46,208 nt of DNA from Acidobacteriaceae bacterium (GTDB lineage Bacteria > Acidobacteriota > Terriglobia > Terriglobales > Acidobacteriaceae). The DNA is taken from contig PMWW01000161.1 of the NCBI GenBank assembly GCA_003165795.1, forward strand, positions 1-46,208, read 5' to 3'. Below the pieces are notes generated by a model. The model worked only from the letters and a program-made list of their open reading frames with translations, was not told where the DNA came from and ran no database searches. A program made the translations under genes and the position numbers. This document shows positions 1-46,208 of this stretch, one piece after another; position 1 is the stretch's first letter; the number at the start of each line of letters is the position of its first letter.

Positions 1-90
1 GTTTGATAAATTTTCCAACCCTTGTTCCACTGCAAAATTTCCGCCGCAGTTGCGACACAGTCTCTGAAGCCCAAGTTTTGCGATCGGGAC

Positions 91-110
91 GGCGCGGCTG
101 AAGCCGCGCC
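91..110. repeat. Palindromic REP-like hairpin, family CGGCT-tc-AGCCG
   Basis: A near-perfect palindrome (arms 91-99 and 102-110, two-base loop) is followed by CCCCTTCA. The same design recurs at 26432, 26562, 31921, 41031, 41222 and 44452 with different arm sequences but the same GGGGC context and tc/ga/aa loop. It lies downstream of the efflux adaptor gene, in otherwise featureless DNA (1-203). It could act as a transcription stop, but the recurrence argues for a repeat family. Confidence 0.7.
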
Positions 111-203
111 CCTTCAGCGAACCGTATGAACATCGCTAAAGGCCCCAAATTTCGCAAGCCGCAGACCCAGTTTTTCTAGAATACTTTGCTCCTTGATCAG
201 CGT

Positions 204-1355
204 TCACGGAATGATGCGCACCTGATCGCCATTCTTGATCGTGTTAGTTCCCGAGGTGACTACCCGCTCGCCCACCGTGACGCCGCTTCGCACCGCGATC
301 AGATTGCCATAGGTGTTTCCCAGGGTCACATCTTGCGCATGGACTTTCACCATGTCACCAGAGCCTTCGGTCACGAGGACCGCGAAGCCATTGGGATCGG
401 TTGGGCTGCGCACCACCGCACTGATGGGGACCACCGCGACGCCACCCGGAGGCGACGGCGTGCCAATGGTGATGGAGGCGATCATGCCAGCCTTCAACAG
501 ATTCTGCGGATTGTCGATCCGCACCTCGACCGAGTACACGCGGCTCCTGGGATCGGCCGCAGCGGAGATGGCGGTCACGTGTCCGGAGAAGCCGTTGGGC
601 AACGCTTCCGTCGTAACGGTTTGCGGACTGCCTGGCTTGATGCGAGCGACCGCGGTGTCGGGAACGCCGAACACCGCCTTCACCGTGCGAGTATCGGCGA
701 GCGTAAAGCCGTTGGTAGCCGGACCGACCAAAGTCCCAACATCCACATTCCGCTTGAGCACCCAGGAGTCGAACGGCGCTCGCAGCTCGCAGTAGTTGAG
801 CGCCAGTTTGGCTTCGGCGATCGAGGCGTTCGCACTGTCAACAGCGGCTTGTGTGCTCTGGTCCTGCGCGCGGGTATCGTCGTAGTCAGGCTGAGTAGCG
901 GCACCGGCTTTGTAGAGCGTCGATATTCGGCCGAAGGACAGCGCCGCGCGTTCGTGCTCAGCCTGGGCGCGAGCCAACTGCGCATTGGCCTGGTCCAGCT
1001 TCTGCTGGTAATCATCCTGTTGGACCGTAGCCAGGACAGTTCCTTGCCGTACATAGTCGCCCTGGTCGATATTGCGAATGTGTCCATTGTCGTCGCGCAC
1101 CTGGCGAATACTGACCAGGTAACCATTCGACTTGAAAGAGAGATCTACCTGCTGATACGGCTGGATGTTGGCGGAGTACGTGTTGGTCGTGCCGGTATCG
1201 ATGTTGCGCACCTCGGCGGTGCGCACCGGCATGGGAGGTGCTTGCTTGGCCGCCTGGTCGCGACAGCCGATCTGCAGCACCGCTACAGTTACAGCCGCCA
1301 GGGAAAAAGCGGCGACGAGCTGCCCGCGTCGTTTGTGGTTTGCTTGCGTCCTCAT
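204..1355 (-). CDS. RND-type efflux periplasmic adaptor (MFP/HlyD family), lipoprotein
   Basis: This 383-residue protein is the membrane-fusion subunit that links an inner-membrane RND pump to a TolC-like channel. An N-terminal positive stretch (NHKRRGQ) and hydrophobic segment end in a lipobox-like LQIGC near residue 30, so it is probably a lipoprotein. Typical family blocks follow: a biotinyl-lipoyl half (YSANIQPYQQVDLSFKSNGY), an alpha-hairpin rich in Q and A (QDDYQQKLDQANAQLARAQA), the second lipoyl half (LNYCELRAPFDSWVLKRNVD), and beta-barrel and membrane-proximal domains. The start ATG lies two bases after the stop of the upstream TolC-like gene, with GAGG about seven bases before it, so the two are co-transcribed and probably translationally coupled. 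The pump itself is not in the window; it may lie beyond the left edge. Confidence 0.93.
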   Translation of the reverse strand: MRTQANHKRRGQLVAAFSLAAVTVAVLQIGCRDQAAKQAPPMPVRTAEVRNIDTGTTNTYSANIQPYQQVDLSFKSNGYLVSIRQVRDDNGHIRNIDQGDYVRQGTVLATVQQDDYQQKLDQANAQLARAQAEHERAALSFGRISTLYKAGAATQPDYDDTRAQDQSTQAAVDSANASIAEAKLALNYCELRAPFDSWVLKRNVDVGTLVGPATNGFTLADTRTVKAVFGVPDTAVARIKPGSPQTVTTEALPNGFSGHVTAISAAADPRSRVYSVEVRIDNPQNLLKAGMIASITIGTPSPPGGVAVVPISAVVRSPTDPNGFAVLVTEGSGDMVKVHAQDVTLGNTYGNLIAVRSGVTVGERVVTSGTNTIKNGDQVRIIP

Positions 1356-1357
1356 CG

Positions 1358-2722
1358 CTAATCCTCGCCCAACGCTTTCTGGAAGTTGGCTTTGGCCGTC
1401 CAGAAGGAGGCGATCGCCTCGTTGTAGTCGGAATTGGCTTTTTCCACTGCGGACTGCTGTTGCAACACATCGCGCAACAGCGCTGTCTTCTGTTCGTACT
1501 CTTGGTTTACCTCGCGCAATTTCTCGCGCGACGCCTCTTGCTGCGTGTGGGCCACGTCCACCGCCATCCGCGCTTCCTGCAGCGCGCGGAACTGCTTGTT
1601 TACGTTGATCAGGACATTGGACTTCGTCTCAGCAAGACTCAATTTGCTCTGTTCGACGGCGATCGTCTTCTCGTTAACCACGTCTCGTCTACGGCCCCAG
1701 TCAAAAGGCTCCCAGCTGAACTCGATACCGAGGCCCATAACGTTGGTCGGTACGAAATTGACGCCAAAGGGAGAAATGTAGTGAAACGAAGCCGCAATAT
1801 CGGGAATATATTCAGACTTGGCGAGGCGTCTTACAGTGTCGGCCTGCTGGATTTTGATTTCGGCTTCCTTGACATTGGGATTTTGCGCCAGAGCGACTGC
1901 CTGGGCGGCTTTCAGGTCTGATTCGACCGGCGACAACTTTTTGTCTTCAGTCGCCTGAAAGTCGATGGTGATGTCGCGTCCCAGAAGATTATTCAGCGTT
2001 TCCTTCGCGGTCTGAAGTTTGTCCTGGTCCTGCAGCAGTTCCAAGCGCTCCTGCGCCAGCTTCGCTTTCACCTCCAGACTCTCCGACAGCAAGACGACCT
2101 TTTCCTTCACGTAGTCGGTGGTGATGCGATCCAGCTCTTCGTATTGCTTAATGCTGGCCTGGGTGGCGGCAATGACGTTTTGAATCTCGACCACCGAGTA
2201 GTAGGCCTGCGTGACATCATTAACGACGCTGTTCTTTTCCTCGCGAAGCTGTTGCACCGCCTGCTCCACCGACAACTGCTCCCCGTGAACGTGAAGGTTG
2301 ATCTTGTACAGGGTCAGCAGCGGCTGCGATGCCGTTGCAAAGATGTACGCGGTCGGCTGGCTGGGAGTGGTGATGTCAGTGGTGGCGGCCGGGATTGGGC
2401 CGATTCCCGGATACGTGCCGAACTGTCCTGCTGGAACATCGAAGCTGATGGGCGAGAGCAGCTGGGAGCCGAATGCATAGAGGTTGAATGCAGGCAGGCG
2501 CTTGGTCTTGGCGGCGAGGAGCTTGTCTTTGGAACTGTCGACACTGAGGGAGACGATCTTCAGGTCGCGATTGTTGGCCACCGCCATGGTGACCGCCTGA
2601 TCTATCGTCAGCAGATCGGGTGTAGGGCTCTCATCTTGGGCCGATGCCCGGGCCAGGAAAACGATCAGCAGGCCGGACGCGAGGACGAGGATGCTCCCTA
2701 CCAAGATCAGAGATCGGTGCAT
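1358..2722 (-). CDS. TolC-family outer membrane efflux channel
   Basis: This is an outer membrane channel of the TolC/OEP family and the partner of the adaptor immediately downstream. The start chosen is the ATG at 2722 (454 residues), which places a clean signal peptide (MHRSLILVGSILVLASGLL) at the N-terminus. The frame is open to an upstream codon at 2770, but that would add 16 arginine-rich residues ahead of the leader. Two OEP repeats are visible: the first with TIDQAVTMAVANNRDLKI and long coiled-coil stretches (QQLREEKNSVVNDVTQAYYS), the second with AQAVALAQNPNVKEAEIKIQ and a helix rich in Q/E/K near the C-terminus. The substrate cannot be inferred. Confidence 0.92.
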   Translation of the reverse strand: MHRSLILVGSILVLASGLLIVFLARASAQDESPTPDLLTIDQAVTMAVANNRDLKIVSLSVDSSKDKLLAAKTKRLPAFNLYAFGSQLLSPISFDVPAGQFGTYPGIGPIPAATTDITTPSQPTAYIFATASQPLLTLYKINLHVHGEQLSVEQAVQQLREEKNSVVNDVTQAYYSVVEIQNVIAATQASIKQYEELDRITTDYVKEKVVLLSESLEVKAKLAQERLELLQDQDKLQTAKETLNNLLGRDITIDFQATEDKKLSPVESDLKAAQAVALAQNPNVKEAEIKIQQADTVRRLAKSEYIPDIAASFHYISPFGVNFVPTNVMGLGIEFSWEPFDWGRRRDVVNEKTIAVEQSKLSLAETKSNVLINVNKQFRALQEARMAVDVAHTQQEASREKLREVNQEYEQKTALLRDVLQQQSAVEKANSDYNEAIASFWTAKANFQKALGED

Positions 2723-2931
2723 GCAAATTTCCCGGCTGCGCAGGACGGCACTCTTTCGAACGGCGATCACTTGGGCGTTTTGCTCGGAAAGAAATTAAAC
2801 CACTTCCAGCCCTGAAAGGGGAGTGAATTTTTCCGGCGCGAGTCATCTGGTCGATGGCTGAAAATGGGTTACGGACGCGGATCTTGAAGGCAGGGCTGAA
2901 CCTGATGGCCGCCACCTCTGGGTGCGCACGA

Positions 2932-2972
2932 TGCGATTTAATCGGGCCGGTGCAGCGAGGCACCAAATCGCA
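2932..2972. other. Imperfect two-part stem-loop in the tolC/BON intergenic region
   Basis: Outer arms TGCGATTT (2932-2939) and AAATCGCA (2965-2972) pair perfectly. An inner pair GGTGC (2949-2953) and GCACC (2960-2964) closes a small loop, leaving a one-sided bulge of nine bases. It sits about 90 bases upstream of the BON gene and 210 bases upstream of tolC, between divergent transcripts. It has no T-run. A regulatory or repeat origin is possible; no function can be assigned. Confidence 0.35.
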
Positions 2973-3058
2973 CCGCGCTAGCATCGTAATACTCCACATT
3001 ATCCGATTGGCAGGTCATCAAGGTGGGTATAGAGTTTCCGACTGGTAGGAGAGAAATT

Positions 3059-3667
3059 ATGCACAAGATCGTGGCGGTCGTATTTGCAGGACTAATCTGT
3101 ATGGCTGCTGTGTCCGGCGCCCAACAGGCACAGCCGGCCCAGTCGAATCAATCGCTCCAAACCGCGCCGAACGGCGGCCAAGCTACACAGCCGGCGGACG
3201 AAGCTTTATCTCCGCAGAGTCAGGACAAACTGGTCCGCGAGATCCGCCACGAGTTGATCATGCTGCCGTATTACGGCGTCTTCGACAACCTGGCATTCCG
3301 GCTTCAGGGACGCACGGTGATTTTAGAGGGCCAAGTGGCGAATTCCATCCTTAAGCCCGACGCCGAACACGCGGTGAAGAAGGTTGAAGGAGTGGAGAAG
3401 GTCATCAACAACATCCAGGTGCTGCCGCCTTCCCCCATGGACGAAAGGATTCGCCGCCAGGTCTACCAGGCGATCTACGGCTATGGCCCGCTCTTCAAGT
3501 ATGCCAACCTTTCAATACCGCCCATTCATATCATTGTGAAAAGTGGAAACGTCACCTTGGAGGGGGTGGTAAATAACGAGACGGACAAGGGGCTTTGCAG
3601 TATGCGCGTCAAGCAGGTCTCATCGGTCTTTTCGGTTATCAACAATCTGCGCGTCGTAAAGCCCTAG
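3059..3667 (+). CDS. Secreted BON-domain protein
   Basis: The start is the ATG at 3059, preceded five bases upstream by AGGAGAG; a longer in-frame extension to 3023 lacks a ribosome site. The 202-residue product begins with a signal peptide (MHKIVAVVFAGLICMAAVSG), followed by a Gln/Pro/Ala-rich linker. It carries two BON (OsmY/nodulation) modules, roughly residues 50-115 (LVREIRHELIMLPYYGVFDN ... VEKVINNIQVL) and 120-200 (ERIRRQVYQAIY ... VINNLRVV). Each ends in the hallmark 'V.NN..V' strand. BON domains bind phospholipid or act as periplasmic adaptors under osmotic stress, so an envelope-stress role is likely but not shown. It is a single gene with no clear operon partner. Confidence 0.88.
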   Translation: MHKIVAVVFAGLICMAAVSGAQQAQPAQSNQSLQTAPNGGQATQPADEALSPQSQDKLVREIRHELIMLPYYGVFDNLAFRLQGRTVILEGQVANSILKPDAEHAVKKVEGVEKVINNIQVLPPSPMDERIRRQVYQAIYGYGPLFKYANLSIPPIHIIVKSGNVTLEGVVNNETDKGLCSMRVKQVSSVFSVINNLRVVKP

Positions 3668-3851
3668 CCAGGCCAGCAAGGTAGATAGTGTGCAATTTGA
3701 GCGCGCGGTAGCCGGAGGCCATCTCGGCGCCCTTGCCAAGAACTTGCTGATCGACGAAGTTATTATTTCCTGTCATCCTATGGGTGAGAAGCGGCATCTA
3801 TTTCGGTTAATCCGAGAGTTGGCTCGCAGTGGAAGCAGGGCCGGTTGATCG

Positions 3852-4847
3852 ATGACACAAAATTCCAGCAATAGCATTCCTCTTCGTCAATTCGGAAAAA
3901 CCGACGTAAAGATTTCCGCGCTCGGCATGGGCGGACACCACCTGGGCGACGCTCCCGACGAGCCCACCGCGGTGCGCATGGTGCAGGAGGCCTGCGACGG
4001 CGGCATAACCTTCTTCGACAATTGCTGGGAATACCATCGCGGCAAGTCCGAAGTATGGATGGGGAGAGGCCTAAAGGGCCGCCGCGACAAAGTTTTCCTG
4101 ATGACCAAGGTTTGCACTCACGGCCGGGACGCCGATCTCGCCATGCAGATGCTGGAGCAGTCGCTGAACCGTCTGCAAACCGACCATCTTGATCTCTGGC
4201 AGATCCACGGTGTTTGCTTCGACAACGATCCCGAGCTGTTCATTCGCCCAAATGGGGCGGCAGAAGCCTTGCGCAAAGCCAAGGAACAAGGCAAGGTAAG
4301 GTTCGTTGGATTCACCGGCCACAAGGACCCGCACATTCATTTGAAAATGTTGAACCTGGGTTTTCCCTTCGATTCGGTGCAGATGCCATTGAATGCTTTT
4401 GACTCGCAGTTTCACAGTTTCGAAACTCAGGTTGTGCCGGAGTTGAACAAGCGCGGCATCGCGGTGTTGGGCATGAAGCCGATCAATGGCCATGGCGAGC
4501 CGGTGAAGGCGGGGGTGGTCACCGCGCAAGAGGCCCTGCGCTATGCCATGAGCCTGCCGGTCACAACCACGATTACGGGGATGGAAAGCCTGGAAGTACT
4601 GCGCCAGAACCTTGCTGTCGCGCAGGGTTTCCAGCCGATGTCGCCACCGGAAATGCAGGCGCTGCGGGACCGGATCAAGCCGGAGGCAGGCGACGGCCGA
4701 TTCGAGATGTACAAGCTGTCCCTGAAGTTCGACAATCCCGAGGCGCGGCTGGCGCACCAATTTCCGCTCGACATGCAGTCGGCGGAAGTGAAAGAGATGG
4801 TGCAGGCCACCAAGAATACGGGACATCCGTTCCCCAAAGTTTCATGA
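3852..4847 (+). CDS. Aldo/keto reductase, cytoplasmic paralogue
   Basis: This 331-residue NADPH-dependent oxidoreductase belongs to the aldo/keto reductase superfamily. The catalytic tetrad is visible as D56 and Y61 (FFDNCWEYH), K86 (LMTKV) and H119 (LWQIH). The N-terminus (PLRQFGKTDVKISALGMGG) is the standard first strand of the barrel, so there is no leader and the enzyme should be cytoplasmic. The next gene is a close paralogue that shares long identical blocks (TKVCTHGR, RLQTDHLDLWQIH, GFTGHKDP). The Shine-Dalgarno before the ATG is weak. The natural substrate is unknown. Confidence 0.93.
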   Translation: MTQNSSNSIPLRQFGKTDVKISALGMGGHHLGDAPDEPTAVRMVQEACDGGITFFDNCWEYHRGKSEVWMGRGLKGRRDKVFLMTKVCTHGRDADLAMQMLEQSLNRLQTDHLDLWQIHGVCFDNDPELFIRPNGAAEALRKAKEQGKVRFVGFTGHKDPHIHLKMLNLGFPFDSVQMPLNAFDSQFHSFETQVVPELNKRGIAVLGMKPINGHGEPVKAGVVTAQEALRYAMSLPVTTTITGMESLEVLRQNLAVAQGFQPMSPPEMQALRDRIKPEAGDGRFEMYKLSLKFDNPEARLAHQFPLDMQSAEVKEMVQATKNTGHPFPKVS

Positions 4848-4872
4848 GGATGATGAAATCGATGATGAAATC

Positions 4873-5931
4873 ATGGACCCCGATCACGACGCGAGTCGCC
4901 GCCGCTTCATGCGGGGAGCGGCGATACTGGGAGCAACCACGGTTGGCAATCGTATGAGCTTGGCGCAAGGACAACCGAATCCAAGCGGCACGCCGGTGGC
5001 GAACTCCGGTGAGACGGTGCCCCATCGCCCGTTGGGCCGCACCGGAATCCAGGTCTCGGCGATGGCGCTTGGTGGCTATCATCTCGGCTCCGCCCAGAAC
5101 CAGCAGGAAGCGAATGAGATTGTGGCGCAGGCCATGGATGCCGGCGTCAACTTCTTCGACAATGCCTGGGACTATCATGACGGCCATAGTGAAGAGGTGT
5201 TGGGAATTGCTCTCAAGGGCAAGCGCCAGCAAGCTGTGGTGATGACCAAGGTTTGTACTCACGGCCGCAGCAAGGATGTGGCCATGAAGCAACTGGAAGA
5301 ATCGCTGCGACGCTTACAGACTGACCATCTGGACCTGTGGCAAATTCACGAGGTGATTTACGAGACCGATCCCGACCTGATCTTCGCGCCCAGCGGAGCG
5401 GCGGAAGCTCTGCTGGCGGCAAAGCAGCAAGGAAAAGTGCGGGCTGTCGGGTTCACCGGGCATAAAGACCCAAGCATCCATCTCCGGATGCTGTCTCACA
5501 ACTTCCCGTTCGACACCGTGCAGATGCCGCTGAATTGCCTCGATGCAACGTTTAGAAGTTTTGAAACTAATGTACTTCCCGAGGCGCGCCAGCAAGGCAT
5601 CGCCGTGCTAGGAATGAAGAGCATGGGCGGTAGCGGTGAGATCGTCACCCACGGAGCGGCGACCCCGGAACAAGCCTTACGCTATGCCATGAGCCTTCCC
5701 GTGTCCGCGACCATCAGCGGCGTGGATTCGCTGGATATTCTGCAGCAAAATCTCGCCGTCGCCCGCGGCTTTCAGCCCATGACCTCAGCCGACATGCAGG
5801 CACTGCGGGAACGGTGCAAATTCTTTGCCGCCGATGGCCGCTATGAATTATTCAAAGTCACCAAGAAATACGATGGAAGCGTAGGCCGGGAGCAACATCA
5901 CTTCCCGTCGCCGGAAGAACTCCCCGCCTAG
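4873..5931 (+). CDS. Aldo/keto reductase with Tat-type leader, tandem paralogue
   Basis: This 352-residue aldo/keto reductase starts 25 bases after its paralogue. The tetrad is intact: D96, Y101, K126 and H159. Unlike its neighbour it has an N-terminal extension with SRRRFMRGAAILGATTVG (residues 8-25), which matches a twin-arginine signal, then a Ser/Pro/Gly-rich linker before the barrel. This suggests export in folded form with cofactor, leaving one copy inside and one outside the cytoplasm. The 24 bases before the start are an exact tandem duplication of a 12-base unit (4849-4860 and 4861-4872), so the ribosome-binding region itself is duplicated DNA. Substrate unknown. Confidence 0.93.
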   Translation: MDPDHDASRRRFMRGAAILGATTVGNRMSLAQGQPNPSGTPVANSGETVPHRPLGRTGIQVSAMALGGYHLGSAQNQQEANEIVAQAMDAGVNFFDNAWDYHDGHSEEVLGIALKGKRQQAVVMTKVCTHGRSKDVAMKQLEESLRRLQTDHLDLWQIHEVIYETDPDLIFAPSGAAEALLAAKQQGKVRAVGFTGHKDPSIHLRMLSHNFPFDTVQMPLNCLDATFRSFETNVLPEARQQGIAVLGMKSMGGSGEIVTHGAATPEQALRYAMSLPVSATISGVDSLDILQQNLAVARGFQPMTSADMQALRERCKFFAADGRYELFKVTKKYDGSVGREQHHFPSPEELPA

Positions 5932-6017
5932 ATTTCCGGCGTCGAGTCTGTTCAGAACTGACGGAAGACGGACGAATGCGGCCCGTTTTTTTCTCCCAAA
6001 ATTCCCCATTTAATACC

Positions 6018-6034
6018 TTTACGAAAAACTTACG
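6018..6034 (+). promoter_or_regulatory. Direct repeat at 11-base period upstream of the porin-kdp locus
   Basis: TTTACG (6018-6023) and CTTACG (6029-6034) repeat with an 11-base period in an AT-rich patch about 85 bases before the first porin. One-turn direct repeats are typical of OmpR-family response-regulator sites, and KdpE belongs to that family. The link to KdpE is a guess from position alone. Confidence 0.25.
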
Positions 6035-6116
6035 AATTCCTTAGCCGACGCTTACTGGCGGGATGCTCCAATTAGTGGGTTGCAAAACGCTCCCGCAGGA
6101 GTGTGCGAAGGGAATC

Positions 6117-7892
6117 ATGACGACACTATTCATCTTGATCTGCGCAGTTAGTGTGGTGTTCTTTGGAGTATTTCTGGTGGGATGTTCCGCGCCCAGGCGC
6201 AAATCGAAAACAGCGCCGGTCGTGCGCAGGGCTCCGGAATCGCAAGCCGTCGACGCCGCCACCGGGCGCCGCTTTCTGGTGCAATTGGAAAAAGAGATGG
6301 CCGAGTTCATCGCGGTACATGGTCGCGCGGCTGCGATCTTGCTGATCGCAATCGCAATATTGCCGCTGATGGCGCGGGCCCAGGAAGCGAGTGGCCCATC
6401 GGTTGATCCGCAGGTTGATGCCACCGACCAGTCGATTCCTCCGGCAGTCGCGAGGCAGCTCGAAGCCATGCAAAAGCGCATCGAGCAGTTGGAGAAGGAA
6501 CTCAACGCCCGGGCCCCTGAAGCAGCGCCTCTGACCTCGAAGGCTACCGCTCCCGTCCACGTGATCGGCGAGCAAACCGCACCTGCTTCCACACCTGCCG
6601 AGTCCGCTTTGGCTACGCCGGAGAATCAAAAGCCAGCGCCATTTTCATTTGCCGACTTTAGTTGGTTGAACGGCAATAGCCGCATCAAAGAGGTCCCGTT
6701 TGACACCAAGTTCTTTACCCCGGAGATTCGGGCGGACGTGGATTACATCTACGATTTCGCTCATCCTCAGGACGACACGATTGGCGGATCGAGTGAGATT
6801 TTTCGATCCAGCGAGTTCCAGGTGACGCAGCTGGGGGTCGGCGGAGACTTTCACTGGGACAACGTCCAGGCCAGGCTGATGACGCAGTTCGGCATGTACT
6901 CCCAGACAACGCCCCGCAATGATGCCAGCCCGGCGCGCGGCCAGTGGGACCTTGCCGACGCGTATCGTTATGTCTCGGAGGCGTACGCCGGGTACCACTT
7001 CAACGCGTGGGACGGGATCAACGTGCAAGCCGGCATTTTTATGTCGTATATCGGCCTGTTCAGCTACTACAACTTTGACAACTGGGCCTATCAGCCATCG
7101 TATGTGTCGTCTAACACGCCGTGGTTTTTTAACGGCATGCGGGTGCAGATTTATCCCAACCAGCACCTGAAGATTGAGCCGTGGTTAATCAATGGATGGC
7201 AGTCCTATGGGCGATTCAATAGTCGGCCGGGCATCGGAGGGCAGATTCTGTGGCGCCCGAACGGTTCTTTTGAGGTGCTCGGCAACCAATACGCTCTGGG
7301 CGAGGACACGTTGGGCGTTCCTGGCCGTGTGCGTTATCACACCGACGACAGCATCCAGTGGAAATATTACGACCATCCTGGCAGCACCCTCGACAAGATG
7401 GCGTTTTCGCTGACCGGCGACATGGGATGCGAACACGGCGGCGGGGTCAGTTGCACCGGCGATTCCGCCAAAGGTCCGAAGCAGAGCTTTATCGGCTACA
7501 TGTTCTACAACCGGTTCTGGTTCCACAAGGACCTATACGGTCTGACTCTCGGCGGCGGCCAGATCAACAACCCCGGCCGCTATCTGGTTTTGTTGCCCCC
7601 GATCAACGGCGCCACCGCGATCTCGGGCACCCCCTACTTCACGGAGAATCCGGGTCAGCCGTTCAAAGCGTGGGACACGTCGGCAACGTTCGACTATATG
7701 CCGAGCCAGTACATTACGTTCCGGTTTGAGTATGACCATCGCGCGTCCAACGTTCCCTACTTCTCCGGTCCGGGTGGAATTACGCCTCCGGGCGGCAATA
7801 CCGGCGCGCCTGGGTCGGTGGTCCCCGGCTTCACACCGGACCTGGTCAAAACCCAGAACACCTTGGATATGGCCATCATGGTCATGTTCTAG
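6117..7892 (+). CDS. OmpL-like beta-barrel porin (bbp2 type) with a double hydrophobic N-terminus
   Basis: The start is taken as the ATG at 6117, with AAGGGA just upstream; this gives 591 residues. The first segment (MTTLFILICAVSVVFFGVFL, then VGCSAPRRK) looks like a membrane anchor or lipoprotein leader followed by a basic stretch. About 60 codons on, at an in-frame ATG (6297), a second, more typical leader appears: AVHGRAAAILLIAIAILPLM ending in ARAQ. A short coiled coil follows (QLEAMQKRIEQLEKELNA), then a Ser/Pro/Ala linker and a long aromatic-rich barrel ending in F (MAIMVMF). The barrel resembles the bbp2/OmpL-like porins. The gene heads the run that leads into kdp. Either the mature porin starts at 6297 behind a separate small membrane protein, or the two are fused. 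Confidence 0.8.
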   Translation: MTTLFILICAVSVVFFGVFLVGCSAPRRKSKTAPVVRRAPESQAVDAATGRRFLVQLEKEMAEFIAVHGRAAAILLIAIAILPLMARAQEASGPSVDPQVDATDQSIPPAVARQLEAMQKRIEQLEKELNARAPEAAPLTSKATAPVHVIGEQTAPASTPAESALATPENQKPAPFSFADFSWLNGNSRIKEVPFDTKFFTPEIRADVDYIYDFAHPQDDTIGGSSEIFRSSEFQVTQLGVGGDFHWDNVQARLMTQFGMYSQTTPRNDASPARGQWDLADAYRYVSEAYAGYHFNAWDGINVQAGIFMSYIGLFSYYNFDNWAYQPSYVSSNTPWFFNGMRVQIYPNQHLKIEPWLINGWQSYGRFNSRPGIGGQILWRPNGSFEVLGNQYALGEDTLGVPGRVRYHTDDSIQWKYYDHPGSTLDKMAFSLTGDMGCEHGGGVSCTGDSAKGPKQSFIGYMFYNRFWFHKDLYGLTLGGGQINNPGRYLVLLPPINGATAISGTPYFTENPGQPFKAWDTSATFDYMPSQYITFRFEYDHRASNVPYFSGPGGITPPGGNTGAPGSVVPGFTPDLVKTQNTLDMAIMVMF

Positions 7893-7983
7893 CCGAGCCT
7901 GAGAGCCGCGAACCTCATCACAGCCTTCGGCGACTCCGCCATGTACAGTGTACGGAGTTACAGCGGTAAGCCAGAGGTGAGAG

Positions 7984-9489
7984 ATGTTCGAAGCGATTGG
8001 AAAACGCATTCGAAAAGTGGCACCGACGATGATTGTTACCAGCATGGCAATAACAGCTATTCTGCCAGTGCAGGCGCAACAGCCGGAAACCGCGGCGCAA
8101 TCCGCCGGAGCGGTAACGGTCTCGGCACAAACTATGGAACGAACAGAACAACATCTGGCGGAACTGGAAGCTGAAGTAACGACGCTGAAAACCCAGGTGA
8201 AGGAACTACGCTCAGCGTCGTCTGCGCCGACGCCTGGTTCCAGCGCAGGACTGGCTCACGATACGGTGGATGGCGTGGCTGAAGCCGCAGTTGCTTCGGG
8301 CGGTGCGCAAGTCTCGCCAACCACTGCTTCACTTTCGACCGAGGACCGCAGCATCCTCAACTACCTGAAGGGCACCACGGTCAACGTCTCGATGGACGGC
8401 TACTATGAATGGAATTTCAATCAGCCCGTAGGACGAGTGAACCTTCTGCGCGCCTACGACGTCAGCAGCAACGCTTTCAGTCTGAACCAGGCGGCGGTGA
8501 TCTTCGAGCGTGCCCCCGACGTTGACGACGGGCGGCGCTATGGAGCGCGGCTCGATCTGCAATTCGGACAGGCCACGGCCAGCCTGCAAGGTAACCCACT
8601 CAATGAGCCTCGTCCGGACATCTATCGCAACGTCTTCCAGGCATATGGGACATATGTTGTGCCGCTAGGAAGCGGTCTAACCGTGGATTTTGGCAAGTGG
8701 GCGAGCTCGCTGGGCATTGAAGGCAACTATACCCAGTTCCAGAACAACTATTCGCGGTCCTACTGGTTCGACTTCCTGCCGTTCTACCACATGGGAATTC
8801 GCACGCAGTACAACCTAAACAAGAAGCTGGCACTGCAGTACTGGGTGGTTAACGGCACGAACCAGACGGAGCCTACCAACGGTTTCAAGGATGAGTTGTT
8901 CGGTTTCGTGGTTACACCGAACAAGAACATCAGTTGGACCATGAACTATTACTTAGGCCAGGAGCATCCCGACGCCGTGCCGGTGTCCACTTGCGGTCCC
9001 GTGCCGGTGCAGCCGGGTTTGTGCTTCCAGAAGATCAGTCCCGCGCCGGACGGCAAGCTAGACATCTTTGACAGCTACGTTAGTTGGCAGAGCACGCCGA
9101 AGTTGCAGGTCCAATTGGAAGGCGACTACGTGATCGAGCGGTTATGGGCCAACACCGCACCGGGCGAGTCGTCTGCGCCCTCGCACGCATCGGGCGGCGC
9201 CGCTTACACCAAGTATCAACTTACTCCGAGAACTTACATTGCCGGACGCACAGAGTATCTCTCCGATCGCGGCGGGCTCTTTAGCGGAGTCACCGAAGCG
9301 CTGAAGGAAGTTACCGCAACCTATGACTTCACCGTGGCCAATGGCTTTGAAATGAAGTATGAGTATCGCCGCGATTGGTCGAATCAGCCTATCTTTCTGA
9401 CTAGTGCGCAAAACATCTATTCCACCAGTCAGAACACGGCCACGGTGGGAGTCATCTGGTGGTTTGGCCGCAAACAAGGGCCGTGGTAA
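7984..9489 (+). CDS. OmpL-like beta-barrel porin (bbp2 type)
   Basis: This 501-residue outer membrane protein has a signal peptide (positively charged FEAIGKRIRKVAPT, then a hydrophobic run ending VQAQ), a short heptad coiled coil (ERTEQHLAELEAEVTTLKTQ) and a barrel rich in Y, W, N and G. A run typical of bbp2 porins is YGTYVVPLGSGLTVDFGKWA. The C-terminus is IWWFGRKQGPW rather than a terminal F. A ribosome site (GAGGTGAGAG) precedes the ATG. The gene lies 91 bases after the first porin and 23 bases before the micro-ORF that begins the kdp cluster, so all are probably one transcript. A role in passage of K+ or small solutes through the outer membrane is inferred only from context. Confidence 0.85.
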   Translation: MFEAIGKRIRKVAPTMIVTSMAITAILPVQAQQPETAAQSAGAVTVSAQTMERTEQHLAELEAEVTTLKTQVKELRSASSAPTPGSSAGLAHDTVDGVAEAAVASGGAQVSPTTASLSTEDRSILNYLKGTTVNVSMDGYYEWNFNQPVGRVNLLRAYDVSSNAFSLNQAAVIFERAPDVDDGRRYGARLDLQFGQATASLQGNPLNEPRPDIYRNVFQAYGTYVVPLGSGLTVDFGKWASSLGIEGNYTQFQNNYSRSYWFDFLPFYHMGIRTQYNLNKKLALQYWVVNGTNQTEPTNGFKDELFGFVVTPNKNISWTMNYYLGQEHPDAVPVSTCGPVPVQPGLCFQKISPAPDGKLDIFDSYVSWQSTPKLQVQLEGDYVIERLWANTAPGESSAPSHASGGAAYTKYQLTPRTYIAGRTEYLSDRGGLFSGVTEALKEVTATYDFTVANGFEMKYEYRRDWSNQPIFLTSAQNIYSTSQNTATVGVIWWFGRKQGPW

Positions 9490-9512
9490 TGAGCACGGCA
9501 TAGGAGTTGAAC

Positions 9513-9599
9513 ATGCAAGACCTGGTATTCGTCGCAATCACGATTGCTTTCTTCGCCCTGTCGCTGGGGTACGTTCACTTCTGCGACCGGATTAAGTAA
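9513..9599 (+). CDS. 28-residue membrane peptide upstream of kdpF
   Basis: The peptide is one transmembrane helix (residues about 4-20, LVFVAITIAFFALSLGY) with a charged tail ending CDRIK. An AGGAG site lies before the ATG, and the stop is nine bases before the kdpF start. It is separate from KdpF, which follows with its own start. I believe similar peptides occur before kdpF in other genomes, but I cannot check that here. It may stabilise the Kdp complex like KdpF or be a second accessory subunit. Confidence 0.7.
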   Translation: MQDLVFVAITIAFFALSLGYVHFCDRIK

Positions 9600-9608
9600 G
9601 GGGGACCC

Positions 9609-9698
9609 ATGCACACACAATCCATCGTCATGATGACCATCTGCGCGCTGATGCTGGTTTATCTCTTCTACGCGTTGTTGCGTCCGGAGAAGTTCTGA
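9609..9698 (+). CDS. kdpF: K+-transporting ATPase, KdpF subunit
   Basis: This 29-residue single-helix peptide ends in LLRPEKF, the usual end of many KdpF proteins. KdpF sits in the membrane beside KdpA and stabilises the KdpFABC complex. The stop TGA is followed after one base by the kdpA ATG, so the two are tightly coupled. A GGGGAC run precedes the start. Confidence 0.85.
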
Positions 9699-9699
9699 C

Positions 9700-11499
9700 A
9701 TGACTATCAATGGATGGCTGCAAATCGCGGTCTTTCTCGCGCTGGTCCTGGCTGTCACCAAGCCGATGGGCATCTTCCTGACCCACGTATTCAATCGTGA
9801 ACGGACCTTCATGGATCCCGTGCTGCGTCCGCTGGAGCGCCTGCTCTACCGGCTGACCGGCGTGGACGAAGACCATGAGATGAAGTGGACGGAGTATGCC
9901 TTCGCCATGCTGCTGTTCAGCGTGGTGTCGATGCTGCTGTTGTACCTGATGCAGCGCGTGCAGGGCTTTTTGCCGTTCAATCCGCAGAAGTTTGCCGCAG
10001 TGTCACCGGCGCACTTGGCGTTTAACACCGCCGCCTCGTTCACCACCAATACGAACTGGCAGTCGTATTCCGGCGAGTCGACCATGAGCTACTTTACTCA
10101 GATGGCCGGTCTCGCCTATCACAACTTTATTTCTGCGGCCACCGGCATTGCGCTGGCCATTGCCTTCGTCCGCGGGATTGCGCGGCGGCAGATGCAGACC
10201 ATCGGAAATTTCTGGGTTGATATGGTCCGCTCCTGCCTGTGGGTACTGCTGCCGTTTTGTGTTGTCGGCGCGCTGGTGCTGGTCTCGCAAGGCGTGGTGC
10301 AGAACCTCAAGCCCTACGACGCAGTGAAGCTGGTGGAACCGCAGCAGGTCCAACACGTGAATGCGGACGGGAAACCGGCAGTCGATGCGGCCGGTAAACC
10401 GGTGATGGACACGGTTGCCACGCAGACCATTGCACAGGGCCCGGTGGCTTCGCAAGAAATCATCAAGGAATGGGGCACCAACGGCGGCGGATTCTTCAAC
10501 GCCAACAGCTCTCATCCCTTCGAAAATCCCAGCCCGCTGTCAAACCTGATCGAGTTGTTTACCATCTTCGCCATCTCGGCCGGACTCACTTACACGCTGG
10601 GCCGCATGACCGGCTCGCAATCCCATGGCTGGGCGGTGTGGGGAGCGATGGCAGTCCTCTTTCTGGCCGGAGTCACGGTCGCGTACTGGGCCGAAGCTCG
10701 CGGCAATCCTTTGCTGCATGGCGTTAATCAGCAGGTGACCGCGACCCAGGCGGGCGGCAACATGGAGGGCAAAGAGGTGCGCTTCGGCATCACCAACTCC
10801 GCGCTGTTTGCCACCGTGACCACCGACGCCAGTTGCGGCGCCATCAATGGCTGGCACGACTCCTTCACCCCCCTGGGCGGAATGGTTCCGCTGGTGAACA
10901 TCATGCTGAGCGAAGTGATTTTCGGCGGCGTGGGCGCCGGCATGTACGGCATCTTGATTTACGTTGTGCTGGCGGTATTTATTGCCGGTCTGATGGTGGG
11001 CCGCACGCCAGAATATCTGGGCAAGAAGATCGAAGCCTACGACGTGAAAATGGCCATGCTGGTGGCGCTGATCTTTCCGCTGGTGATTCTGGTGTTCACC
11101 GGATTTTCCTCGGTCAACGGATTCGGGACGTCGAGTATCACCAATCCCGGGCCGCATGGATTCACCCAGATGCTATATGCGTTCACCTCGGGCGCAGGCA
11201 ATAACGGTTCCGCGTTTGGCGGACTCAACACCAACACCCTCTGGTACAACACGACGCTGGGCATGACCATGCTGATCGGCCGCTTCTTCATGATCATCCC
11301 CATGTTGGCCATCGCCGGAAATCTGGCACAAAAGAAGTATGTTCCGCCGTCACTGGGAACTTTTCCGGTGACCACGCCGCTGTTCAGCGCTCTGCTGATT
11401 GGTGTGATTCTCATTGTCGGGGCGTTGACGTTTTTCCCCGCACTAAGTCTGGGCCCGATTCTTGAGCACCTGTTGATGGCAGCGGGCAAGACATTCTGA
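9700..11499 (+). CDS. kdpA: K+-transporting ATPase, KdpA channel-like subunit
   Basis: KdpA is the K+-binding, channel-like subunit of the high-affinity KdpFABC uptake system in the inner membrane. The 599-residue length fits the family. The four selectivity-filter regions can be seen: [57 protein letters not shown] and [17 protein letters not shown]. About ten hydrophobic helices are present. A periplasmic loop around residues 205-250 is rich in V/D/A/K. It is translated with kdpF and followed nine bases later by kdpB. Confidence 0.98.
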
Positions 11500-11507
11500 G
11501 GAGTGAC

Positions 11508-13538
<2,031 letters not shown>

Positions 13539-13544
13539 AGAGTT

Positions 13545-13614
13545 TTCACCACAGAGGCACAGAGATACGGAGTTTTTCCAAATATTCTTTGGGTTTCCGT
13601 GTCTCTGTGGTGAA
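13545..13614. repeat. 'CACCACAGAG' inverted repeat between kdpB and kdpC
   Basis: The left arm (from 13545, TTCACCACAGAG, then an extra CACAGAG-type unit, then ATACGGA) pairs with the right arm TCCGTGTCTCTGTGGTGAA (13596-13614), with an AT-rich loop. The same sequence family appears at 25030-25230. It lies inside the kdp transcript, so it may form a hairpin that lowers or insulates kdpC expression. It looks like an inserted repeat and is not part of a typical kdp operon. Confidence 0.75.
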
Positions 13615-13645
13615 AGGGTTTGAGGTCTCATCGTAGAGAGGAAGT

Positions 13646-14224
13646 ATGAAGCAGAACCTGAAAATCGCAATTCTGATGACTTTGGTTACGACGGTGTTGC
13701 TCGGGATTATTTATCCGCTGGTAGTGACGGGTTTAGCGCAGGTGATGTTCCACGACAAAGCCAATGGCCAACTGATCACGCGCCATGGTGAGATCGTCGG
13801 ATCGAGAATTATCGGCCAGGCGTTTGCCGGATCAGGATACTTGCACTCGCGGCCGTCGGCGGCGGGCAACGGCTATGACGCCGCGAATTCGGGAGGAACG
13901 AATTTTGCTCCCACCAATCAGAAGTTGATCGATCGCGTGAATAGCGATGTCGCGCGCTTGCAAGCGGAAAATCCCGGACAACCGATTCCGATCGACTTGG
14001 TGACTACCTCAGCTTCGGGATTGGACCCGGACATCACTCCCGCGGCGGCGGAGTTCCAGGTGCCGCGGCTGGCGCACGAGCGTGGGCTGGGCGAGGACCA
14101 GGTGCGGCAGATCATCCAGCGGCATACTTACGGACGGCAACTGGGATTCCTCGGAGAGCCGCGCATCAATGTGCTGGAAGTGAATCTGGCGTTGGACGAT
14201 GTGAGTCCGCTGGCGAAGAAGTAG
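13646..14224 (+). CDS. kdpC: K+-transporting ATPase, KdpC subunit
   Basis: KdpC is the single-span subunit that assists assembly and ATP binding of KdpFABC. The protein (192 residues) has one N-terminal helix (IAILMTLVTTVLLGIIYPLV). The family motifs follow: GSRIIGQAFAGSGYLHSRPS, TTSASGLDPDITPAAAEFQV and RLAHERGLGEDQVRQII. AGAGAGGAAG precedes the ATG. It closes the operon. The histidine kinase/regulator pair kdpDE is not found after it; the next gene is on the other strand. Confidence 0.97.
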   Translation: MKQNLKIAILMTLVTTVLLGIIYPLVVTGLAQVMFHDKANGQLITRHGEIVGSRIIGQAFAGSGYLHSRPSAAGNGYDAANSGGTNFAPTNQKLIDRVNSDVARLQAENPGQPIPIDLVTTSASGLDPDITPAAAEFQVPRLAHERGLGEDQVRQIIQRHTYGRQLGFLGEPRINVLEVNLALDDVSPLAKK

Positions 14225-14242
14225 CCGTCAGCTATCCGCTAG

Positions 14243-14280
14243 GCTCGGCCCAGGCTGGTCGCGAATCCAGCTAGCCGAGC
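14243..14280. terminator. Hairpin between convergent kdpC and lutBA
   Basis: GCTCGGC (14243-14249) pairs with GCCGAGC (14274-14280), and an inner GCTGG (14254-14258) pairs with CCAGC (14267-14271). It overlaps the stop codon of the minus-strand gene and lies 19 bases after the kdpC stop. It could serve both directions, but no T-run follows on either strand. Confidence 0.4.
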
Positions 14281-16562
14281 GTGCTGACCAGCAATTCCAC
14301 CGGATGCAAGACCTCGCGCCCCATGCCCGCCCACAACTGTTCATGGCACGAGGTGCCGCTGGCGACGAGCGTGCGCGGGCCGCCCTCCTGCTCAGCAGCA
14401 CGCACCTGCGCAAACAGATCTTCGCCGACCGCCATGCTCAGCTCGTAATACTCACGCTTGTACCCGAAGCTGCCGGCCATGCCACAACATTCCACCGACG
14501 AGGTGACTACGTCGAAGCCGCAGAACCGCAGAATCTCGATCGTCTGCCATGCAGCGTTACAAGTTCGCTGCTGGCAATGGGAGTGGTAAAACACCCTGGT
14601 GCCGTGGGGCGACCGGCTGGCAGGAAAAACTTGTGCCAGGTCTGACCGCTGCCCATCGGCAAGCTCCTTCCTAATGGACCATACCACCTGCAGAGGATCG
14701 AGAAATTCGCCGTGCGCGAACCGCTCCGCCGTGGCGGGGTCGTCCAGCAGATGCTCATAATCGGAGCGGAACATGGCGAGTACACTGGGCTCAAGCACAC
14801 ACATGATCGCTCCCTTCTGCAGATAGGGCAGCAGCATATCCGCCAAGGCATGCGCCTGTTGCCGCGCGGTTGCGATCATGCCTTGCGAAAGGGCGGCACG
14901 CCCGTCGGGCAGCGAAGGACTCAGCTCGACTTTGAGTCCGACTTCGCGCAGCACGCGCATCGCCGCCATGCCTCGTTCTGGCGAACCATAGTTGGTGAAC
15001 ACATCGGCGAGCATCAGCACCTCCGGCAACCCGGATTTGGCCATGCGCGCCCGATCACCGTGCTGCTGGTCGCGATGCAACTGCTGCCAAGTCTTTCTTG
15101 GAAAGGGCGGGAGCTTGCGGCGGCGATCGAGCCCAACGACGTTCTCCATCAGGCTGCGCGCGAACGGCAGTCGCGTGGCAGCATTCGCCAGCGGCGAGAA
15201 ACGGGTAGCTGCCTTGGCGAGCACGTGGTAGTTGGCGAAGAACTGCTTCTGCAGCGGAGCAACGCGGTCTTCCGGGGCGCTGCCCGTCATGGCGCCGAAG
15301 GCCGATTTCGCAGCCGAGGCAGGCTGCTCCAGGTTCATGCGCTGCCGCAGGTTCTCATTGAGCCAGGGAATGTCGATCCGCACCGGACATTGCGGCACAC
15401 ACCGCGAGCAACCGGTGCATAGTTCGCTGAAGCGCGCGTTGAGCAGCTTGCCAGTGCCCGCCTCCCAGGAACCGCCGATCCCGCCAGAATAAGTCTCTCC
15501 CCCGAAAGCGTGGCCGCCGACGGTCTCGAAGTTGGCGCAGGAATTCAAGCACGCGCTGCAGCGGATGCAGTACAGCGCTTCGTGCAGCACCGGATCTTCG
15601 CGCATGCGGCCGCGGCCGTTGTCGATCAGCACCATGTGAAACTCGCGTGGCTTCGCTGTTTTTCCTGGCGCCGCGAACGACGGCGCCTTCAACGGCGGAT
15701 GCAGAATGCTGACGTATGAGGTCAGGGGCTGTCCGGTACCGCTCCGCGGCAGCAGCTCGATGAAGGTGCCAAAATCGGTGCGCGAGGGCACGACCTTCTC
15801 GATTCCGGCGATGGCGATATGCAGCGGCGGCAGGGTGGTGGTCATGCGGATGTTGCCTTCGCTCTCCACCAGCATCAGAGAACCGCTGTCGGCGGCGATG
15901 AGGTTTGCGCCCGAGATGCCGGCGTCAGCGGCAATGAACTGCTCGCGCAGCTTCTCGCGCGCGAACTTGGTCAGCTCCTCGCCGGTGTCGAGCGGCAGGT
16001 CAGTGGTGAAGTTGCGCTTGAACAGCGCCGTTATGCGCTCACGCGAGTAGTGCAGCGCCGGGGCGATGATGTGGGACGGCTGCTCGTCGGCCACTTGCAG
16101 GATGAATTCCGCCAAGTCGGTTTCGGCGACGGTTATGCCCGCTGCTTCCAGCGCATGATTCAACTTGGTCTCTTCCGAAGTGATGCTCTTGCCCTTCACT
16201 ACCAGCTTGGCTTCGTGCCGCAGCAGCACGTCGCAAATGTACTGGTTGGCGTCGGCGGCCGTCGTCGCCAGGTAGAAGTGGCCGCCGTTGGCGCGCACGC
16301 TGGCTTCCAGTTGCCGCAGCAGCTCCGGCAGATTGGCGATAGCGCTTTCCTTGATCTGGCGAGCGCGGTCCTTCAACTCGTTGTAGTCGGGGAGCAGCGC
16401 GGTGGCGGCGTAGCGATTGCGGTTGAACGTCTGCGTGTTGCGGCGGACCGCTGGGCTCTGCACCGCCAGCGTCATTCGGATGGCATCCAGTAGGGCCTTC
16501 TTGTCGCTCTTGTTGGCCACCTGGCGGGGATTGATGTCGGCTGGATTCACCAGAGTCGCCAT
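14271..16562 (-). CDS. Fused LutB-LutA-like iron-sulfur protein (LUD + 4Fe-4S + CCG domains)
   Basis: This large protein (763 residues from the ATG at 16562; a GTG at 16568 overlaps the lutC stop as GTGA) combines parts of the L-lactate oxidation complex. The N-terminal third is a LUD domain (GANLIAADSGSLMLVESEGN). Two 4Fe-4S motifs follow: C334, C337, C340, C344 (CIRCSACLNSC) and C384, C387, C390, C394 (CTGCSRCVPQCP). The C-terminal third is a LutA/GlpC-like cysteine-rich region, with ECCGMAGSFG (C694, C695). The first CCG motif expected near VELSP has SLPDGR instead of a CC pair, so one cluster or disulfide site may be lost. It would oxidise lactate in the cytoplasm together with LutC. Confidence 0.88.
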   Translation of the reverse strand: MATLVNPADINPRQVANKSDKKALLDAIRMTLAVQSPAVRRNTQTFNRNRYAATALLPDYNELKDRARQIKESAIANLPELLRQLEASVRANGGHFYLATTAADANQYICDVLLRHEAKLVVKGKSITSEETKLNHALEAAGITVAETDLAEFILQVADEQPSHIIAPALHYSRERITALFKRNFTTDLPLDTGEELTKFAREKLREQFIAADAGISGANLIAADSGSLMLVESEGNIRMTTTLPPLHIAIAGIEKVVPSRTDFGTFIELLPRSGTGQPLTSYVSILHPPLKAPSFAAPGKTAKPREFHMVLIDNGRGRMREDPVLHEALYCIRCSACLNSCANFETVGGHAFGGETYSGGIGGSWEAGTGKLLNARFSELCTGCSRCVPQCPVRIDIPWLNENLRQRMNLEQPASAAKSAFGAMTGSAPEDRVAPLQKQFFANYHVLAKAATRFSPLANAATRLPFARSLMENVVGLDRRRKLPPFPRKTWQQLHRDQQHGDRARMAKSGLPEVLMLADVFTNYGSPERGMAAMRVLREVGLKVELSPSLPDGRAALSQGMIATARQQAHALADMLLPYLQKGAIMCVLEPSVLAMFRSDYEHLLDDPATAERFAHGEFLDPLQVVWSIRKELADGQRSDLAQVFPASRSPHGTRVFYHSHCQQRTCNAAWQTIEILRFCGFDVVTSSVECCGMAGSFGYKREYYELSMAVGEDLFAQVRAAEQEGGPRTLVASGTSCHEQLWAGMGREVLHPVELLVSTLG

Positions 16563-16564
16563 GC

Positions 16565-17110
16565 TCACCTCAACACAATGATGTGCAACTTGTGAGGGCC
16601 GTGGACGCCGCGCACCAGGGGACCCATGTCGGCGGTGGCGCTGGGCCCGGTCACGAAGACAAAGTCACGCTCCAGGCCCCTGCCGTCCAGCACGTCGGCA
16701 CGAAACAGATCGCGCGGCTGCGGAACGATGCACTCAGCGGCGACGACGGCGACTTGCAGAGGGGCCATCAAGCTCACTATCCCGGTGCACTCGTAGCTCA
16801 CATCGATGCAGACCGAGCCGGTGCTGGCTACGGCGGCGAAGGCTTCCGTCACACCGGCGGCGGTGTTGACCATCTCGTCGGGAGTCGCATTGGCCACCAC
16901 TCGCGGATCGGTTGCGAAATCGCTAAACAGACTAGCCGGGAGCTCGTGCGGAGGAGCATAGAGAATGCGGGACGCATCCCCAACAGCTTGCAGGATCGCA
17001 TCGCGCAAGGCGGTGGGCGAGCGATCGACGACTTGCACAGTAGCGACCGCCTGAATAGCGGCGGTCGTGAAGTCCGCTAGGAGCGATGATTGCGCCACGG
17101 CCTGCTGCAT
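16565..17110 (-). CDS. lutC: LutC-like LUD-domain protein
   Basis: The start is placed at the ATG at 17110 (181 residues, MQQAVAQSSLL), because the frame upstream to 17206 reads through non-conserved sequence that includes an inverted repeat. The LUD domain is recognisable (AAGVTEAFAAVASTGSVCID, ECIVPQPRDL) and the C-terminus FVTGPSATADMGPLVRGVHG is the classic LutC ending. The protein is the third component of the LutABC lactate dehydrogenase. Its stop overlaps the possible GTG start of the fused LutBA gene, so the two are coupled. No transporter (lutP) or regulator (lutR) is adjacent. Confidence 0.88.
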   Translation of the reverse strand: MQQAVAQSSLLADFTTAAIQAVATVQVVDRSPTALRDAILQAVGDASRILYAPPHELPASLFSDFATDPRVVANATPDEMVNTAAGVTEAFAAVASTGSVCIDVSYECTGIVSLMAPLQVAVVAAECIVPQPRDLFRADVLDGRGLERDFVFVTGPSATADMGPLVRGVHGPHKLHIIVLR

Positions 17111-17167
17111 AGAGAAACTGAGCTTACACCGAAGGTGGCGCAAGAGCACGGAATTCTTGGTAGTGTC

Positions 17168-17217
17168 TGAAAAGTGCTCCTCAGAAGGCCAGCCCATGAA
17201 CTTCAACGCACTTTTCA
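17168..17217. promoter_or_regulatory. Ten-base inverted repeat upstream of lutC
   Basis: TGAAAAGTGC (17168-17177) and GCACTTTTCA (17208-17217) are exact inverted copies, 30 bases apart. They lie 58-107 bases upstream of the chosen lutC start. This could be an operator for a dimeric regulator or simply a palindromic remnant. No regulator gene is nearby. Confidence 0.35.
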
Positions 17218-17611
17218 GGGCATTGAAATTGACTCCGCACCAAGATGTACGCGAAGTCGGCGGTCAATCAGAAGCCCCACCTTGCGGCCGCCCGCTGTTC
17301 TTAATATTCTTGCTTGACTTGAAACGAATCGGTACTACTCTGTAACCATTCCCTAGGAATTAAAAGCTCTAATCCATGCAGCGGCGGGCCGCGCCACTCG
17401 GTCTGTGCTTGGCCATCTTCAATCGGTTTCCCATCCGGGAACTGATGTTTCCAGGTGTTGGGATGGACCGAGGCTTTGCATCCGGTGCGTCTATTCGTCG
17501 GAAAGTATTCTTGACCGTATGCGCGTGGGGGAGGGCGTCAGAGGCTGTATTTTCCGCTCTTTCGGGTTCAAAATTGTCTTCTTGCGCGCAGTTGCAAGTG
17601 GGCAGCAGAAC
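17218..17611. other. Gene-free stretch between lutC and tRNA-Ser
   Basis: I find no convincing gene, repeat or RNA here. Short open frames exist, but none has a ribosome site together with a protein-like sequence. Confidence 0.5.
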
Positions 17612-17701
17612 TGGCGGAGAGAGAGGGATTTGAACCCCCGATACCCTTACGAGTATGCCTGCTTTCGAGGCAGGTGCCTTCAGCCACTCGGCCATCTCTC
17701 C
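17612..17701 (-). tRNA. tRNA-Ser, anticodon CGA
   Basis: On the minus strand the acceptor arm GGAGAGA (5' end at 17701) pairs with TCTCTCC, then discriminator G and an encoded CCA (17612-17614). The D-arm TGGCCGAGTGGCTGAAGGCA, the anticodon loop CTCGAAA (stem CCTGC/GCAGG, anticodon CGA, codon UCG), a long variable arm with ACTCGTAAGGGT, and the GGTTCAAATCC T-arm all fit a class II serine tRNA. Confidence 0.96.
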
Positions 17702-18028
17702 GCGCTCGCGGCGTAGAACAATATTGTAGCAGGGGTATTTCCCGCGCCGACGGTCGGGTCCAGTAGCGGGTCGGTCGTGGAAGATCAAGCCTTGTTGTTT
17801 CCGGCCTCCGCCGAAATCATTGTTACCTTTCCGATGCCAAAGGCGCGGCGAGTTGGAGCAGGCGGTTCGCAACTGCGTTCGCCGGTTATCATCATCCTCG
17901 CGCCCACAGCCTGGGTGTAGTTGCCGAGCGTTGTGCGCGCGTCACGACATGCTGTGACGAATCACATTGGACACTACTGCGCCACTTCCTACAATCGTGG
18001 TAAATGCCGGGAGCGGAATTTATCTAAC

Positions 18029-19315
18029 ATGAGCTATACCAGCGATCCCTTATCACCGCTGCCGGTCTATCCGGGCACGACGCCGCGCTTCCACGCCATG
18101 GTGAAGCCGATCGGGGCGATCTGCAATCTCGACTGCACCTATTGCTACTACCTGCACAAGGAAGAACTCTTGGGCAGCGACAGCAAGTTTCACATCAGCG
18201 ACGAGATTCTAGAAACCCACATTCGCCAGTACATCGAAGCCCAGCGCGGCGACGAAGTAGTGTTTTCATGGCAGGGTGGCGAGCCGACGCTGCTGGGTGT
18301 GGAGTTTTTCGAAAAAGTGGTGGCGCTGGAAAAGAAGTACCAGCGTCCCGGTCTGCACATCGAGAACGACCTGCAAACCAACGGCACGTTGCTGAATGAA
18401 GAGTGGTACTCGTTTCTACGCCAAAACAAATTCTTGGTTGGGCTGAGCATTGATGGTCCGCAGGAACTTCATGACCGCTTCCGAGTCAACAAAGGTGGGC
18501 AGCCGAGCTTCGAAAAAGTATTCGCCGCCGGTCAGCAGCTACAGAAGCATGGAATCCCGTTTAACACGCTGACGGTGATCAATCGCGTCAATGCGAAGAA
18601 GCCGCTGGACGTTTATCGCTTCCTGAGCCGTGAACTTCGCCCGCGGCAGCTCCAGTTCATTCCCTGCGTGGAGCCCAAGGTCTTCACCAACACTGCGCCT
18701 CAGAAATGGGACCCGGCCATGTTGCCGATACAGGATTCGCCCGCCGCGCGTTCGGGCAATCCCGATTCGGTGGTCACCGATTGGTCAGTCGATCCCGACG
18801 ATTGGGGTTACTTCCTCTGCAAGGTCTGGGACGACTGGTACCGCCGCGATTATGGCAAAGTACACGTCAACCTTTTTGAGACGGCAGTCGCCCAGTGGAT
18901 GGGCCTCGATTCTCAGCTGTGCGTTTTTGGCGAATTCTGCGGCAAAGGCGTGGCGCTGGAGCACGATGGCAGCGTCTATGCCTGCGATCATTACGTCTAT
19001 CCCGAATACAAACTGGGCAATATTTCTGAAAAGCACATATCGCGTATGATCTTCTCCGAGGGTCAGAAGAAGTTCGGCTTTGCCAAGCGCGATGACCTGC
19101 CTAAGCAGTGTCGCGAATGCAAGTACCGGTTTGCCTGCAATGGCGAGTGTCCGAAGAACCGGCTGATTCGCACGCGTGATGGCGAGCCTGGACTGAATTA
19201 CCTGTGCAGCGGCCTGCAGCAGTTCTGGCAGCACATCGATGGCGACATGAAGGACGTCCTACAGCGCGTCGAGCGCGCTGGAACTCCACGCCAGCTCCCG
19301 ACATTCCGCGTGTAA
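18029..19315 (+). CDS. Anaerobic sulfatase-maturating enzyme (radical SAM, SPASM)
   Basis: This radical SAM enzyme converts a Cys or Ser of a sulfatase active site to formylglycine. From the ATG at 18029 it is 428 residues; the frame is open further upstream but without protein-like sequence. The CX3CX2C motif is NLDCTYCYYLHK (with C from AICNLDC), preceded by FHAMVKPIG, a family signature. FSWQGGEPTLLG follows. The SPASM part has CVFGEFCGKG, YACDHYVYPEYKLG and CRECKYRFACNGECPKNR, so the auxiliary cluster ligands look intact. Its natural client should be a sulfatase; the only one nearby is the broken gene just downstream. Confidence 0.94.
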   Translation: MSYTSDPLSPLPVYPGTTPRFHAMVKPIGAICNLDCTYCYYLHKEELLGSDSKFHISDEILETHIRQYIEAQRGDEVVFSWQGGEPTLLGVEFFEKVVALEKKYQRPGLHIENDLQTNGTLLNEEWYSFLRQNKFLVGLSIDGPQELHDRFRVNKGGQPSFEKVFAAGQQLQKHGIPFNTLTVINRVNAKKPLDVYRFLSRELRPRQLQFIPCVEPKVFTNTAPQKWDPAMLPIQDSPAARSGNPDSVVTDWSVDPDDWGYFLCKVWDDWYRRDYGKVHVNLFETAVAQWMGLDSQLCVFGEFCGKGVALEHDGSVYACDHYVYPEYKLGNISEKHISRMIFSEGQKKFGFAKRDDLPKQCRECKYRFACNGECPKNRLIRTRDGEPGLNYLCSGLQQFWQHIDGDMKDVLQRVERAGTPRQLPTFRV

Positions 19316-19447
19316 CAAAGCGTTGTCTGGAAGCCAGTGTAACAATTGATGGTTCCCAACATCCACGCCAGGAGTGAACTGGGCAATGCGGGGAAAGTGG
19401 ATTTCCTCCCGGCAGCTAACCCTGACTGAAAAGGAAATAAGCATGGA

Positions 19448-19751
19448 CTCGGCTACATGACTTTCCAGAGTGGTAAGAACCATCTTGGCGACCGCAATGA
19501 GTTCCTGCCGACGGTGCACGGTTTCGATGAGTTCTTCGGCAACTTCTACCACCTGAATGCCGAGAAGGAGCCAGGGAATATTGACTACGCGCACTGGGGG
19601 CTCGATCGCGCCTAATTTGGCTTTTCCCGCAGCAGGTTATGTCGGGCAGTGGCTGAGCACCGTCAAGGAATTTCCTCCGCGCCAGAGGTCGGCCAGCTCC
19701 AACCTCAATCAGGTTATGACCCAGATAACGAATGCGGCGAACGACCACTAA
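19448..19751 (+). pseudogene. Arylsulfatase remnant with large internal deletion and frameshift
   Basis: Two pieces of an AtsA-type arylsulfatase can be read. Frame of 19457: [15 protein letters not shown], then [20 protein letters not shown] and LNAEKEP, ending at a stop at 19613. This matches the middle of the N-terminal domain, where intact enzymes read LGY.TGQFGKNHLGD. A different frame, from about 19617 to 19751, gives FPAAGYVGQWLSTVKEFPPR and NLNQVM, a typical arylsulfatase C-terminus. The catalytic Cys region and about 350 residues between the two pieces are missing. It lies right after the sulfatase maturase, so it was probably its substrate. Family assignment is from motif memory. 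Confidence 0.85.
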
Positions 19752-19799
19752 CCAGTTCCATCAGGCAAGGGGGGCCGCGGGGACGAAAGGACGCAGAGA

Positions 19800-20729
19800 A
19801 TGGACTTCCGCAAGCAATTTGAAGTTGAGCCTGGAACCAAGGTAAAACTTAGTGACTTCGACCCCGCTTACACCGGCCCATGTCCTTCTGAAAAAGAGGC
19901 GGCGCAGGATACCCAAAAGTACCTCGACAAGCTTCGCAAGCTTCAGTTCCTGCTGTATTCAGAGAAGAGACATTCCTTACTGATTGTGCTGCAAGCACTC
20001 GACGCAGCGGGCAAAGATGGCACTGTGAACCATGTCATGAGCGCCATGAACCCGCAGGGTACAACTGTGACCGGATTCAAGCAGCCCACCGCCGAGGACC
20101 TCGATCACGATTTCTTGTGGCGCGTTCACCCCCATGCCCCGGGCAAAGGCTCGGTAGCCATCTTCAACCGCTCACACTATGAGGATGTGCTGGTGGCGCG
20201 GGTCCACAAGCTGGTTCCCAAAGAGGTGTGGTCTGCCCGTTACGAATTCATTAACGACTTCGAGAAACTGTTGCGGTGCGAAAACAACACCCACATCCTC
20301 AAGTTCTTCCTCCACATAAGTCCTGAGGAGCAACTGGAACGATTCAAGCAGCGCCTCGATGACCCCAGCCGAAACTGGAAGATCAGTGATAGCGACTATA
20401 AAGAGCGCGCCTACTGGGACGCCTACACCAAGGCATTTGAGCAGGTATTCGCCGAGACCAGCAAGAAAGACGCACCCTGGTACATCATTCCCTCGAACCA
20501 CAAATGGTTCCGTAATCTGGCGGTGTCCCAAATCGTCGCCGCGACGATGGAAGATTTGGGAATGCAGATGCCGAAGCCTCAGGTTGACTTGGAGGTGATC
20601 CGCAAGGAATATCATCTGGCCGCCGGAGAGGGAAACGACGGGAAGAGCAGGAGCAAGTCTAAGGCGGGCGACGCCGGTGCAGAAGAGAAGAAGCAAGAAG
20701 ACAAGGGAAACAAGGACAAGAAGAAGTAA
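19800..20729 (+). CDS. Polyphosphate kinase 2 family phosphotransferase
   Basis: PPK2 enzymes move phosphate between polyphosphate and nucleotides. The 309-residue protein has the Walker A variant DAAGKDGT (residues 68-75), the Walker B region FNRSHYEDVLVARVH (122-136), and the lid region with R and K. The first 40 residues (FEVEPGTKVKLSDFDP) are typical of the polyphosphate:AMP or short class I/III PPK2 forms. The last 35 residues are a Lys/Glu-rich low-complexity tail (KKQEDKGNKDKKK), which could bind the polyanion. It stands alone, convergent with tadA. Which nucleotide it prefers cannot be read from the sequence. Confidence 0.92.
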   Translation: MDFRKQFEVEPGTKVKLSDFDPAYTGPCPSEKEAAQDTQKYLDKLRKLQFLLYSEKRHSLLIVLQALDAAGKDGTVNHVMSAMNPQGTTVTGFKQPTAEDLDHDFLWRVHPHAPGKGSVAIFNRSHYEDVLVARVHKLVPKEVWSARYEFINDFEKLLRCENNTHILKFFLHISPEEQLERFKQRLDDPSRNWKISDSDYKERAYWDAYTKAFEQVFAETSKKDAPWYIIPSNHKWFRNLAVSQIVAATMEDLGMQMPKPQVDLEVIRKEYHLAAGEGNDGKSRSKSKAGDAGAEEKKQEDKGNKDKKK

Positions 20730-20980
20730 GTCGCTGGGCGTGAACCGGGTTGTCGAACCGTGAGGGGTACCAGGTATTTCGGCGCTCCTGGCCAAGATTC
20801 GGGATGAACTTAAGCTGACGGTAGCGCTCGGCTGCCGGCATTCACGGATCCTGAAGTTGGGCTTGTGGCTGATTTTCGCTTGCTTGCTCTGCCGTCCGGC
20901 AGAAGATCAGCGGCCGAGACCAAGCCGCCTAACCAGACAAAGCCTAAGAAATCAACACCACATTAGGGCACTATTCGAAG

Positions 20981-21469
20981 CTAGTCTGTCGGCAATCCCG
21001 GCGGATTGGCATCGGGGTTTCGTTTCTCGCGGAAGAAGGTTTGCACCAGGTCCATGCAGCGCGCGGCCAGCACTCCTGAACACACCTCAACTTTGTGGTT
21101 GAGCCGGGGATGGTTGAGTACCTGCAGCATGGAATGCACCGCTCCGGCCTTGGCATCTTCCGCGCCGTAGACTAGGCGGTCAATGCGGGCGTGAGTAATG
21201 GCCCCGGCGCACATGGCACAAGGCTCGACCGTGACGTAGAGGTCACAGTCCAGCAGGCGGTAATTGCCGATGGTTTGTCCGGCTTCGCGCAGCGCGAGTA
21301 TCTCGGCATGGGCGGTGGGATCGTGGGCGCTGAGCGGGCGATTGCATCCCCGACCGACAACCCGGCCATCGCAGACCACCACCGCTCCCACGGGCACTTC
21401 GCCCAAGGCGAGCGCGCGCTGCGCCTCGCGCAGAGCTTCTTCCATCCACAATTCGTCGCAGTGGGACAT
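20981..21469 (-). CDS. tadA: tRNA(adenine34) deaminase
   Basis: TadA converts A34 of tRNA-Arg(ACG) to inosine. The zinc site is complete: H54-A-E56 (DPTAHAEILAL) and C84/C87 (EPCAMCAGA), with E56 the proton shuttle. The length of 162 residues is normal. The ATG begins one base after the stop of the upstream ymdB gene and uses CAGGAG within its last codons, so the two are translationally coupled. Confidence 0.96.
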   Translation of the reverse strand: MSHCDELWMEEALREAQRALALGEVPVGAVVVCDGRVVGRGCNRPLSAHDPTAHAEILALREAGQTIGNYRLLDCDLYVTVEPCAMCAGAITHARIDRLVYGAEDAKAGAVHSMLQVLNHPRLNHKVEVCSGVLAARCMDLVQTFFREKRNPDANPPGLPTD

Positions 21470-21470
21470 G

Positions 21471-22271
21471 CTACTCCTGCCGCAGCATGATTCGCTGGAT
21501 GCTCGTGGCGCGGCCGGTCTCGGCGTTGCAGTCGATCAGGGCGGCGCAGAGCCGCACATCGTCGGTGGCAGGTTCGAATCGACCCGGCATGTTGGTCAGA
21601 AAGCGCTGCAGGATCTGTTCCTTTTGCACGCCGATGACGCCGGCATAAGGGCCGGTCATGCCGACATCGGTTTGCACGGCAGTGCCGCCCGCCAGCACCT
21701 GCTCATCGGCGGTTGGAATATGAGTGTGCGTGCCCAGCACGGCGGTCACGCGGCCTTCCAGGTACCAACCGAGCGAAACCTTCTCCGACGTGGCTTCGGC
21801 GTGAAAGTCGACGAGAATCACCTTGGCCGTGATCTGCTTGAGCAGTTCGTCGGAAAGGCGGAAAGGGTCATCGTTATTGGTCATGAAGACGCGGCCTTGC
21901 AGATTGATGACAGCGTAGGCGACACCTCCGCGCGTGCGCCCCTGGTACCAGCCGAAGCCGGGCGAGCCCTTGGGATAGTTCGCCGGCCGCAGCACGCGGC
22001 GCGCCAGCGAGGCCTCGTTGCCGTTGGCCGAATTCATGTAGTCGATGATCTCGCGCTTGTCCCAGACGTGATTGCCGGTGGTGATGACGTCGATGCCGAG
22101 TTCGAAAAGTTCCTCGGCGATTTGCGGAGTGATACCGAAGCCGCCGGCGGCGTTCTCGCCGTTGGCGATGGTGAGATCGACCGCGTGCTGCTTCCGCAGC
22201 TCGGGCAGGCGCTCGTGCACGATGGTCCGGCCTGGCCGGCCAAAAATGTCTCCGACGAAGAGTATTCGCAA
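21471..22271 (-). CDS. ymdB: YmdB-family metallophosphoesterase (TIGR00282 type)
   Basis: This 266-residue phosphodiesterase has the family metal ligands in order: GDIFGRPGR (D8), IANGENAAGGFG, TTGNHVWDKREI, VDFHAEATSEK and GTHTHIPTADEQ. Homologues hydrolyse 2',3'-cyclic nucleotides and influence developmental gene expression in Bacillus. It is the first gene of a two-gene unit with tadA on the minus strand. Confidence 0.94.
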   Translation of the reverse strand: MRILFVGDIFGRPGRTIVHERLPELRKQHAVDLTIANGENAAGGFGITPQIAEELFELGIDVITTGNHVWDKREIIDYMNSANGNEASLARRVLRPANYPKGSPGFGWYQGRTRGGVAYAVINLQGRVFMTNNDDPFRLSDELLKQITAKVILVDFHAEATSEKVSLGWYLEGRVTAVLGTHTHIPTADEQVLAGGTAVQTDVGMTGPYAGVIGVQKEQILQRFLTNMPGRFEPATDDVRLCAALIDCNAETGRATSIQRIMLRQE

Positions 22272-22461
22272 GTTGCTACGTTCCTTTGGCGCTTTGATTT
22301 CGATGGTAACATGCGGCTGAGAGATGGCGGACCGAGCTTGAAAGTTCGGTAGTGTCCTAACTTGGCTCCGATCTCTTCGTGGCTGACCGTCGCATGAATC
22401 ATGATTCGAGCCCTACTGTCAAGTCCTTTTCGAAGAATTTTTCTGTTACACTCCCTCGGCT

Positions 22462-23181
22462 ATGAAAACTGCGGTTTATGCTCACAATGCCGCAATATGG
22501 CTTGCCAGTCTCGCAGTTGTGGAATGGTCCAACTGGGCCTTGGTGCTCGTTGCGATCGTCACGGCTGGCGTAATTGGCTGGCAGTCGTGGGAAACCAGGA
22601 AAGCCGCTGAAGCCGCAAAAGAAGCGGCAGACGCGGCGCGGGAAAACTCCAAAGCACTGATGGATTCCACTCGTGCTTGGGTAACGGTCGAGCCGGATGA
22701 ATGGCATCCGAGCCTGCGAATATTTGATGGCCGCGTGTCTCCCATTCGTCAGAAGCACGAAATCAGGGTTCACATCAAGAATCGCGGGCAAACCGTGGCT
22801 CGACTTGGAAACGCGGCGCTGAAGTACAGGCTCTTTAGTGGATCATTGGGAGAGCTTCCCACAAACCCGGAATACGATTGGATGGAAAATTCGGTCGAGG
22901 TAATCCTTCCGCCTGAAAATATTGCCCCTAACGGGTTCTTCACACAAAGGGCCTGCCTTGAGCCCTCTGAGCTTATTCAACAACAGGATTATGATCACCT
23001 GCTGGCCGGGAAGGCTTTCCTTTTTGTCTATGGCTGTGTTCTTTATAAGAATATCCACGAGCGGGACTGCGAAACGCGATTTGCTTTCTACGCAGATATG
23101 AGAAACGACTTGCTTCCCGGAGAGCGGAGAAGCGATAAGTGGGTTTACGGGGGTCCGCGCGCATACAATCGATGCACTTAG
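22462..23181 (+). CDS. Membrane-anchored protein of unknown function
   Basis: This 239-residue protein has an N-terminal transmembrane helix (about residues 24-42, NWALVLVAIVTAGVIGWQS). An alanine/lysine/glutamate-rich coiled coil follows (ETRKAAEAAKEAADAARENS), then a globular, strand-rich domain (RAWVTVEPDEWHP ... HIKNRGQTVARLGNAALKY). This TM - coiled coil - 'RAWV' layout is common among hypothetical proteins of soil bacteria. The gene looks less GC-rich than its neighbours. I cannot name a function. Confidence 0.7.
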   Translation: MKTAVYAHNAAIWLASLAVVEWSNWALVLVAIVTAGVIGWQSWETRKAAEAAKEAADAARENSKALMDSTRAWVTVEPDEWHPSLRIFDGRVSPIRQKHEIRVHIKNRGQTVARLGNAALKYRLFSGSLGELPTNPEYDWMENSVEVILPPENIAPNGFFTQRACLEPSELIQQQDYDHLLAGKAFLFVYGCVLYKNIHERDCETRFAFYADMRNDLLPGERRSDKWVYGGPRAYNRCT

Positions 23182-23213
23182 CGTGATGGCTATAACCCAA
23201 ATTAGGACGAGAG

Positions 23214-23219
23214 TATAAT
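23214..23219 (+). promoter_or_regulatory. TATAAT -10 box before the Cys-rich small protein
   Basis: A perfect TATAAT lies 16 bases before the ATG at 23236, with GGAGGG at 23227-23232. The leader would be very short. No good -35 is seen. Confidence 0.45.
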
Positions 23220-23235
23220 CCCGCGCGGAGGGACT

Positions 23236-23430
23236 ATGAAAAAAGCGCTGCCTGCGTTTGCACTGGCTTTACTGGGTTTGGCTGTCTCGGGTCAGAATCA
23301 AGCGGCTTGTAACCCGAATGAAAAAGGGATTCCGCCACAATGTGCAGTGGGATCGCATCCTGTAGCAGAGTGCGCTTGCGACGGGCCGTCGGGGCCGTGT
23401 CACTGGGTCTGGCATTGCGTGCCGAACTAA
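23236..23430 (+). CDS. Small secreted cysteine-rich protein
   Basis: This is 64 residues with a signal peptide (KKALPAFALALLGLAVSG, cleavage near residue 20-24). The mature peptide of about 40 residues holds six cysteines (AACN, PQCA, ECACD, PCHW, HCVP), enough for three disulfides. A very good ribosome site (GGAGGG, spaced three bases) precedes the ATG. No family is recognised. It could be a toxin-like or adhesion peptide, but there is no direct evidence. Confidence 0.65.
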   Translation: MKKALPAFALALLGLAVSGQNQAACNPNEKGIPPQCAVGSHPVAECACDGPSGPCHWVWHCVPN

Positions 23431-23535
23431 GCTTTCTTTACAGCCCTTCGGCGTTTCTTGCGCTTGAAATTAACACTACCGAAAGTTTGGTGGTCGTCCA
23501 ATGCGACACCAGAGAAACACCGCGCGCTGACGAAG

Positions 23536-25242
23536 TTAGTTTGCCAATTCCGCCGTACGCAAGAAATCATAACTTCCCGAGGGCCCCAACTCGATTCCGC
23601 GAACGCGGTTGGTGTGTACCAACACATTGTTCAGGTACCACAGATTGATATATGGCAGGTCTTCGGCCAGGATGCTTTGGATCTCGTCATAGATGGCCTT
23701 GCGTTTCTGTTGATCCAGCGTGCTGCGACCTTCGCGGATAAGTTCATCGACGCGCGAGCTGGAGTAGAAAGTGCGATTGGCACGCTTGGGAGCGAAACTG
23801 GCGGTATCGAAGACGTGCTCGAAGATGTCGGGATCGAGATTGCTGGCACCCACCCAACGCAGCGAATGGATCTGGTACGCGCCCTTGGTCACGTCGGAGA
23901 AGAATGTCGCGAACTCAAAGGTGCGAATGTCGAGGGCGATGCCCACCTCGCGCAACTGCTGCTGCAACACCGCCGCCAGCAGGCGCGTGGAGGCGTCGGT
24001 CGAAGTCTTCATGGTGAGGTGAAAGCGCACACCGTTGGTCGCACGATAGCCGGCCGCGTCGAGAAGCTGACGCGCGCGCTGAGGGTCGTGGGGATAGCGC
24101 GCCACATCGCCGTCGTAGGCCCAATGTTGCGGCGGCAGAACGCTGTAAGCCGGGCGGGCCTCGTCGCGCAGCAGATAGTGAATGATGGGCTGCACATCGA
24201 TGGCATAGGCGATGGCGCGGCGCACCCGCACGTCCTTCAATGTGGGATCGCGCAGATTCATGGCGAGATACGCATAGATAGTGCCCGGCGCCTGCATGAC
24301 GGTGAGGTTGCGATCGCGCTGGAGCGCGACCACGGTATCGGCGACCAACGAGTTGATGGCGACATCGGCGCTCTGCTTGCGCAGTTCGAGCGCCTGCGTG
24401 GTGGCGTCAGGGATCACCTTGAACTCGACGCGACTCAACTTGGCGGGCGTGGCCCAGTAATCGGGATTGCGCTCGACGATGACGTTCTTGTCCTGCTGCG
24501 CGCTGACGAAGCGAAATGGCCCCGAGCCGATGGGATGACGATTGAATTCGTCGCCGCTACCGTAGGGCACGATGCCAACTGTCCCGTTGGAAAGGTTCCA
24601 TAGCATGGGCGCGAACGGCTGCTTCAAATGAAAGACAACCGTGTAGTCGTCGGGCGCCTCCACGGCGCTGACCTGCGTATAGCTGCTTGCCTTGGCGCTG
24701 CGCATCTTGCCGCTGAGCAGGGAATCGAAGGTCCACTTGACGTCGCGTGCCGTTAACGACTGTCCGTTGTGGAAGCGCACTCCATGATGCAGATGGAAGA
24801 TGTAGGTCTGCGGGTCGGGGATGTCCCAACGATCGGCGAGCCAGGGCAGCAGATTGAAGTGATCGTCGCGGCGGACGAGCGAGTCGAAGAGTAGGTCGTC
24901 GATGCGCTCCGATTGCGCGTCCACCCCGACACGCGGGTCAAGGTTAGTGGGACTGCTCTCGATAATCATGACCAGTGCGTTGGGATCGGGCTTGCCGGAG
25001 CAGCCGGCGAGAAGCAGAGTAACGAAGAGCGTCGCCACAGAGACGCGGAGACACAGAGAGAATGTAGATCTGAGATTTCGCCAGTACCAACTTTGACGGT
25101 ACTGTCCAACTCCACTTAGCCTGGTCTTTTCTTCTTCTTTGTTGCTATTTTCTCTTCTTTCTTCTCCGTGCCTCTGTGTCTCTGTGGTGAATGGCTCCTT
25201 ATTTTTCTCCGTGCCCTCCGTGGTGAACAAGAAACTATGCAT
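23536..25242 (-). CDS. ABC transporter substrate-binding lipoprotein, oligopeptide/family 5
   Basis: This is an extracytoplasmic solute-binding protein of the DppA/OppA family (SBP_bac_5). Signatures are SSPTNLDPRVGVDAQSER, FHLHHGVRFHNGQSLTARDV, and the lipobox LLAGCSG. The only ATG in frame is at 25242, overlapping the end of anmK by eight bases. However, the first 60 codons read through three copies of the 'CACAGAG' repeat (TTEGTEK, TTETQRHGEERREN), and the repeat also encodes LCLRVSVA of the leader. A real start may be the CTG at 25056 or GTG at 25038, giving a normal short lipoprotein leader. The context (anmK, nagZ upstream) would fit uptake of muropeptides, which is inference. Confidence 0.9.
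   Translation of the reverse strand: MHSFLFTTEGTEKNKEPFTTETQRHGEERRENSNKEEEKTRLSGVGQYRQSWYWRNLRSTFSLCLRVSVATLFVTLLLAGCSGKPDPNALVMIIESSPTNLDPRVGVDAQSERIDDLLFDSLVRRDDHFNLLPWLADRWDIPDPQTYIFHLHHGVRFHNGQSLTARDVKWTFDSLLSGKMRSAKASSYTQVSAVEAPDDYTVVFHLKQPFAPMLWNLSNGTVGIVPYGSGDEFNRHPIGSGPFRFVSAQQDKNVIVERNPDYWATPAKLSRVEFKVIPDATTQALELRKQSADVAINSLVADTVVALQRDRNLTVMQAPGTIYAYLAMNLRDPTLKDVRVRRAIAYAIDVQPIIHYLLRDEARPAYSVLPPQHWAYDGDVARYPHDPQRARQLLDAAGYRATNGVRFHLTMKTSTDASTRLLAAVLQQQLREVGIALDIRTFEFATFFSDVTKGAYQIHSLRWVGASNLDPDIFEHVFDTASFAPKRANRTFYSSSRVDELIREGRSTLDQQKRKAIYDEIQSILAEDLPYINLWYLNNVLVHTNRVRGIELGPSGSYDFLRTAELAN
25030..25230. repeat. Three copies of the 'CACAGAGACACAGAG' repeat family
   Basis: Units lie at about 25032-25059 (GCCACAGAGACGCGGAGACA), 25164-25194 (TCCGTGCCTCTGTGTCTCTG then TGGTGAA) and 25207-25228 (CTCCGTGCCCTCCGTGGTGA). 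They share sequence with the kdpB-kdpC inverted repeat. Translation in one frame gives the TTEAQRH-type strings often seen as spurious protein ends in soil genomes. Confidence 0.75.
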
Positions 25243-26401
25243 AGCTGACCTTGCCTAGGATTGCAGGCCGCCTCGCGCCTGTCGCGGAAGGAACATTCGA
25301 CGGCAAGTGCCGCCATGTCTGGTAGGCCAGCAGCGCGAACGCCACCGCCTCCTTCGCCTCGGACGGAAGTCCAAAGTCGTCGGTGGTGCGCACGCGCATC
25401 TGTAGCGGCGCCAGCTCTTCGCGGATCATCCCCATCAGGGTCGCATTCTTCGTTCCTCCGCCAGAGGCGACAAACTCGCGAAAGCGCGCCGGCTTGGCGG
25501 CTTCACTCTCCAGCAGCGGCAACACAAATTTTCGAACTGCGAGGCCGATGGATCGTGCGGTGAGCGCGGTCGCGGTGGCGACAATGTCGTTCTCATCGGC
25601 GCGGTGGCAGAGCCGAAGAAACTCACGCACAAACTCCCGGCCGAATTGTTCGCGGCCGGCGGTCTTGGGAGGCTTCTGCCGGAAGAACCGACGGCGCAGC
25701 AACTCGTGCAGCACGCGCTCGATGGGCTGGCCGCGAGCCGCGAACCTTCCATTGCGATCGAATGGCTTGTCGAACAGATGCGCGGTCACGGCGTCGATCA
25801 CCATGTTGCCCGGCCCAGTATCGAAAGCGACGAGCTGTTCGGGCAGGGCGCGCGGCGGGATCGCCGTCAGATTGCCGATGCCGCCGAGGTTCTGCACGAT
25901 CCGCCCATAGCGTCGATGGCGGTAAAGAACATAATCGAGAAACGGAACCAGCGGCGCTCCTTTGCCTCCGACGGCCATGTCGGTTGGACGAAAGTCGGAG
26001 ACGACCGGCACACCGATCTGGGCAGCGATGATCGCTGCTTCCCCGATCTGCCAAGTACACGCGATGTGGCGGCCGAGGAACGGCGCGGGATTGCCCTGGT
26101 GATAGAGCGTCTGCCCGTGGCAGCCTACCAGTTCGCATTCCAGCCGTGCACGACGTTGCGCGGTGCGAACCGCCTCGGCATAAAGTTTGCCCAGCGCGAA
26201 GTTCAGCCGCGCCAGATCGGCGACGCTGGCCGAGTTCGCATTCATCGCCGCTAGCACAGCGCGCCGCGCCTCTGCTGGATAAGGGAACTGGTAATGCGCG
26301 AGTAATTCAATGCGCGAACGGAATCCGCGGCCTTGTACGCGCACCATCGCGACATTAATGCCGTCCGCCGAGGTACCGCTCATGACGCCGGCGACAATCA
26401 C
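25235..26401 (-). CDS. anmK: Anhydro-N-acetylmuramic acid kinase
   Basis: AnmK hydrates and phosphorylates 1,6-anhydroMurNAc released from peptidoglycan, feeding MurNAc-6-P back to metabolism. The N-terminal nucleotide-binding signature is AGVMSGTSADGINVAMV; the usual final Asp of GTSxDGxD is Asn here. VGCHGQTLYHQ and FDTGPGNMVIDA are also diagnostic. Length 388 is normal. It lies downstream of nagZ and mutS on the same strand, separated from nagZ by about 245 bases of palindromic repeats. Confidence 0.95.
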   Translation of the reverse strand: MIVAGVMSGTSADGINVAMVRVQGRGFRSRIELLAHYQFPYPAEARRAVLAAMNANSASVADLARLNFALGKLYAEAVRTAQRRARLECELVGCHGQTLYHQGNPAPFLGRHIACTWQIGEAAIIAAQIGVPVVSDFRPTDMAVGGKGAPLVPFLDYVLYRHRRYGRIVQNLGGIGNLTAIPPRALPEQLVAFDTGPGNMVIDAVTAHLFDKPFDRNGRFAARGQPIERVLHELLRRRFFRQKPPKTAGREQFGREFVREFLRLCHRADENDIVATATALTARSIGLAVRKFVLPLLESEAAKPARFREFVASGGGTKNATLMGMIREELAPLQMRVRTTDDFGLPSEAKEAVAFALLAYQTWRHLPSNVPSATGARRPAILGKVSYA

Positions 26402-26431
26402 GGTGCAAACTCCGAAGCCCGGACTTGAAGG

Positions 26432-26484
26432 GGCACGGCTTCAGCCGTGCCGTGAGTGTCCCAAAAGATGGTCGGCTTCAGCCG
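26432..26484. repeat. Palindromic REP-like unit, forward orientation
   Basis: GGCACGGCT (26432-26440) pairs with AGCCGTGCC (26443-26451), and a second, smaller hairpin CGGCTtcAGCCG (26473-26484) follows, then CGAGGG. The two-hairpin pattern is the full form of the family found also at 41031 and 44452. Confidence 0.75.
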
Positions 26485-26550
26485 CCGAGGGCATTCACCG
26501 CTTGTAGTTGCTGGTGAAGTCGCTGAGGTGCAACCAGACTCCATAAAACT

Positions 26551-26620
26551 AATTCTCTCAGGGGCTGAAGCCCAATTTCTATTGACAGCATATGGCGCAG
26601 TTAAAGCTGCGCCCCTTCAA
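26551..26620. repeat. Palindromic REP-like unit, inverted orientation
   Basis: This is the mirror-image arrangement of the preceding unit: CTCTCAGGGGCT then AGCCC (26562-26573), then GGCGCAG/CTGCGCC (26594-26612) and CCCCTTCAAG. Together with the forward unit it forms an inverted pair around about 65 bases, so transcripts could fold into one larger structure. Confidence 0.7.
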
Positions 26621-26647
26621 GTCTGATTGCCGAAGCGCCGGCGACAA

Positions 26648-27814
26648 TCACCCGGAGACCTCATCGGCGGCGATAGAGTGAGCGCGCAGTTCTTCGCCGA
26701 ACTTCCAAATCTTACGCGTTAGTCGCTCTACGGTTTTCTGCGTCGGAACGGGCGCCATGCGAGCTGCTAATGCGCGTGATTTCCTCTTGGCTTCGAGGAC
26801 GCGCTCCGATTTTTCAGCGACCAGCCTGGCAAACTTCTTGTCCGCCTCGGCCCGCTTGTACACCGCTTCAAACGCGCGCCGCACGCTCTCTTCTTTCTGG
26901 CAGACCAGGAACATGTCGGCCCCGGCACGCAGCGTCTCGACGGCGGCATCTTCAATCGGCGCTGCCGCCAGCACGCCGCCCATGTCGAGATCGTCGGTGA
27001 TGACCAGCCCGCGGTAGCCAATCTTCTTGCGCAGAATGCCGCTCATCCACTTTTTCGAAAGCGAAGCAGGAGTATTGTCGCCCGTCACCTGGGGATAGGC
27101 CGCATGCGCCACCATTACAAAGGGCAGGTCGCGGTGCAATTCGCGATAGGGTCGCAGGTCCTCCTTCCATAGCGCCTTCCATGGCTTATTGATCGATGGC
27201 AGCTCAGCGTGCGAATCGAGGTTGGCTTCCCCGAGACCGGGAAAGTGCTTACCGCAGCCAAGAACGTCGCAGTTGCGCAGACCATGTAGAAACGCGCGCG
27301 CGTAAGCAATCGTCTCTCTAGGATTGGCGGAAACGGTTCGCGAAGACAGCACACTCCTCGAGGGCTCGAATTGCAAGTCGAGCACCGGCGCGAAGTCGGT
27401 ATTGAAGCCCAGGCAGCGTACCTCTTTGCCGATGAGCCGTCCATGCTTGCGGAACAGCTTCTTCGAACCGGCAGCAGCAACTTCGGCAACCGACGGCACA
27501 GGCGCGATGGCATCTCGCAGTCGATCCACCGTTCCGCCTTCCATATCGACGCAAAGGAACAGCGGTGTTTCGACCGCGCGCTGCGCCTCGCGAAGCAAGG
27601 CGTGCGTCTGGGCGGCATCGTGAATATTGCGCTTGAAAAGAATGATGCCGCCGGGACAAAGCGTGTCGAGCATGACCCGCAGGCGCGCCGACATGCCGGT
27701 ACCGTCAAAGCCCATGATTAATAACTGGCCAACTTGGTGACGAAGTTTGAGGCGGCGTTTGGAAGGCATAAGGAATAGAAGAGTGTAACGCGTGGGGAGG
27801 GAATTGACCCTCAC
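26648..27814 (-). CDS. nagZ: Beta-N-acetylhexosaminidase, glycoside hydrolase family 3
   Basis: NagZ removes GlcNAc from GlcNAc-anhydroMurNAc muropeptides in wall recycling. Family marks: [23 protein letters not shown] ... LDSHAELP (mobile loop with catalytic His) and [10 protein letters not shown] (nucleophile Asp). There is no signal peptide, consistent with a cytosolic enzyme. The frame may begin at the GTG at 27814, overlapping the mutS stop as GTGA, or at the ATG at 27769, which gives [17 protein letters not shown]. Length 388 or 373. With anmK next door it makes a recycling pair. Confidence 0.92.
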
Positions 27815-30510
27815 TCCATCTGCTTCTTCAACTCGTGCAGTAGGTGTAGCGCATCCATCGGGCTGATGCGGTCCAGGTCGGTTTCCTTGATGCGGTCCAC
27901 GATCTTCTGCGACAGCGGAGTGAAGATGGTCAACTGCATGGGGCCGGACTGGCGGGCTTCGTCGTGGGCGAGATGTTTCACCGCGCTGCGCTCGGCGCTC
28001 TCGTGCTCGGCCAGGACTTCGCGCGCGCGATTCACTACGTCGGCAGGTAGCCCGGCCAGTTTGGCGACCTCGATTCCGTAGCTCTTGTCGGCCGCGCCCT
28101 CTTCCACTTTGCGCAGAAAAACAATTCCGCCACCGCTCTCTTTCACTCCAACATGAAAGTTCTTCACGCCGCTGAGCCGGTCAGCCAATTCGGTCAACTC
28201 GTGATAGTGGGTGGCGAAGAGCGTCTTGGCGCGAGTGTTGGCGTGGATGTACTCGATGGCTGCCCACGCAATGGCCAGCCCGTCATAGGTTGCAGTGCCG
28301 CGGCCCACTTCATCGAGCAGAATGAGCGAGCGCGCGGTCGCGGTGTTGAGGATCGCCGCCGTCTCCGTCATCTCGACCATGAAAGTGGAGCGGCCGCGCG
28401 CCAGATTGTCCGATGCCCCGATGCGGGTGAAGATGCGGTCGACCAGCCCGAGTCGCGCCGAACGAGCGGGTACGAACGACCCCATCTGCGCCATCAACAC
28501 GATGAGCGCGGCCTGCCGCAGATACGTGGACTTGCCACCCATGTTCGGCCCGGTGATCAGCAGGATGGAATGCGTGGTCGCGTTGAGATAGAGATCGTTG
28601 GGCACGAAGCGCTCGGCGACGCCGCTGATCTCCAGCTGCTCGATGACGGGATGACGGCCTTCGACAATCTCGATATCGGCCCCATTCTCGGTGATTCCAT
28701 CCTGCACAACATCGGCGCGCGATAGGGACTGCGGAATGAGTCTCGGCCGGCAATAGTTGCGATTGGCTGCAACTGAGGCGAAGTTGGCCAGCACGTCGAT
28801 TTCGGCCAGGGCGAGCGCGCTCTGGCGGATGCGGCGGGCCTCGGCGGCAACGGCGGATCGCAACTCGGCAAACAGTCGCCGCTCGATTTCGACCATCTTC
28901 TCCTGCGCGTCGAGTACCTTGGCCTCATATTCTTTCAGCTCGGGCGTGGTGAAGCGCTCGGCGTTGACCAGTGTCTGTTTGCGTTCGTAGTCGGCGGGCG
29001 CGAGGTGCTGGTTCGCTTTCGAAATCTCGAGGTAGTAGCCGAAGACGTTGTTGAACTTTACTTTCAGCGAGCCGATGCCGGTGCGCTGACGCTCGCGCTG
29101 CTCGATCTGCGCGATGTATTGCTTGCTGTTGCGGCTGAGGTCGCGCAGTTCGTCGAGCGTGGGATCGACCCCCGCGCGAATCACACCGCCGTCGGCAAGA
29201 GTCAGTGGCGGCTCATCCTCCAAGGATGACGCGATGCGCGCGCGCAGATCGCCCAGCTCGTCGCATTGCGCGTGCAGCGCTTGCAAGCGCTCGGCGGGAA
29301 AGTGGGACAGCGACGTTCGCACCGCGGGCAGCTTTGCCAGCGACGTGGCTAGCGCCAGTAAGTCGCGCGGGTTGGCGGTCTCCAGCGTGACCCGGCTGAG
29401 CAGGCGTTCCAGGTCGAGGATGCCTTCCATCGAACGGCGCAATTCTTCGCGCGCCACCAGATCTTTCACCATGCCCTCGACAGCGTCGAGCCGCCGGTTA
29501 ATTTCACTGATGTCGATCGACGGTCGCAACATCCAAGCGCGCAACAGACGCTTGCCCATCGGGGTCACTGTGCAGTCGAGACAGCGGAATAACGTCGCGT
29601 TGTCGCTCGCGCCCGAGAAGAGTGGCTCGATCAGCTCGAGATTCCGAACGGTGACCGCGTCAAGCACCAGGCAATTTTGCCGCTCATAAAATCCGATGCG
29701 GTCGACATGATCTAGCGAGCCGCGTTGGGTGGTGCGCACGTAATGCAGAATCGCGCCCGCCGCCGTCGCTGCCGCCGAACGGTCAGCCAGCCCAAAGCCT
29801 TCCAGCGAGAGCACGCCGAAGTGATTCTCCACTTGCGGAATCGCGTAGTCGGGAGCGAAGACCCAGTCGTCGAGCGGCGTCTCAGCCCATCTGGCGTTTT
29901 CCAGCGAAGCCATCCGCGGAGCAGCGGCAGCTTGCGGCGCCGAGGCGCGCGGCTGATCGAAGAGCGGCAACGACGACGCGAATAAGACCTCGCGCGGACG
30001 CAACACCAGCAGTTCCTCGCGGATGCGGCGCTCGGCGTCATCACCTACAAATTCGGTGGCGCGAAACTCGCCGGTGGAGAGATCGAGTGCGGCAAAGCCG
30101 GCTGCGTTGCCGGCGCGGGCGACGCACGCCAGGAAGTTGTTTTCCTCCGAGCCGAGATGCGCGTCAGCCGCGGTTCCCGGCGTGAGCACGCGCGTCACCT
30201 CGCGCTTGACCAGCTTCTTGGCGAGACGCGGATCTTCCATCTGTTCGCAGATGGCGACCTTGAATCCCTTGCGGATGAGTTTGGCAATGTAGTTCTCCGC
30301 CGAATGGTAAGGTACGCCGCACATCGGGATGGCGACGCCTTTCTCCTTGTTTCGCGCGGTGAGCGTGATCTGTAACTCGCGCGCGGCGACCACCGCGTCC
30401 TCGAAGAATAGCTCGTAGAAATCGCCCAGCCGGAAGAACAGGAGCGCGCTAGGATGATCTTTCTTGATCGCGGCATATTGTCGCATCAGCGGAGTGGACG
30501 GCTCGGTCAT
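27811..30510 (-). CDS. mutS: DNA mismatch repair ATPase MutS
   Basis: MutS recognises mismatches and loops. This 899-residue protein shows the mismatch-binding FxE motif in [15 protein letters not shown] (FYE), the core domains, and the ABC-type ATPase with Walker [10 protein letters not shown] (654-662), [16 protein letters not shown] (Walker B and signature) and [11 protein letters not shown]. The C-terminal tail ends [26 protein letters not shown] lies 18 bases upstream of the ATG. No mutL is in the window. Confidence 0.98.
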
Positions 30511-30527
30511 GGAAGGGAACTGCGCGG

Positions 30528-30533
30528 ATTATA
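30528..30533 (-). promoter_or_regulatory. TATAAT -10 box for mutS
   Basis: On the minus strand TATAAT reads at 30533-30528, 18 bases before the mutS ATG, in the 90-base gap to the divergent thrC. The -35 is not clear. Confidence 0.4.
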
Positions 30534-30600
30534 GCAGCCGGGAATGGGGCGCATTCGCCATCTTGCCAACAGAGCCTGAGCCTTCTAGAGTCTATGGTTC

Positions 30601-31824
30601 ATGGCAACCATCATCAGTTTCGAATGCAGCAAGTGTGGCGAGAAATTTTCCCCGCAACCGGCGCCGACAATTTGTCCCAAAGACGGCGGCCCGCTTTATG
30701 TGCGTTACGATCTCGCCGAGATTCGCCGCCTAACGACAAGAGACGCCGTTAACAATGGCCCGAAGAGCATGTGGCGCTACTCGGCGGTGCTTCCCGACGC
30801 GGAGCCGGTAACGCTCGGCGAAGGTTTCACTCCCATGCTGCCGAGCCGCAAGTATCCCAACCTGTTCATCAAGGATGAAGGCCTAAATCCCACAGGCTCG
30901 TTCAAGGCTCGGGGCATGAGCGCAGCGATCACTATGGCGGGGCACTACGGACTAAAGAAACTGGCGGCACCCTCGGCGGGGAATGCCGGCGGAGCGCTGG
31001 CAGCATACGCGGCGGCAGCGGGACTCGATGCCTACGTCTTCATGCCGAAAGATGTGCCGATCGCTAACCGTCTGGAGGTGGAAGCCGCCGGCGCGCAGCT
31101 CACGCTGGTCGACGGCCTGATCGGCGATTGCGGCCGCATGGTTGCCGAGCGAAAAGCAAAGGAATGCTGGTTCGACATGTCGACGCTGAAGGAACCGTTC
31201 CGCGTCGAAGGCAAGAAGACGATGGGCTACGAGGTCGCCGAACAATTGGCCTGGACCTTGCCCGACGCGATTCTATATCCCACCGGCGGTGGGGTTGGCC
31301 TGATCGGGATGTGGAAGGCATTCGAGGAGATGGAAGAGTTGGGATGGATCGAGCGCGGCCAGAGGCCGAAGATGATCTGCGTGCAGGTTGACGGCTGTGC
31401 CCCCATTCCCAAAGCGTTGCAGAATGGCGAGGCGGTGTCGACCATGTGGCCCGGCGCGCGCACGCTGGCTGCCGGACTGCGCGTACCCAAAGCCTATGGC
31501 GACTTCATCATCCTCGACATCGCGCGCAAGAGTCGTGGGACGGCGATTGCCGTCAGCGATGACGCCATCATGGATGGCGTGAAAGAGATGGCTTCGACTG
31601 AAGGCATCTTTCCCGCACCCGAAGGCGGAGCGGCGCTTGCGGCGTACAAGCAACTTCTAGAGAGCGGCTTCTTAAATGAGAGCGATAAGGTCGTGCTGTT
31701 CAATACCGGCTCGGGCTATAAGTACCTCGACGTGTTTGCTAAGTATTGGGGAGTGGAGGTATTCGCTCAGCCGATGAAGTTACCTGCGTCACGGAATATT
31801 GGTGGAATTATTGGACCGTACTAG
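30601..31824 (+). CDS. thrC: Threonine synthase (PLP-dependent)
   Basis: This enzyme makes threonine from O-phosphohomoserine. It has an N-terminal zinc-ribbon-like segment (FECSKCGEKF ... TICPKDGGPL), then NPTGSFKARGM with the PLP lysine at K102, SAGNAGGALAAYAAAAG for phosphate binding, and PTGGGVGLIGMWKAFEEM. Length 407 is typical of this shorter type. It stands alone; hom and thrB are not here. It is divergent from mutS. Confidence 0.94.
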   Translation: MATIISFECSKCGEKFSPQPAPTICPKDGGPLYVRYDLAEIRRLTTRDAVNNGPKSMWRYSAVLPDAEPVTLGEGFTPMLPSRKYPNLFIKDEGLNPTGSFKARGMSAAITMAGHYGLKKLAAPSAGNAGGALAAYAAAAGLDAYVFMPKDVPIANRLEVEAAGAQLTLVDGLIGDCGRMVAERKAKECWFDMSTLKEPFRVEGKKTMGYEVAEQLAWTLPDAILYPTGGGVGLIGMWKAFEEMEELGWIERGQRPKMICVQVDGCAPIPKALQNGEAVSTMWPGARTLAAGLRVPKAYGDFIILDIARKSRGTAIAVSDDAIMDGVKEMASTEGIFPAPEGGAALAAYKQLLESGFLNESDKVVLFNTGSGYKYLDVFAKYWGVEVFAQPMKLPASRNIGGIIGPY

Positions 31825-31882
31825 AAGCAGAAGCTAGTTACTGACAACTAACGACTGGCAATCAGCATTTGGCAATTAGCAT

Positions 31883-32009
31883 TTAGGGAGACTCTGATTA
31901 AGTCCGGCTTCTCGAAGGGGACGGCCTTCAGGCCGTCCGTAAGCACCCTAAAATCAATGGGGCTTCAGCCGCTGAGGGAATTGCTGTGACTTAATCAGAG
32001 TCTCCCTAA
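31883..32009. mobile_element. MITE-like element, 127 bases, with 22-base perfect terminal inverted repeats
   Basis: The left end 31883-31904 (starts TTAGGGAGACTCTGATTAAG) and the right end 31988-32009 are exact inverted copies. The inside carries the two-hairpin REP-type unit (ACGGCCT/AGGCCGT at 31921-31936 and GGCTtcAGCC). No open frame is present. No clear target-site duplication is seen; the left flank has a loose direct repeat (CAGCATTT, TTAGCATTT). It is non-autonomous if mobile. Confidence 0.8.
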
Positions 32010-32184
32010 CACTAACAGGCAAAACAAGGGAATCTGTGCGAGTTTCATAAGGACTTTCGGGAAGAGTCCCCAATGGTAACTCGCAAATGAGCCGCGGGGA
32101 ATTGTTTCGTTAAGGTGAGTAGTCTGAAGGTCCGTCTTGGAAAACCTGACCACAAATTAACAACCTGAAAGTACCATTACTGTC

Positions 32185-33127
32185 TTGACGCAGAAGGAAA
32201 TCTTTGCTCTGGCAATTTCGCTCGAGGAAGAGGACGAAACGTATCTACTCCGATTTTGGTGAAGACTTGCGGCGGAACTTTCCCGGCACGGCGCAGATTT
32301 TCGAGGAGATGCGCTAGGAAGAGATTGGCCACCGCCGGCGTTTGATCGAGTTGTAGAAGCAGAAATTCGGCGGGCACATTCCGCTGGTCCGGCGGCACGA
32401 CATTCGCGGGTTCGTGCATCGCAAGCCGATTTGGATGAACACGCCGCTGCGGCTGGAACAGATTCGGGCGCAGGTGGGCGCGATGGAGGCCGAGACGCGG
32501 CGCTTCTGCGAGCACGCCGCAGCGTGCGCCGAGGATGCCAGCATCCGCCAATTGCTCGATGACTTGGCGGCGGCCGAGACCACGCACGTGGAGCGTGCCG
32601 CCGAGTTGGAGAAGAGCGAGCTCAAGCCCGAGGTCCGTGAGGAAGAAGACAAGGTCAAGCGGCCGTCTGTTCGTGTTGCAAATTGTGCAGCCGGGTCTGG
32701 CAGGCCTGATGGACGGCTCGGTCTCGACATTAGCTCCGGTCTTCGCTGCCGCTTTCGCCACCAAGAATACGTGGGATGCATTCGCCGTCGGTCTGGGGGC
32801 TTCACTGGGAGCGGGTATCAGCATGGGCTTTGCCGAGGCGCTATCCGATGACGGCAGTCTCACTGGCCGCGGCACTCCGTGGTTGCGCGGGCTGGGTCTG
32901 CGGAGCCATGACCGCGCTGGGTGGCATTGGTCACACCCCTGCCGTTTCTTCTGCCCAGTTTCAATGTCGCAACCACGGTGGCAATCTTTGTGGTGCTCAT
33001 TGAGCTGGCGATCATTACCTGGGTGCGCCATCGCTTCATGGATACGCCACCGCTGTCGGCAGCTTTGCAGGTAGCGCTGGGGGTGCGCTGGTGTTCGCGA
33101 CAAGGAATCATCATCGGCAACTCATAG
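32185..33127 (+). pseudogene. MbfA-like iron exporter (erythrin-VIT1) pseudogene with many frameshifts
   Basis: Read across frames, the region spells a protein with an N-terminal ferritin-like (erythrin) domain and a C-terminal VIT1 domain. N-terminal pieces: [17 protein letters not shown], then after an extra base [17 protein letters not shown], with in-frame TAG stops after IFEEMR and after RRLIEL, then [20 protein letters not shown]. The VIT1 part gives [40 protein letters not shown] and [20 protein letters not shown]. Frame changes fall near 32215, 32660, 32900 and 32935, plus a compensating pair close to the end. The metal-ligand glutamates and GLMDG are still visible. In intact form it exports Fe2+. 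No function remains. Confidence 0.88.
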
Positions 33128-33138
33128 GCCCGCGGCCT

Positions 33139-33840
33139 TCATATCTGATAGTCGATCTCGATCACTTGCTGCAGCCGATCGCCATCGGTCGGGATCAACT
33201 CCCGGCCCTGTAGTTCGCGAACCTCCTGCTTCAGCTTTTTGACCTCGTCGGCCACGGCCGACAGCGCCTCCGACAGCGGATCGTTGATCTGCTTGGGATC
33301 GGTGATCACCACGCGCTTGCCCTGACGCAAAACAATGTGACCAGGCACGCCGACTACGGTCGAGTGGTCGGGAACATCACGCAGCACCACAGAGCCTGCG
33401 CCGATGCGGCAGTCCTCGCCGACGATGATGTTGCCCAGCACCCTTGCGCCCGCGCCAATCACGACCCTATTGCCGATCGTGGGATGGCGCTTGCCTGTTT
33501 CCTTCCCCGTGCCGCCAAGGGTCACTCCCTGATACAGGGTGACGTCGTCGCCGATGATCGTGGTCTCGCCGATGACGACGCCCATGCCATGATCGACGAA
33601 GAAGCGCCGGCCGATTTCCGCGCCGGGATGGATTTCGATTCCGGTGATGAGCCGGCCGAATTGCGACAGCGCCCGCGCGGCAAATCGCCAGCCGTGAATC
33701 CACAGCCAGTGATGAAAGCGGTAGCCCCACAGCGCATGCAGACCGGAGTAGAGCACGACGACCTCCAGCCCGGACTTCGCCGCGGGATCGCTTTCCAGTA
33801 CCGCGGCGATGTCTTCGCGTATGCAGGAGAACATGCTCAC
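33139..33840 (-). CDS. cysE: Serine O-acetyltransferase
   Basis: CysE makes O-acetylserine from serine and acetyl-CoA. The left-handed beta-helix is clear in repeated hexapeptides ([39 protein letters not shown]). The catalytic His-Asp pair lies in VDHGMG. After about residue 170 a charged coiled-coil tail follows ([19 protein letters not shown]), which differs from the usual CysK-binding tail. The frame begins at GTG (33840) overlapping the cysK stop, or at the ATG at 33834. It forms a unit with cysK. Confidence 0.95.
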
Positions 33841-34808
33841 ACGGTAACCTCGGTTGCCGTCAGGGCGAGCGATTCATTGCGCAGTTGCTCGAACAGAACG
33901 CTGCTCAAGTAGCGCTCGCCGTAGTCGGGCAGCACCACCACGATCAGCTTGCCCGCATTCTCTTGGCGCTGTGCCACGCGCACCGCCGCCACGGCGGCCG
34001 CACCCGACGAGATGCCGACCAGCAGCCCTTCTTCGAGCGCCAGGCGACGCGCCATGGCAATCGCATCCTCGCTCGATACTTGGACGATTTCATCGACGTA
34101 GTCGGTGCGCAGGATGCTGGGAGTGAAGCCCGCCCCGATGCCCTGGATCTTATGCGGGCCGGGTTGTCCGCCCGAGAGCACTGGGCTCTCCGTGGGCTCA
34201 ACGGCAATCGCCTTGAACGAAGGCTTCTTCGGCTTGATGTATTCGCTCACTCCGGTGAGCGTTCCGCCGGTGCCAATGCCCGAGATCAGAATGTCGACCT
34301 TGCCGTCGGTGTCGTCCCAGATTTCCGGGCCGGTAGTCTCGCGATGGATCTTGGGATTGGCCGGGTTGTCGAATTGCTGCGGCATGAAGCCGTGGGGAGT
34401 TTGCGCCAGGATTTCGTTGGCCTTGGCGATGGCGCCCTTCATACCTTTAGGCCCCGGCGTCAGTACAATCTCGGCGCCGAAGGCGCGCAGCAGAATGCGC
34501 CGTTCCAGGCTCATGGTCTCCGGCATGGTCAGGATCAGTTTGTAGCCTTTGACGGCGGCCACGAACGCCAGCCCAATGCCGGTATTGCCGCTGGTCGGCT
34601 CGATGAGCACGGTCTTGCCGGGCTGAATTTTTCCCGCGCGTTCGGCTTCGGCGATCATGCTGACGCCGATGCGGTCTTTCACGCTGCTGCAAGGATTGAA
34701 ACTTTCCAGCTTGGCGGCGACCGTCGCCTTCGCGCCGGCGGTGACTTTGTTCAGACGCACCAGAGGAGTGTGGCCGATCAGTTCTGTAACATCATTGGCT
34801 ATCTTCAT
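33837..34808 (-). CDS. cysK: Cysteine synthase A
   Basis: CysK converts O-acetylserine and sulfide to cysteine. The PLP lysine is K44 ([11 protein letters not shown]). [20 protein letters not shown] and [16 protein letters not shown] bind the phosphate and substrate. The 323-residue length is normal. It is first in a two-gene unit with cysE (four-base overlap), which supplies its substrate. Confidence 0.97.
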
Positions 34809-35146
34809 GGCAATCTCCGGAAACTCTCGCCTTAAAGGCCGAGGTTATAAGTTTTGATTCGATGGAGGCAAACCGGGAAACAGCTAGCGGGGGCAACAAC
34901 AACAGCGACATTGGAATCGGCTAGCGCCAATTGTAGCGGGAGCATAACTGGTATCGATGCGCATCATCGCTTGCCCGATTCCGACGGACTTGAGTAGCTT
35001 ACCACTCCCTTGATACCGGAGTCGCGGGGCCTTCCTGCGGTGAGATAGATCACCGGCCCGGGTGACGCGGTTTTTTGCGGGCTTGGTCGGCACCCGGCGG
35101 CGATTCGTCTCAATTTCGTCGCCCGATATCACCGTGCATGGCAGCG
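34809..35146. other. Gene-free stretch between divergent cysK and mrp
   Basis: About 340 bases with no convincing open frame, only scattered short palindromes such as TCACCGGCCCGGGTGA (35050-35065). The promoters of both genes should be inside. Confidence 0.5.
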
Positions 35147-35152
35147 TATAAT
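35147..35152 (+). promoter_or_regulatory. TATAAT -10 box for the Mrp ATPase gene
   Basis: A perfect TATAAT lies 43 bases before the ATG at 35196. The -35 is not recognisable. Confidence 0.4.
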
Positions 35153-35195
35153 CACGGTTTGCGCACGTCATCCCAGTCCCGCTAGGAATGCATAC

Positions 35196-36044
35196 ATGAG
35201 CTCTCATTCACACATGCCCGGTCAACCGCCGGCCGCTCCGCAGCCGCTTCCCGGCGTCGACAGCATTATCGCCGTCGGCTCCGGCAAGGGCGGCGTCGGC
35301 AAGACCACGCTCGCCGTCAACCTGGCCATCGCGCTGGCCCGCATGGGTCACAAGGTCGGGCTGCTCGACGCCGACGTCTATGGTCCCAACGTTCCGCTCA
35401 TGCTCGGCAGCAGCGAGCCGCCCAGCGTGATGGGCGAGAACCGCATCATCCCGCCCGAGCGTTACGGCCTGAAAGTAATGTCGGTCGGCTTCCTCAGCCC
35501 CGGCGACAAGCCGCTGGTGTGGCGCGGCCCCATGCTGCACTCCATCATCAAGCAGTTCCTCAGCCAGGTGGAGTGGGGACAACTCGACTACCTCGTCGTC
35601 GATCTGCCGCCGGGCACCGGCGACGTGGTGATCTCGCTGGTGCAGACCGTGCCGCTGACCGGCGCGGTCGTCGTCACCACGCCCAGCGACGTCTCGCTGC
35701 AGGACGCGCGCAAGGCCATCGAGATGTTCAAGCAGGTGAAGGTCGACATCATCGGCATCGTCGAGAACATGAGCTTCTTCGTCTGCCCGCATTGCCATAA
35801 CGAGATCGACATCTTCTCCAAGGGCGGAGGCCAGCGCACCGCGCTGCAGTTCAGCGTGCCATTTCTGGGCTCGATCGAACTCGATCCCGACATCCGCAAG
35901 GGCGGCGACACCGGCCAGCCCATCGTGCTGGAAGGCGACCAGTCGCCCCACGCCAAGTCGATGTTCGCGTTCACGAATAAGGTCATTGAACGGACCAAGG
36001 AATTGCAGGAGACGGCCGGCGGAAGCGTGATTGAGATTCAGTAA
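35196..36044 (+). CDS. Mrp/ApbC-type P-loop ATPase, Fe-S carrier
   Basis: Mrp/NBP35 proteins carry and transfer Fe-S clusters. The protein (282 residues) has a deviant Walker A GSGKGGVGKTTLAVNLA near residue 28, DADVYGPNVPLMLG, DLPPGTGDVVISL, and the cluster-binding VCPHC in MSFFVCPHCHNEIDIFS. It lacks the MIP18/DUF59 domain that precedes the ATPase in longer Mrp proteins; the N-terminal 20 residues are only a His/Pro/Gln-rich lead. No isc/suf gene is adjacent. Confidence 0.94.
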   Translation: MSSHSHMPGQPPAAPQPLPGVDSIIAVGSGKGGVGKTTLAVNLAIALARMGHKVGLLDADVYGPNVPLMLGSSEPPSVMGENRIIPPERYGLKVMSVGFLSPGDKPLVWRGPMLHSIIKQFLSQVEWGQLDYLVVDLPPGTGDVVISLVQTVPLTGAVVVTTPSDVSLQDARKAIEMFKQVKVDIIGIVENMSFFVCPHCHNEIDIFSKGGGQRTALQFSVPFLGSIELDPDIRKGGDTGQPIVLEGDQSPHAKSMFAFTNKVIERTKELQETAGGSVIEIQ

Positions 36045-36133
36045 GGCTCATCCTGTCCGCAGAACCGGCGGACGAGGGTGGGCTGGGGCACCGGGCTGGT
36101 CACCCGGGGCACCCGGCGAATGACGCAACCCGA

Positions 36134-37357
36134 CTAGAACATCACTTCTCCAGGATTCAGTCTAAACGCTGACATCGAAGGATTCAGTCGAATCCGATTC
36201 TGCAGTCCCGGGATACTTGCCTCGAACGAAGCAATGCACTCCTTCGCTATACCGATTGCCCGGGAGGCATCATCGTAACTGAATCCGCCCGCACCGGCAT
36301 GGACCGCAGAATTTCTCCTGCCGTAAAGGTCACTATCCCAACGTCTGTACAGCACAGAATCTACAAATGGAGTGAAGGCGACGCTCTGATCGGTTGCGTA
36401 CTTCGCAGTCCAATCATCTAACCGCCTGATCTTGCTCTTAACGCCCCAGTACTTGCCATCGTTTTCGATCATATCCTCCGCTTCCGATTCGCTTTTACCG
36501 TAGCGGAGCATAAGTTTAAGAAGGAGGCTGCGGACGTGTACTTCGACTGCGGTTTCTGCTTGAACAATCGCAAATCGATAATTGCGATATCGCTGTAAGT
36601 AAGCTAAAGCATCCAGGACAAGGTCATAACTCAGTGGGAGCTCGAATTCCTCCATTACGAAATTGCTGAAGAGGTCGGCAATTGCGCCTGTCATCGTTTC
36701 CCTTGGCCCAAGAAGCTCGAAGCTGTTGCTCCGGAGAATGTTCGCAGCACCATGCCCGAGCTGAGTAAGGAAGGTTCGCGGTTGTTGGAGCCGATCGAAA
36801 AGCTCAGACACGCTCAGTTTCAGTTCGTCGTCCTTTAGAGGGCTCGTGTGGCATGTTGCAAAATAAAAATTTCGTTCCAGTGAGATTGAAGAGACTCTGT
36901 AGTCCTCGTTCAGAAGTCGATATTTATCCAGAAACGGATTCAGGATCTCACATGCCCGGGGCAAAACGACACCGTTGATGCTGATCTCGTTTATGTCATC
37001 GCTGAGATAGGTGACAGCGACCTCCGTGTAATACTTGCATTCGGCATATCCTCCATTAGTTCCCGAATGAACATTGAGGGTTGTTTTGTCCCGTCCGTCG
37101 TGCAGCCGATTCACTGCCACATAGCTGTAATCCGCACGAGGACGTTGCGGCTCCTGCCAGGCCTGCTGCAGTTCCTGAAATGAGGTTGGGCCGATGACAG
37201 GACGGTTTCGAAAGAAGGCACGTGAGCCCTCCCTCAGAGTCAAAGTGACCACCGCGAGCGTCTTTACCGGATCAAAGCTCAGGTAGCTCCCGTTTGGAAC
37301 TGACGTCGGGAACGGTACATCGAAGAGCACGGCGATAAACCCAGGCTGCGTAGACAA
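36134..37357 (-). CDS. HEPN-motif protein of unknown function
   Basis: This 407-residue protein starts at a TTG (37357) with AGGAG about eight bases before. The N-terminal 220 residues are strand-rich and have no match I recognise (AVLFDVPFPTSVPNGSYLSF ... VVTLTLREGSRAFF). The C-terminal 140 residues look like a HEPN helical bundle: IVQAETAVEVHVRSLLLKLM and RRNSAVHAGAGGFSYDDASR, with an R348-N-x3-H353 motif as in HEPN nucleases. The gene seems less GC-rich than flanking housekeeping genes and borders the RAYT island. It could be a defence or abortive-infection nuclease, or a non-catalytic HEPN protein. Confidence 0.7.
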   Translation of the reverse strand: MSTQPGFIAVLFDVPFPTSVPNGSYLSFDPVKTLAVVTLTLREGSRAFFRNRPVIGPTSFQELQQAWQEPQRPRADYSYVAVNRLHDGRDKTTLNVHSGTNGGYAECKYYTEVAVTYLSDDINEISINGVVLPRACEILNPFLDKYRLLNEDYRVSSISLERNFYFATCHTSPLKDDELKLSVSELFDRLQQPRTFLTQLGHGAANILRSNSFELLGPRETMTGAIADLFSNFVMEEFELPLSYDLVLDALAYLQRYRNYRFAIVQAETAVEVHVRSLLLKLMLRYGKSESEAEDMIENDGKYWGVKSKIRRLDDWTAKYATDQSVAFTPFVDSVLYRRWDSDLYGRRNSAVHAGAGGFSYDDASRAIGIAKECIASFEASIPGLQNRIRLNPSMSAFRLNPGEVMF

Positions 37358-37442
37358 GACGTGTTCTCCTCTTGTAGATCAGTATCGCTCGCCGGGTGGC
37401 CCACCCAACCGCCTCGAACTCACCAAGCCAATATTAATCCTG

Positions 37443-37486
37443 AGGGTGCCCCGTCCAAGCTTCTTTTGCTTGGGCGGGGATTTTTG
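37443..37486. repeat. Left REP hairpin of the RAYT island
   Basis: CCCCGTCCAAGC (37449-37460) pairs with GCTTGGGCGGGG (37468-37479) with one G-T pair and a seven-base loop. It is preceded by AGGGTG and followed by TTTTTGTC. The right-end copy at 38101-38144 is its inverted counterpart, so the two bracket the transposase. Confidence 0.85.
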
Positions 37487-37557
37487 TCTGCAGCGCTAAC
37501 ATCGCCAGCGTACATGGATCACTGACTACGGAAATCAGACTCTGTAATCTCTAATTC

Positions 37558-38098
37558 GTGCCTTGGGAACTAAAGCGCTTTCAGGAAACCCGTCACCTCC
37601 ACTTCGTGACGGTTCGGTTGTCATCGCCGCCGACCGTATCTTGCAACCACCAGCGCGAAGCAGCAGTTCGAGCATTCCCTGGAACAGGCTCGCCGCCAGT
37701 ACGGAATGTTTATTACCGGCTACGTCATCATGCCGGAACATGTTCATTTACTGGTGAGCGAACCGGAGCGCGCCACGCTGGCCGCGGCTTTGCAGGCTTT
37801 GAAGCAGTCGGTCTCCCGCCGGCTCATCGGACGCCGCGAGCATTTCTGGGAAGGACGTTATTACGACTTCAACGTGTGGAGCAAGAGTAAGCGCATCGAG
37901 AAGCTGCGGTATATACATCGCAATCCGGTAAAGCGTGGATTGGTGCAGAAGCCGGAAGATTGGCGGTGGAGTAGTTTTCTTCACTACGCGACCGGAGTTG
38001 AAGGGGCGGTTGAAATCGAGTCGGAGTGGACGGGACGAAGGCGAGAGCGAGTGGGTCAACCGCTGCTCGTCAAGGGCACGAACGATCTAGATGCGTAG
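37558..38098 (+). pseudogene. REP-associated tyrosine transposase (RAYT, Y1_Tnp) with one frameshift
   Basis: The reading frame begins with PWELKRFQETRHLHFVT (GTG at 37558). After one extra base near 37613 it shifts, and the conserved part continues in the next frame with FGCHRRRPYLATTS, GYVIMPEHVHLLVSEPERA and ALKQSVSRRLIG. The HVH of the HUH motif is intact, followed by HFWEGRYYDFNVWSK and the RNPVKRGLV helix with a nearby Tyr (RYIHRNPVK). Reconstructed, it is about 180 residues, normal for RAYT. Because of the frameshift it is probably inactive unless the ribosome slips. It lies between inverted REP hairpins, the typical REPtron layout. Confidence 0.88.
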
Positions 38099-38100
38099 AC

Positions 38101-38144
38101 GAAAAACCCCCGCCCAAGCAAAAGCAGCTTGGACGGGGCACCCT
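38101..38144. repeat. Right REP hairpin of the RAYT island
   Basis: CCCCGCCCAAGC (38108-38119) pairs with GCTTGGACGGGG (38127-38138), then CACCCT. It is the inverted copy of the left hairpin and begins three bases after the transposase stop. Confidence 0.85.
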
Positions 38145-38219
38145 CAAGAGTGAAGCTGAGCGACCTCTTCACATGAAACGAGGTCTACAATGTCACCGCA
38201 GCATTGCCGGGATCGAGCC

Positions 38220-38486
38220 TCATTCGTAGTGTGTCCACATGCGCAGCACCTTGACGACACGTTTCTCTTCGAGCACCTGGTAGACAAGTCTGTGCTGGAT
38301 GTTGATGCGGCGGGAGTATGCGCCTTTCAGGTCGCCTAGAAGCTTCTCGAAGGGCGGAGGCCTCTCGAAGGGATTACTTGCCAACAGCGCAAGCAGTTGC
38401 TCCGCCTTCGGACGGAGACCAGCAGAAGCGAGACGACGGGCGTCCTTCTGGGCCTGTTTGGTGAAGACAACCTGCCAAGGTTTCAC
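38220..38486 (-). CDS. YoeB/Txe-family mRNA interferase toxin
   Basis: The product cleaves mRNA at the ribosome. The chosen GTG start (38486) overlaps the antitoxin stop as GTGA and gives 88 residues; a longer start at 38507 is possible. The YoeB fold marks are present: RRINIQHRLVYQV (R66) and the C-terminal THYE with H86-Y87, corresponding to the catalytic R and HY of YoeB, and E47 in PPFEKLL. The gene is second after its antitoxin, the usual order of yefM-yoeB. Confidence 0.9.
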   Translation of the reverse strand: MKPWQVVFTKQAQKDARRLASAGLRPKAEQLLALLASNPFERPPPFEKLLGDLKGAYSRRINIQHRLVYQVLEEKRVVKVLRMWTHYE

Positions 38487-38725
38487 CAGCCGGGTTCTTT
38501 CTCGCATTCCTCGATGGGTGTCGCGAGTCCTTTACGGATGGATTCGCGCATCCCCGGAACCGAAAGGAGATGAAGAGTCTCCTGGATCGCGTTCCAGTCT
38601 TCTTCTCCAACCAGAACACCATTCGAGCGCGGGCCGGTGATGAGGACTGGCTCGTGGGCAGCAGCTGTTTCGTCAAGCAGGCGGTAGAGCTTATCGCGAG
38701 CCTCGCTGGCGTTCATCGTATTCAT
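38483..38725 (-). CDS. YefM/Phd-family antitoxin
   Basis: This 80-residue protein neutralises the toxin encoded just downstream and represses the operon. The N-terminal half matches the DNA-binding fold (NASEARDKLYRLLDETAAAH, then EPVLITGPRSNGVLVGEEDW). The C-terminal tail (IRKGLATPIEECEKEPGW) would be the toxin-binding segment. The ATG at 38725 is one of two (the other at 38716). The module lies between two direct copies of the RAYT 3' end. Confidence 0.9.
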   Translation of the reverse strand: MNTMNASEARDKLYRLLDETAAAHEPVLITGPRSNGVLVGEEDWNAIQETLHLLSVPGMRESIRKGLATPIEECEKEPGW

Positions 38726-38802
38726 ATTCTTAAGCGTACGTGTTTCCGTACGACCGGGCAAGTGGCGATTTCGAGCTCGGTTGGCTGGCCCCGGCAGGTT
38801 CA

Positions 38803-38955
38803 ACCGGGGTCGAAGGCACGGTTGAGGCCGAGTCGGAGTGGACAGCACGAGGAGGGGAGCGAGCGGGTCAACCGTTGCTCGTCGAAGCACAAACGATTTA
38901 GATGGGTAGACGAAAAATCCCCGCCCAAGCAAGAGAAGCTTGGACGGGGCACCCT
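38803..38955 (+). repeat. Second copy of the RAYT 3' end plus hairpin
   Basis: This repeats the sequence of 37990-38144 in the same orientation, with diverged bases: GTCGAAGGCACGGTTGAGGC for the transposase tail (EWTARGGERAGQPLLVE), then the hairpin CCCCGCCCAAGC (38919-38930) and GCTTGGACGGGG (38938-38949), then CACCCT. The 5' part of the transposase is absent. The copy ends the segment that holds the toxin-antitoxin pair. Confidence 0.85.
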
Positions 38956-39081
38956 GCTGAGTTTTGCCGAACCAGAATTCCTGCCTCACAGGCTGATCTG
39001 TGGGCCCCGGCACAGATAGTCGATTGAATGGAAGGGTGCGTTATCCGCCTAGGAACATTGCGACCCGTTGCCCCGCAATTA

Positions 39082-39450
39082 TTACTTGGGCGTGGTTGTG
39101 GTCGTGGTTGTGGTGTCCCTCTGCACCTGATCGGGAGGCGGCGTAGTTGTGGTAGTCGTGCTGTCGGTCCGATTCATCTGCTGGTCCGGCGGCGTGGTCG
39201 TAGTGGTTGTGGTGTCGGTCTGCTTCACCTTGTGATGTTTGTACTTGGTGGTGGTATCGGTAGTCTGCGTCGTCGGCGCAGCCGCCGTGTCGTGCGAAGT
39301 GGTAGTCGTGCTCTGCGTCTGAGCCGGAGACGGATTTTGGGTGGTCGTCGAGGTGCTGGATTGTGTGGTGCTCTGTGCCATTACCGGCAGGGACAGGGCG
39401 AGCACGACAAGGGACCCCAGGATGACAGCAAGTAGTGTCTTAAGTTTCAC
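39082..39450 (-). CDS. Secreted Thr-rich low-complexity protein
   Basis: The 122-residue product has a signal peptide (MKLKTLLAVILGSLVVLALS, ending LPVMAQ), then a mature part made of Thr, Ser, Gln, Pro and Asp runs (TTTTTTPPDQQMNRTDS). The start is a GTG with AGGAG eight bases upstream. A KYKHHKVK cluster is the only basic region. It resembles cell-surface or matrix linker proteins; no domain is recognised. Its repetitive codons (ACC/ACT) make the region prone to slippage. Confidence 0.75.
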   Translation of the reverse strand: MKLKTLLAVILGSLVVLALSLPVMAQSTTQSSTSTTTQNPSPAQTQSTTTTSHDTAAAPTTQTTDTTTKYKHHKVKQTDTTTTTTTPPDQQMNRTDSTTTTTTPPPDQVQRDTTTTTTTTPK

Positions 39451-39543
39451 TCAATTCTCCTTTTACGTCGGTCAGACACAATGGTATGGCTCTCGTCGTC
39501 ACTTAATCTGAGCACAATTGCTCGCTGCCCGGTCTATCGACAG

Positions 39544-39655
39544 ACGCGGACGAAGGCGAGAGCGAGTGGGTCAACCGTTGCGCATCATCAGCCCCAACGA
39601 TTTAGGCGCGTCGACAAGAAATCCCGCCAGCAACAGCAGCTTGGACGGGGCACGC
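39544..39655 (+). repeat. Third, eroded copy of the RAYT 3' end plus hairpin
   Basis: The stretch CGGACGAAGGCGAGAGCGAG then TGGGTCAACCG repeats 38031-38056, followed by CCCCAACGATTTAG and a damaged hairpin (ATCCCGCCAGCA ... GCTTGGACGGGGCAC). It keeps the orientation of the other two. The hairpin stem is weakened by missing bases. Confidence 0.75.
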
Positions 39656-39728
39656 TTTAGGGTATCGGCGCCGGCAACAAGGTCCCGCGAATTGGAGCCG
39701 GCACCTCAGCCACGGCTTTTTTCCGAGG

Positions 39729-39734
39729 TATAAT
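39729..39734 (+). promoter_or_regulatory. TATAAT -10 box, possibly leaderless start
   Basis: A perfect TATAAT ends 13 bases before the aminotransferase ATG at 39748. The mRNA would start only about seven bases ahead of the ATG, leaving little room for a ribosome site, so this transcript may be leaderless or nearly so. Confidence 0.45.
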
Positions 39735-39747
39735 CGTCAGTTTGCTT

Positions 39748-40935
39748 ATGACTACGACTCAGACTGAGTTGCGCTTGGCCAAGCGGATGTCGCGCCTGGG
39801 AACGGAAACCGCCTTTGAAGTGCTGGTTCGCGCCCGTGCTTTGGAACGTCAAGGAAGAAACATCATTCACCTGGAGATCGGCGAGCCCGACATGGACACG
39901 CCGGCCAACGTTGTTGAGGCCGGGATTGACGCTCTGCGCAAAGGCTTCACCCATTACGGCCCGGCGGCGGGGTTGCTGGAGTTGCGTGAAGCCATTGCGG
40001 CGGAGGTCGGCAGTTCGCGAGGCATCAAAGTTGGCCCCGATGAGGTCGTCATCGTTCCCGGGGGCAAACCGATCATCTTCTTCACTATGCTCGCGCTGGT
40101 GGAAGAGGGCGATGAGGTCATCTATCCCAACCCCGGCTTTCCGATTTACGAGTCGATGATCAACTTCCTCAGCGCGAAGGCGGTTCCGATTCCGCTACGC
40201 GAAGAGCGCGATTTCCGGCTCGACGTCGATGAACTGAAGAGCCTGATCACCGATCGCACCAAGCTCATCATCCTGAACTCGCCGCAGAACCCGACTGGCG
40301 GGATCATCACCAAGAAGGACGTGGAAGGCATTGCCGCCGCCATCGGCGATCGCGACATCATGGTGCTGAGCGACGAGATTTACAGCCGCCTGCTGTTTGA
40401 AGGCGAGCCCTACAGCATCGCCTCGGTGGACGGCTTCAAGGACCGCACCATCATTTTGACCGGCTTCTCGAAGACCTATTCCATGACCGGCTGGCGGCTG
40501 GGTTACGGCGTCATGCGGCCTGATCTTGCCGCACAGTTCGCGAGGCTGGCGACGAATTCCACTTCTTGCACCGCGACCTTCACCCAGATGGCGGGCATCG
40601 AAGCGGTGCGCGGCGACCAAAGCGAGCCGGAGAAGATGCGCCAGGAATTTCACCGCCGGCGCGACGTGTTCGTCGACGGGCTGAACCAGATCAAGGGATT
40701 CTCGTGCAAGCTGCCCAAGGGCGCGTTCTACACCTTCCCGAATACTAAGCAGACAGGCTGGCCGTCGAAGAAGCTGGCGGATGCGCTGCTGGACGACGTG
40801 GGCGTGGCCGCGCTTTCGGGAACGGCCTTCGGAGCGTATGGCGAAGGGTATTTGCGGTTCAGCATTGCCAATTCCATCGAGAATTTGGAGCGAGCGCTGG
40901 GTCGCATCGAGCAGTGGACCAAGAAGAATTTGTAG
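39748..40935 (+). CDS. PLP-dependent class I/II aminotransferase
   Basis: This fold-type I aminotransferase (395 residues) resembles the aspartate aminotransferase Ib group. The PLP lysine is K242 (TGFSKTYSMTGWRLGY), with NSPQNPTGGI, LSDEIYSRLLFEG and NPGFPIYESM in place. The N-terminus (RMSRLGTETAFEVLVRARAL) and HLEIGEPDMDTP are typical. The ATG is at 39748; a TTG six bases upstream would add two residues. Amino-acid specificity cannot be read. Confidence 0.93.
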   Translation: MTTTQTELRLAKRMSRLGTETAFEVLVRARALERQGRNIIHLEIGEPDMDTPANVVEAGIDALRKGFTHYGPAAGLLELREAIAAEVGSSRGIKVGPDEVVIVPGGKPIIFFTMLALVEEGDEVIYPNPGFPIYESMINFLSAKAVPIPLREERDFRLDVDELKSLITDRTKLIILNSPQNPTGGIITKKDVEGIAAAIGDRDIMVLSDEIYSRLLFEGEPYSIASVDGFKDRTIILTGFSKTYSMTGWRLGYGVMRPDLAAQFARLATNSTSCTATFTQMAGIEAVRGDQSEPEKMRQEFHRRRDVFVDGLNQIKGFSCKLPKGAFYTFPNTKQTGWPSKKLADALLDDVGVAALSGTAFGAYGEGYLRFSIANSIENLERALGRIEQWTKKNL

Positions 40936-41030
40936 TGGGTCATGGGCAGTCGGCATATGCCACCTGCTTTGTATCAGAGTGCGACTTCTTAAGGCTGCTG
41001 AAAGAGTGGGGTTCTCAAATGCTTTGAAGG

Positions 41031-41081
41031 GGCGCAGCTTCAGCTGCGCCGTGGACGTTAAGCAATAGGCGGCTTTAGCCG
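41031..41081. repeat. Palindromic REP-like unit, two hairpins
   Basis: GGCGCAGCTtcAGCTGCGCC (41031-41050) is followed by CGGCTttAGCCG (41070-41081) and CTGAG. Same family as 26432 and 44452. Confidence 0.75.
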
Positions 41082-41221
41082 CTGAGTTAACTCGCCTGTT
41101 GCTGATTGAGCTATCCTGAGGGTTTAGAGCCGATTGGGTGTCTTTCTCGCTGGGAAGGTTCGGAAAGCGAATCTCTCGCCAACTGAAGTCGGCTCGGAAG
41201 TATTAATAAGAACGTCGCAAC

Positions 41222-41241
41222 GGCGCACCTAAAGGTGCGCC
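41222..41241. repeat. Palindromic REP-like hairpin
   Basis: GGCGCACCTaaAGGTGCGCC and then CCCTTCA. It lies 140 bases after the previous unit in opposite orientation, 54 bases before the dehydrogenase start, so it may fold in the mRNA leader. Confidence 0.7.
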
Positions 41242-41294
41242 CCTTCATTAACGGCTTGCATGTGGGGTGCGAGCCTAGGTCAGAGCTTGAATCC

Positions 41295-42407
41295 ATGCCT
41301 AACCGCAAATTCCGCATCTTTGCCACGGCCGATATTGGCGACGCTACCTTCCACCGCCTGCGCCAGCGCGGCTACGAAGTCGAGATCTATCCCAGCCCCG
41401 AGCCGCCGCCCAAGAGCCTGATCATCGAAAAGGTTCGCGGCGGTATCGACGGCCTCATCACCACGCTGCGCGATCCCATCGACGCCGAAATATTCGAAGC
41501 GGGCCAGGACACTTTGAAAGCGGTGGCGCAATACGCCGTCGGTTTCGACAACATCAATCGCGCCGACGCCAACCGTTACAAGATTCCCTTCACGAATACC
41601 GCCGACGTGCTGACCGAAGCCACGGCCGAGTTCGCTTTCTTCGCGCTGGCCGCGCTGGCTCGCAAACTGTGGACCGCCGAACACCTGGTGCGCGAGAATC
41701 AGTGGGGCTATTGGCATCCCTCTCTGCCGTTTCTCGGCGACGAGATGACCGGCAAAACTATCGCCATCATCGGCACCGGCCGCATCGGGCAGGCGGTGAT
41801 CAAGAAGTGCATTGGCTTCGACATGAACATCCTGTGCTACGAAGCCATGGGGCCGAACGACAAGCTAGTCGCGGCGGTGCAAGAAGAGATGGACCTGCGC
41901 CACCAGCACGGCTTGCAGCGCGAGCGCACGTCGATCAAGTACGTGTCGATGGACGAAGCGCTCAGCCAGAGCGACTTCATCAGCATTCACGTGCCGCTGC
42001 TGCGCGAAGGCGAGAGCGACACGCCCACCTATCACCTGATCAACGAGCGCACCCTGCACACCATGCGGCCGACGGCTTACCTGGTGAATACCTCGCGCGG
42101 GCCGGTGATCGATGAGAATGCGCTGGCCAAGGCGCTTAAGGAGAAATGGATTGGGGGCGCGGCGCTCGATGTCTACGAGAAGGAACCGCTGCCACCCGAC
42201 TCGCCGCTGCGCGATCCCGAGATCGAAGACCGTTGCCGCTTGTATCCGCACTTCGCCAGCGCGGGCCGAACCACGCGCCTGTCGATGGACCCCAATCTCG
42301 GCATGGCTGGACGCTGCGTGCAAGGCCTGATCGACATTTTGGAACAGAACTACGGCGGCGATGTGACCAAGATGCCGTACGTGGTGAACAAAGAGGCGTT
42401 CCGGTAG
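41295..42407 (+). CDS. D-isomer 2-hydroxyacid dehydrogenase
   Basis: This NAD-dependent enzyme belongs to the D-2-hydroxyacid dehydrogenase family. From the ATG at 41295 (MPNRKFRIFATADIGD) it is 370 residues; an in-frame extension upstream to 41235 translates repeat DNA and is not used. The Rossmann motif is GKTIAIIGTGRIGQAV. The active-site R (VNTSRGPVID), E (DVYEKEPLPP) and H (YPHFASAG) are visible. Roughly 50 extra residues after the Rossmann motif (YEAMGPNDKLVAAVQEEMDL) suggest a variant of the phosphoglycerate/glyoxylate group. Substrate unknown. Confidence 0.93.
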   Translation: MPNRKFRIFATADIGDATFHRLRQRGYEVEIYPSPEPPPKSLIIEKVRGGIDGLITTLRDPIDAEIFEAGQDTLKAVAQYAVGFDNINRADANRYKIPFTNTADVLTEATAEFAFFALAALARKLWTAEHLVRENQWGYWHPSLPFLGDEMTGKTIAIIGTGRIGQAVIKKCIGFDMNILCYEAMGPNDKLVAAVQEEMDLRHQHGLQRERTSIKYVSMDEALSQSDFISIHVPLLREGESDTPTYHLINERTLHTMRPTAYLVNTSRGPVIDENALAKALKEKWIGGAALDVYEKEPLPPDSPLRDPEIEDRCRLYPHFASAGRTTRLSMDPNLGMAGRCVQGLIDILEQNYGGDVTKMPYVVNKEAFR

Positions 42408-42739
42408 GAAGCCGTCAGCCGTCGGCTATCAGCCTTCAGCCAAAGCAATCGCGCCGAATTTTCAACCTCCAGCCTCACCCAATGCTGCGATAGCACGGTG
42501 CGTGGCCGCAGCGATCCATTATCGCGACCTTCGACAAAGGCAACCTTCACGACTCGGCTTTAGCATCCAGCTTATTCACCAAGAGCGACGAAGTTCTTCG
42601 CGGGCCATAGGGGTCCTTCGACTCCGGCGGTCAGAAGCGCTCCGTTCAGGATGACACCTTCAGGGCTGACGACCTGAGAGCAACCGACAGATGATTGCCA
42701 GGAGCGAAAAGCGAATAGCGAATGGCGAAGAGCGGCCCT
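42408..42739. other. Gene-free stretch between dehydrogenase and purQ
   Basis: About 330 bases, no convincing gene. It holds low-complexity strings (GCCGTCAGCCGTCGGCTATC, then AGCGAATAGCGAATGGCG near 42711) and no clear hairpin with a T-run. Confidence 0.5.
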
Positions 42740-43435
42740 CTACTTCTCCACCATTGCCGAGACCAGCGAGTGGAAGACCTTGGCGCCGTCGGTCATACCC
42801 AGCTCCGGCTCGCTGGCGCGCTCCGGGTGCGGCATCATGCCCAGCACGTTGCGGCCCGCGTTGCAGACCCCGGCAATGTTCTCCAGCGATCCGTTGGGAT
42901 TAGCTTCGGCGGTAACTTCGCCGGACGGAGTCGTATAGCGGAACACGATGCGCTCCTGCTCTTTCAGTTCGGCCAGAGTCCGCTCGTCGCAGAAGTAATT
43001 ACCTTCCATGTGGCCGATGGGAATCTCCAGCACCTCGCCTTTGCTCAGTTGCTGCGTGTAAGGCGTGTTGGTGCTCTCGACTCGGATGTGTACCGGCTTG
43101 CAGACGTATTTCAATCCCGCATTGCGCAACAATGCGCCGGGAAGCAGTCCGGCCTCGCACAGAATTTGAAATCCGTTGCAGATTCCGAGCACCAGTCCGC
43201 CGTCGGTGGCAAACTTGCGCACCGACTCCATCACTGGCGAAAACTTGGCGATGGCTCCCGTCCGCAGATAGTCGCCGTAGGCAAAACCTCCGGGCACGAT
43301 GATGGCGTCGCAGCCTTGCAAGTCCGGCGAATCGTGCCAAAGAAAAGTCACCGGCTGCTTGGCAACTTCGGAAATCACCCAGTAGGCATCGTGATCGCAA
43401 TTAGAACCGGGGAAGATGATGACGCCGAATTTCAT
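42740..43435 (-). CDS. purQ: Phosphoribosylformylglycinamidine synthase glutaminase subunit
   Basis: PurQ supplies ammonia from glutamine to PurL in purine synthesis. The class I glutaminase nucleophile is C86 ([14 protein letters not shown]), the oxyanion region is [13 protein letters not shown], and the His-Glu of the triad is in [12 protein letters not shown]. Length 231 is normal. purS and purL are not adjacent here. Confidence 0.97.
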
Positions 43436-43537
43436 AGGAGCAAATTTCCTGAGGGATCGATAAAATAAGTGCAGATTGGTGGGGACAACGGTGCGCTCTA
43501 GAGCTTCAGTCGCTCCCCGACCCTCACCAGACGATTG

Positions 43538-43729
43538 TCAATGTCCACTACTTTGCCCGGTCAGGGTGTCAAACTTAGCGTCAATTGACAGGAAGCGTGC
43601 GTTAATTTCTGAGCGGAACTGAATCAGCTCAGTGCGCAAGTCGCGGATGCCAGTGTTCTGGTGATAGAGACCGATGATGAACACCACGAGCGGCAAACAC
43701 AGCGCTGTGAAAAACTGAGCGTTGCTCAT
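43538..43729 (-). CDS. Small membrane protein with coiled-coil tail
   Basis: The 63-residue product has one hydrophobic helix (FFTALCLPLVVFIIGLY) and a charged heptad stretch (GIRDLRTELIQFRSEINARF). Weak ribosome site (AATGAAGA). Small proteins of this plan are frequent in environmental genomes. No function assigned. Confidence 0.55.
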   Translation of the reverse strand: MSNAQFFTALCLPLVVFIIGLYHQNTGIRDLRTELIQFRSEINARFLSIDAKFDTLTGQSSGH

Positions 43730-43837
43730 TCTTCATTGTACCTCCCACTTTGGCAGCACGCACCCTGAACTTCGCTGTGCTTTGCCATAGGGACGAGTGG
43801 GGTAGCGCTCCACCGCAAAGGGGGCATCAAAGGAAAT

Positions 43838-44407
43838 ATGCAGTTCGCAAGCCACATCAATCTTACCGCCGATGCGCTGCGCCGCTGGTTCGTCGCGCAA
43901 TGCTACGACGCGCTTGCCGTGGGCGCGCTATGGTGGGCTGGGCTCTGGTTTCTGCATGTTCCGTTCGCGCCGTTCTGGGCGATTCTCGCCGCGGGACTGC
44001 AATTCATTCCCCACGTTGGACCAGTCATCGCGTTCGTCGGGCCGGCCGTGTCGGCGTTGATCTCGGACGGCTTTGAAGGGTTTCTGTATGTCCTCATTCT
44101 TTATGGAGTGGTGATCGTCATTGACGGCCTGTTGTTGCAGCCGGTCATCATGCGGCGAACCGCGCGTGTACCCATCTGGGCATCGCTGATCGTGCCTATC
44201 TTGCTCAGCTTGATCTTCGGGTTCTGGGGATGGCTACTGGCTGCGCCGTTGCTGGCGGTGATGTTCGCTTATCGCGCTTACGGAAAATCGCGAGCGGTGG
44301 TCGGCGTTCCTCGCCAGACGCCGCCTGGCCAAGTCATTACTGGCGGCCAGCTGATTTCCCCGGGCACGCCGACGGGCCATATCCCTCGCCAAGACGAGAC
44401 GCTATAG
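43838..44407 (+). CDS. Short AI-2E/PerM-family membrane protein
   Basis: The protein (189 residues) matches the C-terminal half of AI-2E/PerM transporters: LRRWFVAQCYDALAVGALWW, LQFIPHVGPVIAFVGPA and GVVIVIDGLLLQPVIMRR. About four helices are seen, against seven or eight in the whole family. The upstream 100 bases do not extend it, so it is either a naturally short relative or a truncated gene. The last 35 residues are a Pro/Gly-rich tail. Not overlapped by another gene. Confidence 0.7.
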   Translation: MQFASHINLTADALRRWFVAQCYDALAVGALWWAGLWFLHVPFAPFWAILAAGLQFIPHVGPVIAFVGPAVSALISDGFEGFLYVLILYGVVIVIDGLLLQPVIMRRTARVPIWASLIVPILLSLIFGFWGWLLAAPLLAVMFAYRAYGKSRAVVGVPRQTPPGQVITGGQLISPGTPTGHIPRQDETL

Positions 44408-44436
44408 GCGAGTACGTGTCTAGACCTATCTCATAA

Positions 44437-44510
44437 ATCGCTTTGTGTCAGGGCACGTCTTCAGACGTGCCGCAAAGCGATTCAGTATGACTTGGGCTTT
44501 AGCTGAGGGC
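44437..44510. repeat. Palindromic REP-like unit with outer stem
   Basis: GGCACGTCT (44452-44460) pairs with AGACGTGCC (44463-44471), closed outside by ATCGCTTTG and CAAAGCGAT, then the degenerate second hairpin GGGCTTTAGCTGAGGG. It could end the transcript of the AI-2E-like gene. Confidence 0.7.
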
Positions 44511-44580
44511 GTTCTTGCAGGGCTTTAGAGGGTGTTAGGATCTGCCTTTTAACGACTGGCCCGTGCCATACGCGACTCTG

Positions 44581-44823
44581 TCACGAAACCAAATAGAGTG
44601 CGATCAACGGCACTAAGTTCAGCAAAATTATGCCGATCTTATACACGGCAAGACCGGCGTAATGAATTGCATCAAAAGTATCAATCGAGAGCTTAAACCA
44701 GCGGCCATGCATGCGATACATCCAGTCGTGGGCGAAGATAAAGGCTCCGGACCAGATGAATAGAAGCGCGTAGTTAAGACCGACACACCAGAGAAGAAAA
44801 TGCTTGAATTCATTCGTCGTCAC
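44581..44823 (-). CDS. Small membrane protein, DUF6868-like
   Basis: The start chosen is a GTG at 44823 with GAGGTGG just ahead (80 residues); a TTG at 44844 would add seven. Two or three hydrophobic helices with HDWMYRMHGRWFKLSIDTFD and HYAGLAVYKIGIILLNLVPL recall the DUF6868 family. Function unknown. Confidence 0.7.
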   Translation of the reverse strand: MTTNEFKHFLLWCVGLNYALLFIWSGAFIFAHDWMYRMHGRWFKLSIDTFDAIHYAGLAVYKIGIILLNLVPLIALYLVS

Positions 44824-45087
44824 AACCCACCTCGCAGGCGCCAAACGTAAGAAACACGCGTGGACGACGCCCGCCTGATCTGTCCCTCATTCTATTCCCG
44901 AATCTAGCGCACTCCATGCAGAGTTATTAGCGCTGTGCGCGAGAGAGCCGCTTTTCTTGCGCAACCGGGTCCGAGGTGCGATTGTACCCGTCAGATACCA
45001 TGAGTTTCGTCCCGTTTTTCCACATCTTCCTCAGACTGCAGCGGACCCGCCGAGCGAATAAAATAGAAACAGCACACAAAGGCTAGA

Positions 45088-46208
45088 ATGTCACAAAATC
45101 AGTTCGTGCATCTTCATCTTCACACCGACTATTCCATGCTGGACGGCGCCTGCGAGGTCGAACGTCTGGTCCAACGGGTGAAGGAACTCGACATGCCGGC
45201 GGTCGCCATGACCGATCACGGCAACATTTTCGGCGCGGTGAGATTCGCCAACGCCGCTAAAGAAGCGGGTGTGAAGCCCATCCTGGGCTGCGAGCTCTAC
45301 GTCTGCAAGAAGGAAGATCATCGCGCCGCGCCCGAAGGTGACAGCTACAACCACCTCATCGTGCTGGCCGAAAACGACCAGGGCTATCGCAATCTGGTTA
45401 AGATTGTTTCCGAGGCGTCGCTGCACGGCTTCTACTACAAGCCGCGCATCAGCAAGAAATTTCTCGCCGAACACTCGCAAGGTCTGATCGGACTGTCCGC
45501 GTGTTTGAAGGGCGAAGTGGCCGAGCGGCTGACCGAAGGCAAGTACGACGCGGCGCGCGAGGCTGCCGCGACCTACACCGACATTTTCGGCAAGGGCAAT
45601 TTTTATCTCGAGATCCAGGACCAGGGTGTTCCCGAGGAAAAGCGCATTCAGGACAACCTGCTGAAGCTGGAGCAAGACCTGGGCCTTCCGCTGGTGGCAA
45701 CCAACGATAGCCACTATCTTTGCGAGGACGATTCGCACGCGCAGGATGTGATGCTGTGCATCCAGACCGGCAAGTCCATCCACGACACCAACCGGCTCAA
45801 GTTCCACGGCAACCAGTTTTTCGTGAAGAGCTATTCCGAGATGGCCAAGGTTTTCTCGGGATACGAGCGCGTCCTGGAACGCACGCTGGAAATTGCCGAG
45901 CGCTGCAACGTGCGCCTGGAAAAGGTCCACGATCCGTTTCCGCAGTTCGTGGTGCCAACCGGATATTCGCTGCCCGACTACTTCGAGCACGTCGCGCGCG
46001 AGGGCTTCGCCAAGCGGCTAAACATCCTGCGCGAGCTGCAGGCTATGGGCCGGCTGAAGCATTCGCTGGACGAGTACGAGCAGCGCCTGGCGCGCGAGAT
46101 CGGCATCATCCGGCAGATGCAGTTCTCCGGATATTTCCTCATCGTTTGGGATTTCATCCGCTACGCTAAGGAGCGCAACATCCCGGTCGGGCCGGGACGC
46201 GGATCGGC
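45088..46208 (+). CDS. dnaE: DNA polymerase III alpha subunit, 5' part
   Basis: The gene begins at the ATG at 45088 and is cut by the window end after 373 codons. The N-terminal PHP domain is clear: HLHLHTDYSMLDGAC and MTDHGNIFGAVRFANAAKEA, with LGCELYVCKKEDH and LVATNDSHYLCEDDSHAQDV. DnaE is the replicative polymerase catalytic subunit. The last residues, IVWDFIRYAKERNIPVGPGR, lead into the palm domain. Confidence 0.97.
   Translation, partial: MSQNQFVHLHLHTDYSMLDGACEVERLVQRVKELDMPAVAMTDHGNIFGAVRFANAAKEAGVKPILGCELYVCKKEDHRAAPEGDSYNHLIVLAENDQGYRNLVKIVSEASLHGFYYKPRISKKFLAEHSQGLIGLSACLKGEVAERLTEGKYDAAREAAATYTDIFGKGNFYLEIQDQGVPEEKRIQDNLLKLEQDLGLPLVATNDSHYLCEDDSHAQDVMLCIQTGKSIHDTNRLKFHGNQFFVKSYSEMAKVFSGYERVLERTLEIAERCNVRLEKVHDPFPQFVVPTGYSLPDYFEHVAREGFAKRLNILRELQAMGRLKHSLDEYEQRLAREIGIIRQMQFSGYFLIVWDFIRYAKERNIPVGPGRGS

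Follow-up and report, generated by a model that had tools for sequence, protein, structure and literature searches.

An intact sulfatase maturase gene beside a recently destroyed sulfatase gene in an Acidobacteriaceae genome

The maturase and the sulfatase relic

The stretch of DNA analysed here (the window) comprises 46,208 nucleotides and corresponds to contig C25 of the Acidobacteriaceae genome G000, a 4.95-Mb draft in 208 contigs with a completeness of 99.35%. It carries a sulfatase maturase gene of the anSME type, followed on the same strand by the remains of a sulfatase gene, and the two lie between a tRNA gene and a polyphosphate kinase gene. The following features were recognised (window coordinates, with the basis of each in brackets):

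17612–17701, minus strand: tRNA-Ser (CGA), upstream neighbour (ARAGORN)
18029–19315, plus strand: anSME (radical SAM/SPASM), 428 aa, full length and intact (TIGR03942, PDB 4k36, cysteine map)
19429–19442, plus strand: purine-rich stretch ahead of the relic start codon (by-eye comparison with L050, an intact sulfatase of the genus)
19443–19751, plus strand: sulfatase pseudogene, 309 bp remaining of a gene of about 1,623 bp, bounded by what are presumably its original start and stop codons (tblastn; length closure against the G157 ortholog)
19447/19448, plus strand: join 1, a 385-bp 5' deletion of codons 3 to 130 including the catalytic Cys, out of frame (comparison with the G157 ortholog)
19448–19579, plus strand: N-terminal piece of the relic, ending in EPGN (41/44 residues identical with the G157 sulfatase)
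19580–19588, plus strand: join 2, a 930-bp in-frame deletion of 310 codons within a short direct repeat (overlapping blastn pieces and arithmetic)
19589–19748, plus strand: C-terminal piece of the relic (19589–19612 in the frame of the N-terminal piece, the remainder shifted by +1)
19800–20729, plus strand: polyphosphate kinase 2 (PPK2), downstream neighbour (PF03976, E 5.5e-70)

The maturase scores 487 bits against the TIGR03942 profile, for which the curated cut-off is 349.45, and its best solved relative is PDB 4k36 (E 1.5e-59). In a residue-by-residue alignment, all 11 cluster cysteines and the Asp of the solved anSME are kept. C32, C36 and C39 align with C15, C19 and C22 of 4k36 (CxxxCxxC motif), which we take to be the radical-SAM cysteines; C298, C304, C319 and C374 align with C255, C261, C276 and C330, and C361, C364, C370 and C393 with C317, C320, C326 and C348, presumably the cysteines of the auxiliary clusters; and D320 aligns with D277, assumed to be the catalytic Asp. 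The profile score and this one-by-one map bear out the initial annotation, which had described the maturase as intact and as keeping all cysteine motifs. By family, the protein should be an active formylglycine-forming enzyme, and homology suggests that it would turn the active-site Cys of a sulfatase into formylglycine via radical SAM chemistry. Its top seven named relatives come from Acidobacteriota assemblies (Acidobacteriaceae/Terriglobia), the best one being 81% identical.

Both pieces of the relic match an intact sulfatase encoded on contig C49 of the same genome. When this protein was used as a tblastn query against the whole window, it matched positions 19451–19648 in frame 2 (E 4e-19) and 19617–19742 in frame 3 (E 1e-7), and the next match among those listed had an E value of 0.12. 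The earlier claims of a sulfatase remnant beside the maturase, and of N- and C-terminal pieces in different frames, are thus supported. Among 22 aligned relatives, the nearest to the relic is an intact CTAGR sulfatase of 540 aa (G157:C22:143-1774, minus strand) from a different species of the same genus, which represents the intact ortholog of the relic. The two tblastn matches and the presence of this ortholog indicate that the relic descends from an S1 sulfatase.

Three lesions separate the relic from the G157 sulfatase. At join 1, the position of which is exact to a few bases, ATGGA is followed by codon 131 at 19448. This deletion accounts for the loss of the catalytic Cys region (the Cys is residue 88 in the C49 sulfatase, a relative of the relic), as had been proposed before, and the CTAGR region is absent from the relic. 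Because the active-site C/S-x-P/A-x-R motif went with the 385-bp deletion, the relic is a pseudogene and not a member of the S1 sulfatase family (PF00884). The PF00884 profile gave 12.2 bits on the N-terminal piece, below the cut-off of 25, and neither piece exceeded a cut-off in Pfam or NCBIfam. At join 2, the direct repeat consists of the codons I/V-D-Y, which are present on both sides in the G157 ortholog. The residues AHWGLDRA (19589–19612) already belong to the C-terminal part (SHWRLDRV in G157), and lengthening the C-terminal piece by YAHWGLDRA raised the score in 13 of the 14 matched loci and left it equal in the remaining one. The third lesion is one added base at about 19615–19617, which causes a +1 frameshift. 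The join had initially been placed near 19613–19620; that site is instead the frameshift, and the true deletion join lies at 19580–19588. With these lesions the length of the relic closes exactly (1623 − 385 − 930 + 1 = 309, equal to 19443–19751). Ahead of the relic, TGAAAAGGAAATAAGC-ATGGAC in the window resembles, as judged by eye, TGAAAAGGAGGGTT-ATGGAC in front of the intact sulfatase L050.

The surroundings of the locus were also considered. A mobile-island reading, based on the tRNA-Ser gene ending 328 bp upstream of the maturase, was rejected: no insertion-marking repeats were found in 17300–20000, the GC content of the locus is 0.564 (0.587 for the window), and the neighbours are of chromosomal type. 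No maturase was matched around the closest PPK2 relatives (G139 and G201) within the flanking stretch examined. Among the 80 best named relatives of the maturase, a same-strand sulfatase lies no more than 1 kb away in 40 (downstream in 23, like the relic in the window, and upstream in 17); the other 40 have none there, and 27 of the 80 have none anywhere on the flanking sequence examined. These counts come from 16 sulfatase queries at E 1e-8, which may miss other sulfatase classes, and include 16 relatives with less than 1 kb of flank on one side (12 of these belong to the group that has no sulfatase nearby). An orphan anSME is therefore common and not unusual.

Recent death of the sulfatase and evolution of the maturase

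Over the 96 kept codons, the relic and the G157 ortholog show 19.5 nonsynonymous and 29.5 synonymous differences, corresponding to a dN/dS of 0.13, and the values for 28 pairs of eight intact relatives over identical columns range from 0.07 to 0.40. By part, the value is 0.02 for the N-terminal piece and 0.36 for the C-terminal piece, the latter being near the top of the range of intact pairs. Since the relic carries no clear excess of neutral or amino-acid change, the death of the sulfatase appears recent on the scale of species divergence. Thus, the CTAGR sulfatase neighbouring the maturase was destroyed recently, through two deletions and the insertion of one base. The number of conserved columns from which the relic departs was dropped as a measure of decay, as several of the residues concerned are also present in the live G157 ortholog.

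The sulfatase died too recently to leave much time for decay, so the intactness of the maturase is no proof of its continued use. The argument that the maturase has stayed intact since that death, and hence is under selection, was rejected for the same reason: at a relic dN/dS of 0.13, too little time has elapsed.

A second anSME is encoded in the source genome (C49:13150-14433) and is 89% identical to the window copy, with a dN/dS of 0.062 between the two. Judged by G200 or G139, the window maturase has 12–13 amino-acid changes of its own and the C49 copy 19–20. In a tree of 21 rows, which includes a wrongly delimited row (L089) with a very long branch, the window and C49 maturases group together at 98/93, with G200 outside at 100/96, and among these three close copies the end branch of the window maturase is the shortest (0.052, vs. 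0.090 for C49 and 0.11 for G200, whose maturase lacks about 20 residues at an undetermined base). The synonymous distances are 0.81 (window and G200), 0.97 (window and C49) and 1.47 (C49 and G200), an order that differs from that of the tree; the maturase duplication may thus be older or younger than the split from G200.

Sulfatases and maturases in the genome, genus and family

Eight intact PF00884 sulfatases are encoded elsewhere in the source genome, all with a Cys-type motif: CTAGR in three (C49, C63 and C26), CSPTR in three (C63 and twice on C205), CTLGR in one (C136) and CSPAR in one (C189). CxPSR, the motif initially suggested for sulfatases in the rest of the genome, occurs in none of the eight. 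The second anSME and an intact CTAGR sulfatase share contig C49. Moreover, a bona fide oxygen-dependent FGE is present on C63 (PDB 2q17, E 1.7e-73), with a Cys pair in GGSFLCTDQYC that presumably forms the copper site. Sulfatase debris of the CSPTR type was also observed behind the second anSME, on the opposite (minus) strand (C49:14519-14688, L015); it consists of two pieces, with a change of reading frame between them at the Cys motif, and is a second sulfatase relic adjoining an anSME in this genome.

Across nine genomes of the genus, an anSME above the cut-off is present in three (twice in G000, and in G139 and G200) and was not found in G063, G173, G187 and G201. In G157 the only match with a family-like score is in pieces (L147 8295-9311, G157:C80): its reading frame changes after about residue 72, and residues 210–273 are missing. 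In this species the intact ortholog of the dead sulfatase sits on another contig (C22). In G115, roughly the last third of the anSME is left, attached to an N-terminal sulfatase part (L148 8224-9064, G115:C117, minus strand), the motif of which is SSPSR (CSPSR in the intact G139 relative); no intact PF00884 match was found in G115. At this locus, remnants of both partners have been fused by a deletion. The maturase-sulfatase pair therefore decays repeatedly in the genus, as shown in these two further species. Between the window species and G157 the pair has split in opposite ways: the former kept the maturase and lost the sulfatase, and the latter kept the orthologous sulfatase but has a fragmented anSME and lacks a bona fide FGE.

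The mildly unusual part of this pattern is that four of the nine members have intact Cys-type sulfatases and no recognisable maturase, without an anSME above the cut-off (G157, G173 and G187, with CTAGR and other motifs, and G063, with CSPTR and CTATR). The PF03781 proteins listed for these four include EgtB in each, and the further ones are fusions, with a kinase in G157 and G187 and with a STAND-NTPase in G063, none of the fusions having the FGE Cys pair. Large proteins with an FGE-like domain without paired cysteines (GGAWDEP.YM) occur as L189, L192 and L197 (G157, G187 and G115); L189 and L192 are Ser/Thr kinase fusions, and for L197 the comparison covered its motif and length. With a reported completeness of 100%, the absence of a maturase is suggestive for G063, and it is no proof for G157, G173 and G187 (93, 90 and 82%). 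A further formylglycine-forming enzyme has been inferred in E. coli, and the sulfatases of G157, G063, G173 and G187 might conceivably be matured by such an enzyme, other than anSME and FGE. This idea is improbable; it gains somewhat from the complete G063 belonging to the group without a maturase, and draft gaps or an unrecognised FGE in these species are the more likely explanation.

At the family level, 20 of 200 genomes encode a protein related to the C49 sulfatase (E ≤ 1e-100). An anSME above the cut-off was found in five of the 20 (G000, G139, G178, G037 and G082), and an FGE at E ≤ 1e-59 in at least 13. Neither was found in at most five (G157, G173, G120, G026 and G112, of which G026 and G112 gave partial matches near 1e-16 only). 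The FGE figures come from a single query protein, so that 13 is a lower bound and five without either an upper bound; this search missed two PF03781 proteins that a Pfam search had picked up, one in G200 and one in G063, both of which have no Cys pair. In six of the 13 genomes (G031, G040, G095, G108, G177 and G180) an FGE gene is situated at most about 3.1 kb from the C49-type sulfatase, and in G082 an anSME lies about 1 kb ahead of it. Thus, anSME and FGE seem to be interchangeable as neighbours of this sulfatase class. Since the class lives with either maturase, loss of a partner would be easily tolerated, and a one-to-one bond of the window maturase with its lost neighbour is disfavoured.

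Interpretation and comparison with known systems

The window contains what was once a maturase-sulfatase gene pair, in line with the same-strand sulfatase close to the maturase in 40 of the 80 named relatives. The client has died, and the maturase most likely continues to modify intact sulfatases elsewhere in the genome. Its clients would overlap with those of the second anSME and of the oxygen-dependent FGE, both of which are present, and the local loss is one case of repeated sulfatase and maturase shedding in the genus. A probability of about 0.78 was assigned to this reading. Distant clients together with redundancy look like the simplest explanation, and the second activator copy and the eight intact sulfatases elsewhere suggest ordinary reductive gene decay. 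Two possibilities had been raised at the outset for the maturase. Service to a distant client is plausible, given those eight sulfatases. That the maturase is on its way out finds no sign in the sequence, yet the sulfatase died too recently for this to count heavily, and the 89% identical copy and the FGE provide a backup.

The second of these possibilities leads to the strongest alternative, in which the maturase is already useless and next to decay, looking intact through the recency of its client's death while the other anSME and the FGE do the work. Besides the low relic dN/dS and this redundancy, the broken anSME genes of G157 and G115 and the four of nine genomes in which none was found are consistent with it. 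Moreover, FGE is commoner than anSME with this sulfatase class in the family, which counts against continued use: clients of this kind do not depend on an anSME, and the window maturase might have no work to do. On the other hand, the window copy shows no speed-up, as it has fewer changes of its own than the C49 copy and its end branch is shorter; this argument is weak, as most of that history pre-dates the death of the sulfatase. A useless maturase is regarded as possible but rather unlikely.

An assembly or sequencing artefact hiding an intact sulfatase at this site is very improbable. The draft is in 208 contigs and one lesion of the three involves just one base, but two separate deletions would have to be explained together with the insertion, and the kept pieces are closer to the G157 sulfatase than to any sulfatase of their own genome (the best, on C49, has 78% identity over 46 residues), unlike what the collapse of another locus of the same genome would give. 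That the relic encodes a functional mini-protein or a regulatory RNA for the maturase is hardly credible, because, in spite of the kept purine-rich stretch and ATG, the frame from this ATG meets a TGA after five codons (MDSAT), the catalytic motif is gone, and neither piece passes a Pfam or NCBIfam cut-off.

On the preferred reading of a former pair with a surviving maturase, the locus provides a well-resolved case of a gene that recently became a pseudogene next to an intact modifying enzyme, and it illustrates that the presence of an anSME gene does not prove that a sulfatase alongside works. Genomes of the genus and family that have an anSME alone, an FGE alone, both or neither provide a natural test for assigning maturases to sulfatases. 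A literature search on anSME and sulfatases in Acidobacteria returned no paper, and one on pseudogenes among sulfatases and maturases returned nothing judged related by title; no wider absence is claimed.

Compared with known systems, the window maturase resembles the solved anSME (TIGR03942; 4k36-4k39) in its full length, its radical SAM and SPASM domains and its 11 Cys and Asp, and differs in that its neighbouring client is dead and its function is predicted. The relic, whose N-terminal piece is nearly identical to that of the intact 540-aa member of the genus, differs from S1 sulfatases (PF00884) of the CTAGR subclass in being a pseudogene without about 81% of the gene, including the catalytic Cys. 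In Bacteroides thetaiotaomicron, according to PMC6388578, a single anSME acts on many sulfatases (Benjdia et al. 2011, cited therein). The two systems are alike in having a maturase that does not adjoin its clients, whereas the window genome differs in having two anSME and an FGE for eight sulfatases.
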